From: Cinnamomum chago
Lineage: Eukaryota; Streptophyta; Magnoliopsida; Laurales; Lauraceae
Length of the DNA stretch: 64,000 nt
Assembly: GCA_038049695.1 (NCBI GenBank)
Contig: CP142455.1
Span: forward strand, 24,217,501-24,281,500
Direction: 5' to 3'
The position numbers and the translations under genes were made by a program. Below the pieces are notes generated by a model. That model worked only from the letters and a program-made list of their open reading frames with translations, searched no databases and was not told where the DNA came from. Shown here one piece after another: positions 1 through 64,000 of the stretch (positions within the stretch are counted from its first letter, which is position 1; the number at the start of each line of letters is the position of its first letter).

Positions 1-1254
1 AATGACATCTTTGGTTTTCAATGTGTTAAATTTATATTTTTTGAACCTTATTAATTGGATCTTTGGACTGAGTAAATACCGTCCGGGCACATGGTATATT
101 ACTGACATGGGGTTTAGTACCTCGAATGACCTCAGGGAAATTCTAATGGATTCGGGCTCAACCTATCTCTATTGGAAAACCCTTAATTGGGTCTATGCAG
201 TATTGATTGAGAAAGGGTGTGTTGATCTTTTATGTAATAGAAATTCCTGTGGTTGTTGGGTACGAGACCTTATGTTTGACTTTAGGAATTGACTTGTGAT
301 TATTCCGGCCTCGACCTTCGGGTTTGCGTACATAATTGAGATTGATGTTGGTCTATTAGTTGTATACCCTATGATGATTGGATATGGACCATGACGTGGC
401 TTGGCAATTGATTGAGATATTGTGGAGGATTATTCGAATGATTTGATTTGTATTCGATTGTGGATTATTGTGCGGCCAGCCCTTCACTTTGACTTAGGTT
501 TATCCAATCTACGATTACGAACCTACCACTGCTTTGGGTGGTCAGCCCCAATAAAGCGTGAAAACCTGTTGAAAGGCTGACAACCATAAACCGGTTCGTA
601 ATCGTAGGCCGGATAAACCGGTTCGTAATCAATTTTGATATTACAGTGTCCGCACACATCGGTGATCAGTCGTCCAGTTACAACTGTGGTTGTTCAAATA
701 TGACTCAATCAATATACATATATATACATATCATAGTAGAATAGACATACTGACCAGTAATGCTCTGACACAGAAACCTAAGTCAAAGTGAAGGCTGGCC
801 GCACAACATTCCACAATCGAATACCAATCAAATCATTCGAATAATCCTCCACAATATCTGAATCAATTGCCAGGCCACATCATGATCCATATCCAATCAT
901 CATAGGGTATGCAACTAATAGACCAACATCAATCTCAATCATGTACGCAAACCCGAAGGTCGAGGAATAATCACAAGTCAATCCTAAAGTCAAACATAAG
1001 GTCTAGTACCCAACAACCACATGAATCTCTAATAGATAAAAGATCAACACACCCCTTCTCAATCAATACTGCATAGATCAAATTAAGGGTTTTTCAATAG
1101 AGATGGGCTGAGTCCGAATCCATAGGTCATTTGAGGTATTAAACCCCATGTCAGTAATATACCGTGTGCCCGGACGGTATTTACTTGGTCGAAAGATCCA
1201 ATTAATAAGGTTCAAAAATATAAATTTAACACATTAAAAACCAAAGATATCATT
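1..1254. repeat. Large inverted repeat (~490-bp arms, ~280-bp spacer)
   Basis: Positions 1-~493 return as a close reverse complement at ~772-1254. For example the start TGACATCTTTGGTTTT matches AAAACCAAAGATATCA at the right edge, and CAGCCCTTCACTTTGAC near 480 matches GTCAAAGTGAAGG at 790. The spacer (494-771) has its own short repeats around TTCGTAATCGTAG. The left arm may continue beyond the window. No protein is recognisable. It could be a foldback or long-TIR Mutator-type element, or two copies of one repeat in opposite orientation. No target duplication can be checked because the left end is cut. Confidence 0.85.
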
Positions 1255-3545
1255 TAATATTTAATTTGCAAATGATAATGATAAATAACCTTAGTTTATA
1301 ATTTTTAGAAAACTTGAGGACCCCATCCCAAAACATTTTCCATAATCAATTCCTTATAAAAACAAGCCAAGGGGTCTATTTTGGGTTCATTAAAAGCTAT
1401 CGGGCCCTTTTTCTAATCTCTAAAAACTAATGGGCCTGATGTCAAAAGTCATAAGTTAGGTTCACAACATAACTCTCTACCCCCATGTTATCACCATTCG
1501 CTCCTTCTCATACACGTCACCTCCATCCTCTCTCTCACTTATCAACACACGTCGCCTCCATCTCCCTTTCTCACTTGGGCATGTTTGGATGTATGTTGAA
1601 TAAAAGTATAGTGAGGTGAAGCATCAAATTAAGGGAGAATAAAATATGACCCATTGTCATTTCTTGTCTGAATTCACTTTACTTTAACTTAACTAGTTAA
1701 ATGCCAAACACGCATACGTCATCACCATCTCCCTTCTCTTCTCATCACAAAACGAGTTATGTCATGGTTTAGGGTTCAACAGTAACTATGCGACTCGGAT
1801 AATGGCCCACTGACCAAAAGTCCACAATCAGCCCCCACCAACATGGTCGCCCAGGCCCACTCTTTAAGATATAGGGACCTGATCTAAAATCAATGGCCCA
1901 CATGGGCTCCACAGTAAAAAAAAAAAAAAAAGAATTCCCCCTTTCTTCCTCAAAGTCATCAGCCCCTTTTGGGTCACTGGATGGTGGACCAAAAAGGGCC
2001 CACCTCACACGGGTTTGCCATCCCTATTGTCGCCTCGCCATGTCCGGCTCGATGAATGGACCAGATCTGTGATCCTATTGTCCCGCGGGCCCCACCTCAC
2101 ATACAATCCCTCACGGTTTAAGTCCAAGAACCTGTGACAGGTCCGGTCCTCTTTGGGTTATTTGGTGGGTCGACAACTAAAAAAAAATAAAGAAAATCAA
2201 TGCAGTGATCTCCAATCTCTATCATTAAAACATTAAACATCCTAACAAGGGCATCGAAGGGTTTCTACATGCATTAACACGCAAATCAACGAAGAACACA
2301 AGTATTAAATCTACAAATTATGGTTAGGTACTTGCCTGAAGTTCGTGGTTGAGGGAAATGATCTAGAATTCCTATTGCCACAGCCCAAAGTGCTATCCAG
2401 AGAAAAGTTGGAAGAGAGAGTTGTGTGTGAAAAAAAAAGAGTGCGGTGGTGTTGTATAAATAGGGAATAAGAGTAAGAGTTATAATCTGACTTAAATTCT
2501 AAAAAGAATATAGTTTGGATTCTAAAAATAAAATAAGAGTTTGGATTAGAGAAGAATTATACCCACTAAACTGGGCACGGGTTAACTATGGGTCAAGACA
2601 CCTATCCAACAAGCCTAAACTCACCAAACCTAAGCCTAACGTGGTCCCCACTTAGAGTAATCGCGTATTTAACTAAAATACAATCAATTACATAATAATA
2701 ATAAAATAAATAATATATATAATGAAATAACCAAAACGTCATGGGAGTTCTCTATTAAACTAGTGAGGCTCCAAAAATCCATCATGTGAACTGCTACTTT
2801 TGGATTTTAAGATCTCCAAAATTCAAGCTTCACAAAATGCAAGATTGTACTCGGGCATTTTGAATCTTGCCGTTGGAACACATTTTGCAGAATTTCTATA
2901 TCCATCCAAATGTAGTTCTGAGAATTTCCACATACAAACAAGGCCTCAAGAGAATTTGCGTAAGAGGAATTTTAAATCATATCAGAAGTCTTCGTTGCAA
3001 ATTACAAATGCTGAAGTCAATCTTGGCGCTCAAAATTCTTCTTCTTTTAATCAATTCACACCCACTAAAGTTTAGAGTTCTTGACCAAGAAAACTTGAGT
3101 CAGCTGGATCTAGATTCTCAGAGAAAGCATGAGATGGAGTGGAACCCACAGTAGGGTCCACCCTGTTGAAAATTCATGCTGCTCAAAATGGAACCCCTTG
3201 CCATTCATGAAATTCATCCAGATTGTACATTAATAAAAGTAGACCCCACCTTAAAATCGACCATATGATGAATAACGCAATAATCAAAATCTTAATCATT
3301 ATTATAGATCACACATTTCATCATGGCTCCATCTTAAGGTCGGTCCAACTCCTATTGGAGTAAAATTATGAGACATCCACTTCTTCATAAAATTAGGAGA
3401 CATCCACTCCTTCAACTCAAGATTTGTCGAGGCACGGAGGATCCAAATTGAATGAACTTTATCAAACAACTTCACAAGAATCTGAAATTTCCAAGAGGAC
3501 ATGGGCAAATTTCTATAAGATGTTCTCTTTATTGAACAGGCCCAT
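1255..3545. other. Intergenic, no gene recognised
   Basis: AT-rich sequence with short open frames that show no domain and no codon bias. A TATA-like GTATAAATAGGG lies near 2453 on the plus strand, but no convincing coding region follows it. The stretch around 1567-1715 (GCATGTTTGG ... GCCAAACACGC) looks like a small hAT-type MITE end pair, weakly supported. Confidence 0.4.
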
Positions 3546-3790
3546 TTCATAAGTTTTTATTTTTATTTTTATTTTTTTTATTTAAGTAAAGAAGAATAAT
3601 CATTAGGAACGAGCAAGGCATAGCAACAACCAAGAGATGTCAAGGAGGGGACATAGGTACAAAAGACCCAACATTCCATAGCCTTCTAGCCCTACAATAC
3701 GTACTTTAAACAAAATTACGAGCTAAGAAATTCAGTTTTCTAGGAATAAAAGAAAAATCAACACGCCCATTTGATAGGTTTGATGACACT
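3546..3790 (-). mobile_element. LINE 3' end (RNase H tail), 5'-truncated
   Basis: On the minus strand the frame reads DFSFIPRKLNFLARNFV then stop. This matches the C-terminal end of the RNase H domain in plant L1-type LINEs (pattern F.(I/V)PR..N..A). A 3' UTR and an A-rich tail follow (T-rich run at ~3550-3585 on the plus strand). Only the last ~250 bp are present, the usual outcome of incomplete target-primed reverse transcription. It lies just beyond the broken end of the NBS-LRR pseudogene. Confidence 0.6.
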
Positions 3791-5304
3791 TACCTTGTAT
3801 TGTGTTGTTTTGGTTCTACCACTGGCATCGACTGAGGAACCCGCTGCCTTCTGATGTCCATGTTTGTGTAGATAGGCAGTGGGAAAGATTTTCAAGAACC
3901 CATTTTCCTTCACTCCAGAAAGCATTTGTGATGATTGGTATGTGAAAAACCCTTTTGGATATAAGGCATTGCACCTTGCTCCGTCCTCACATGGTTTAGA
4001 TGTTTCAATTCTTTTAAAATTAGTCTCTTGAGGCTAGGGAAGCATCCAGCAAGGAAGTGGAGGCGCTGCCCATCATATGCTCTATTAAGCCAAAGGAACA
4101 CTAGATTAGGCAATGATCCGATTAAAGGAAGCGGATTTTCTTGTAGCTTTGACCAATCTAAATACAAGGAAGAGAGGTTGGCAAGGGAGCCAACCCAATG
4201 AGGTAGCTTCTCCAAAAGCCCAGTTAAACAAATCTTTTGAAGCCGGTGTGGAGGAGAAGATAGCTCTTCTAGCCGAAGCCTTTCTTCCTCACTAGTCGCC
4301 ATAACGCATTAGTAGAGAAGACCTTCCATCTTCTGTATAGAGGGGCATAGCTCTGGTCCATAATCTTCTCCCACCTTCGTTATGTCAAGTCGTCTCAGTT
4401 GAGTCAAATTCCCAACTTGCCTAACAATCTTTCTGTTTGCTTCCACACTCATTAGAGTCTGTAAGCGTTTCAACTTATAAATTCCTGAGGGAGCTTTTGT
4501 GCCATTGTAATAAATAAAATCATCTGAAGTGGTATAACAATACATGTATAGGTGTCGCAAGCTCTTCATATTTTTTTATCCCGGCAGGTAGCTTCTTGAT
4601 TTTGGAATTCCTAGTGTCCAAAGTTTCCAGCTTCCTTAGCCTCCCCAAAGATTCGGGAAGCTTCCTAACATTAGTATTCCTTAAGCTTAAATATCTCAAA
4701 TTGAATAATTTAGCCAATTCATTTGGTACGCTATGGATGGAAGCATCCTGTAGATCCAGCACTCTCAATTTTCTAAAAGCTGATGATATCCTATTCAATG
4801 AAGATGGTGGGACCACGTCTTTCCCAAATACAAATAATGAGCAAAGGGTACTTGTGCTTCTTGGAATGTCTTCTCTACTCATTTGAATCGATAATCGACG
4901 AGCTATGCAATCTTCTCTTGCTTCCTTTCCATCGTACACCATGCAAAAGTTCTCCTCTTCAACTAATGATAGAGCTAAATCACGCATAAGATCATGGAGT
5001 CGACACGACCTTGCCCTTGCAAAATCATACACCTCTGCAACTAGAATCATACTTCGGTGAATGAGTTCCTTCAGATAGTTCTCCGCGACATCCATTGTCA
5101 GGCCTCTCCTTTCCTCAACAAAACCTTCTGGCTATCCAAAGTTCAAAAAGTTTTTTTTTTCGTAATTATATAATCTTATGGAAAAATACTACAATATATG
5201 AAACAATTCTTAAGATGGTTTGGTAGATCATAATAGCTATGTAACATGATGTTTTTCATTCTATCCAGATTTGGATTGTTACTTAGCTCCCAGCTGAGGC
5301 TATG

Positions 5305-8135
5305 TGTCACGCCCTCTAAAGTGAAACCGGGATTATGCGTGAGATTAAGGCCAATTAAAACTTTTTCCAACATTAATCAAATGCAACCTGACCCCAATCA
5401 TGTCCCATCTGAATTGAAAATCGCTGTGAGGTGTAAACATTTCCTCAAATATATATAATAGTCAGCGGAAGCTTCATAAAAGCAAGTGGTATCTCAAAGA
5501 TGTATAGTTTAAGAGCAAATACTGAATATCATAATTAGAGTTCAAGTTTGAGACTGTTAACAAAATATTAGTTACAAAAAAGAAGGCCATAGTAAAACTA
5601 GGCCTAAACAAAAGTATAATAAAACCAAAAGATGAAACTAGTCAGAGAAAGTATGAAGGCTCTCATGTACGGGGTCGTTATGGCTATACATTGTCGTCCG
5701 TACTGTACTCTAGGAAGTCATCAGACTGATTTGCCTGAACTTCTTCCGTCGCCTCCTCTTCCTCGGGGTAGAAAGGCTCGGTACCTATGCACCAAGAGTA
5801 GCATCATCAACACAACAGTTGGCAAGCAAATAGATATATAAATCACCAAAGATATGCTGTACTAAAGAGAGTAAACGATAAACAAGATCATGTGAAATGC
5901 ATTGCATTTTGATCGTAAGAATACATAGCATTCGAATCATAAATAGACTACCAAAGTAGACGATCCACATATGCTAATTACCACGGGATAGTATCACTGC
6001 CCTCCCTTACTCACATTGAGTCGTGGTGGAGATATCAATAAAATGTGATCAAAACCCGGTGGTCAATAACAATAACAATCATCTCTTGGCTCATGTAGCT
6101 CGGTCCCCGTGGGCTCTGGCTCAGTCTTGCCTCGAGGCTAAAAATCCAAGTCCTCATACAGGTGGTGCCCCAGCTGTGTTGAACTTTAACAACTGAGTGG
6201 TGCCTGACACAAAGAATCTTAAAAGAACATCGGTGAGGGGCTAGGTTCTCTTGTGCAAACAAGATTCAACAACATTAGAAAAACTACTTTATTCCAATCA
6301 AATCAAACTTCAAACCAACTTCAATAGTAGTTCTCTTCAAGCCTTACAATCAAAGCCCCCTAACCTCAACACTTCAAATAAACCTCAGAACAAACAGAAC
6401 AACAAAAGGGATCCTAAGTCCATCATCTAAGTCCTCAAAGTGATATTCAAATAAAATAAAGCAAACAGAACTAAAGAATATGTTCATTACATGTAGATAA
6501 TACCAGACGGTTCAATTCAGAATAAAAAACGATAAACAATCCAATCCTAAGTAGAATGTTAATCTTGAAGCATCGTACAATCTATTCAGTCAATGAAGGG
6601 GTTAGGGTTCATGATACTCGGACGAACAATCTTCGTGCATAGATTTAAAGAATGGTATTCCGTTGACCCGTACCATTCAAGATTGAACTAGGATCCAACC
6701 GGAATAACCGTGAAGAACATCGGCCCAAGACATCCTCACACATAGTCAAATGAGTCCACAAAAAGGATAACCAAGTTTCACCTAAGTCTATTCAGAAATA
6801 GGGTGAAAATCCCTTACAGGAAGAAATCCCACTTGTCTCGGTCGACCTGGTCATTAGCCGGTCGACCGCGTACACAGTGAACCCGGTCGACCTGAGAAGG
6901 CCAGGTCGACCTCTCTCATGTATGCTCGGTCGACCAAGGGCTAGGCCACTCAACCGACAGTTGTAAGTGAAAATGGGCAACAGTGTTTTGGTCAGGTTCT
7001 AAAGAACCAGACCCTGTGTGGCCGGTCGACCGAGGTACCTGGCCGGTCGACTGCGTGGATTACAGAAACAGAGCCCAGGTTTTGTTTCTGCAGTGAAATG
7101 AGTCATTCATTCCACTCCTTCTCTAAACCTGATTAGCAGTCCATACAATGATAAAAACAACCTAATTACAATTCACAATTCTATTTAATCAAGTTATGAA
7201 TATCCAAATTCATTCCATTAGGCTAATAAACCTAATTATCATGTTTTCAAACCTCTAAAGTATCAAATGAGTAAAGAACATCTAAATCATGAGTTTTTCA
7301 TACAAATCAAGGAAGACAAACCTATCAAGGATAAATATAAATATTTACTTGCCTTAGATGAGGAGCTTGACTAAAACCAAGAATTTTGAGGAAAAAGACT
7401 CTTTGAAGCTCCAAGAAGAGAAAGCAACTCTCAAAACCCAAATCACTCATACAAATGCATGCCAAGGGTTGAGGTGAGTCTCCCTAGTACATTTCTAACT
7501 AAAAAGGAAGAAGAAGAGGTAGTCTACAAGCTTTAGGAGCTTACATTTGAATGGGTTGTGGACGAAAAGCTTAAAAAAGTAGATGGTTTGGATCTTGGAA
7601 GCTTGAGGAAGAAGATGGGAGGCTTTGTCGTCGACGCCGGAGCTCCGGTGACCGTTGGCAGTGAGGAGGCAGTGAGAGGAAGAGAAAGAGAGATGAGAGA
7701 GAGAGGTTGTTATTGTTGTTATTGTGTTGAGTGAGAGAAGAGGGAATGAGTTTTAATCTAATAAAAGGGATGGGCTTTGTAAACAGGCCATGGGCCTTGG
7801 GTTGGGTTTTGGGTTGGGTCCAGGGTCCACAATTGATGATTTTCGGGCCTCTTCGACGCGTCGAATTGAAACGCGACAGAAGACTAATATTCGTAAAATA
7901 TCGAGACCTACCCGATGCACCCAAACTCACAAAAACTCATAATCTCATAAGAATTCCTGAAAACTTACCCAAATTGCAATCACCTCCCTATTCTACCCAA
8001 ACGCACTCCGAATCGAGCGAGACTTCACACATGAGATTCAAACATCAAACCCGACTCGCTAAGACTTTAACACACTTATTAACTAATCATGCAATTAATT
8101 ATAATTAATAGAAGATTAAAGGACGGGATGTTACA
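5305..8135 (+). mobile_element. Solo LTR inserted in the NBS-LRR gene (long Ty3/gypsy-type LTR)
   Basis: Starts TGTCACGCCC and ends GGGATGTTACA (TG...CA ends). It is flanked by a 5-bp target duplication CTATG (5300-5304 and 8136-8140). Removing it rejoins the NB-ARC frame on either side. No gag or pol and no internal pair of LTRs were seen, so it looks like a solo LTR of 2831 bp. It shares landmarks with the LTRs at 10439, 40419 (reverse) and 60140: TGT(A/C)ACGCC-like start, GCGGAAG about 160 bp in, CACCAAGAGTAG. Long LTRs with this start suggest Del/Tekay-type chromoviruses; that assignment is inference. It carries a cluster of GGTCGACC palindromes at ~6838-7050. Confidence 0.8.
6838..7052. 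repeat. Cluster of GGTCGACC palindromes inside the LTR
   Basis: Six perfect copies of the 8-bp self-complementary motif GGTCGACC plus one near copy (GGTCGACT) lie within ~215 bp, irregularly spaced at 20-90 bp. The DNA between copies is unrelated. Equivalent clusters at a similar place in related LTRs use the same or a different palindrome (38228-38660 and 11780-11930). Confidence 0.85.
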
Positions 8136-9299
8136 CTATGTTCTACCTTCTCCCATTCCAACTCCTTTCTTTCCGCGACATCATGCCACCTAAAGCTACA
8201 ATTACAATTGGCAGGCCTTCGCACTTGCCCGCAATTTTTTTAGCCACTGCTTCCAGCTCTTGTGGGCAACTTCTTTTTGGAATGTTCCAAAAGGCCTTTC
8301 TACAGAATAGTCCCCAAGCCTCTTTATGTTTTAGAGGTTCAAGGTGGTTTTACCCTCAACTCCTAGATCTCTAATTCTAGAAGTAAGGATCACCCTGCAT
8401 CCACATTGGTTGTTTGGGATTGCGATGCTTATATCATCCCAAGCCTGTTTGTTCCAAACATCATCTAAGACAATTACATACATTTTATCGTGCAAATAGT
8501 TGATGAGCATCTGGACTAGCCGCATGTAATCTATTTGGCCAATATTATCTTGATGATTCTCTTTCCTTGAATTGTAGAGCTCTTTCATCATTCTTCGCAG
8601 TAACACCTCGGTTTTGTAAGATTGGGAGAGAGATATCCATGCATAGCATTGGAAGTGTTGCTTCACAACTGGGTTATTGCAAACTTTAGTGACAAGAGCA
8701 GTTTTTCCAAGGCCTCCCATTCCCACCACTGAAAGTACCTTGCGTTGTGGCTCTTCATCTTTCAGCCAGCTGATCAGTTCCTTTCTGTTGTCTTCAATCC
8801 CCACGAGTTCTTCTTCAACTGCAAAATGTGAAGATTCTCCATAATATGGCCAACTTACACCAGCATCATCTTCACTTGATCTGTCCTCATGTGGTAAAAG
8901 CTTGCTACTCTCTGAGATGTCGAGAACCTTAGCTTTGATTTCCTGCAAACGAGTAGTGATTCGATGCATCACAAAGATGCTCCTTGGAAGGGAGATGGCA
9001 TTCTGCAGAAAACCAATGAAGCCATCTCTATCTTCATGCTGGTCCGTGTGATAAATGAACTCATGAATGAGATCCTCGATGTCATAGCCGACATCACGCA
9101 CTTCGTTTAGCCATGTTTTCTTCTGTGAGTTGCTTCTCTCTTTCCTTCAATCTGTATCCTTTAGCAAGGATTGAATGCTCTCCATCTTGGATTGGATGTA
9201 TTCCAAGTCACCGCGCAAACCTGCAATCATGAAACCTTCCTTCACTAATAGGGAGCCTGTGGTTTGTACCAAGAATCTCACAGCAGCATATTCGGCCAT

Positions 9300-10438
9300 G
9301 TTCTCTCTCTCACTCCGGCCTAATCTCTGTAGCACCTATTCTTTCTCACATTCCGCCATGCAAGTCTGGTGTTAGAAAGCTCTGACTCTCTCTTATCACC
9401 TTCCAATGTAAATCCTTACCTTTGTCATACATGCAACATCTCATTTCCTCACGCAACCATCAGTGAACTTTCAAAGCAAATAAAAAATGAAAAGATACAA
9501 GTTTACACGCTAGCTCTACATGCATATTCAATTCGGATTGTGTATTTTGGACTTGGGCTTGGGTATCCAAATTACATATGTATGTATAAATACATACTCT
9601 GTGAGTGCATGTATATATAGATTATTACTATAGCCTACATATATTAGTATTTACTCGATAATATGCATATGTTATAATAAAATACCAGTAGGCTTGGGCT
9701 TGCGATTGGACTTGGGCTCAGACTTACTCGTGTGTTACTTGGGCAAGGATTGGGATTGGTGAATACTAGGCCAGGCCCATCCGAGCTGCAACCCTATTTA
9801 ATTTAAAATGAATCTGGTTTCTGGTCTCCGAAAACCATTGATGTCTCTCAATACAACTACTGCACCAAAAAGTCCTAAATAATAGCAGTTGACTCCATTA
9901 TACATAATTAAATCAAATATCTACCAGTTGCAAACATAGAAGTAGATGGGAGGAAGGTCATCCCAACACCCAAGATATGACTTTAAATGGTAATATGAAC
10001 ATTTCAAAAGAGAGTCCCACTAGGTTGGAATACAAAAAGTAGTTCAACTCACCTCGTAGGCCCACTACAGCCACATGTCTGATTACACTTGGCGACAAGG
10101 TGTTTGGATTAGTATTATAAGCTTTGGTATCACAATGGTCTTCATGTCATATTGTTTTGTTAATAATGACGATGGGGCTACCTAAATTTAAGACGGCCAG
10201 TCATAACCACCCCAACATCTACAAGTTGCAGAGTATTCTAGTTAACGAGTGGAAACTATGAGAACTCTAAGAGGAATGAGCCATGATGAGACAAATGTTT
10301 AGGTCATCCTTCACTCAAGCACATCACACCGAAGGGGTTTGGCCACTGATGATCACCCAATTAGGACGCGTTATGCAGTTCAGATAATTTTAGGAGTTAC
10401 CTTTCTTAGCATAATATTTATTTGATCTGGGTTACCTA
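9300..10438. other. Upstream flank of the NBS-LRR relic, no gene
   Basis: AT-rich sequence with purine-rich phrases such as GGCTTGGGCTTG near 9690. No coding region, RNA gene or clear element end was seen. The first few hundred bases would have been the promoter of the resistance gene. Confidence 0.35.
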
Positions 10439-12780
10439 TGACACGACCCTAGCCCGAGATTATGATTAATCCGAATTAACCCCAAGTCGAGCGCGTTGCA
10501 TACTTACTCCCGTGAACTTCAATCAAATAAAATTCACAAGGGATATCAAATACATATTATGCGGAAAACAAACAAATATACATTGCTCTTGTATAAATAA
10601 AAATTCATTTACAATATAAACAACATTCACTTGCACATTTAAATACAATGCAAGCAATGAAAAGTACGAAACATTTCCAATAAATTCCATTATCAAAAGT
10701 TTTTCCTTCAATTTTCGTTTCAATATCATAATTATATGATATTGCTTCACTTCCACTTAACTAGTCCTCTTGGAGGAGCCGGAGCGGTCTTCTCCGCTAA
10801 CGCTGAGGCCTGAGCAGATTAACATGAACAGCTGTGCCTGTAGTGCCATCAATAACACTATAAATTTGACAATTTAGCAATGTATAAACAAATACATAAT
10901 TGAACATGCTAAATACACATTTACTCCGTCTAACTCATTATTAGACCAATACAAATACAATTCATAATCAATGAGAGTCTTTATTATTTGGCAAACTACA
11001 ATAGCATTTCCAATCAAATCACATCTTCCTAAAACTCAAGGATTTCCATCTTCCATAAAGAATGATTCATATATTGTGGGATTTATCAGTGCCCGGGCCA
11101 ATGATTACTAACATCACCACAGAGCTCCGGAACACTCCTAAATAATCTGCTGCAGCAGTAACAGCTCTAATGAGCTTAAAGAAATCACTATGTAGTACCA
11201 GACTAAAAAAACAATACAATTTAACATTTAATCCCGTTTAATTACAATTTAATAAATTCAATTCAACAAACAAGTTTTCTAGGATTCAATTCAAGTTAAG
11301 ATCCAATCCGGATACAATTTAGTGTATAAATTCAATTAATTAATACCAACCATTCAGGTGTAATCATCGGTTATTTAATGTACATGTTATTCTCGATGGA
11401 CATCACAATTTATGTGAATTTGTACATTAAAGCCCCCTTAATTAACACCCATGATGGTAAAACAGCATTAACAGCTTTGATACAATCAATAGGCTCTTTA
11501 CACTTAAATTCAGAAATTAATTATGAAATCTCATTAGTTTCGGTTAACTATTTAACAATCTATCGGTTAGCTTTGGAAGCAATTATCGATATTGAAATCC
11601 ATAAATACTACTTATGAAAATTCCAACTATTATCTAAGTACATTTGATTAACATTTAGTCAATCAACCTAAACATTGATTTAACTGAACATAAATTCAGT
11701 TATAAACCACAAACCCAATAACTTTTAAACTAAGAAAATTACATATCAGTTGTATAAAAGACCTGAACATTTGCTTCAGGTTCGCTCAAGCGAATGCATA
11801 CAGAGAGCTAGTCGCTCGAGCGACCTTTCTAGCTCACTCAAGCGATAACAGACATAGGCAAGTTCGCTCGAGTGGATGCTCTACAGAAGATAGTTTGCTC
11901 GAGCGGACCTTTGTTTGCTTGAGCGAATACTTCAAAATTTCAATTTCAGAATTCTGAACAGTTCTCTCCCTTCAACCAAATCATTCATAACCTACAAGTA
12001 AAACATGGAACTTCTTGTTCCCTACCCTACTCCAATTCCATTTCACATGACAAACAACACTTCTAATCCATCATTCAATCAATCTTCTTCTCTAATTCAT
12101 CAATCACATACACAAATCAAATTCTAAACATAGGGCTGAAACCAAAACTATAACAAACTCAATAAAACCATATTCACTGGCATATAAACATTAACCATTG
12201 TTTACAGTTGCCTTTAGTTGAAGTTTGGTACAAAAACCCCCTCTTTGGAGCTCTATTTGATTCAATTTCACTCAATTTCAAACCCTAATACTACCAAATC
12301 ATTCAAATACGAATTTAAGATGTTGTTTATGATGAAAAAGGGTCTAAGAAACCTTATTACAACTAAAACTTCCAAAACTACTCACCTTATAGTTTATAGT
12401 GAGGAAGAACTGAAGTTTCTCTTACTTTAACACCAAACAAATTGAAAGAGTTAATGGAAAAGATGATGGGGAAGATGAAGACATCAATTTCCCTCTTTTA
12501 ATCCACTTGCACAGCTCTTTTCCAAGCTCATAGAGAAAGAAGAAATGCAAAGAAAGAAGGAGAGTCTAGGTTTCGGTCTTGTTGCAGGAAATGAACGAAT
12601 GCAACACTATCTGGGTTATTCCAGAACCTTATAAACTGAATTTTTGCACATAAACCCCTTCACTTAACTTATTTCAAGTTTGAGTCAATTCAAGACTCAC
12701 TTGATTCAATTAAAGTCAAATGAACATGAGCATTTTATGAAAGTTGTGCCTTCTTACGATGCATTCAAATGGGTCTCTTA
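10439..12780 (+). mobile_element. LTR-like element related to 5305-8135 (right end uncertain)
   Basis: Begins TGACACGACCC, with GCGGAAA about 120 bp in, matching the layout of the LTR at 5305. At 11780-11930 it carries a cluster of the palindrome CGCTCGAGCG and near copies, at about the same relative position as the GGTCGACC cluster in its relative. No coding capacity was seen. The right end was not found; the CACTA element begins at 12880. Probably a diverged solo or truncated LTR of the same lineage. Confidence 0.5.
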
Positions 12781-12892
12781 CCGAGTGTGCCCATTTGTTT
12801 GAATGGATTTAAAACCTATGCATTCAAATAGGCCCGTGTTTGCATGGAATTAAATAATGAAAATTTATTGTCAAATGGGCACTACTAGAAAA

Positions 12893-13205
12893 AAGGGTTT
12901 TTATATCGGCTAAAAACCGATATAAAAGACCTATTATATCGGTTTTTCAGTAAACTTCAAACCGATATAAGTACCCCCGATATAATAAATAACTATAACC
13001 GATATAATATGTGTATTATTTCATATCGATTTTTGGACAACTGATGTCTTTTAAACCTGAAATTATAACACATATTACTATAAAACCGATATAAAAAAGA
13101 GTGAAACCGATATAAAAATTATTTATAATATCGGTTATAAAGGGCTTTGTTATATCGGTTTTTTGGGATTGTATTATATCGTTTGTTCTGTAACCGATTT
13201 AATAT
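12893..13205. repeat. Left subterminal ACCGATATAA array of the CACTA element
   Basis: About a dozen copies of ACCGATATAA or its complement TTATATCGGT, in both orientations, spaced 10-40 bp apart. A matching array fills 17570-18125 at the other end. Known CACTA transposases bind such subterminal repeats; that this motif is the binding site is inference. Confidence 0.85.
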
Positions 13206-13254
13206 TATATATGTATTTTTTTTTATAAATAGTCCTTCTAGAAAGGGTTAGGTA

Positions 13255-13575
13255 ACCTTACGGTCACCTGGCGGCTAGCCGCCCTTGCAGACCCACGGTC
13301 AGCTTTCCAGTAAGCATTTTTTTTCAGGATGATTTTTGTGCTTCCTGCGGCTAACCGTCAGTGCACCTACGGCTAGCCGCAGTGCTAACCGTGGGATTAC
13401 GGTTTGATTTCCAGAGACCAATTTTTTCAGAACCATCTTGCGGTCACCCCTGCGGTTGCCTCACAGCTAGCCCCCAACTTTTCCTGTGGCTAGCCGTGAG
13501 CCATCCTGATTTGAATTTTCTGACCGTTATTTGAAAGCGGCTAGCCGCTGGTCTAAAAGGGCTAGCCGCCATATA
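13255..13575. repeat. CGGCTAGCCG palindrome cluster, CACTA left side
   Basis: Several perfect and variant copies of (G)CGGCTAGCCGC lie in ~300 bp (TGGCGGCTAGCCGCC, ACGGCTAGCCGCAG, GCGGCTAGCCGCTG, GGCTAGCCGCC). Related GGCGGTTAGCCGCAGG copies appear at 17620-17660 inside the right end, so this is a second subterminal motif class of the same element. Confidence 0.8.
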
Positions 13576-13756
13576 GTCTTTCTTTGAATTATAGCTCACA
13601 AATATGATGGGTTCCAATCCCACATATAAGTAGACTACTACAATGGCATCAACATGGAAATGGATTTCAGTATAAAAACATAACTTCCAAATGAAAATTC
13701 ATAACTTCAGTAGAATGGCAGAATTTGTCAGTAGTCTACTTACAATGGCAGAATTT

Positions 13757-14166
13757 GTCTCCAGTAGAAAGTTCATAACTTCCTCTTCTGAACTCGAAAC
13801 AACATGATGCTTGATCCAAATGAAAGATTTATCAAAGGGCTACAACTTTCATGTTTTGAGATTTAACCTAGATTGAATGAAAAGTAGTGTAAAATCACCT
13901 TGAAGCTGACTGGTCACAGAAAAACAGTAACCTGAGTGAAGCAGAGTTGTCTCCAGTAGAAAATTCATAACTTCCTCTTCTGAACTCAAAACAATATGAT
14001 TCTTGATCCAAATGAAAGATTTATCAGAGGGCTACAACTTTCATGTTTTGAGATTTAACCCAGATTGAATGGAAAGTAGTGTAAAATCACCTTGAAGCTG
14101 ACTGGTCACAGAAAAACAACAACCTGAGTAAAGCAGAGTTGTCTCCAGTAGAAGATTCATAACTTC
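13757..14166. repeat. 192-bp tandem repeat, about 2.1 copies
   Basis: GTCTCCAGTAGAAA starts at 13757, 13949 and 14141, with closely similar sequence between (TTCATAACTTCCTCTTCTGA, AGCTGACTGGTCACAG). The spacing is 192 bp each time. No coding meaning was seen; it lies in the CACTA interior. Confidence 0.85.
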
Positions 14167-14299
14167 AAAACCTGAAGTCAGATCGACCTGATTCCAAAAC
14201 CAAAAATCAATCTCTCTCACTGATGCACAAAAGTCATGTTGACCACTTTTTGATTCAGATGTTAGATAAGAAGATATAAGCATAACAACATGCTTAACT

Positions 14300-15686
<1,387 letters not shown>

Positions 15687-16380
15687 TCATTCAATGTTTT
15701 GCCACATTGCACATTACAAATTGATAACATGTACCCTCAGCTCAAAACTGTACCCAACAGATCACATGGCAGAGAAATGAAAGCAGATTTTATCACTCAC
15801 CAAATGGAAATTCTAGTACCATTACAAGTCCAGGGGCTAAGGGTTTTACATCAAAACACAACATAAGAGACTATTCATATAGATTTGAGTATTTCCTATC
15901 TAACAACAAAAAGGACACATCTTTTCTTCTAGGAAGAATTCATACCCATTACAGGATGAACACACACACAACAGCACCAAACCATCGTACCCACACCCAC
16001 ATCCACAAAAGCAAAACAATCACTGAATTGCTATTCCAACAGAAAACCAACTCTAAACATGCAAAAATCGAATCACTCGATTCAACCTCACTGATACATC
16101 ATGATCCACATACACCCAGCAAGGAAAAAAAACAAAAGAAAAAAAAAAAAAAAACTGATACCCATTTAACAACAGGATCCAAACATGTCATCCCAGTCCT
16201 TCTCATGAATCTCCACCACTCCAAAACCATTTCAAGAACCACCCCACTTCCAAAAAAACTCCCAAAAACTGAAGAACAACAACCATGGGACTACTTATCA
16301 TCCAAAACCCAAATCATTTCTGCTAAAACCAAAAAAAAAAAAAAAAGAGAAAGAAACCCAAGAGCAGACATTCCATGACA

Positions 16381-16585
16381 CACTACACCAAAAATCGGAA
16401 ATTGGAACGGAAAAGCGTTCCTAATCCTTCCGTTCCTAATCCGTTAAAGTGTTCCAATTTCCGTTCCAATTTGGATTAGGAACGGTTGGTACCAAATTGG
16501 AACGGAAATTGGAACACTTTAACGGATTAGGAACGGAAGGATTAGGAACGCTTTTCCGTTCCAATTTCCGATTTTTGGTGTAGTG
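16381..16585. mobile_element. Nested CACTA-type hairpin MITE, 205 bp
   Basis: Begins CACTACACCAAAAATCGG and ends with its exact complement. The arms are about 92 bp each, essentially perfect, around a ~21-bp loop (GGATTAGGAACGGTTGG...). A 3-bp target duplication ACA flanks it (16378-16380 and 16586-16588). It is inserted in the interior of the larger CACTA element. The near-identity of the arms points to recent origin or gene conversion. Confidence 0.92.
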
Positions 16586-16821
16586 ACATCAAAAGAGGAA
16601 AAACAAATGGGTGTTGATAGGAAAAGAGAATAGAAGACAGACCTGCTCAATCCCTCTGTCAAGAGGAGCTGTTCTTATGAACTTGTCATCCAAAACCCAA
16701 TTTAGTCCAAAAACTCTATATACTGATACCACAAAAAAAAACCCAATTTGAAGTTTGCCTTCAAATGTTAAAAGGGAAAGCAAAGAAAAGCGGAATGGAT
16801 GCCCATCGATAATCAAACCTC

Positions 16822-17134
16822 TCAGGTTGCTGCCACCTCAGCCATTTCTTGTTCAACAGAGCTTGGAACAACTGGGTAGTATTTGTAGTGAAGTTCTCCA
16901 ACATCATCCCCATAAAACTTCTTCCAACCATCATACCCAAATGGTGTAGTGAATGGAGAGGATCGGCGCCAGAGGGGGAGTCCAGATAGGTTCTGCCGAG
17001 GCTCTGGCGAGGTTCCACGCATGAGGAAATGGCGACGATGGAGAGGGCATTGTGAAAGGGATGATGAGATGTGAGATCGGTGGAGACTCTGCGCAGGGAG
17101 GCGACGAGGGTGATAGGTCGTGAGGTGCGCGCAA
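16822..17134 (-). pseudogene. Unidentified gene-like fragment inside the CACTA element
   Basis: On the minus strand a frame reads PFGYDGWKKFYG, then DDVGELHYKYYPVVPSSVEQ, ending at 16822. It is preceded on the same strand by a long CT-rich tract (17220-17500) that resembles a plant 5' UTR. Base composition here (GC-rich, codon-like) differs from the AT-rich flanks. The family was not recognised. It may be a second captured host exon, or non-coding. Confidence 0.3.
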
Positions 17135-17221
17135 TAGTTGGAGGAAGGCCGGCTAGTATTGCTCGCATGGAGGGCGATGGCGAGAGGGACAGGTGAGAAC
17201 GAGATAGAGGGTTGGCCGATC

Positions 17222-17515
17222 GAAAGAGAGATAGAGAGAGAGAGAGAAATAGCAGAGAGAGAGAGAACGAGAGTGAGCGAGAGAGACAGGGAGAGCAGAG
17301 AGAGAGTAAAGAAAGCGAGAGTGAGAGAAGAGCAGAGAGAGCGAGAGTGAGGAGAGAAGAGAGCGAGAGTGAGAGGAAAGGGGTTATTAGAGGGAGAGAG
17401 GCGCTGGGAAGAGAGGCGAGAGTGAGGAGAGAAGAGAGCGAGAGTGAGAGGAAAGAAGGAATGATGGAGAAAGAAAGAGAAGGGAGGGAAGGAAAAATAA
17501 AAAGGAGGGAAAGAA
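17222..17515. repeat. Purine-only (GA-rich) tract
   Basis: Nearly 300 bp with G and A on the plus strand and few interruptions (GAGAGAGAGA, GCGAGAGTGAGAGAAG). It yields long but low-complexity open frames in both directions. Such tracts can form triplex DNA and often sit in 5' UTRs. Confidence 0.7.
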
Positions 17516-17790
17516 CCACTGAGCCCGCGCGGGCGATTAAGGGATTTGAAGACCGATGTAAAATCATTGGGTATATAATATCGGTTTCATTATAACCGAT
17601 ATAAAATATGTATATATAACTGGCGGTTAGCCGCAGGTGCACTGGCGGTTAGCCGTAGGACGTGCTGAAAAGGGAGGGAAGGAAAAATAAAAAGGAGGGA
17701 AAGAACCACTGAGCCCGCTCGGGCGATTAAGGGATTTGAAGAAAAATCATTGGGTATATAATATCGGTTTCATAATAACCGACATAAAAT
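17481..17790. repeat. 190-bp direct duplication at the CACTA right end
   Basis: AGGGAGGGAAGGAAAAATAA occurs at 17481 and again at 17671. Both copies are followed by AAGAACCACTGAGCCCGC and GGGCGATTAAGGGATTTGAA, then the ATATCGG array. The intervening part carries GGCGGTTAGCCGCAGG motifs. Confidence 0.85.
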
Positions 17791-18125
17791 ATGTATATAT
17801 AATATCGGTGCCATAATAACTGATATAAAATATGTGTATACAACCGATATAAAATATGTGTATATCATATCGGTTTTATAATAACCGATATAAAATATAT
17901 GTATACAACCGATATAAAATATTGAAATTAATATCACATATTTTTCTAACCGATATTATATATAGAGATTATTATGTCGGTTCCTGTGTAACCGATATAA
18001 AAAAAAAAATTGACCGATATAAAAAAATATTAACCGATATAAAAAACCTTGACTGAAGATATTATATCGGTTATATGAAAAACCGATATAGGGCAATTTT
18101 TGCAATCGATATAAAAACCCTTTTT
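17570..18125. repeat. Right subterminal ACCGATATAA array of the CACTA element
   Basis: Roughly twenty copies of ACCGATATAA or TTATATCGGT, many followed by AATATGTGTATA. Denser than the left array. Together with the left array it marks the whole element as one unit. Confidence 0.85.
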
Positions 18126-18138
18126 TCTAGTAGTGGGG

Positions 18139-19300
18139 TTTTATATGTTTGCATGGAATTTATTTCATAAGTGGTAAGAAGTGAAGACCAAAGGTGAATA
18201 TCCAACAATGAGCATTATTAACTGTTCCTTTTTTTTTATTAAAATAAAATAAAAGAAAGATGTGAAATGAATACTCACCCATCACTGGAACCAAGAAAGT
18301 CAAGATGCATGCACACTGCTGGCTCAATTAATTATATCCTTCCCTCCAATGTCCACTCCCCCTCATCTCCCGGTCTCCAACCTCCTTAATGATCTTAAAG
18401 ATGAGCTAATCTCACAATGAATTCTTATGTTATATTCAAATGTAAACAAACATGCCAAAGTTATTATCACACCCCCAAAACGAAAAAGGACCGTTTGTTC
18501 TTTATTAAAACTCATAATGTAAGTTTTTACTTAAGTGTTGCTATGTGATCAAGCCAGTCCAACACGTGCGTGTTTCCAAGAGAAAAGTCATATCCCGATT
18601 GTGTTTTTGTATTAACATGTGCAACTGACCCCAAATACTCCACACCATTGTCTTTACTCCAATGCCAGCAAAGATCTCAGAGCTGTACTCCAATCTGGGG
18701 CAAACAAACACTGCCGCTGGATTGAAGATTCTGGAAACTGTTGTTGGTGTCCCCGTTTATTGGTAAGGTGAAAATCTTCACAAGCCAATGAGTACGAACT
18801 AGGGAAGAGGAACTGGGATTAAAAAAGACTTAGCCCAGTGTCTCTGGAAATCCCCTGCCTCCGAGAGATTCTATGATGTAATATCACATTCTATTTCCTG
18901 TATGTTTAAATCCCAGGTCCAAAATATATTTGTTGTAATTTTGATATACATTGTTATACCGTTTTCTATTATCTTATGCTTCTTAGAGAATGTAGTCAAT
19001 ATTCAATACTTCCTATATGAGGGCGGGTGCGAAATGGATAAGACGCCACTATCAGGTCCCTCTCCTATCAGGTCCCTCTACAGGCAGAGAGTAACCGGCG
19101 GCCATCCCCTCCTTGGATTCCCAGACATTGATGGTCATGAAAACAACTTCTATTCCACTAATCCAACAAACTGTTGTTGTTGATTTCCTGAGATGGTGTT
19201 AGGATCAGATCAGTTCGTGGGTTGATTTGTTAACATGATTACATGGCAATATATTTTCCAATAATTGAGTCTTTCATATTCTAATGTTTGGATGGACGAT
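18139..19300. other. Intergenic, no gene recognised
   Basis: AT-rich. The sequence GTTTGCATGGAATT occurs just outside both ends of the CACTA element (near 12838 and 18151), so the element may sit inside a short older repeat. No coding region is supported. Confidence 0.35.
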
Positions 19301-19491
19301 CAGTGTATGCACATATGAGGAACCTTAAAGTGTATATTTGCATGATTGGAACCAAAAATGGCCAATTTATCTATATCCATCTACCTCCTCTTGATCTTAG
19401 CTGTAGTGAATTAGAGCATGGATCAATTTTACATCACTCACAATATCCATTGCTTTGCAAGATTTTGTTTATCAGTAAAAATTTGAACAAT

Positions 19492-19682
19492 TTTTTTTTT
19501 TTTAGAGTCCCTTTTATATTATTTTTTGATACCCAGCTTAGGTCCCAGCCCCTGCGGAGGGAAATAAACCTCGGGAGAGGTAGGACAACACACGTGGGGA
19601 AAGGTAATTGCCCATGGTTTGAACCTTGGGCAGTAATGTCAGAATTGCATCCTCTAATTACCACAAGGGTAAGAGGCCGTTC
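19492..19682 (-). mobile_element. tRNA-derived SINE, family 2 (copy A)
   Basis: Read on the minus strand it has an A-box-like TGGTAATTAGAGG, a B-box GGTTCAAACCATGG and an A-rich tail (T run at 19490-19501 on the plus strand). The same element is at the matching place in copy B, so it inserted before the duplication. Confidence 0.6.
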
Positions 19683-20679
19683 TTACCCTTCTCAAGGTAA
19701 TAAGCCCTTCGAACCTCTCCAAATAGGGCCCCGCTCGCAAGAATTTCTCCTGTAATTGAACTTTTTCCTTTTTCTCCGGCATGAGCACTGCCTTGAGTTT
19801 AGATCAAGCTCACTGGCCATTGTGCTATCAGGGGATTGGATCATTAATTGGGTTAGAAATGATTAACCAAACCCAACCTGAAATAAAAATGGTCAACCTA
19901 TAACTCAGTTTACCGGGTGGGGTTCACTGGTCTGGTAGTAAGAAATTGCGACCCCTATTAAGAGAGAAGTCAAGAAACGTTTACTAGAAATAAACAGAAT
20001 GAAGGATAAAAGATTTAGACCGCCAACAAAGAAATAAGAACATGGAGTGGGGACTGGAGATCCCCAATTAGATGCATATGTGGCTATTTTTCTTAGATCA
20101 AACAAATCACAAATGCAAACAATTCACATTTCCATATCCTCTATGAGTTGGTACTCTTCCAAATTTAACACCTATACGACTATTTAGTCACCATTGGAAA
20201 ATTAAATGTTAGGATTAAATCATTAAGTGATAATTAGCACACCCCTTATCCTCTTTTGTTTTGGTTTTTTTTTTTTTTTGGGTAAATACCCTTTTCCTCT
20301 TTTGTTATTTGATGAAAGAGCAAGGATTTAAAAAAAGACAAAATAGAGGATAGGAAAAGCAGTTTTTAAAAAAGTAATTTTTGAAAAGGAAAAAAAATCA
20401 ATTTGGTAAAGCCATAATAGCCCATTGGGCCTAATCCTAAAAGCACAAACACTTGATATTGTTTTAAACCCAATCTGGGACCCATGTAGCATCAGCACAT
20501 GCAGGGAGAGAGCCTGCATGCATGTGAAGAGAGCTCATACAAGTGGGAAGCAGAGCGCGTACACTTGGGAAGAGAGAACCCACAAATGAGTTTAATTAAC
20601 CACTTGCAAGCTTAAATGACACAAATGTTTGTCTGTGGACCAATTAGTGAAAATCCATCGCCTGTCAAATTTGTACTTG

Positions 20680-21455
20680 AATTAGTAAAAATCGTCATAG
20701 ACTATTCTTTCATTAATAAAAAAATATTTGTGAAAAAAAAAAGTCAGACCTAGTGAGAATCATTATTTAATGACAGTAATGAAATATATTTTAAAGTCTT
20801 ATCTAATCTATCATGAGAGTACATGTACGAAATCCAACTAGATTTTTTAGGTCTTCTGTCTTTAGGAGGTAGAAATATAAGGACAGGGCAACCCCTAAAA
20901 CTAAGGCCATGATGACCCAAAAAAATACATGCCACTAGGGCCCCAAGAGCCTTAAGAGGCTACTGTACAAAACAGAAACAGAGACTCAATAACTGAGCAT
21001 AGCTTGACTACAAAACAGAAGCAAAAGAACAAACTGAACATCAGATTCCAGTCACACCCAAGTGATGCAGCAGAGGATGAAGTTACTGTCTTTGGATGCG
21101 ATCCGAAAGAGAGAACAAACTGAGTATATCCGAGAGACGTTCAAGAACAAGAATTTTACTCTTTACAGTGAAGGTGCAACTGTGGAAGTTATATCCAACA
21201 GTGTGACGACTAGGGTTACAAATGGTATCCGAGTATCCGATCCTAAGAAGAATATAATCCAGTAATGTGAAGTATGGTTGCAAATGGGCTCCAATTATCT
21301 GAGCATTTGAAGTCTCCAATTTGAAATAAAGCAGGTCTGAAACCTATTTTTAGTTGCTGGGAAAATTCAAACCTGAATCAGAATCCGGATCCATTGATAT
21401 AAGATCCACAATATCTAAAACGGGTCCCAGTTTGTTCTCACCCGAAGTTACGATA
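20680..21455. other. Segment present only in copy A
   Basis: Copy B passes directly from AATCCATCGCC(CA)TCAAATTTG to TTACATGATGATTAAATTTAC. Copy A has ~775 bp between these points. No coding domain is seen, and no clear terminal repeats. It could be an insertion in A or a deletion in B. Confidence 0.6.
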
Positions 21456-21958
21456 CATGATGATTAAATTTACATATAAGAAGTTATATAGGTTTTAAGG
21501 GCTTACATAGCTTGTGTTAAATTCATATTTGAGATTATATTCATATTTGAGAGTCTACTTAACTTTAATTATATACTATTTTATAGTCCTACTTTGCATC
21601 TACATAATTTATTTTTAAGCTCTTTTATCCAATTATAATAATGCAATATACATTTCATTTTGAATCCCAGTCTAGAATCAAGAATTCGATAAATAAAATT
21701 ATAAGCCAGAGCCACATCTAGATCCAAATCCGGATTATCAAAACGGGTTGAGGTCCAGATCCACCATGGTTTTGTCCAATATCCAACCTGTTTGCTTCCC
21801 CAGTGACAATAATATGATATAATTGAAGGTGGTCATTCTTATATTAGTTGGATCTACCAATACGGTATAACTAAAAGAAGGGATATTAGTATGCATTGAA
21901 AATTCAGCCTCCTTATTATTATTATTATTTTAAACTTCATTTATATATATATATATAT

Positions 21959-22331
21959 GGAAAATATTCATGTGCATCCATCTCTCACCATGTTATGGTG
22001 AGAGACAACATAGTAGTGTTGACTTTATAACACATTTGAACCATCCACACACATAGAACTCCCTTAAGTACACTGACCGATTAAATTTTCACTTATCCAA
22101 ATGGATTGAACTGTTGGATCAAGGGTCAGATTTTTCCTTTAATGTAAAGTCATTAAATTTGTGGTCCACGGATGAAGATGCGAGAGGCATGAGATTGACC
22201 TCAAATTTGATATATGGTCTCATCCAAGATGTCTCTTCCCATCCGCCACAAGTCCCATGATCAGTGGGTCCCTAGATGGGACCCCATTAAGTTTGTCCAT
22301 AACCATATGGTGAGGGAAGGATGCTCGGGAA
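21959..22331. mobile_element. Mutator-like MITE, ~373 bp
   Basis: Left end GGAAAATATTCATGTGCATC, then CATCTCTCACCAT; the right end, read in reverse, gives ATTCCCGAGCATCCTTCCCT, then CACCAT. It lies in a (TA)n run that would hide a 9-bp target duplication. Related to the MITE at 57531-57718. Absent from the matching place in copy B. Confidence 0.6.
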
Positions 22332-22344
22332 TATATATATATAT

Positions 22345-22440
22345 ATATTTAACGGAGGGTGCCACAGCCCTTTGAACCAGAATAATCCCTATGGGCCCAG
22401 AGGGAGTCGGGGGCCAGTGTGGCAGTATAGTTTCATTTTT
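22345..22440 (-). mobile_element. SINE fragment (Au-like family)
   Basis: CCTATGGGCCCAGAGGGAG and CCAGTGTGGCAG match the body of the SINEs at 29480 and 42615. The head with the promoter boxes is missing. A different remnant of the same SINE is present in copy B near 52300 (GGTAAATCCC...GTGTAGTTTC), so the insertion predates the duplication. Confidence 0.55.
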
Positions 22441-23545
22441 CTATAGTTAAGGTGCAGTTTTCAATCAGCCTCCATTTTTATTTTTTCTAAATTAAAGTTG
22501 ACTTGAACGAGAAAACTTATTTATGTTCTATAAACTCTTTTAATCCTGCTTAAAATTAAAGAAGGTCATTGCTAACAGCAGTCCTCTGCCCCCTCTTGCT
22601 TTAGGGGTGCTCATGGCTGAACTGTGCGGCCCAAATCATATCAAATTAAGCCCAACATGCATGATTAACCATTGAACCTAATCAACATCCAACAAAAGCC
22701 TGTACAAATCTGGCTTATTTAGCTATCGGGCCAAATATGCAGGCCAGGATTTAACTCACGAATCTAAAAAAAAAACATGTGGCCTGTTTGTGGGGCCAAT
22801 TGATCCATAATGGAAATTTCTATACATGCTTCTTATGTAAAAATAATATATGGTACACGGTAGGTAGATGAAGGGGGCGTCTCTAATTCAATACATTAAT
22901 TGACTTCATATTTGATTAACATAAAGGGTTAGTAGAGGAGACAATGGAAAATACAGCAACCATTTCTTACTTTAATTTTATCATATGCATATATTTAATG
23001 TGAGTTGACTCGACTAGAAATTGGCCGTCTAATTGGGGCAATGAGCATGTTTTTAAGTTCAACTATGATATTAGAAAAACCGTTGGCCCAAACAGAAATC
23101 ACTGAGTGTCTATGGATTTATAATCATTTAAAAGTTACACTTGCGGAAGAGTATCTAGATTAGAAAAAGAACTCCCCTCTTATAACATATTGGCTTAGTC
23201 GAGTTTATAGGTTAATTTAAATGACAAGCAATAATTACCTTCTTTTTGTTATATAAGTAATTAAAAGGTTCTAAGGGGTTTTTTATTTGAAGTGATTTAC
23301 ATATATGTGAATAATTCTCATTCATAATAGTTAAACATTGTCTCAGTTGTACTTGCACTCATCTACGTGAAAATTGTGTATGAAAAAAGCCCCCTTACAC
23401 ATGACCAAATGTCTCGTAACTATACGAGTTTGAAAGGGATTCACACCCATCTTGCAAAAAGACGCACTTGTATAATCTCCCTTTTTTGTTTTGGTAAAAT
23501 TGTATAATCTTTCAAGGTAAATATCATTACGTCTAGTTTGGTAAT

Positions 23546-24681
23546 CAGGGCCGGTCCTGAATTTTTCAGGGCCCAGGGCAAGAGTAAAAGTTAGGCTTCT
23601 TCAGCCATCATATATGATAATATCATTGGTGGGCCCCGCTGATGTGAAAAATTGGCAATGGATTGATGATGCCCAAGTATAACTATTTGAAAAGAAAAAA
23701 AAAAGAAAGAGAATTCAGACCAGAATTTAAGCATCATATATGGGGAATAAAAAATCATTGGTGGGCCCCACTAACAGATGAGGAGAACAGGTGAAGTGCT
23801 GAAAGCTTGATGATCTGTTAGTAAAAAAAAAAGCCCCAAATCATCCTAATGCTCGACCAGATTCTCTCAGAATTTCAGCCATCAAATATAAAATATCATT
23901 GGTGGGCCCCACTGAAGGATGCTCAAATCAGTGATGCAATAAGCACTCTCAGATGATTTGATGATGGGTCTATTGATGCGCAGGACAATGGAATCCATTG
24001 GATGAGCCCTGCCCCCACCAAATGATTGAAAAAAAAAAAAAAAAAGGTAGAAGCTAGAAGGAGAAGGATTTTGCCCCCCCCCCTCGCGCGAAAAATGGGC
24101 CCTTGGCAAGGGCACTTACAGCCCCTGTTCAGAGCCGGGCCTGGCTAGCAAGAATATATGAAGACAATATAAAAGTCTTAAATAAGAAGCAATAAAGCTA
24201 GAAGGGGATTGGAACACTTATGGTGCAATTCAAATTGACCCTCCATCCAATAGTTCTATCAATTCAAATTGGTGCAAACTCATAGGATTCAGTGACATTG
24301 GTGGTGGAGGTTTGGACTTGGGATCAGTGCAGAAGTGGGCTCCACATGCTACTTCTCACTAATCGCCCCATGCAAGGTGAATGCACAGAAAAATCTGCCT
24401 ATAATAGACAGTACGTGGGGAAAAGATACCTCCAAAACTCCTCTGCAAGACGAGAGATCTCAAAGAGAGTGATGTGGGAGAAGGCGAGGTTCAGAAAAAG
24501 AGGGGGCGAATTGCAGTTTACACCACAGGAATGACGAGATACAGATACAAATTTTGCGAAGATGCCTTAATTTTATAAACATGCTGGAAATCGGTGTGGA
24601 TTGGCAACATCGAGAAGATGCCCCCTTGAAAAACGGGCCCGGGGCAAGGGCACTTACTTCCCTTGCTCAGGGCCGGCCCTG
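23546..24681. mobile_element. Non-autonomous hAT element, 1136 bp
   Basis: Ends CAGGGCCGGTCCTGA and TCAGGGCCGGCCCTG are imperfect inverted repeats, flanked by an 8-bp target duplication TTGGTAAT (23538-23545 and 24682-24689). Copy B at ~54432 keeps the empty site (CTTTGGTAATGTAATTC). No transposase frame was found. An additional internal end-like sequence at ~24100-24145 (CAGAGCCGGGCCTGG) suggests a composite of two related elements. Three loose copies of ATCATTGGTGGGCCCC occur at ~23619, 23753 and 23892. Confidence 0.88.
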
Positions 24682-24918
24682 TTGGTAATGTAATTCTCTA
24701 TGGATAATAAGAAATTTGTAAAAATCATCCAAACAATCAATAAAAACCCTAAGACCGTTGATGTACTTGATTACGATTATGTGAAAATGGTGATTTTGAT
24801 AAACATGGTCACGTATTGCATGTGTACAATTTACTTATATAGCATTTATATATGTAAATCTCATTTTCCAATAATGTGTGTGAAAGGCAAACAACCCCTA
24901 ACCACAGCTTTCCAAATT

Positions 24919-24980
24919 CAGAGATGCTACCTGTCCCGACTGGGAGCCCGGGCTCCCAGTCGGGACAAGAAGACTTTTCC
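24919..24980. mobile_element. 62-bp palindromic micro-element with 9-bp target duplication
   Basis: TTCCAAATT at 24910-24918 is repeated at 24981-24989. Between them lie 62 bp made of a 13-bp flank (CAGAGATGCTACC), a 36-bp perfect palindrome centred on GGGAGCCCGGGCTCCC, and another 13-bp flank (AGAAGACTTTTCC). Copy B lacks it. The outer ends are not inverted repeats of each other. Flanks and core resemble the larger insertion at 25919-26163. Confidence 0.75.
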
Positions 24981-25277
24981 TTCCAAATTAATACCACATG
25001 CAGAACATCATGTTGTTATATTTTATTTTTATAGCTGCGCAATCCAATGGCAAGAATTGCATAATATCAACAGTCTTCATCCTCAAACTTATATGAATAT
25101 AATAGAGAGACTTAGAGACCCACATACACACAAGTAGCCATTTCTTTTAAAAATCATCCTAACGCGCCAAAAATGGTCCCACACTCCCAACTATAACGAC
25201 TTGAAAAAAATTTGCCGGGAGGCCTTCAACACACTTTAAATCAAACACCATCTGCAAAAACCCATCCAGTCATCTCC

Positions 25278-28200
25278 ATGGATCCAAAGATACTGGAAAT
25301 AGCAAGATCCGGCAAGGTCGATGAGCTCAATCGAATCAAGAACCAAAACCCCAAAACCCTCACAGCATCAACCCCAAAAGGCAACACAGCCCTTCACATC
25401 GCCTCCCGGCTTGGACGCACCAAATTCGCTGCAACCATCAGCGACCTCTGCCCATCTCTTCTGCTGGTGCAGAACTCCAGAGTCGACACTGCACTCCATG
25501 TTGCAGCAAGAGCCGGGCATTCGGCTCTGGTTGCGAAGCTGATCGAGAAAGCCGAGAGGGCGAATGTGAGGGAAGAGATGATGCAGAAGAAGAACAGGGA
25601 TGGGAACACACCACTGCACGAGGGTGCGAGGAACCGAGATGAGAGAGTTGTTGAGCAGCTGCTGATGCGAGAAGAGGGTGTGGAGATGGCTTTCGTTCTC
25701 AACAAGGTTGGTGCGTCTGCACTCTATCTGGCTGGAGAAGGAGGGTGTGTTGCGAGCGTTGAACGGATCGTTGGAAGTGCGGAGAGAGTGATGGAGAGGC
25801 CTCGTGCGGCTGCTTTTGCAGGGCCAAACAAACGCACGGCACTGCACGCGGCTGTTTTTCGGGGAGATTGTGGTAAGTTTTCTTGGACTGTGGTGATGTG
25901 GAGGACACTTTGGTAAAAGAAAACCAAAAGTCTACATGGCCCGATTTTGGGGACCGGCTGTTGGCCCGGTCCCCAAGGGAGCCATTGGATCCTAGGACAG
26001 CCTGGGATCCAATGGCTCCCTTGGGGACCGGGCCAACAGCCGGTCCCCAAAATCGGGCCATGTAGCATGTCCCAAAAGAAAAAGTCTACCCACCCCGGCC
26101 GAGACCCCGACTGGGAGCCCGGGCTCCCAGTCGGGGTCTGGGCCGGGGTGGGTAGCACCGCTGTTGGTAAAATCAGACTACCGAATATTATTGGTTAGAT
26201 ATGAACTGATTCACCTCCAAGGGATAGCCCAGTTGGCCTAAGACCATGGTCTGCACCCGGAGGTTGTAGTTTCGAAATTGCACTGGGGCTATAAGAGAGT
26301 TTACCCGGCTTCCCTCTGGGCCAAGAGGGATTTGTCCAGCCCAAATGGTTAAGAACCCTTTGATAGAGCAAAAAAAAAAAAAAAAAAAAAGTGAACTGAT
26401 CCTTGGTCCATTAACCAAAGTCAACCAACATGCAAGGGTGGAACCCAACCAATCCCCACAAGAGAAGGAAAAAAAGATCTAATTATATATTGTAAGTCCA
26501 GTTATATTTTTAGCCATTGATAAAGTGATCCCCTTGGGAGGATCCGTTATTAGAGTCAGGATCTCATATGGGCTCTATCTCAAAAGTGGTATTATCACTA
26601 TAAAATAAAAAGATGGAGGGACAATAATTTTGAGACTTTTAGATTTTGAAGGTGGGCCTATTCCGGCAGATGTTTAGCTACCCTAGTACTTATAAGAAGA
26701 GAACAAATTAAAACGGAAGGGCTTGTGAGGATGACAACATGGCAAGTTTCAAAAATGTTTCATACATACATAAGCATTAATAACATTTTATTTCTCAAGA
26801 AAAACTCAATGGTTTGATTTCTCAGTGCAATTGTAATGACTGTTCTAGTTTACATTTTACTTCTTTTCTAGTAATAAAATATTATGGCATTCTAGTTTTC
26901 AAATAGTTACAAATTTAATGTGAATTCTTTTAATTTATAGGTATAAAGGGGTTTAAGATGTAGATCATCACATCATCGTGAGTGCCTTAATTATCTCATC
27001 TATTTGGGTTTCCAAATATAATGCGAATTCTTTTATTTTAGGAAAAATTTCAAATAAGTCCTTATGTTTTTGCCTAATTTCAAGAAAGGAAACAAGTTTT
27101 AAAAGTTTTCAAACTAATTTCAAAGTTTTCCAGTAAGTTTTCAATTAAGGACATCCGGCCATTTAAAGGTATTTCCTGGCGAATTTTTCCCTCAATATTT
27201 TAAAAATACCCAAATTACTCTTCCTTGAAAGCCATGACATAGTTTCGGGAGCCACTACATGCAACCAATCACTGTGAGGAACACTGGTTATCCTTGATCA
27301 CCGTGAGGAAGTCAGTAAAGGAAATGAGCAGAATATAGAGGAAGTAAATGAAAGTTTTATTTCAACGAAAGGTAATTTGGTACTTTAAAAAAAATAGAAA
27401 AAAGGTTGCCAAAAAATAGGTTTAAATGGACGGATGTCCTTAATTAAAAACTTTCTAGAAAACTTAGAGACTAATTTGAGAAGTTCTGAAACTTGTGTCC
27501 TTTACATAAATAAGGGAGAAACTTATGGCCTTTTTTGAGGTTTTCCCTTTATTTTATCGGTGTAAGGGGTTTTCGATGTAAATCATTGTAAGTTCTTTAT
27601 CCCATCTATTTAAGGTCCACTTTATAAGTTTTTTTCCAACCAAGTATATTGGTAGTAATTTTTTAACTAACTATCTCTCTTTTCTCACTACATTATTTAA
27701 GGATCTTGTTAGTCTTCTTTGTTTATTATTTTTTTGATATGTAACTCTTCAATACAGCTTAAAAAGACTAATATATGACCAAACTATTTCAAATAGATAT
27801 ATGAGGCTCGTTCATTTCCATATAATACATTGGAATTGAATACATAGAAATTCATGGTACAATGAACTCCAAATGATTGTTGAAGAGGTGAAGGTTGAAG
27901 CATATGAGGTAGCAATATAAATGGGACCTTAACTTTTGTAGGATTTGCCATGGCTGGGTATTCATCTCCCAACTTTTATTGATTCAACTTTCATTAAAGA
28001 AGGGATTATTTAATGTTCATTTTTGGATATTCACTTTCTTCATTTCTTAACCACATATGAAAATAAAAAAAGTCTTAGGGCTTTTTTCTTTACTAGAATT
28101 CCGGACAGAAATTCTAAATGTTAGTGTTTTTGGGACATAATGTTCCCTAGCATTTGCAAATCCACGATTTCGTTCTTGGCATTCAGAAATTCCAACCATA

Positions 28201-30782
28201 TGAAAGGTTCCAAATGACATTTGGAAATTCAGGAATTCCACCCTCTTTGCATTTTGGTGGAATTCCTGTATGCTAAGGGTGTAGGAAATCGTGTGGCATA
28301 CGGGCCACGAGTCCCACATCATATCAAGCAGGGCTTATTATGCCAATAGAGAATACAATCCCACTTAATGTAAGACTTGATCCAGTCCCACTAATAAGAC
28401 TCAATATGATTAGTGGATGTGGGTTTCTTGGCGAAAAAATCTCTATAGTAAGTGTGACTGTTTGAAATTTGTCCTAGGATTGATTATTATTTCATCCCAT
28501 AGGAGAGAAAGGTGAAGAGATCCGCGGAGCTTCTCAATCGCTGAAACACACATAAATCTTTGGCCGCGTGTCGGAGTCTCTGCATCCAAATCCATTAAAA
28601 AAAGCATCCATGAATTTCACTGTGTCTAGGAATTCAGGAATTCCTGAAATTCAAGCAAAGAAACATGCTTATAGATATTCTTATGAATTCAATTGAATGA
28701 AACAAACGGTCCCGATAGTGATATATCATATATCATTTCTTTTAATACTGTTATCTGATTTTTATCCCTATCTTAACTCAGAGATAGCAAAAAAGCTACT
28801 TCAGGCAAGACAAGAACTAATCCAACAGAAGGACAAGTGCGGGAATTCTCCTCTTCATTATGCTGCTGCCCTTGGTGACTTGGAGATGGTACGAATATTA
28901 TTGCAGTCAGACACTTCCATTGCTTATCTTAAAGACAAAGACAATCGATCACCTTTCCATGTGGCAGCTAGTAATAATCATGTTCAAATAATGAAGGAAC
29001 TCCTCCTCTCATGTCCAGATTCTGGTGAGGTAGTAGATGATAAGGGATGGAATGGTCTTCATGTTGCAGTGGAAAGAGGAAATTTAGAAGTAGTTAGGTC
29101 TATCTTATATCTAAATGAGCTTGAGGAGCTAATAAATGAGCCAAATTGTGAAGGAAATACCCCATTGCACCTGGCCATCATCAAGCGCCATTTCTCTATT
29201 TTGAATCTTTTCATAAGAGATAAGAGAGTTGATTTGAATGCCATGAATCATAAGGGAGAGACTGCTGTGGATATTGCTCAGTCTGACCAAGAGTTGAGGA
29301 GGAAATTCCAGAAGGTACTGTGTTATCACTTATCACGCATGATAATTGTTAGATATAGTATTATTCATTTGATTGCGACTATAGTAAGATCTTAAATGGA
29401 TTAAGTTAGGTTTCTAGTAATACTCAAATCGGTTTTTCCCTACGACAACTTTATAGAAAAAAAAGTTGTGTGATTGATTTTTTTTTTTTTTTTTTTTATA
29501 ACGTAGGGTTCCTAGCCCTTTGGGCCAGAATAATCCCTACGGGCCCAGGAGAGAAAGCCGGGTAAAATTCCCCTGTGGCCCTAGTGTGGTAGAGCAGTTT
29601 CGAACCCACAACCTCCGGGTGCAAACCGTAGTCCTAGGCTAACTGAGCTACCCCTTGAGGTTGTGTGATTGATTAGATGATGTTGTTGCCGATAAAAAAT
29701 AATTGATGATGTCTATTTGAAAATAAAAGTGTCTTGTTAACCTTTTAAAGTACGCAAATTATTGTGGATTTAATCAGAGATTCACATAAACTACTTCAAC
29801 AGTTTCAAATCAAATAACCCTAAAAAGTAGACTTAGACTTATCAAATGCCAACATCACTGTAGGTCACTAAGAGCAATTAACATCGAAAATGTTGGTATA
29901 AATTATTATGTCATTCACTAACCGCTCGAGCTTCTAGTATTATAGGTTATTAATATGGTATTAAGGGTAGAGGTCATGAGTTGAAGCTTTCCATTGGAGG
30001 GGAGGGTGGTGTTAATAAATATTATTATGCTATTCACTAACAGCTTAAACTTCTTGTGGACGCAGATTCTTGTTTGCAAAGCTTTGGCTCAAGCTGGTGG
30101 AAGGAAAGGTCTTCAGAAAAGAGACAAAGTTGATAATGTGCCGAGACTCGAATCTTACAAAGGCATGTCCAAGGTCATCTCCATGGTAGCTGGGCTCATG
30201 ATCACTGCCTCTTTCAATTCCGCATTCGCTGTACCAGGTGGGTACCACAGTGAAGGATCAGACAAGGGCAAAGCTGTTCTAACAAAGAAGCCATTGCTCT
30301 GGTTATTCATTATCACTGACTCCATAGCTCTCTTCAGCTCCATCTCTGTCGCATTGCTCCTTTTCTTCGCAGATATAGGCGACAGCGATTTGTTGGTTGC
30401 AGCCATTTCTATAGCCGTGAAACTAATGGCAGTGGCTCTTGTATCACTATGCATATCTTTCATGTTGGGATTATCTTTGGTTCTGTCCGAAGGGCTTGCT
30501 GTTCTGGTTTATCTTATCTGTCTTGGGGTTTTCTTTCTTGGGTGTCATTGGTTTTGGACCAAGTTCCCTCTCCTAGATCTCTACTTCAAAATTAGCTTTC
30601 CAAAGAGCTTATCATCTTTTTTGGGGCTGTTCCATTCCAATTCCAATCAATGTTTGTGTTCTAGTAAAGTGGGAGATGGACTTTCAACGAGAATGGGAAG
30701 TTGGCGGACACGTTGGGTGGAAAAGACACGAAGTACTGGCATTGTTTCTCGTCTTCTGCGAGTCTCCATATTTCGTAGGTGA
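25278..30782 (+). CDS. Ankyrin-repeat protein with PGG membrane domain (ACD6/ITN1-like)
   Basis: Three exons: 25278-25872, 28782-29314 and 30066-30782, all with GT-AG borders (G/GTAAGT; CTCAG/AG; AAG/GTACTG; ACGCAG/AT). Frames join exactly (595+533+717 bp, 614 aa). The N-terminal two thirds holds about eight ankyrin repeats (NTALHIASRLGR, DTALHVAARAGHSALVAKL, NTPLHEGARN, NSPLHYAAALGD, RSPFHVAASNNH, WNGLHVAVERGN, NTPLHLAI). The last exon is a PGG domain with AVPGGY and four hydrophobic segments, so the protein should sit in a membrane. Relatives act in salicylate-linked defence, cell death or salt response at the plasma membrane; the precise role here is not known. The start MDPKILEIARSG fits the family; an ATG at 25212 is less likely. 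Intron 1 holds transposons and intron 2 a SINE. The frame looks intact. Confidence 0.9.
25919..26163. mobile_element. Palindromic insertion in ankyrin intron 1 (two hairpins, 9-bp target duplication)
   Basis: TTGGTAAAA at 25910-25918 recurs at 26164-26172; copy B has a single related site (CTTTTGTAGAATCAG). Inside are two hairpin units in tandem. Unit 1 is AAAGTCTAC, a ~124-bp near-perfect palindrome (ATGGCCCG ... CGGGCCAT), then GTAGCATGTCCC. Unit 2 is AAAAAGTCTAC, a GC-rich palindrome sharing GGGAGCCCGGGCTCCC with the 62-bp element, then GTAGCACCGCTG. The short flanks are alike between units while the palindromes differ. No coding potential. Confidence 0.75.
26211..26391 (+). mobile_element. 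tRNA-derived SINE (Au-like) in ankyrin intron 1
   Basis: Target duplication TGAACTGAT (26202-26210 and 26392-26400), A-box GATAGCCCAGTTGG, B-box AGTTTCGAAATTG, and a poly(A) tail of about 21. Absent from the matching place in copy B, so it is younger than the duplication. The body GTTTACCCGGCTTCCCTC matches the SINEs at 29480 and 42615. Confidence 0.85.
27041..27547. mobile_element. Mutator-like MITE in ankyrin intron 1, 507 bp
   Basis: Long imperfect inverted repeats: the left arm starts GGAAAAATTTCAAATAAGTC and the right arm, read in reverse, GGGAAAACCTCAAAAAAGGC. AATTAAGGACATCCG(G/T)CCAT is in both arms. A 9-bp target duplication TTTATTTTA flanks it (27032-27040, 27548-27556). Nine base pairs is the Mutator-type length. 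Confidence 0.75.
29480..29659 (-). mobile_element. tRNA-derived SINE (Au-like) in ankyrin intron 2
   Basis: A perfect 15-bp target duplication GTTGTGTGATTGATT (29465-29479 and 29660-29674). On the minus strand it has A-box GTAGCTCAGTTAGCC, B-box GGTTCGAAACTG, and an A tail (T run at 29480-29498). The exact duplication suggests a young insertion. Confidence 0.9.
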
Positions 30783-31436
30783 GAGTGGGTGTTTTTGCTC
30801 TGCTATCCATGTATTTGAAGTGTGATTGGATAATCAGGTGTTGGTTGTTGTTTTAGAGTGTGTTGGTGATTTCTCAAATGTAGACAACAGGGTTTGGAAT
30901 AAACATAAAAATATTATGATTTCAAATGTAGTTTTGCTTGATTGGCCTATTGACAATATGGCTATCTTTTAGTAAGTTCTTTAATAAAATGTGTATTATT
31001 CGTTTCTAATTTTGTTGAATGTACATAATCTACCTTAATAGATTAAAATTAGTTAAATTTTTCCTATTATCTTTGCTTTTTGGCTAATTATTTAGAAGTC
31101 CTGCAGTACTAAAAATTAGTTTTAATTCAAACCTCTACAATCTGATTTAGCCCTTGTTGTCGTAATTCTTTTAGCGACATAAATGTCCCTTTCACAGGGC
31201 CGTGTGTAAAAACAGCTTCCGATTCAGTCTTAATTCTTTTTGTCTTTTTAACGGAATCAAATAAAGGGTCCATTGGGTGACACTTTTGAGGGAGTGTGAT
31301 GATCCAAATCAACTGTTCTTTCTACCCAAAAATAAAATAAAATCAACTGTTCTGTTTTTCGAGGCAACAGAATTGCAAACGCTTTTGTGCTGATCTGCCA
31401 AAAGATGTGGTGTTTAGTGAATTGCCGTATAAAAGG

Positions 31437-32780
31437 GTGTGCCTGGCTCCCCTGAACAGGGGAGTACTGTTTCAGCTTTCAGCTTAGGAGAATCTAAAAA
31501 TTATTTCTGTCCTTTCAAGTCTACCCTTGCGCTCTACCGTATCTCATCTATTACTTTTTTTTTTTTTTTAAGTTTCTCTCTCCACCCCAAATCGATTGCC
31601 CCAACTCAATCATGTAATTGTAGGCCCTACCTTTCATAGAATAAAGGTAGACCGATCTAAATGAAAAAACATCATAGAATTGTGTAATTATGTAATTATG
31701 GCGGACGCCACAAATAAAGCTCATCTAGATGATATCCTGAGACCTGAGATTTATTAGATAAAATCAATCTATCCATCTACATAAGACCCACTAAATAAAA
31801 TATTTGACCATCTATCAATCAAGTCCCACGCAAAGGGATCATAGGCCGTTTGGAGGGGCAGAGGCTGAGAAGAGAATGGAGCGGTGCTTGCGAAGCTCAC
31901 CACACTACCCATATGTTGCTTTCACGGATTTAATCTTCTCTCTCTCTTTTAATCTTGATTGATCAATTATCATGGTATGGTAGCGCCCAACCTTAACAAA
32001 GTAACTATAGTGGGCCACACCACTTTGATTGAATAATCTTGGTCTCATCATTTGAACGAAATAATCGTTCGTCACACTGATGACATTTAAATAATATGGC
32101 CCAACCCCCACAAGAAGAATTCCAAGAGCCATTTAGTGTGATCCCAAACAAATTTCTTACTTGGAATATCTTTAGGTCATCTCAAATGATATGGGCTTAG
32201 TTCTGACAAAACAAGTTTATTAGCTAGTGGGGGAGTTCAGATCTGATCTATTTGGACAATATATGATACGTTAAACTACACTGTTTTGAAAATTTGAATT
32301 TTTTTATAAGAACCTTTTTCTTTTCTTGTCTTTAATTAAGTCACCCTTCACTTGAATTCACTTTATAAGTAAATTACCCAAATGAGCCCTACACTTAAGC
32401 CTATTAGCCCAATGTTGTGTTCTTCATAAGGATGGAAGTAGGTCGAGTTCGTGTCGGAAGCTCCTTCACTTGAATTTACTTTACAAGTAAATTACCCAAA
32501 CGAGCCCTACACTTTAGTTCTTTAGACAGACGCTCACCCTAATTACATGATTGAGTAGGACAATCGATTGGGGGGTGGAGAGGGAAACTAGAAAAAAAAA
32601 AAAAAAAGGTAATAGATGAGACACGTGAGAATGCAAAGGTAGACATGGAAGGATATGAAAAACTTTGTTGAGTTGGACTTGGGAGAGTAACTTCTTTACG
32701 TCCTTATTGTCCATATGGCATATTCTCATAAGCTGTACTCTCTGTTTCAAAACAGGGGATCCGGACTCATAAAACGGCAC
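31437..32780. repeat. Inverted copies of a ~200-bp repeat
   Basis: 31437-31640 and ~32520-32780 are reverse complements with moderate divergence. ATCTCATCTATTAC plus a T run, CTCCACCCC, ATCGATTG and CAATCATGTAATT on the left match AATTACATGATTG, CAATCGATTGGGG, GGTGGAG, an A run and GTAATAGATGAGA on the right. CCTGAACAGGGGAGTACTG is likewise mirrored near 32730. Likely two insertions of one repeat in opposite directions, or the ends of a ~1.3-kb element. Confidence 0.65.
32342..32516. repeat. Pair of ~54-bp direct repeats
   Basis: CTTCACTTGAATTCACTTTA followed by TAAGTAAATTACCCAAATGA (~32346) recurs with few changes at ~32463 (CTTCACTTGAATTTACTTTA). Function unknown. Confidence 0.75.
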
Positions 32781-32887
32781 TTCTAATGAGTGAACAGGAT
32801 GGGACCACATATTCATGATCCTAATTAAATGGTGAATCCCACAACAAGCAATGGCGTCCTCAATCTCCTTCCACTTTAGGAATATGC

Positions 32888-32975
32888 TAACCATCCATTG
32901 TTGTCTTATAAATGGCAATCAGATTCAAAAATCCATCCATTGTTGTCTTATAAATGGCAATCAGATGCAAAAATC
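32888..32975. repeat. Two-copy tandem repeat, ~45 bp
   Basis: ATCCATTGTTGTCTTATAAA, then TGGCAATCAGAT and CAAAAATCC, occurs twice in succession, nearly identical, which indicates a recent local duplication. Confidence 0.85.
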
Positions 32976-34206
32976 CTTATTGAGCAATGGAAATTGTATG
33001 GGTTCAACCATTTCAATTGGTATTTAAGCATCTCAAGTCGTTGATTGTCTACCATTATTGCCATAATACTCCTCACTGCTCTCCTTGTTGTTTCAGCACT
33101 TACAATCAGAAGACTGATGGTCAGCATCCATATGGGACAGGTCCGAACCGAGCCTTCTTTGGGCTGGATTTTTTCTTGGTTTGAAATTCTAATAAACACA
33201 ACTTGAAAGGTCAATGGATAGTGCAATTTCAGCATGTCCTTGCGTTGACTAGTTCAACTCGATTGACTCGATGACCCATTGAGTGACGCTGACTCGTCCC
33301 AGCTGTGTGTAAATCAAAATAAATTATATAAAAAATGGTTTCCAATCCCTTGGTTGGGTCTTCTCTCTCTCTTTTTTTTTTAATTCTATTTTTATATGAC
33401 CTAACGGCCCAACTTTATTTCCCAGCCAACTCCTTCACATAAAATCCAGTTTGTCTACAATTATTTAGATGGGCTGAACCCGGGGCAGCTGAGCTTCATG
33501 TGTGCATGCCTGCATGGTAAATCCTACGGTGACTTGTAGACCTGGTATCTAATCTGCCTGCGGTTATACAAGCTACGATGTGGTCTGGCCTAGGTATCAC
33601 TAGGTCAGTCAACAAGCCAGGGCTGAGTTTCTGAGCCCAGGTCAGACCCATATGAGAGTCACATAGGGTACCGTACTCACCTACTCCAAAGGTGCCAATT
33701 CCTGACCCGACCCATGAAACCAATCTGAAGCCAGGCAATTTATTCCTCTCAGGTTGACTATTCCAGCCCAACCCTGCAAGCCAACCCAATCCAAACCTGA
33801 GATTTCAGGGTCTGAGCTTTTCCAACCCGGTTGATAAAAGGTGGGGTTCGAGTTGAGCACAAACCTGTTACCTCAATTCAACCCCACCCAATCCAACCTC
33901 ACTCTATCTCTCATGCAAATTCATGACTCCATCACCTGAGGCAAGTCCATCACAACCCTCAATTGAAAACCCAACTAGACATGCCACAAAAACTTCATAA
34001 TAAACAATCCTTGATAAATTAACACAGCCAAGATTTTCTTAACATTTCCATAAACGGGACAAAGAACTGTTATCACACTCAAAAAAACAGCTCTTCCTGG
34101 ATCTATCTACAAACCCCATCTTCTTTTATGATTACACACGAAATCAATTTTCCTAATCCAAGCCAGAGGAAAACGGTGGATGACTCCTCATATAGCCTTG
34201 TCTGAA

Positions 34207-35453
34207 TCACATGATAGCGCAATTGTCATTTCTGGAGTAATGGGGCTCATATAAAAAGTGCGGCTGTGCCACAGTGGGATAGTACTGATAAGGCAAAGCT
34301 ATAATAGGCTCATCCTCTTTCTCCGCATCCACGGGGGTGACGCTGACAAGTTGTGAGGATACCATGCTTGTACAGAATAGCCTTCCTATTTTGGAGCTCA
34401 TGTCTTTTCTGAGTCGCGTTGTCAAATTAACGGAGTCAACTCCATCGCCAACCACTGTTAATTGATTCTTGTCGGCCTCTATGGTAGCCGATATAACACC
34501 TGCAACATACACATGAAGAAATCTTAATATCCAAACCAAACAGTCAGAGCAAAGATGGATGTGTACTATTCAAAACTCACCGACCAGTGACTCACTGAGT
34601 TGACTCAGTCAATTAGCTAAGAGATTATGTCATGTTTCTCAAGGCTCGGGGTGGAAAGAGTTGGGCATACTCGGACCTGAGGAGGGTTACCCATACCCAA
34701 AATCAAAGTGAAGATCCTACCTAACGTGGACATGGACCCTAATAAAGGACTTATGGTTGGACCCGTTGACCCATTTATTATTTTTATACAATATTCTTAA
34801 TATGTCTATCTAACAACCTACATACATATACATGCAATACATGGTGATTGCATGAGTATTGTATCGGTTTGTCAACTATGAGATCAATGGATCCCGACCA
34901 AGACCCCACCAGATCAAAACTTTTTTGGGGGTTCGTGCTTAAAAGTAGGTTTAAAAGTTCGGTGCCACTTTTGGGAACCCATTTCAAACATGTCAACATG
35001 AACCCCAATCTAAACTTTTCCCATTGGATTGGTTGAGCTCGGATTAGTCCTCTGCCAGACTGCACATTATGACTGGTCCTGTATGGCTCAACTCAGTGGA
35101 GTCTATTTCGACCAAAAAAAATCAGTGGAGTTTATAACTACCACAAGAAAAGATGGAACTCATCATAAAAAGCCTTGTTCACTCAATCATAGTTTGGTAA
35201 AACAGCAATATAAGAATTCAGGCTACCTGGTAAACCAACTACAATTTTCATTGCTTTAGACCTGCTCTTTGCATCATGCATATCAACTTCCACCACCAGT
35301 TTTTGCTGCAATTGAAAAAATTGTGATGTTAGATAAACACCATCACATGAAAAAAATTCGGACAACCCACTTGATAAACTCCTTTGTTTCTTTTTCTGTT
35401 TAATGAAACAAGAACCCACGAGCGAAAACTATATATCAACAAGGTACCTTCAT
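34207..35453 (-). CDS. Heavy-metal-associated isoprenylated plant protein (HIPP-like)
   Basis: Three exons on the minus strand: 35453-35448 (only ATG AAG), 35305-35227 and 34499-34207, with GT-AG borders; 6+79+293 bp give 125 aa. The HMA fold is clear: KQKLVVEVDMHDAKSRSKAM, then KIVVGLPGVISATIEADKNQ, LTVVGDGVDSVNLTTRLRK, and LVSV. The tiny first exon coding MK is typical of this HIPP subfamily. The protein ends NDNCAIM, a CaaX farnesylation box, preceded by a Tyr/Pro-rich tail. The metal-binding CxxC motif is absent, as in many defence-linked HIPPs, so binding of metal is doubtful. A ~17-residue stretch (DMSSKIGRLFCTSMVSSQ) sits where relatives have a short loop. A TATA box lies at 35559-35568. 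No break was seen; a working gene is likely. Confidence 0.85.
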
Positions 35454-35558
35454 GGTCACTGTTTTTGTAATCTGCCGCTCGAAAAATGTAGTATTTTTCG
35501 AGTAGAGGACGGGTAGTGACTTAGGTGGTTGATGTCTAATGTCTTAGTCCTAATCCCT

Positions 35559-35568
35559 CTATTTATAG
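35559..35568 (-). promoter_or_regulatory. TATA box of the HIPP gene
   Basis: On the minus strand CTATAAATAG lies ~107 bp upstream of the HIPP ATG (35453), a normal plant spacing that leaves a 5' UTR of about 75 bp. Confidence 0.65.
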
Positions 35569-35715
35569 ATGGAAGTGGGAAGAGTGTCCTTGGAATGAGC
35601 TTCCTCAAAAGATAAAAAAAAAAAAAAAGTCTACATTGTCCTCTACAAGCCGAGTCTGGCCTTACTGATGGAGACTTACATGTCAGTGTAGAAAAAAGAC
35701 GACAATAGACCAAAA

Positions 35716-35717
<2 letters not shown>

Positions 35718-35805
<88 letters not shown>
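35718..35805. repeat. (TA)n(GA)n microsatellite
   Basis: About 26 TA units followed by about 17 GA units, ending at GGGGTGGGG. It lies ~265 bp upstream of the HIPP start on the promoter side. Likely length-polymorphic. Confidence 0.95.
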
Positions 35806-35809
<4 letters not shown>

Positions 35810-36970
35810 GGGGATGGGCCTCTTCGCCCTACTACTAATGTCGATATGGATTTTTTTAACAATTTAATTAAAGGGATCAGATTAAAGTCGTCATCCTCTA
35901 GGTCGCTTTGGTGATTTTCTTAAAAAATAAAAGTAAAGGAAAGAATAAAAGGGAAGAGAATATAATATATGTGAGTTATGATTGTATTTATTTTTAGTTG
36001 GTTAGTAAGAAATTATTTTTTAGTTTTTGTGGAAAAAGTGAGTTATTGTATCATTTAGAGTAGAAAGAGGGTTGTTTTTTTTCCTTTTTAAAACAAAGAG
36101 GAAAATTTGAAGATATTATCTTATTATTTGACCCCTTACTTGAAAAAATTGAAGCTTTACAAGCTTACATTACTTTTACTTTAATTACATTACTTTTACT
36201 TTTATTATAAATTCCCAAACAGGCTATTAGAATCTTCTAGGTGTGCCTAGTAAGTGACTTAAGCCCGGAACACGGGTTTTATGGAAACTACAAATTTAAA
36301 AATTGAAAAACTTTTTCGACTGTTTGTTTGAATAAAAAGGAAAGGCCTTGTTGTATTTAAGTGGAATGAGGGATTGAATTTTAGAAAAAAATTTTTAAAG
36401 AAAACGTTCTTTTTAAATTGGTACTTCTTGAGAAGATTCCTCCTCTTTCCTTGTCTGTTAAGATGACCATTCAGTGAGTTTGGGCATCAAAGTCTAGTGA
36501 GGAATGTGTAGTCTATATATTTTCCAGCGGTTCAAATGTCACACGTGTGGGCTAGCCACTAAACGGACCCCTTTGTTTTCCTGGGCCAGGCAGGTAGACC
36601 ACGACCCATCGGTGGCCTAATGTGAAACCGCGTTTGTGGTCATAATAAAGAGCCTTTTCTGATCTACTTTGTGGGCCCATTTTAAATATTTGTCTTGGTC
36701 TGATGGAACCGTCAAGAGTCAACATATTTCAGGATAATTGATTAAAGTATGACCGAAACGTGTATCAAGTATAACCAGTGGAGACGTGTACGTCCCACTT
36801 TACATAAAATCTCTTTCGTTGAACAGCTACCAATATCAGATTAAAAAACAATGAAAAAGAAAACCAAAAGAGAGGTGGGCTTGACCTGGAAGTCTTCAGC
36901 ATATAAGACAGAGTACATGTATATTGAAGTCTCCATGAATTACTAATCTTCGTCTTTATCTCTCTGTCAT
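35806..36970. other. Intergenic, no gene recognised
   Basis: AT-rich sequence without domain-bearing frames or clear element ends. ACATTACTTTTACTTT is repeated around 36165-36205. Confidence 0.35.
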
Positions 36971-36974
36971 TGCA

Positions 36975-37275
36975 TGAACTACAACAAATGCCATATTTTC
37001 CGATGAATCTTGCCGACGCAATCTAAATACGTCGTAAAAATTGTATTTAGCTGACGTATCACATCGTTGGCAAAATGATTACGCAATGCTACCTTCTGTA
37101 CGTCGGAAGTTCTCGTCAGTAGAGAGGATGGCGTCATCTGGGTCTTAGAGTGAATATTTTCCCGACATGAATTACATTTTTCCCGACACAGTACAGCGTC
37201 AGGAAATAAAAGTTCGGAAAGACGAGGGACTAACTGCGTTGGGAATCATGAATACCTAGTTGCCAATGTTGTAGT
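36975..37275. mobile_element. Possible short CACTA-type MITE, ~300 bp
   Basis: Left CTACAACAAATGCCA and right TGCCAATGTTGTAGTG are imperfect inverted repeats of the CACTA type. The interior carries repeated CCGACG/CGTCGG motifs (GCCGACGCA, ACGTCGGAAG, CCCGACA). No clean 3-bp target duplication; the first bases of the left end are altered. Confidence 0.4.
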
Positions 37276-38199
37276 GCGTCGGCGAAGGGTCTTAACAATA
37301 ATTAACGATGCTCACGTTGCGCGTTGGGGAACGTGTTTCAGCCTAAGTTAAGTCATCCCAACGAATGTCTAACTCAATCTCGCCCCATGCCTTGAGAGGA
37401 ATCGCCCCACGCCCCATGCCTCATCTCAGAAAGCAGAAGCTCCTCTCCAACTCCAACTCCAACTCCAACTCCCTCTCCGTGGAAAAAAAAATCCCTCAAA
37501 TCGTGATATATAGCTGCAAGGTTTTCTTCAAACTCATCTCTCTTTCTCTCTCACGGCCAGAAAACCCACAAATCGAAGAAGCTAGAATAACCCCAAATCC
37601 CAGTGAAGAAGGCGGTGACAGTTGCAAGGGTTTCTTCAAATCTCTGATAGACAGTCTTCCAGTGTCCTCACGTAGTCACATTGCATCCTCCCTCGAGATA
37701 TAAAGGTATGTTGGCGATGCACACGATCGATCTTGTTTTTAATGGTAAAATTACTGCATTTTTCTCTCAAATTATATCCTGATTTATAAGGTGGACATTG
37801 CAGAGATGCAATACTTTAATTATGTACAACCCCCATTGAACCTTAATAGGAGCCACCCATGATCCCGAAATTCAACCATATGAAGTTCTAAACCTACTTA
37901 GATTCACTTCAAATAAATTTTCAAGTCAATTTCACCCGTGCGCATTGTTAGATTTGTTCACAAAATCTCAATGGTAGACCTAGAAAACTTTCCTGAGGGG
38001 CCTCATAAAAAAAATTCTGTCACCATATGTTAGAAAATACATTATTCCTTATATATATTTATGTATATTTTGCCTTGGCCACCCTTGCATAATCTACACG
38101 AGGTGAACTTCATTAGGTTCTCTCACATAACTCATAAAAGAGAATGAGTTAATTACATGCAAAACATATAATTAATCTAATTGTCAGTCTGTATACAAG

Positions 38200-40419
38200 C
38201 TTGAGTGAAAATGGCCAGCAATTGCCCAGATTTAATCGGTTGACCGACCTGCAGGGAAGCCGACCGAAGACACTACAAATTGGGAAAAATCAAGTCCTAG
38301 TTATTTTTCTGTAGGCTTCTCAGTCCTGTGTACTCGGTAGACCAAACCCTGTTCTCGGTCGACCGAGGACACAGGTTTTGTAGGAAATAACTGAGAGTTT
38401 GATTTCCATCTCAGACCCAGAATCCAGTGTGTGCGGTCGTCCTGACCCTGTTCCAGGTCGACTGGGCACAAAGGAAACTCAGGGTTTGAACTGAGAACTG
38501 GGACACCCTTTCAGCTAGAACTGTCAGTGTGCGTGGTCGACCGCCCAGGCCAGGAGGTCGATCGGACACAGGAATTTCTAGAAATCAGGCATTTGCTTGC
38601 AGAGTGTTGTTTTCTATTCTTCGTGTGTGGGGTCAACCGTCCAGGCCAGAAGGTCGACCAGACACACTGTACAGTGACTTTTCCTAGAATTCAATTTTTA
38701 AGGTTGTGATCGTTTGTGGGGCCCATTGACCATCCAAATGGACTTCTATTGATGTGCCAAGCCCAAGTCAATGGTGTGGCTCAACCTTGACTTATGGGGA
38801 CCACCAAGTAGGGTCTTGGTTGTATATTCTACGATAATTCGATCTTTAAACGTCGTCAATGATGCCCGTAACTTCTGGAGCACCAAACACAGTATCCATT
38901 GGCATCTGAGACTCCATTTAGAGATCAAATTACCTGAGATAAACCTGGACCCGAATGTGGACCATTACCTAGGTTGGATTATTGATGTTTCCCTATTGAT
39001 TCATGTACTTGGAGTTCTTACTTCAATTATCATATTATTGTCACTCTTATGTCCTTACTATAGCTTATAGCTATTAATTAAATTGAAAATGGATGACCTG
39101 AATGTAGAACTACTTAGAGGTGACCTGGTGATGTGATTGGATGAACACTGACCTGTGTCTGTGGCAAGGCGGGCCCTTTTATGGCCTATGTATAGATGTA
39201 TGATACCCTAGATTGGAGAGGTGAATTATATTGGACTTATAACTCATTATGGATGAGAATGAACTGTTTATCATTGGAAATGGACTTGCTACCTCGTGTG
39301 AATCGTTTTAGACGAGGCCATGTACCTGATGGACCTTGGTATGGATCCAATGAGTGGACTTGGACTTGAATTGTGATCCATGGACTGAATTGATACTTAG
39401 ACATCTTAGAGACTTTGTTAGGACCTTGTTCACACAAGGCAAAGCCTAGACAGACACAGACCTTGATTGTTTCCTTGAGTTGGCATAGACATTCACTCAG
39501 TTGTTCTAAGCTCAGCCTTTGCACCAATCATCACTGGTAGGAGCTATTTATGAGTATTGAGTGAGCTATCATGATGAACTATGTTTTAAACGGACGGTGT
39601 GATGCCGAGTCCAGTCTCCCCGAGTGATGAGTGTGGTGAGACTGTTGAGTGTGATTTGCGGGGCTCGTCATTCTCCAGCACTATTGAGGTTCCCTGCCGC
39701 GACTGTATTTAGTATGGGAGGGTCGTGGCATAATATCCCGCGGGATCCAGCTCGTGTGAATGTGCCATATTGTGCTAGACTAGATATTATGTGTATCATG
39801 ATTCTAAATACTTATCTTGTTTAACTGCCCAGATCATGTATCTTGATATTCTCTTTAATTGTGTAATTGTCTTTACTCTTTTGATATATATATCCTATGT
39901 TACTTGTATACTGTGACTTATCAGGTCTTTAGATTTGATCCATTCTTAGTGCTTAGGTTTCGACCCCGATTTCGAGGACGGCGCGCTCGCGCTAGTTGAG
40001 GCACCCGTGGTAGGGGACTATGGATGCGGACTAGCAGACCAAGAGGTCCAGCTGGAAGTTGAAGAGCCGGCACCTAGGGTGTGAGAGTTCTTTATTATTT
40101 TGGGATTTTGAGTGATCCTTGTAGTAAGCAAGGTAATTGCTAGAAATTGTAATAAATCTTTGATTTTCACAACTTTGACACTTTAGACTGGATTTCAGTC
40201 CATCTATATTTGTCATAAACTTATTATACCTTATCATTGTTTCCGCTATATTCACATGCTTCCGCATTATTAACCGTTGATCTTATATCGTTTAAAAAGT
40301 TTTAAATTAGACCTCATTGCGGACCTACGATCTTGGAAGTTCTCGGATTTTCCGGGAGGTAGCGTGCCAACTTCGGATATCTTGATTGTTTTCTCGGTAT
40401 CCGGAATTAGGGCGTTACA
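38200..40419 (-). mobile_element. LTR-like element related to 5305-8135 (left end uncertain)
   Basis: On the minus strand it starts at 40419 with TGTAACGCCCTAATTCCGG and has ATGCGGAAGC ~165 bp in, the landmarks of the LTR in the NBS-LRR gene. At ~38228-38660 it has the same GGTCGACC-type palindrome cluster (CGGTCGACCG, AGGTCGACTG, TGGTCGACCG, AGGTCGACCA). No gag or pol seen; its 3' end was not located and it may be truncated. Family (Del/Tekay-like) is inferred. Confidence 0.6.
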
Positions 40420-40589
40420 GTATAACCTACCATTCAAAACCCAAAAACTTAGAGAATTTGAACGTGCATAATGACAATTCAAAGCCAATTCAAGTCAAGG
40501 CCTAACAGATGGACTAGACTAGCCCAACAAATTAACAAATTTAAACGAATGTTATTATTTTTGTTTCACTAGTCATTACGTAAGGTCTT

Positions 40590-41130
40590 TTTTTTCCCTC
40601 AACCCAGCAAAGGGGGCCGTGAACCAAGAGAGAGCCCGCACACACACGAGAGGACAACTTGCACAAGTGGGTGTTGTGTGTGTGCATGCAGAAGCACGAA
40701 ACCTGCCACACAAGAGAGATACGGGGATTTTACGTGGTTTGGCAAAACCGCCTACATCTATGACAAGAGAACATAGACTCACATCATGACTCGATCTTTA
40801 GAGTCCAGGATTACAAATTATGTGCAATATATAATCTCCGCTTTTATGTTCTCCAAAAAAGCTCTGATACAATGACCAAAATACCCCTGACCCTCAACCA
40901 TGTCATTGGCTAACCCAATGGACCACTTTGGTAAACCGGAATACAAGACATAACCCGACAATCTCCACCTTGGCTTGGATTTTGTACAACATGAACCACC
41001 ATGACACCAAGAGATATAACCGGTAATGTCTTTTCCATACCTTATTGATTGGTACACAATCTCTTCAACAGATTTTTTTGTGCGTAAACCGGATTACAAG
41101 ACATAAACCCAACAGTGGGAAAGAACCCCC
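40590..41130. mobile_element. LTR fragment, same family as 56105-56455
   Basis: Shares with 56105-56455 the order TTACGTGGTT(T/C)GGC, CCTAC(A/G)TC, then AAAATACCC(C/A)TGACC and AACCCAAT(G/T)G. This arrangement is common in plant LTRs, probably copia-type (inference). No coding part seen. Boundaries approximate. Confidence 0.5.
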
Positions 41131-42600
41131 CGCACAAGCGAAAAGAGGTGGGTGGTGTACAGGTGAGAACTGCCCCCACTTACCAATGAGGTAACTGGCC
41201 GTTCTCATGTGATGTCTTGTTTTCATTTTAATAAAAAGTTCATATTTGGCAACCAGGTACTCGGGGATCTCTCATCGGTTTTTTCAATGGATTTAAGTAA
41301 ATATCAATAGGGTCTGAAATAAGAAAACAACTAAACATGATGCTCATATCAACAATTAAACATTTAATCTCTCAATGTAAAAAATATAAAAGAACTTGTG
41401 ATATAATTAAAAAATTGACTCAAATTAGAATCCTTTTCTTCAATGAGTGAGACCTCAAAGCAGAGAGAAAAAGAAAATGAAAAGATCAAACAAATTCCAA
41501 TATGGCATCCATCACCATCATAGAATAGACTATACTTAGTATATAAAATTTCTATATAATGAATCATTTTAAATTTCTTTAGGCTTTACAATAGACAAAG
41601 TCTAAAAGACCTAACCTATGCCCCCACCTAGTGATGGTTTGGGACACTAAATTTATGCCAAAGTCTAAACAAAAATGCTCATTGACTAATCCAAAATTAT
41701 CAGTCTCAAGCTCCAGTGGATCTGGGCCAAAGTTAAGCAAGCAAGATGTGCACATGCTTAGCAGAAGCAACCAGTGAATGATAACTTATAACAGTTAAAC
41801 TAATTTTTTTTTTATTTTTAATGTAAATTCATTTTCCAAATGGATCTAGAAATATGGTAGAGAATAAAATAATGAATACAAACCAACCAAAGAAGACCAA
41901 GAGAATTTGTAAAAATATTGAAAGTCTGAAACATCAAAGTTTCAATAATGTTATTAACTTGTCAAGCATTTGATGGAACATGAATTCAATAGTCTTTAGT
42001 GGTCCACATTAATAAGTAATAAAAGGTAATGAGTCTTTTAAAGAGGCAATATGGTGTGTGCTTGTAGCACTATATTGTAAAGTTCGTACCTACAGATTTG
42101 TAATCTAGACTGAGATGGTGGCCATGGAGGATTTTACAATAGCAGAGAGTGTGTGCCAAGCTTGAGACCCAATAAATGCACATGACAAAATAAAAGTACA
42201 TATGAACCAATCCGGTTGAACCCAGATTGTGGCTCATGCAAAATTGTAGAATTAAATAAAAGCGTGGAGGAGTAGGTTCCAGTTTTTAAAAGCAGAGAAC
42301 ACTGTTTAAGCTTGCTAAAAGCAAAGGTTTCACGATGCTTGATTAGATACTTAAATTCAAAGAGGATCCGACTATAAGAAGTGTAATGTCAATCAAGATA
42401 TGAAATTCAAAACCCAAGTTCTGATTATACTAAATTGCAACCGGCTTATTATAAATCTTTTTTAATTTTCAGTTTCTTGATAATTGTTCTCAAATCATCA
42501 TAAAATATTTATGGAAGATGTGGAAAGTACAGTGAAAAAGGGAATGTTATAGAGAGAGCTGACCATGCACAGGTGGCTTGCCCAAACGTATTTGGCCCTT
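41131..42600. other. Intergenic, no gene recognised
   Basis: AT-rich. Frames such as 41364-41567 and 41579-41770 (minus) have no domain or codon pattern. No element ends found. Confidence 0.35.
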
Positions 42601-42614
42601 TTAGAACCATTGAA

Positions 42615-42811
42615 TTTTTATTTTTTTATTTTTTATTTTTTTATTTTTTATTTTTTATTTATTGTCGGAGGGAGGGTTGGACTAATCCCTCCGGGCCCAG
42701 AGGGAAGCCGGGTAAATCCCCTGTAGCCCTAGTGTGGTAGCAGAGTTTCGAACCCACAACCTCCGGGAACAAACCGTGGTCCTAGGCCAACTAAGCTACC
42801 CCTTGGGGTTC
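42615..42811 (-). mobile_element. tRNA-derived SINE (Au-like)
   Basis: Target duplication AGA(A/G)CCATTGAA (42603-42614 and 42812-42823). On the minus strand: A-box GTAGCTTAGTTGGCC, B-box GGTTCGAAACTC, body TTTACCCGGCTTCCCTCTGG, and a long A-rich tail broken by regular T residues. Same family as 26211 and 29480. Confidence 0.88.
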
Positions 42812-43379
42812 AGAGCCATTGAAATTGAGTACTCTGTAACTTGTCATGCTTAATGTTTTTAAAGTCATTGATACCAAAATATGACATGAGCTACATTCAA
42901 AGATGTGAATATGTCAGATGTGGACAAAAGAGGATTCAAGAGATTTCTATCAGTTTTTGTTGGTTTCTGAATCAGTTCTAATTAAGTAATTATATATGTT
43001 CTTTCGTCAGGTTTTTTCTTCGTGAGGGAATCTTAGAGTCAATCAATTCGCATTCATTCATAACTTTGGGATTGTGGGATACTAAGATATGTCTCTTGAC
43101 TTTTCCTCTTTTAAATTTATTTACTTGTTTAGTTATGGACAGTAGATACTGATATTTTGTTTATTTGTGAATAGTAGCTTATTGATAACTTGTTTAGTTG
43201 TGGATATTATCGATTGATAACTGCTTTACTTGCTTAGTTGTGGATAGTAGGTATTGATAACTTGTTTAGTAGCTTTGATTTTGTTTGAATAGTTAAATAC
43301 GTCTTCTATTACGCCTTCTAGTAGTGTTGGTAGCATTCTCATTTCAGCGCATGTCCCCATCCCCATTGATGATGAGGGT

Positions 43380-46300
43380 ATGTTATGCTTGTTCTTATGG
43401 ATATCAAGTTCGGAATGGGCTGTCTTAGGAGACTTCAATGCTGTAGCCTCTAGTTCTGAAAAACTCAGTCTCCATCCCATTAACTCCCTAGCTTCCTCTG
43501 AATTCAACAACATGATAGTTTCCTTAGGCCTCCAGGATATTGGTTTCTCTGGCAGGAACTTCACCTGGTCTAACAACAGAAAAGACAGATCCTATGTTGC
43601 AGCTAGGCTTGACCGCTCTCTCACCAATGAAGCCTGGCTTCTCTCTCAACCAGACAGCCTCCTCCAACACCTTGTTAGAATAAGCTCTGACCATAGCCCC
43701 ATCCTGCTCTCCAAGCGCCCTCCCATTGCAGCTAGACTTATTCCTTTCAAGTTTGAGGTAATGTGGACTGCTCACCCTTCTTTCCAAGAGCTGGTTGCTG
43801 AAGTCTGGAATCTCCCTGTCAGAGGAAACCCCCATTTCATCCTTAGTCAGAAATTAAAGGCTCTCAAAATCCGGTTGAAAGCTTGGAATAAGGAAACATT
43901 TGGGCTCCTCAAGAACAACATTTCAGCTGCTGAATCCAGCATTCTCCAATTGCAAGCCAGTATGGATTCAGACCCCCAGGATTCCACCAAGGCAGCTCTT
44001 GGCCAAGCCAGAAGCTCGCTCCAAAACTTGCTCCAAGCTGAAGAATCCCACTGGAAGCAGAAGTCCAGGATTAGATGGCTGCAGGAAGGAGACAAAAACA
44101 CCAAATTCTTCCACCTAGCTGCGAAAATCAGAGGATCTAAGAATCGCCTTGATAAGATTGAATTCAACGGCATTTCTCTGGAAAACCAAGACCAGATCAA
44201 ATCAGCAGCAGTGGATTTTTTCTCTGCCTCCTTCTCTTCTTCCACTGCTCATTTGGATCCCCAGCTCTTTCTAGTGCAAAGTCAGAAAGTTTCCCACGCT
44301 CAAAATTCCTTCCTGCAAGCCATTCCTTCTAATGAAGAAATCAGAAACTCAATGTTCAGCCTCAACAAATCCAGTTCTCCTGGTCCTGAAGGTTTCTCCG
44401 GAAGCTTCTTCACTAGTTGTTGGGACACTGTTGGCAGAGAGGTTATTGAAGCAGTTAAAAATTTCTTTCTCTCCAAAAAGCTCCTGAAAGCTACCAATTC
44501 CTTCTTCATTTCCCTCATTCCTAAAGTTGCTGCTCCAATTTCTTTTGGAGACTTCCGCCCCATCAGCCTCCTAAATTTCTCCTATAAGATTATTTCCAAG
44601 ATCCTGGCGTCAAGAATGGCAGCAGTCCTCCCTAACCTTATCTCCCCTCATCAGGTGGCTTTTCTAAAAGGAAGGAAAATCCAAGACCACATTGCTTTAG
44701 CTCATGAGCTCACTCAGAACCTTCAAAAGGGTCCCAAAGGCAAAGGCATATGCATGAAGCTAGATATCTCCAAAGCCTTCGACAAATTAAATTGGAATTT
44801 CCTATTCAAAGTCTTGGATTTCTTTGGGTTCAGCAAGGACTGGTCTTCTCTCATTTCTGAATGCATCTGTTTCTCTAAAGGCTCCGTTATCATCAACAGA
44901 GAACCAGCTGGTTACTTTGAAGTCAAGGGCGGGCTAAGGCAGGGAGATCCTCTCTCTCCCTACCTTTTCATTCTAGCGGAAGAGCTTCTTAGCTTAAATA
45001 TTAGTAAGCTGGTTTCCCTAAATCAGGAGTCTCCAATTTACAGAGTCCCTTCTTCCCCCCCTGTCTGTCACCTCATGTTTGCAGACGACATTCTCCTCTT
45101 CTTCAAAGCTTCCTCTAGGAGTATCAAAGCTATTAAAGGTGTGTTGGAAGCCTACCAAAAGGCTGTTGGGCAGCATTTCAACCTCAGGAAAAGTAATGTT
45201 CTTTTTGGAAACAGCAGGGAGTCCTTCAAAGCCAGAACTTTGAGATCCTTAGGCATACCTAGGGCCTACTTTCCAACCAAATACTTGGGTGTTCCTCTCT
45301 TCATTGGCAGCCCCAAAGCTCAGTATTTCGAGAGTCTCAAGGATTCTTTTCGGCAGAGGCTGGCTGGCTGGAAATGCAACATGCTTTCCTTTGCTGGGAG
45401 AGTCATTCTTATTAAGCATGTTCTCCAAAGCCTTCCCATACACATCCTCTTGGTTCTCCCAATCCCTTCCTCGGTTTGTAAATTCTTGGAAAAGTGGATG
45501 AGAAATTTCCTGTGGTCTGGGGGCCCTGAGCAAGGGAAAAAGAGTCTAATCAACTGGAATTCAATCTGTCAGCCTAAGAGAGAAGGAGGCCTGGGTTTTC
45601 GCCGTTTGAAGGATATGATCTCAGCCAATTCTTTAAGGTTGGGTTGGTCTGCTTCCTCCTCTTCTTCTCTGTGGGCCAGCTGGTTTAGAGCCAAGTACCT
45701 CAAAGGCTTCTCTCCTTGGCATCCCAACTCTCTCTCCCATGGCTCTTGTATCTGGAGGCTTATCAAGCGAAGTTCCCACTTCATTTTTCAGAACAGTCAC
45801 TGGATTCTGGGAGATGGCAACAGAATTAGCTTCTGGCACGATAAATGGCATGGCCCCTTATCTTTGGCGCAGATCTTCCCTGAACCTGATGCCTTGATCT
45901 GGTCCAGCTCCAACTCCCCCACCCTATCTTTCTCTGCTGCTTGGGACTCCATCAGGCTCAGAAGCTTCCCCAGAGTTTGGCACAAGTTTGCCTGGAATAG
46001 TCTCCTCAAGCCTTCCACTGCTTGCTTTGCTTGGAAGCTGTTTCACAATAAGCTTCCCACTAACGTCTGGGCCCAATCCATAGGAGTTCAGCTGGCGTCC
46101 TCTTGCCCTCTCTGTGGCTCCCATCAGGAATCCGCCCCTTCCCTGTTCTTCCTCTGTCCCTTAGCTTCCTCTTTTTGGGACTGGTTGGAGTCGAAAGGAA
46201 ACTTGCAGTCTTCTTCTTCCAGCTCTGCCTCAGCTAAATGGAAAGCCTTCTCCAAAAACTCCTGCTCCAAAGCGAAGAAAGGTCTGGCTGCCCTCTTCAT

Positions 46301-46496
46301 AGTAGCTCTCTTCAGCATCTGGAAAGAAAGGAATATGGTTCTCTTCTCTAACAAGGTGCCCTCTCTCCAATCTGTGATTAAATTCTTTTTAGTGGATGCC
46401 TCAATTGCTCTAAGATCCTTATCTTCTCCCTTCTCCAGCTGCACCCTAGATTATTTCTTTCTTCTCTGTAATCAGCCTTCTCAAGGGTTGAACTAG
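43380..46496 (+). CDS. LINE (L1-type) ORF2: endonuclease C-terminus plus reverse transcriptase
   Basis: An open frame of 1038 codons without a stop. The first ~13 residues come from the target DNA, since the element starts at 43419 (see separate entry). Endonuclease end: GDFNAV (residue ~17), NFTWSN, RLDRS, SDHSPI (~102); the N-terminal part of the endonuclease is missing. Reverse transcriptase: FRPISLLNFSYKIISKILAS (~390), KLDISKAFDKLNW (~460), GLRQGDPLSPYLFILAEE (~520), catalytic FADD in LMFADDILLFF (~565). Near the C-terminus a zf-RVT domain has CPLCGSHQES...FFLCPLA (~907-925). No RNase H domain follows. RT and endonuclease of such proteins copy the element at a nicked target. With the 5' part missing, this copy should not move by itself. 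Confidence 0.93.
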   Translation: MLCLFLWISSSEWAVLGDFNAVASSSEKLSLHPINSLASSEFNNMIVSLGLQDIGFSGRNFTWSNNRKDRSYVAARLDRSLTNEAWLLSQPDSLLQHLVRISSDHSPILLSKRPPIAARLIPFKFEVMWTAHPSFQELVAEVWNLPVRGNPHFILSQKLKALKIRLKAWNKETFGLLKNNISAAESSILQLQASMDSDPQDSTKAALGQARSSLQNLLQAEESHWKQKSRIRWLQEGDKNTKFFHLAAKIRGSKNRLDKIEFNGISLENQDQIKSAAVDFFSASFSSSTAHLDPQLFLVQSQKVSHAQNSFLQAIPSNEEIRNSMFSLNKSSSPGPEGFSGSFFTSCWDTVGREVIEAVKNFFLSKKLLKATNSFFISLIPKVAAPISFGDFRPISLLNFSYKIISKILASRMAAVLPNLISPHQVAFLKGRKIQDHIALAHELTQNLQKGPKGKGICMKLDISKAFDKLNWNFLFKVLDFFGFSKDWSSLISECICFSKGSVIINREPAGYFEVKGGLRQGDPLSPYLFILAEELLSLNISKLVSLNQESPIYRVPSSPPVCHLMFADDILLFFKASSRSIKAIKGVLEAYQKAVGQHFNLRKSNVLFGNSRESFKARTLRSLGIPRAYFPTKYLGVPLFIGSPKAQYFESLKDSFRQRLAGWKCNMLSFAGRVILIKHVLQSLPIHILLVLPIPSSVCKFLEKWMRNFLWSGGPEQGKKSLINWNSICQPKREGGLGFRRLKDMISANSLRLGWSASSSSSLWASWFRAKYLKGFSPWHPNSLSHGSCIWRLIKRSSHFIFQNSHWILGDGNRISFWHDKWHGPLSLAQIFPEPDALIWSSSNSPTLSFSAAWDSIRLRSFPRVWHKFAWNSLLKPSTACFAWKLFHNKLPTNVWAQSIGVQLASSCPLCGSHQESAPSLFFLCPLASSFWDWLESKGNLQSSSSSSASAKWKAFSKNSCSKAKKGLAALFIVALFSIWKERNMVLFSNKVPSLQSVIKFFLVDASIALRSLSSPFSSCTLDYFFLLCNQPSQGLN

Positions 46497-46594
46497 AGCT
46501 TTTTTGTTTCTTTCTCTTGTTGCTGTTTGTTGTTGCTTTTGGCTGTAATCTTTCCTCTCTTTCTTAATTCAATTTGTAATTTAGCAAAAAAAAA
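43419..46594 (+). mobile_element. 5'-truncated LINE insertion with 13-bp target duplication
   Basis: AAGTTCGGAATGG at 43406-43418 recurs at 46595-46607 directly after an A tail (46585-46594). The inserted DNA starts inside ORF2 just before GDFNAV and runs through a 3' UTR (TTGTTGCTGTTTGTTGTTGC) to the poly(A). The perfect duplication and unbroken frame point to a recent insertion. Confidence 0.95.
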
Positions 46595-46607
46595 AAGTTC
46601 GGAATGG

Positions 46608-47690
46608 AAGTAGTAGAGTCCCACGTCCCAACTCTCATGAGAATGGATTAAAATAACACGAATTTCAAACCCTTGTCCTCTCAAGCCAGGCCTCAATGTA
46701 GTAGGAATGCTAACGAGTTGGCTTTGGGTTTATATTTTTCTCTTTATTTACATAGTTCATTCTCTTCCTTTTGTTAATAGTATTCTGTTGTTATAATAAA
46801 TAAAAAAAAGCCCAAAAATCATAGTAGTTAGTTTAAATTGTTGAGATGGCATTTGAACATATTTGGTTTTATTTAGAGTTTTCTTTTTCTCTTATAGATC
46901 TTTTGTTCATCTTTATCCATATTTTCTTTTTCTATTGCTTTGTTCATCCAACTCATTGTACCAACCAAGGCTCGAACTTGTACACTTGCTTCCCAAAAGT
47001 GGGCTTTGATGTCCCTTTACTACCTATGATGGGTAGGCAGGACAAACTAAAGTTATCGTTGTGGTTCTGATTTGATGATGTTAAAATTCTATTTTGTGTG
47101 GCTGCTGTGTCTACCTCTCCTACATCTGAATTTTTTTATTTTTTTAAAAAAGATAAATTCAAGTCAAAGTGAATCTCAAAAATGATTTCAAAGATTTAGA
47201 AAATTACAGTTGAGATTCATCAATGAGAATGTCCCAAAAATCATGCAACTGGTTGTTTGTAAATTGCTTGTTGTACAAAAAAAAAAAAAAAAAATGAATA
47301 GTAAACTGCTGTACTAATCTGAGTGCATAAGAAGATGGATGCTATAAATAAGAGCATGAAGAGATTGCGAAGGATGTTGGGACTTTTTTTTACCATTAAT
47401 TTTGTTGTATCATGAAAAATCTAAGGCATTGTTCGACAAATCTTATCTATATGAGTCAGATTTGAGAATAATAGATATGTGCATAGTAGATCTATGTAAA
47501 ATAAACATTTTTTTTGTTTCTTGTTAATGATTTATGTTCTTACTTTTTTGGAGGTTTTGTAGGATTTTATTTATGTGATAGATAGATTTTTGAACTCTAC
47601 GTAACTCATTGTGACATTCTTTATTTCCCTTTAAATTTATTATATTACATATGTATCACTAAATTGATGGATAATAAAAATTGGTTGTTG
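46608..47690. other. Flank of the LINE, no gene recognised
   Basis: AT-rich. It continues the sequence interrupted by the LINE and probably belongs to the CACTA relic that follows (intron-like). An A run lies at 47277-47294. Confidence 0.35.
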
Positions 47691-47697
47691 AATATAG

Positions 47698-48060
47698 GCG
47701 GAGCTTCAGAAGCTAAAGTCTCAGCCGTTGGATGAGGGTGTTGCTCCCATGACTGAGGATGAGAGTGCGGTTTGAGGCGGTGCTTGGATCAGATCGATCA
47801 GGATATATACGTGGTCGTTGGGCTGGTCATAAGCCCACGACATGTACAACTGGGTATCGAATCCGTGCACTACTAGAAATGGAGAATGAGGAGTTCAGGA
47901 GGCGAGCTGAGGAGGATAGGAGGCTCTTCGAGGAGATGAAAAAGGAGAAAATAGAGATGACTTTACAACTAAAGTCCGTAGAGTCCTAGGTAGCCTCGCA
48001 GCAAGCACATATGCATGAGGTGCAAGCTATACTAAAGTCTCAGTGCACCACCTTCCTCCA
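47698..48060 (+). pseudogene. En/Spm (CACTA) transposon-protein relic, PTTA-type C-terminus
   Basis: After an acceptor (AATATAG) one frame reads ELQKLKSQPLDEGV, then PMTEDE. A shifted frame continues FEAVLGSDRSGYIRG, GHKPTT, then a charged coiled coil (ENEEFRRRAEEDRRLFEEMK). The order E.VLG..RSGY.RG.G..PKPT plus coiled coil is typical of the transposase-associated PTTA/En-Spm family in plants. A frame change between TEDE and FEAVLG and a stop at 47987-47989 break it. It precedes subterminal repeats of a CACTA end at 48360-48942. Confidence 0.65.
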
Positions 48061-48359
48061 GCAATTTAAAGAGTCAAGGGCAAATTCCGATGTGATTCAT
48101 AAATGGTCAAAAGCCCAAAATCATAATTATTTTTATTTTATTTGATGTTTTATTTTATTATGATGATGTAGAATTAACTCTTTCTAGTTAAATACATTGG
48201 GACTTAATGATTTTGAATTTGAAGTTATATTTCAATTCCTGATGGTGTTTGAAATTTTTATTGTTTTCATCTTCTATAAGTAGGTTTGTGAAAAGCTGAT
48301 AAATGGAAAGAAAATAAATTAAATAAATTAAAATTATTTTTTATTTATTTTTAATTTCA

Positions 48360-48942
48360 AACTTTTAGCCGCGGCAACAAGTCGCCGGTAGAAGTATGAG
48401 ATAAGTTGCCACTAAAACTTGAACATTTAGCTGAGACCGTACGTTGCCACTAAACATACCACTAAAACTGCTATAACTAGTATTTTTAGTGGCTATTTTG
48501 TATTGGTAACTAAAAGTTTATTTTTTTTTTTTTTTTGCTACAACAATAAGTCGCAGCTAAAAGTTACATATTTAGCGGCGACCTGTAGTCAAAGCTGAAA
48601 GTTAAACATTTAGCCACGAGTACAAGTCATCACTAAAATTCAGTTTTTATGTGCTTACGATTTTTTTTAGTGGCAACTTCATAATTTTAGTAGCAATTTT
48701 TTTTTAATTAGCGGTGGTAAATCTTGTCACTAAATATTAAACTTTTAGTGACAGTTTTAGTGTTGAGGTTAAAACTATAACATTTGGCTTCAACATTTAA
48801 AAATTGTGGCCAAAACAATTAGTAACAACACTATTAGCGACAACTTAGCTGCGAGAAAAATTTTGCCACTAAAACTTTTAGTGGCGACTATGAGACCTTT
48901 AGCCGCGAAAAATTTTGCGACAAAAATTGGATTTTTTGTAGT
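48360..48942. repeat. CACTA subterminal repeats and right end
   Basis: Many copies of TTTAGTGGC(G/A)AC, TTTAGCCGCGA and TTAGCGGCGAC in both orientations, ending in TGGATTTTTTGTAGT, which is a CACTA-type end (complement ACTACAAAAAATCC) with the outer base changed. The left end of this element was not found. Confidence 0.65.
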
Positions 48943-49125
48943 TCCACTCCTACTCATAGGATGAATCCCCGGGCGAGTGCGTTTAAATAGTCCCTCTTGG
49001 CCATTATTCCAGGTATTCAAATTAAAAAATAAAGAAAAAACTTAAAGCCGACTGCTCGGTCGAATTTGGATGCCTCTTTTCATGTCTTTTAGAGGAAACT
49101 GTAGAGAAATTTGGTGATGGAACTT

Positions 49126-49330
49126 TTTTTTTTTTTTATATTTTAGGTAAAGGAGATATTTCATTAAACAACAAATAAAACACCATGACCAAAGCAACGC
49201 TAACAACCCAAAACAGCCGAGGCCCCACCTGTACTTCTATGCAGCCCAAAATATAATTCTTTTTAGCTAAGTCATGAGCAACCATATTGACAGACCTAGG
49301 AACATGGAAACTGAAACAAAGTACAAAACA
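49126..49330 (-). mobile_element. LINE 3' end with RNase H tail
   Basis: On the minus strand: FSFHVPRSVNMVAHDLAKK, NYILGC, VGPRLFWVVSVALVMV, stop, then A tail (T run at 49126-49138). FHVPR..N.VAH.LAK is the last conserved block of the plant LINE RNase H domain. The two RT-bearing LINEs here lack RNase H, so this belongs to another LINE lineage. Confidence 0.75.
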
Positions 49331-50540
49331 ACTAGCTCAAGTCAAGTCAAAATCGTGTGAGATTTCTAAGAAGTACCTCTCTTCTTTATTCTTTTTGTAA
49401 TTCCAATTGTCCAAACATAATAAGGTCTAGATCTTACTAAACCATCTATTAAACTTTAGTTCCTATAAAGAATAATGCTCTTAACAAATAATGTCTCCAA
49501 GTAGGATATTTTAAATTCCCACATGCATAAAATATAGACTCTCTCTCATGTACATGGGTTGAATAAAAGGTCCAACTTAATTAGAGTATAGTTAAGACTT
49601 TGATCCGGATCAGCTTGACTTGGTGAGTTGACCTGGAACAGTGAGTCAGCAAAACTTGAATAATCTTTTGGAGAAGGGTTTTTGTTTATTTTATTCTTTT
49701 CTCTTTAGTAAGAGAAACTTCCATTGCAGACGAACAGAAACAAACAAACGAAGAAGAAAATCAGAAATGAAGGAGTGAAACAGCAACCCGCCCACAAAAG
49801 GGGCACAATTGCTCTATATAGAAGGAAGGGAGAGAAAGAAGAAGAGTAGGGGAGGGAAGGAGAAGGATTGTGAATTTCAAAGTTATGTAATCTTAACTGC
49901 TTTGATAAAGCTAGATGACTGTTGCGGACTAATAAAGTTAGAACGAGCATCTAATTTAAGTTGTTCGGCCATAGTTGAAAAACACTCCGAGTCGACTCTT
50001 GACTTTCCCGAGTCATCTTATTTTGATAAAAGACTGAGTGAAATATAGGAAAGACTAGACCAAGCCATTACATTTTAATAAGTTGTTTGCATTTAACAAA
50101 AACATCTAATTTTAAACAATTAAAGTTTATTTATAAGTAATTATACATGCATACTGTATTGGAGACAAGTATTTGAGGACCAAAATATTATTTGCATTTG
50201 CATCCAAGTTTGAGGGCTTGGATTTAATTTTGGTTTATGTATGGGTCCAGTAACCTAGATCCATATCTGGTATAGGTCCCCTGTTATTAATATACGGTGT
50301 ATGGTTCGAGTAAACTATCTATTTGGCTACTCCTTTTCTGGCTTTATTCTGGCTTTATTCATGGCTCCCTCTTGGAACTTTAAACCGTATACTTGCATGA
50401 TTGGATCCAAAAATGACCAATTTATCTATATCCATGTATCTCCTCTTGATCTTTGGTGAATTAGAACATAGATCAATTTTACATCACTCACAATATCCAT
50501 TGCTTTGCAAGATTTAGTTTATAAGTAAAAGATTTGAACA

Positions 50541-50741
50541 ATTTTCTTTTTAGATTTAACCATTTTATTATTATTGTTTTTGGTACCCAGCTTAGGGGGG
50601 CTGGGACCCCAGCCTTCTCGTGAGGGAAATAGATCTTAGGAGAAGTAGGACAATACACAAGTAGGGAAAAGTAATTGCCCAAGGTTTGAACGTTGGACAG
50701 TAATGTCAGAATTGTGTCCTCCAATTACCACTACGGTAAGT
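50541..50741 (-). mobile_element. tRNA-derived SINE, family 2 (copy B)
   Basis: Counterpart of 19492-19682 (GTAATTGCCCAAGGTTTGAA, CAGTAATGTCAGAATTG). Just downstream copy B has a local tandem repeat of ~57 bp (GATGTTATACAAAT(G/A)CCCCT at ~50769 and ~50818) that copy A lacks. Confidence 0.6.
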
Positions 50742-53243
50742 GGTCGTTATTAACCCTTTTAAATTGTGATGTTATACAAATGCCCCTCCTCAAGGTAATA
50801 AGCCCTTTAGAACTTTGATGTTATACAAATACCCCTCCTCAAGGTGATAAGCGCTTTGAACCTCTCCGAATAGGGCCCGCTCACAAGAGTTTTTCCTGTA
50901 ATTGAACTTTTTCCTTTTTCTTTCCTGACATGGTCCCTGCCTTGAGTTTAGTTCAACCTCACTGGCCATTGTGCTATGAGGGGATTGGATCACTAATTGG
51001 GTTAGAAATAATTAACCAAACCCAACCTGAAATAAAAAATGGTCAACCTATAACTCAGTTTACCGGGTGGGGTTCACTGGTCTGATACTGAGAAATTGCG
51101 AGCACTATTAAGAGAGAAGTCAAGAAACTTTCACTAGAAATTAACAGAATAAAGGATAAAAGATTTAGACCACCAACAAAGAAATAAGACATGGGATGCA
51201 GTGGGTACTGGAGATCCCCAATTAGGTGCATATATGGCTGATTTTCTTAGATCAAACATATCACAAATGCAAACCATTCACATTTCCATATCCACCATGA
51301 ATTGGTACTCTTACAAATTTAACACCAATATGACCATTTAGTCATCATTGGAAAATTAAATGTTAGAATTAAATCATTAAGTGATAATTGACACACCCCT
51401 TATCCTCTTTTGTTTTTATGGTAAATACCCTTATCCTCTTTTGTTATTTGATGAAAGAGTGAGGATTTGCAAAAAGACAAAATATAGGATATGAAAAGGA
51501 TTTTTTTAAAGGTGATTTTAGAAAAGAAAAAAAAATATCAATCTGATTAAGCAATAATAGCCCATTGAGCCTAGTCCTAAAAGGACAAACACTTGCTATT
51601 GTTTTAAACCCATGTCTGGGACCCATGTAGCATCCGCACTTGCCGGAAGAGAGCCCGCACACATGGAAATGAAGCCTGCATACATGTGAAGAGAGCCCGT
51701 GCAAATGGAAAGCACAGCCCGCACACTTGGGAAGAGAACCCACAAATATTGAGTTTAACCACTTGCAAGCTTATATGATACAAATGTTTGTGTCTATGGA
51801 CCAATTAGTGAAAATCCATCGCCCATCAAATTTGAACCTGAGTTACATGATGATTAAATTTACATATAAGAATTTATTTAGGTTTTAAGGGCTTACACAG
51901 CTTGTGTTATATTCATATTTGAGAGTCTACTTAACTTTAATTATATACTATTTTATAGTCATACTTTTGCATCTATAAAATTTATTTTTAAGCTCTTAAA
52001 TCCAATTATAATAACGCAATATACATTTCATATTTTCTAGAATCAAATCCCTTTTTATTAAGTTGAAGCCGGAATTGGATAAAAAAAATATAGGTCAGAG
52101 CCACATCCACATCCAAATCCAGATTATCAAAACGGGTTCATGTCCAAATCCACCATGGTCTTGTCCGATATCCAACCTGTTTGCTTCCCTAGTGCCAAGA
52201 ATAGGATATAATTGAAGGTGGTCATTCTTATATTGGTTGGATCCACCAATACGGTATAACTAAAAGAAGGGTTAGTAGTATGCATTGAAAAATCAGCCTG
52301 GTAAATCCCTTATAGCCCCATTGTGGTATAGTGTAGTTTCATTTTTCTATAGTTAAGGTGCAGATCTCAATCAGCGTCCATTTTTATTTTTTTTAAATTA
52401 AACTTGACTTGAACCAGAAAACTTATTCATGTTCTATAATCTCTTTTAATCCTGCTTAAAATTAAAGGTCGTCATTACTGACGGCAGTCCTCTGTCTCCT
52501 CTTGCTTTAGGGGTGCTCATGGTTGAACTGTGCGGCTCAAATCATATCAAATTAAGCCCAACATGCATGATTAACCATTGAACCTAATCAACATCCAACA
52601 ACAGCCTGTACAAATCTGGTTTATTTAGCTATCGGCCAAATATGTAGGCCAGGATTTAACTCATGAACCTAAAAAAAAAAGACCATATGGCATGTTTGTG
52701 GGGCCAATTGAAACATCCTTAATGGAAATTTCTATGCATGTATCTTATGTAAGTATAATATATGGTACAAGTTGGTAGATGAAGGGGGCGTCTCTAATTC
52801 AATACATTAATTGACTTCATATTTAATTAACATAAAGGGCTAGTAGAGTAGACCATGAAAAATACAGCAACCTTTTCTTACTTTAATTTTATCATATGCA
52901 TATATTTAATGTGAGTTGACTCGACCAGAAATTGGCCGTCTAATTGGGGCAATGAAGATCTTTTTCAGTTCAACTATGATATTAGAAAACCTGTTGGCCC
53001 AAACAGAAATCACAGAGGGTCTATTGATTAATAATCATTTAAAACTTACACTTGGCTAATTACTAGCTGGAGGGGATGTTGCGGAAGAGTATCTAGAATA
53101 GAAAAAGAAATCCTTTCTAACATATTGACTTAGTCAAGTTTATAGTTTAATTTAAATGACAAGCATTAATTACCTTCTTTTTGTTATATTAGTAATTCAA
53201 AAGTCCTAGGGTTCTTTATTTATAGTGATTTACACATGTGAAT

Positions 53244-54228
53244 ATGGTTTAAAATCTCGGCCGATTGAACCGATATCATCCCATACCGCGATGATATTTT
53301 GCCGCGATATTGAGTGAGGCAAAATATCCCCAAAATATCGGCCAATCTCCGCCAATATGGTCAAAATATCGGTTTGACCGATATCTCAGGCCAATATTTT
53401 GAAAATATCGGCCGAGATGGAGTAATGGTAAAAAACCCTAATTTTTGTAACTCTTTTCCTATTCCCCCATTTTCTTCTCCTCTCCCCTCATCTCCTTAGA
53501 GCAAGCATGTCTCCATAGCTCATTCTCTTACATATTTCCATATTCCAACACTATTTCATGAAGAAATCATTTTATCTAGTAAGAGAAAATCAACTTAACT
53601 CCCTTATTTTTAATACTATGTGTTTTTAATTTATTATTTTTTTATTTTTAGACAAAGCATAGATATGAATGAAGAAGATCATTGGCATGTCATTTTTGGG
53701 TTTGAGTTGTGTTCTTCACTTAGATGTACACACTTTCATGCGAGATCTACTTTTAAACATGATTTTGGGCATATAAAAATGGTTTTTTTTAGATCTTCTA
53801 CTTTTAAAAAAAAAATTGTTAGAGTATTTATGATACAAAAGAGTAAATACTAATAGGTTATTAATAGTATATAGATAATTGTTATGTTATCTTTATTTTC
53901 TTATATTTTACACTAATAAATTGACCAAGAACCAAAATAATAGTTGCATTATATGAAATACTGGAGAAGACAACGAACTGCGACACAGACATGACTCATA
54001 AGTTAAGGTGACCGATATTTTGATTTATTGTTGTTACTAATGAAAAAAAAAAAAAACATTGTTTTCCAGCATAATCTAATATTCTGGATTTTTTAGATAC
54101 TTTCGTGAATTTCTTTGGATTAAAAAAAAATCCACACTGCGACGGACCGATAACAGCGACCGATACCAATATCATATCAATTTTTGTCCCGGCCAATACC
54201 GCGATTGGAACTGTGATTTTAAACGATG
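53244..54228. mobile_element. Mutator-like element, 985 bp, with iterated CGATAT motifs
   Basis: 9-bp target duplication CATGTGAAT (53235-53243 and 54229-54237); copy A near 23305 has the single site. Ends ATGGTTTAAAATCTC and, in reverse, ATCGTTTAAAATCAC are inverted repeats. Subterminal sequence repeats GGCCGATAT/ATATCGG motifs at both ends (53262-53425 and 54002-54200). A short open frame at 53620-53853 has no recognised domain. No transposase. Confidence 0.8.
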
Positions 54229-55354
54229 CATGTGAATAATCCCCATGCATAGCTGTTAAATATCATCTCATTTGTTTTCTTGCACTCATTTACATGAAAA
54301 TTGGGTATAAAAAAAGCACCATTACACACCAAAAGTTCCATACCTATACAAGTGTGAAAGGGATTTGCACCCCTCTGGCAAAAAGGAACACTTGTATAAT
54401 CTCTTAAGGTAAATATCATTATATATACTTTGGTAATGTAATTCTCCATGGAGTACAAGAAACTTGTGAAAATTGTCCAAATAATCATTAGAAACCTAAA
54501 ACCATTGACGTACTTGGTTACTCATCTATAAAAATGGTGATTTTGACAAACATGGTAATGTATTTCACATGTACAATTTGCTTATATAACTAGATGGATT
54601 TTTGTAGATGGTGTTTGATTTGAAGTGTCTGCTGAATTTCACTTCCAAAACTATTTGAGAAATCCTAGCCTCCAGACTTGCAAAAATTCTCCCTAATCTG
54701 ATCTCCCATCACCAGGTTGCCTTCATCAAAGGTAGGAGCATTCAACACCATTCGGGCCTGGCTTTTGAGTTATTCCAGAAGCTGAACTCCAAGCAATCCA
54801 AAGGTTGTTTCTGCCTTAAGCTAGACATTACCAAAGCTTTTGATAAACTAAATTGGTCCTTTCTTTTCTCAGCCCTCCAATTTTTCAAATTCTCTGACAC
54901 TTGGATAAACCTAATCAAAGAGTGTCTCTGTACTGCTAAATGCTCAGTGCTTGTTAACTGCACCCCTCTAGGTTTCTTCAGCTCTACCTGTGGTCTAAGA
55001 CAAAGAGACCCCCTGTCCCCTTACCTTTTTATTTTAGCAGAAAAAATCCTAAGCCTACACTTGTAAAACCTTCTAAACCAAGGTATCTTTCACCAGGTAT
55101 CCTCAGGCCCCTCCACTCCTTGTCACTTGCTATATGCAGATGAAATTCTCATCTTCATGAAAGGGGCAACCTCCAGCATTCTAGTTCTACAAGATTCAAT
55201 TAGCTACCACTTTGTCTTTCCATGCTTCTACCTGCAAAGAGCTAGAGAGATTGATGAGATAATTCCTTTGGTCAGGTAATGCCTCCCACTCTAAGCTCAA
55301 CTATGTCAATTGGGCTTCCATTACTCTTCCAAAGGCTGAAGGAGGTCTTTATCA

Positions 55355-55740
55355 GGAAAATTGTGTAGCCCGACTGACATTGGGCCCACGCCAGATCGAG
55401 TCCGGCGGTGTGCGGCAGATGACTCCCAACAAGTCTTGATCTGGTTGAGTCAGATAAGGATCAAACTCTTGGTGGTAGAGTTTGGATCAAGTTCAGGCTC
55501 TCAGTTGGTAGAATTCTCGCACTGGTCAGGAGATGTAGGATTCCAGGAGGGGTAGAGTCCGTAGCAGTCGTGACTCCTAGGGATTGCTCTATAGAAAGGA
55601 GATGGGAACCCTTGCTTGATCATCGAGTAGATCTGAGAGCATTCGCAAATGAGTTCGAATGTCTACCTCACACCGGAACGCACAAGGTTCTTGGCGAGTT
55701 CAGTTCCGACACCCATCTAGGACCAGCAAGTTCCTTCAGT
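55355..55740. other. Unidentified ~385-bp insert within the LINE relic
   Basis: It interrupts the reading GGL...RKIADVN. Similar sequences flank it: GTCTTTATCAGGAAAATTG on the left and GTCTTGGCATTAGGAAAATT on the right. GC content is higher than its surroundings and a frame (MTPRDCSIERRWEP...) spans its second half, unrecognised. It might be a retroposed transcript fragment or a template switch. Confidence 0.45.
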
Positions 55741-56104
55741 CTTGGCATTAGGAAAATTGCTGATGTTAATACTGCCTCTTTTCTCAAGCTTGGTTATCAA
55801 GCTTCCACTATTTCTTCTCTTTGGTCAAACTGGTTCAAGGACAAATACTTCAAATACAAACCAATTTGGCACCAAATGAACTCCATTTATGGTTCTTGTA
55901 TATGGAAAAAAATGAGATGCCTGGCTCCTTTACTTCACAGTGGTAGTACTTGGATCTTTGGAAATGGTTAGAACATAAACCTTTGGTTTTATTCTTGGAA
56001 TGGTGGTAAGCCTCTCTCAGAAAGATTCCCTCTAATGTAATTTCCTCAGGACCAAAATCTTTCTTCCCTTTTCCATTCAGGATCCTAGTCTCTACCAGAA
56101 GATT

Positions 56105-56455
56105 GTTGTGCGCGTGTATGCGGAAACGTGAATCAGCGATCGAGCAATCAATCAACCACACAAGAACAAGCAATCACACACAGAGATTTACGTGGTTCGG
56201 CAATCTTACCTACGTCCACGGGAAAGAAACTCAACTCTCCTTTGGGTTCACTCTCTGTATGATTTGTTCTGTTACATCATGAGTTACACATTACATCATA
56301 TATATAATGCTCTATTTCTTATTTCCCAAGAAACCCTATCTTAGTCAATAAGAAAATCCAGGTACAATTACCAAAATACCCATGACCATGAACCCAATTG
56401 GTCTGGACCCACTAGGCTAACAAAGATATCCTACCTACTGTCCACCATCATCTAT
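56105..56455. mobile_element. LTR fragment inserted in the LINE relic
   Basis: Shares the ATTTACGTGGTTCGGCAATC block and ACCAAAATACCCATGACC with 40590-41130, so the two are the same LTR family, probably copia-type. No coding part, so a solo LTR or fragment. Ends are approximate, set by where LINE-like reading resumes. Confidence 0.55.
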
Positions 56456-57530
56456 CTAGTCAACTCCCAGATCTCTCTCCGAGGCCAGAAGTAAGGGATA
56501 GCCTCAGATGGAGAGACTCTCCTAACGGCCAGTTAACCTTGCAAGCAGCTTGGCATCTAGTCAAACAAAGAGCATATATCCTTCCCTGGCCCAAGTTCAT
56601 CTGGAATAACATCTCCCTTCCCAAAACAAAGTGTTTTGGTTGGCGCCTGTTGCATAACAAAACTCTAATAGAATCTCTTTTGAAACGCCTGCCCTTGCTT
56701 CCAGATGTTGTGGTTACCATCAAGAAGAAGAAATAGTTCATCTCCTTTTCTTCTCTTGTGCACAAGCAAGATCTCTCTGGCTTTGGCTATTTAGAGCTGC
56801 TAATCTGGGGCCTCCCACATTCTTCACTGCTGTAGAAATTTGGCAAGCTCTCTCCCTGGGAAATAACTCATCAGGCTCCAAGTTTATGACTGCAGTTTTC
56901 ATGAGTGTCATCTATGCTCTCTGGAAGGTAAGAAACAAGTCAATTTTTGAAGATCACAAAACCCCCCTCAATCTTGTAATTTCGCAGCTGCAAGAAGAAA
57001 TCTCTTTCTCTCTGAAGAACATTAGGAAATCCTTTTGCAGCTCCCAGCTCACGGCAATTTGCCATTTTTTGAGAGTTCAAGTGGCACTGTAGTTTTCTTT
57101 TCTATTTTGGCTCTTTAGTTTAGCTTAGTCTGTTTTTGGGGTCCTATTTGACCCTTGTATATTCTTTCTCCTATTTTCTCCTTATTCATTTTTAATGGAA
57201 TTATCCTTAAAGCAAGAAAAAAAAGGCCTCCCAGCAAATATTTTTTGTTTTTCTCAAGTCCTTGTATTTAGAGTGTGGGACCAGTTTTGGCACGTTAGGA
57301 TGGTTTTTAGAAGAAATGACTACTTGGGTGTATGTGGGTCTCTGGGTCTCTCTATTATATTCATATAAGTTTGAGGAGGACGACCATGTTGATATTTTGC
57401 AATTCTTGTCATTGAATTGCGCAGCAATAAAAATATAATAATATGATGTTCTGCATGTGGTAATTGGAAGCATTATATCAAACAATCCCTAACCACATGC
57501 TTTCAATTACCATATGCAGTACATCATATT

Positions 57531-57718
57531 GGGAAATGTTCAAGTGCATCCATCCCTCACCATAGGGTTAGGGCACTTTCCCTTTTTTACACATGAATCC
57601 CCTTTTTGTACTTCACCCTATATATGTACTTGAAATCCCCCTTTTGTACCTAAAATCCCCCATTTATGGAATCATCCCTCACCCTATGGTGAGGGATGGA
57701 TGCACTTGAACATTCCTC
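57531..57718. mobile_element. Mutator-like MITE, 188 bp
   Basis: Inverted repeats GGGAAATGTTCAAGTGCATC and, in reverse, GAGGAATGTTCAAGTGCATC, continuing CATCCCTCACCATAGGG. 9-bp target duplication CATCATATT (57522-57530 and 57719-57727). It sits between the two inverted promoter arms. Related to 21959-22331. Confidence 0.88.
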
Positions 57719-57996
57719 CATCATATTATTCTATTTTTATAGCTGCGCAATCCAATGGCAAGAATTGCATAATATCAACATAGTCTTCATCCTCAAACTT
57801 ATATGAATTTAATAGAGAGGCCTAGAGACCCACATACACGCAAGTAGTCATTTCTTTTAAAAATCATCCTAACGCGCCAAAAATGGTCCCACACTCCAAA
57901 TACAAGGACTTGAAAAAAACAAAAAAAAAATTGTAGAGAGGCCTTCAACACACTTCAAATCAAACACCATACGCAAAAACCCATCCAGTTATCTCC

Positions 57997-59352
57997 ATGG
58001 ATCCAAAGCTACTGGAAATAGCAAGATTTGTCACGGTCAATGAGCTCAATCGAATCAAGAACCAAAACCCCCAAACCCTCACAGCATCAACCCCAAAAGG
58101 CAACACATCCCTTCACATCGCCTCCGGCTTGGACGCACCCAATTCACTGCAACCATCAGTGATCTCTGCCCATCTCTTCTGCTGGTGCAGAACTCCAGAG
58201 GGGACGCTGCACTCCATGTTGCAGCAAGAGCGAAGCATTTGGCTCTTGTTGCGAAGCTGATCGAGAAAGCCGAGAGGGCGAATAAGGGAGAAGAGATGAT
58301 GCAGAAGAAGAACAGGTATGGGAACTGTGTGGGGGCTCCCCCTAAGAACATGATTACACTAATATTGGCAAAATTACCAATTTGGCTTATCTCGATCTCG
58401 GTATCCAAACTCGGCAGGAGTATCACATTCAGCTCGGCAACAGTGCCAGCTGACATCCAACTTGAGCTAGCTTCGGTAAAGGTACCAGCTAGCCTCATCT
58501 CGGTCTCGGCAGCAGTGCCATGACACCTCCATCTCGACATCATCCTAAGCTCAACATTGCCAACTAGGATGAGTACAAGGTCATAATTGTACCCATAACG
58601 CTATGGTTACATTGCAAAACATACTGACAAACAAGATGAGCGACGGACTATGATAAGAGACCAGCCTTATCAGGCGGTCACCTCCACATTAATACGAGGA
58701 TTTGGCACATGATCCGATGGGACGTTTCCCCACCTACCGCCATTAAGGAAGCATGGCGTGGAGCAATAGGACAGTACCTCTACTTACCTCCATGGAAGGT
58801 GCTTTCGTTTATATATAGGCATGAGGTAAACCCACAAAAGGACACAATCAGATACATCCTTACTCTGCTTTCTCTTCTTCCTTACTCGCCCATCCTTTGT
58901 CTAGTGACTGCACTAACTTAGGCTTCGGAGTGCCTCCGGCTGATAGCAGCCCAGGCCTTTGACCTTTCTCTTCCTCCTTCTTTTTCAGGTCCCAGGCGGT
59001 TAATCTTCCCCAAAGAAGCTTTACAGCACTATCATAAACTAAATATCCATTTATCCAACTCCGTAATATTTAGGCACACATAGGAACACATCACTGCACG
59101 AGGGTGCGAGGAACCAAGACAAGAGAGTGGTCAAGAAGCTGCTGATGAAAGAAGAGGGTATGGAGATGGCTTTCGTTGTCAACAAGGTTGGTGCGTTTGC
59201 ACTCTATCTGGCTGCAGAAGGAAGGTGTATTGCGAGCGTGGAACGGATTGTTGGGTGTGTGGAGAGAGTGATGGAGAGGGCTCATGTGGCTGCTTATACA
59301 GGGCCGTACAAACGCATGACACTGCACGCGGCTGTTTTTCGGGGAGATTGCG
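57997..59352 (+). pseudogene. Ankyrin-repeat gene exon 1, pseudogene paralogue (copy B)
   Basis: Homologous to exon 1 of the gene at 25278: MDPKLLEIARF, NELNRIKNQNPQTLTASTPK, NTSLHIASG; after a frame shift at ~58122 (one base fewer than copy A) NSRGDAALHVAARAKHLAL, and after a 757-bp LTR insertion (58326-59082) VNKVGAFALYLAAEG and AVFRGDCG. The donor site CG/GTAAG at 59352 is kept. Exons 2 and 3 are not in the window; homology ends at 60139. Substitutions such as ARSGK to ARFVT add to the impression of relaxed constraint. It cannot make the full protein. Confidence 0.9.
58326..59082 (+). mobile_element. Solo LTR (Ty3/gypsy, Tat-type) in the ankyrin pseudogene
   Basis: 5-bp target duplication GGAAC (58321-58325 and 59083-59087). 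Starts TGTGTGGGGGCTCCCC and ends near TTAGGCACACA. TATA-like TTTATATATAGG at ~58808. ACTTAGGCTTCGGAGTGCCT near 58917 matches the R/U5 region of the LTR at 61204-61872. No internal region, hence a solo LTR of 757 bp. Confidence 0.8.
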
Positions 59353-60139
59353 GTAAGTTTACTTGGACTGCAGATGTACATGTGGATGCCACTTTTGTAG
59401 AATCAGACAACTGGATAATATTATTGGTCGGATATGAATTGAGGATGGACTGCTAGATTTCACTTTAATTTGGAGTTGGGTCCGTCGTAGGATGATTATC
59501 CGTTTCACATGTGATCAATTCAATAGTTGAATCATCTTTGGTTGGTCCTTTAACATAATGGCCACGGTCAACAAACATGCAAGGGTGGGACCCAACCAAT
59601 CCCCCAAAGAGAGAAGAACAAAATATAAGAGGTTCTAACTTATTGATCATCCTTAAAACACATTTTTCCAATTTTATGATTGAAGTTAAAATAATGCCAC
59701 TAGAGTCAAACGACTCTGGTCAACAGTTTTCTTCAAGACTTTTTGGCCCTAAATTCCATGATTAATCCAAAGATATCATGTGACTTTATGCAACATCTGT
59801 GAGAGAGATTAATAAAAATGATAGAACCTGATATAATTGGTAGTCAGATGTGTATTTACTTTCCACAAAATGTGATTTTTCATGTTCCATAAAAAATTAA
59901 ATTTGCTTATTGGTTAAAGAAAATGTATTATATAGAAACTAATAAATCCCAAAATATAATAGGAAAACAAAAGAGTTTTAAAATCAAGCTTGACTCAGGT
60001 TAGACAATCTTAGTTCTAGTCATTAAATTGGGAAAACTGAATTTAAGGAGGATTAATACGTCAAACCCCCAAAATATAATTATATTTTGTAAGTCCAGTT
60101 ATTTTTAGCCATTGATAAAGTGGTCCCCTTGGGAATATC
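59353..60139. other. Intron-1 remnant of the ankyrin pseudogene
   Basis: Matches copy A 26393-26545 in parts (CAACATGCAAGGGTGG(G/A)A, CCCAACCAATCCCC, AAGTCCAGTTAT, AGCCATTGATAAAGTG). No coding sequence. The SINE and palindromic insertions of copy A are absent here. Confidence 0.6.
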
Positions 60140-61203
60140 TGTCACATCACGGTCCCGAATCACCCTGGCTTAGGTTAATCCCCGAGGTGAGATACATGTA
60201 CTCCCATGATGCTGGACTTGTCTCGAGCCAAATACAACACACTAAGGAGAGAAAAATAATTTTTTCACACGTGAGTCGAACTCACTAAAACATAACAATA
60301 GCATTTAATCATAGCGGAAGTTGTAATTCATATACAAAGGGTTATCATTTCTCATTCAGTCCATTTAACTGTTCAAGTTTAATACAGAAGAATTACACAT
60401 GTATATACGTTACTTTACAAAAGAGGGTGTATAAAGAAACCCTATACAACTATACCAAAATTATAATAAAAAGAATAACTAAAACTAAGTATGACCCACA
60501 CAAAAAGGGGCTAGTAACACACTAACAGTAAACTTCAAAAGTACATTTCACGCTCCGAGGGAAGATATCTACGCCGGCCCTTGCTCTGGCCACTCATCTA
60601 GTCCTAGAGGTACCTCATGGGTAACCTCCTTTCCTTCCTAGGCCTCTTCAAGGCCGAGAACTGCACTTGTGACTGTGACACCAAGAGTAGTATCTCAATA
60701 CGACAATCTAGCAAGTATATGCATTAATAAGGAAGTACATAATGCTTCAAATCGAATTAAAAGACGATTAAATTCATAGAAGTCAATGGTAAGTAATGAC
60801 TAAGCAAATTATGCTAAAAATTGAATAATTTTTCCTGTAAATCAAGTAACAAGAAAACATACTAATTTGGCCACTCCCTTAAGCTCATCCTCTCAAAAGA
60901 GAGCAAATCTAGTTGGGATGTCACCAGTGGCCCGGCCAAAGGCTAATTGGCTATCCAGGTCTGGAGTTCCGATACTTCAGATGACTTACTGAAGTAGTCT
61001 CGAATAACAAAACCAAGTTCAAACCCGTCGGGTATCACAGGGTCGAAACTAAGTAGTGTCGACTCAATCGAATAAAATAACAATCGACTAATAATTGGAT
61101 TTAAGAGAGTTTGTATTTCACTTGTCCATAATAAAATCGAATAGTAATCACATATCACAAATACTTACTCAATCCACATTACCAATGGATACTGAATCGG
61201 TAT
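60140..61203 (+). mobile_element. LTR-like element related to 5305-8135, cut by a Tat-type insertion
   Basis: Starts TGTCACATCACGGTCCC, has AGCGGAAGTT ~165 bp in and CACCAAGAGTAGTATC near 60690, which parallels CACCAAGAGTAGCATC at 5790 in the LTR within the NBS-LRR gene. It is interrupted at 61204 by another LTR and presumably continues outside the window. Family as for the other three members (inferred Del/Tekay-like). Confidence 0.6.
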
Positions 61204-61872
61204 TGTAAGTGCCTAAAAATTACGGACTTAGTTAAAAGAGGATTAAACTCTCTATTTGGTGATCTTGAGAAGATTATGGGAAAGGATTGGCCTCCGGTGA
61301 CCTGAAAGGAAAAACAAAGGTCAGAGCCCTTGGCTGTAGGCAGTCGAAGGCACTCCGATGCCTGAGTTAGTTTGATAACTGAGGGGAAACGGGGAAGAAG
61401 AAGTATGAGGGAGAGGCTTGTTGCGTACCTTATGTGGCTTTTCTCCATGTATTTATAGACGTGAGAGTCAACATTGGATTGGATCCCTCAGGGAGGGATG
61501 GGAGTCCCATCAGTATGTACCTTCTCTCCTGAGTGGGATAGGTATAAAGGGAACGTCCCATCGGACCATCCCCTATACCTATGGACGTGACCTTGAGATA
61601 AGGTGTACCACTTATCGAGGTCCGGCGCCCACTATATTTGTCAGTTTGCCGCCCACCGTCATGGCAGCGCATTTATGGCTGAGTGACAGGAGGCCGAGAT
61701 CAAGCTAAGACCGAGGCCGAGGTGGGCACCCGCGGACGTGGCCACCGAGATGGGCTCCGTGTTTCCCCGAACTGGCGCTTCTACTGATCTGGCCCAACAC
61801 TGAGACCGGGGATAATCCTGAAATTAGGGAACGACCCCACACAAATATGTAATTACGAAATGACCCCACACA
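61204..61872 (-). mobile_element. LTR of a Tat-type Ty3/gypsy element (minus orientation)
   Basis: On the minus strand it runs from TGTGTGGGGTC (61872) to TTAGGCACTTACA (61204), with TATA box TATAAATAC (61449-61458) and CAGGCATCGGAGTGCCTTCG near 61355, the same blocks as the solo LTR at 58326. A purine-rich stretch (AGCTAGGGGCAA) abuts its start on the minus strand, as a polypurine tract would, so this is probably the 3' LTR with the element body to the right. Confidence 0.65.
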
Positions 61873-64000
61873 ATTGCCCCTAGCTCTCGACCTCTTCGGA
61901 ATTCTCTTTGAGGTCGGGAGCTAAGATTGAAAGGATGTGTTGGCCTCGTCCTGTCGTGTCTTGCTGACGTGCGATCCTCATCATGATGCCTTTTCGTTTG
62001 CCCTAGGCGATAAATACGGTATCATAATTGTTTTACTAGGGCTGGCACGCGGACGTCGTTCCATATGCCCAAGGTGATAAATATCGTACCAGAGTTATGG
62101 TGGGAGATGGACCAGTGGTGCCACGTGTAACCCTTCGTCTGGTTGTTTACTGGGATCGAAGCGACGCGTGGAGAGTCCGAAGCGTTGCCTCACACGCGTG
62201 ACATTCAAGAGGGGCGCTCCTCTATAAAAATGGGGATGCCCTCTTCCCTTTCTCCTCTTATCTTTGCTTTCATCCGAAGGAGATCCTGTTGAAGAAGAAA
62301 CCCTACTAAAAACATAACCTTAATGATCCCAGAGTCTTTTCACTCTTTGCAATCCGTCACATTTTCTCTGTGAGTTCTCTTCTCTGTTTCTTTTTTTCTA
62401 CTTCATTTTCCTTTCGTCCAGAGGGTTTCCGCCCTTTAGGTTTTTCTAGGTCTTGCTCCTTCTTCTTTGCTTTCTGCCCCCTTTCTAGTCTTGAGAAAAT
62501 GGGGATTTACAGCCACTGGTTAGAGGGCCCCCAAGCCCTGGAGAGACTCAGGATGGCGTTCAAAATACCAGCTGACGTTCTGGTGAAGCCCGACGACCTC
62601 CAGGGCCTCTTTGACGGCCTCACCCGATACAAGGATTGGATGCCTTTCCCTCTGGTGTCGGTAATCGAGGGTGGGGTTAGGTTCCCCATCCACCCGCTTC
62701 TCTGATCCTGCCTCAGCTAGTAGCGGATTTGCCCTTTCCAGCTGATGCCGAATGGATTTAAGATAATCATGGGCGTAGCGGAGTTGAACTGAATTTTGGA
62801 TATCAACCTCGGCGTGCATGACATAGAGAATGTCTATGACCTCTGCAAGTCTGCGGGGGGGCGAAGACTCCTACTATCTTCGGGTGAAGGCTAGGCGCCG
62901 GCCCTTGATTAACGCCCTGGAGGACTCAAGCAAGTACGCCGGGGATGATCGTCTCATAGTTTCAGGGAACTGGGAGTTCGGGGCGGCCGAGACCAAGGAA
63001 GAGCGGAGAATCCAGGTTCCACGGAAACCTGGGACCCCTTCGAGTAAATACCCGTTTCCCCGGGCTTATTTGTGTTTTTTTTCTGCCGATTCGTCAAAAC
63101 TGATGTGTTATGTTCCTTATGCAGGTGTTTAGCGAAGAAGGAAGGACGCCATCCTTGATCGTTGGAAGAGGAACAACGCGTGGTTCCAGAAGATCTACCA
63201 TTACCACGGTCACCACGATCGGGCCGCCTTCTCGCTGCTCTAGTACAAGCCGCGGTACCAGTCTTATACCAGAAAGACTGCGAGATCCCCCTTGAGCCGA
63301 TAGGGGAGATCGTACTAGCGCTTGCGGAGACCGGCGGTCAACCCTTGGAGCCCCCTGGTCCGATTCTAGTCGAGGACAACCCCTCTCACCGAGACCAGAC
63401 AGAAGAGGAAATGGACAAGCTGCGTCCCCCTTCGAAGAACTTGGGAGCCCTAGTCCTTAAGGGTCGAGTTCGCCCCGCCCCGAAGCGTGCTCACGGCGCG
63501 CCTGGCACCTGCAGGGCTCTTTAGCCAGCGCCCCTTCCTGTTCCCCGGGCTCAGTAGGGACCTCCTCCTCCGCAAAAGAGAAAGGCGCGCGAGGCCCCCC
63601 GCAAGAGAAGAAGGGGAGGTAAGAAGAGCCGCCCAAGGAGACCCGGCCGTCCAAGGACGCCTGGCCACGGGTCGTGGAGGCCGAGAAAGAGGGTGAGAGG
63701 CCCCCTCCCGAAAAAAGGCCTCGCGTGGGTGAGGAGGAACAGGCCTCGGAAGTGGTTCTGCAGCGTCGGTCTACCAAGCCGCTCCCTTTCAGGCCCAACC
63801 TCGATCTCAACCCTGGTGAGCCCCTGAGCGTGGAGGACCGGATGGGGACCTCCACCAGGACGATTACGACAGTTGCCCGGGCATGCACTCTCCCTTTGGA
63901 CATGGAGAGGCACAATAAGTCTAGGCAGATGAGCCTGATCTACTCGACGATGAAAGTGTCGCTCGAGGTGATTCCCAATTCTTTTGTCCTTTTAAGCTTT
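61873..64000. mobile_element. Internal part of the Tat-type element with an accessory frame in antisense (PF04195-like)
   Basis: From ~62500 on the plus strand (opposite to the LTR) the sequence encodes pieces resembling the plant putative gypsy-type transposon family (PF04195): LEKMGIYSHWLEGPQALERL, then VSVIEGGVRFPIHPLL, and further charged, Pro/Arg-rich sequence to the window edge. Tat-lineage elements are known to carry extra antisense frames between pol and the 3' LTR; this layout fits. The frame is broken, with several breaks, and is treated as a fossil. The GC-rich composition (62500-63950) is unlike its surroundings. The element continues beyond the window. Confidence 0.55.
62222..62230 (+). 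promoter_or_regulatory. TATA box ahead of the antisense accessory frame
   Basis: CTCTATAAAAATGGGG at 62220-62235, followed by a pyrimidine-rich leader (CTTCCCTTTCTCCTCTTATC) and ~270 bp later the start of the accessory reading. It resembles a genuine plant promoter start and suggests that the antisense frame had its own promoter. Confidence 0.45.

Follow-up and report, generated by a model that had tools for sequence, protein, structure and literature searches.

The window analysed here is a 64,000-nucleotide stretch of the Cinnamomum chago genome (G000:C5:24217501-24281500; 1.06 Gb in 14 contigs), and within it two strongly palindromic insertions lie beside the first coding exon of an ankyrin-repeat gene. 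The frame at 25278-25871 encodes ankyrin repeats (Pfam PF00023, E = 4e-18; PF12796, E = 5.5e-17), and the two insertions, which we call unit 1 and unit 2, are situated in intron 1, about 40 nt past the splice donor (Table 1). A first-pass annotation had placed them in the first intron of an intact ankyrin gene; our evidence covers the 5' side of that gene, where an ankyrin exon followed by GTAAGT agrees with the placement. A third insertion with the same architecture, that at 24919, precedes the ATG at 25278 by roughly 300 bp.

Table 1. Palindromic elements, their target-site duplications and the adjoining exon, in window coordinates.
Feature	Position	Strand	Remarks
Left target-site duplication of 62-bp element	24910..24918		TTCCAAATT
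62-bp palindromic element	24919..24980	-	B end CAGAGATG at left, A end GGAAAAGT at right
Right target-site duplication of 62-bp element	24981..24989		TTCCAAATT; exact
First coding exon of ankyrin-repeat gene	25278..25872	+	Read from sequence; donor GTAAGT at 25873
Left target-site duplication of unit 2	25910..25918		TTGGTAAAA; exact match to 26164-26172
Left target-site duplication of unit 1	25915..25923		AAAAGAAAA; exact match to 26074-26082
Unit 1, 150-bp palindromic element	25924..26073	+	A end CCAAAAGT, B end CATGTCCC; second to insert
Right target-site duplication of unit 1	26074..26082		AAAAGAAAA
Unit 2, 86-bp palindromic element	26078..26163	+	A end GAAAAAGT, B end CACCGCTG; first to insert
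Right target-site duplication of unit 2	26164..26172		TTGGTAAAA

Direct reading of the 25919-26163 region confirmed two palindromes with AAAGTCTAC...GTAGCA edges and, as the annotation had described, unlike cores. The palindrome of unit 1 does differ from that of unit 2, and it measures 134 bp (25932-26065) and not the approximately 124 bp originally given, with 65-bp arms that are 98% complementary around a 4-nt loop; that of unit 2 is 70 bp (26086-26155), consisting of 35-bp arms, 97% complementary, with 0 nt between them. In both units the palindromy is well above the chance level. The core of unit 2 had been said to recur in the element at 24919, and the two are indeed identical over 30 bp (CCCGACTGGGAGCCCGGGCTCCCAGTCGGG). 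The A end of unit 2, taken from its intact copy, is GAAAAAGTCTACCCACC; it is common to loci L033, L035, L045, L053 and L057, which also share the first stem bases.

What had to be revised was the reading of a single duplication enclosing both units. The TTGGTAAAA duplication belongs to unit 2, and unit 1 has its own, AAAAGAAAA, made up of the last four bases of the left duplication of unit 2 together with the first five bases of unit 2 itself. Since the duplication of unit 1 spans the left junction of unit 2, unit 1 was inserted second, at the left edge of unit 2. The units are a nested pair resulting from two separate insertions, each with its own exact 9-bp duplication. That they arrived together as one composite element with the single duplication TTGGTAAAA is hardly credible, for although TTGGTAAAA does bracket the pair and adjacent pairs also occur at L021, L027 and L028, unit 1 is flanked within the window by an exact 9-bp duplication of its own, its relatives have theirs at other sites (L002, L004, L012 and others), and in the L028 pair, where the partner belongs to the 62-bp kind, each of the two members has its own duplication. 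The composite tandem element was rejected on the separate duplications of units 1 and 2. By eye, in the four adjacent pairs (window 25910-26172; L028, 230-500; L021, 230-520; L027, 130-490) the later insertion lies in or overlaps a junction of the earlier element, either its duplication or its outer end, as if element edges were preferred targets.

The three elements in the window have in common a 9-bp duplication, an 8-nt end A (SNRAAAGT), an 8-nt end B (SRGNNRTG) that is not an inverse copy of A, and a near-perfect palindrome. The 9-bp duplications show that the elements were integrated by a DNA transposase making staggered cuts 9 bp apart. Further loci were gathered by DNA similarity and passed to a script that required recognizable ends and a 9-bp duplication mismatched at no more than one position, which yielded 52 distinct elements of 62-170 bp, 40 of them with an exact duplication; this set was chosen for its duplications and so gives no duplication rate. 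Among the 48 best elements one end is near SNRAAAGTCTWC and the other near SRGNNRTGCTAC. The palindrome starts at CTAC, and in three length classes the outer 8 nt are paired in 26-38% of cells, compared with 88-98% in the stems.

Genome-wide, the pattern AAAGTCTACNTGG-(85 to 115)-CCANGTAGCA, which represents one spacing class, has 735 matches, and its reversed control has 0. The places listed for this pattern are all on contig C1, and the first 61 of them were fetched as 60 loci holding 61 elements, 54 of which are 143 bp long. Fifty of the 61 have an exact 9-bp duplication, 5 have one mismatch and 6 have more, the last group including one duplication shifted by one base (L165) and two elements that lie in a tandem duplication (L162). 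We also fetched 20 further A ends that are absent from the listed pattern places; 12 of these (L091, L092, L093, L098, L099, L101, L102, L104, L105, L106, L109 and L110) have a B-like end and, after it, the repeated 9 bp with no more than one base different, and the remaining 8 are deleted, nested or not clearly readable.

Short, non-coding and present in many copies, and bounded by a target-site duplication of fixed length, the elements have the properties of miniature inverted-repeat transposable elements (MITEs), of which 207 plant genomes have been surveyed according to the available part of PMC12550479, save that their inverted repeats begin 8 nt inside instead of reaching the ends. MITE tools that rely on terminal inverted repeats would be expected to place the borders 8 nt in error and to miss the duplications.

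Among the elements examined, ends A and B occur as a pair. Within loci L001-L088, all 43 elements with an exact duplication and a stem are of the A-B type, with 0 A-A and 0 B-B; a control in which the duplication was sought at five displaced positions, with no stem filter, gave 7 matches in all. Across the genome the 735 A-B matches of the one spacing pattern compare with 2 A-A elements (each listed on both strands), the A-A pattern being three bases stricter than the A-B pattern. Both A-A copies (L182 and L183) were fetched, and in each the palindrome is matched to the very ends and there is no 9-bp duplication; they are perhaps products of rearrangement, fold-back or ectopic recombination and not insertions. 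The A+B rule suggests that the two ends are read separately.

The first-pass annotation had allowed that copies throughout the genome might all prove to share one core. The cores are not all one sequence, and the same ends surround at least three kinds of body. A family defined by its flanks and by its palindromic form, as had been proposed, is thus upheld as regards the several bodies, and the "shared short ends" of that proposal give way to unlike A and B ends in each element. The third kind of body is AT-rich (ACAAACTTTTTGGCCAGAATTTTGGCC...), unlike units 1 and 2, and is found in all the listed pattern places except C1:112048221; the combination of an A end with the AT-rich loop after it occurs 678 times genome-wide. 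Alignment of the arms without the common base links members inside the GGGGACC class, and unit 2 with the 62-bp class. Between the AT-rich class and the others, the best pair among 21 comparisons was equalled by 5 of 500 shuffles, and the scores of the AT-rich class are borderline (5 and 15 of 500 shuffles as good). On these alignments the AT-rich and other bodies have no clear similarity, and they may yet share a remote ancestor. Three loci (L048, L053 and L057) appear by eye to mix arm pieces of two classes, and L021, L027 and L028 differ from L018 by a short inner arm inversion (CCGATTTTGG versus CCGAAAATGG) that is present in both arms of a copy.

The 54 AT-rich copies of 143 bp, in which 98% of stem cells are paired, allowed changes in the two arms to be compared, and each departure from the majority base was assigned to its stem pair. 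Distinct changes present in at least two copies comprise 18 symmetric and 6 one-sided; of those confined to single copies, 25 are one-sided and 0 symmetric (Fisher p = 1.2e-8; p = 5e-7 if adjacent symmetric columns are merged, which leaves 13 versus 6 among the shared changes). Eleven of the 18 symmetric sites are transversions, some of the columns being part of one symmetric T-run shift. When identical rows were collapsed to 34, the private cells became 2 symmetric versus 20 one-sided, the two symmetric cells appearing because one pair of changes then falls in a single row. Shared changes being mostly symmetric and private ones one-sided, the subfamilies therefore differ at both arms, and recent single-copy damage is one-sided. 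It is chiefly in the AT-rich class that such concerted change stands out; in the other sets the effect is weaker, with 22 symmetric versus 49 one-sided sites in the 150-bp set (8 copies) and 1 versus 17 in the 62-bp set (12 copies). As a separate observation, L112 and L113 (G000:C1:2875940-2876150 and 2990400-2990590) have the same 9-bp flank, AAAAAACAA, and differ in the inner palindrome; they derive perhaps from a segmental duplication of which one copy was altered in place.

The loop is also found in both orientations. With end A as the reference, 433 occurrences of the AT-rich loop genome-wide read CTA and 245 read TAG, a ratio that departs from 1:1 (p = 5e-13); the two triplets are reverse complements and three substitutions apart. 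The 54 fetched copies have TAG in 26 cases, CTA in 24, TAA in 2, and CAG and CCA in 1 each, and a group of 17 copies that are identical outside the loop holds TAG 10 times, CTA 5 times, and TAA and CAG once each. Three of the smaller identical groups hold both loop states and three hold one. In a second, GC-rich family the loop is ACAG in 5 copies and CTGT in 7, and the same visible arm occurs with both states. L002, L003, L005, L106 and L162 contain additional half arms, in some cases together with flanking fragments, as would be expected if DNA synthesis had slipped or switched at a hairpin.

The elements are probably best explained as non-autonomous fold-back mini-transposons of the Mutator type, one of them nested, whose arms are corrected and whose loops are flipped by template switching. 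A transposase acting in trans would recognize the unlike ends A (SNRAAAGT-CTWC) and B (SRGNNRTG-CTAC), one of each being required, and the region between them is a palindrome of variable sequence, probably kept by the occasional copying of one arm from the other when a polymerase switches template at the hairpin. Such copying would turn one-sided mutations symmetric and invert the loop, and its effect would diminish toward the stem base, the outer 8 nt remaining unlike. Template switching would in this way jointly explain the symmetric change, the loop inversion and the half-arm duplications. The available parts of the literature on quasi-palindromes describe template switching between the arms of inverted repeats that homogenizes the arms and inverts the spacer (PMC8604942), and that fixes the stems of RNA genes (PMC8794818). 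Against this explanation stand the weak concerted change in the 62-bp and 150-bp sets, the 2 symmetric private cells that appear on collapsing identical rows, the skewed loop ratio, the 4 of 54 fetched copies that have other loops, the unlike outer 8 nt, and the failure to find a transposase gene bearing both ends in the few loci read.

It is possible, if somewhat doubtful, that correction and loop flipping can happen whenever a resident copy is replicated, through a cruciform or a stalled fork, with no connection to transposition. As they are described in the accessible parts of the same papers (PMC8604942, PMC8794818), the template-switch mutations are a replication error of non-mobile inverted repeats; arm homogenization and spacer inversion are seen there as here, and are reported for resident inverted repeats and RNA genes and not for a mobile family. 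The tandem half-arm products at single sites (L162, L002) also show local events. The private changes (0 symmetric, 25 one-sided, in 54 copies) indicate that resident correction is rare relative to mutation over the short age of the copies, and flipped loops are common in copies not old enough to differ elsewhere, two points that tell against correction in place and leave room for correction acting slowly over long periods. That no private change is symmetric thus speaks for correction during transposition, or for rare correction spread over a long time.

As to the transposase, ends in Mutator-like elements (MULEs) are usually inverted copies of each other, and the outer 8 nt here are not. A duplication of 9 bp is a common length within the Mutator range of 8-11 bp, and some MULEs lack inverted ends, as stated in the available part of PMC6446971; it is the length of the duplication that suggests Mutator membership. 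Another DNA transposase that makes 9-bp duplications and accepts unlike ends would accommodate the fact that A and B are not inverted copies, and no MULE with A and B ends was present in the few loci read; given, however, the common occurrence of 9-bp duplications among Mutator elements and the existence of MULEs lacking inverted ends (PMC6446971, available part), we consider it unlikely that such an enzyme mobilizes the elements.

A search of the genome for PF10551 gave at least 150 matches, and the two of these loci that were read (L089 and L090) contain no A+B pair. L089 has one A-like motif near position 325, with no partner end or duplication within 7 kb. In L090, inverted repeats of about 189 bp (7260-8001) follow, on the downstream side, an open frame of 754 aa that matches PF10551. 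Of 1038 A ends, 31 (reversed control, 9) have an interior of an unfamiliar kind, and 11 such loci were fetched and read; they look mostly like truncations or small deletions, with no coding element bearing both ends among them. Four of them, L177, L179, L180 and L181, represent palindromic elements or forms with deletions, the first 130 nt are nearly the same in L171 and L172, L173, L174, L176 and L178 look like truncated copies, and L175 fits chance. No parent MULE sharing arms with the elements was found among the few loci read, and at least three body classes are present.

Fold-back MULEs of the FARE/Jittery type are much larger than the elements described here. As mentioned in the available part of PMC4486113, they too have long palindromic or inverted repeats and are classed with MULEs. 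From the same source, MuTAnT of Medicago truncatula is, like our elements, a short non-autonomous fold-back element with a 9-nt duplication in a plant nuclear genome; it is 292 bp long with 144-bp arms, is predicted to form a hairpin and is Mutator-like (PMC4486113). MuTAnT differs in having long terminal inverted repeats, TA-microsatellite targets and a putative autonomous partner (PMC4486113, available part), whereas in the elements here the outer 8 nt differ, the bodies vary and no partner was found in the loci read. Unlike ends combined with a 9-bp duplication are features of non-TIR MULEs of the VANDAL type, and both are found here; in the accessible text of PMC6446971 a 9-bp duplication is ascribed to part of that clade and some members lack inverted ends, but VANDALs are apparently autonomous and coding, and the present elements are palindromes of 62-170 bp. 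By their descriptions, the double-hairpin and GC-rich palindromic elements of fungal and other mitochondria are short mobile hairpins as well, but of organelle genomes. The elements here resemble a fold-back MULE-type MITE such as MuTAnT, minus the inverted repeats at the very ends. A full-text literature search, with most subscription papers beyond its reach, brought up no description of this architecture among the titles and abstract openings listed.

Selection for a good stem, whether for mobilization or for escape from silencing, would favour compensating mutations as in a structural RNA, and the amplified AT-rich copies do retain long stems, with the high degree of pairing noted above for the 54 copies. 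We regard this as quite improbable as the origin of the symmetric changes, since transversions, for which no G-U-like intermediate is possible, account for 11 of the 18 symmetric sites (some columns forming one T-run shift), and since selection on pairing leaves the inversion of the loop among otherwise identical copies unexplained.

A further conceivable reading, to which we attach little probability, is that the elements move, or are copied in transit, as single strands folded into a hairpin whose ends A and B form an unpaired fork of 8 nt. Stem mismatches in this hairpin would be repaired symmetrically, and it could be rejoined in either orientation. Were this so, each round of transposition would perfect the palindrome and could flip the loop, the forked ends would stay unlike because the transposase reads the fork, and new palindromes could be captured under the same ends.

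Whichever agent is at work, long perfect palindromes are usually unstable, and hundreds of copies here keep them despite that instability. The set of elements, explained above as fold-back Mutator-type mini-transposons with template-switched arms, amounts to a natural replicated experiment on the upkeep of mobile palindromes, with symmetric change and loop inversion as its readouts, and it also informs how a transposase can demand two unlike ends. Hairpins of this kind inside genes are candidate sources of small RNAs.

In the ankyrin gene, RNA of 25911-26172 has a computed folding energy of -237.6 kcal/mol (z = -22.5; 0 of 200 shuffles as good), and on this prediction the intron RNA would form two strong hairpins; effects of these on splicing or on small RNAs are conjecture. 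The window has no Rfam match at gathering scores, and a known RNA family was thus not recognized in it. Adjoining the hairpins, at 26214-26390, a stretch identified by eye (TAGCCCAGTTGGCC..., GGTTGTAGTTTCGAA and an A-tail), with similar flanks TGAACTGATTC and TGAACTGATCC, looks like what we take, from its box motifs, to be a tRNA-derived SINE. Elsewhere in the window, at 16381-16585, lies a palindrome with 94-bp arms and a 17-nt loop that begins CACTACACCAAAAATCGG, an end motif from which we presume that it is possibly a palindromic element of the CACTA type.
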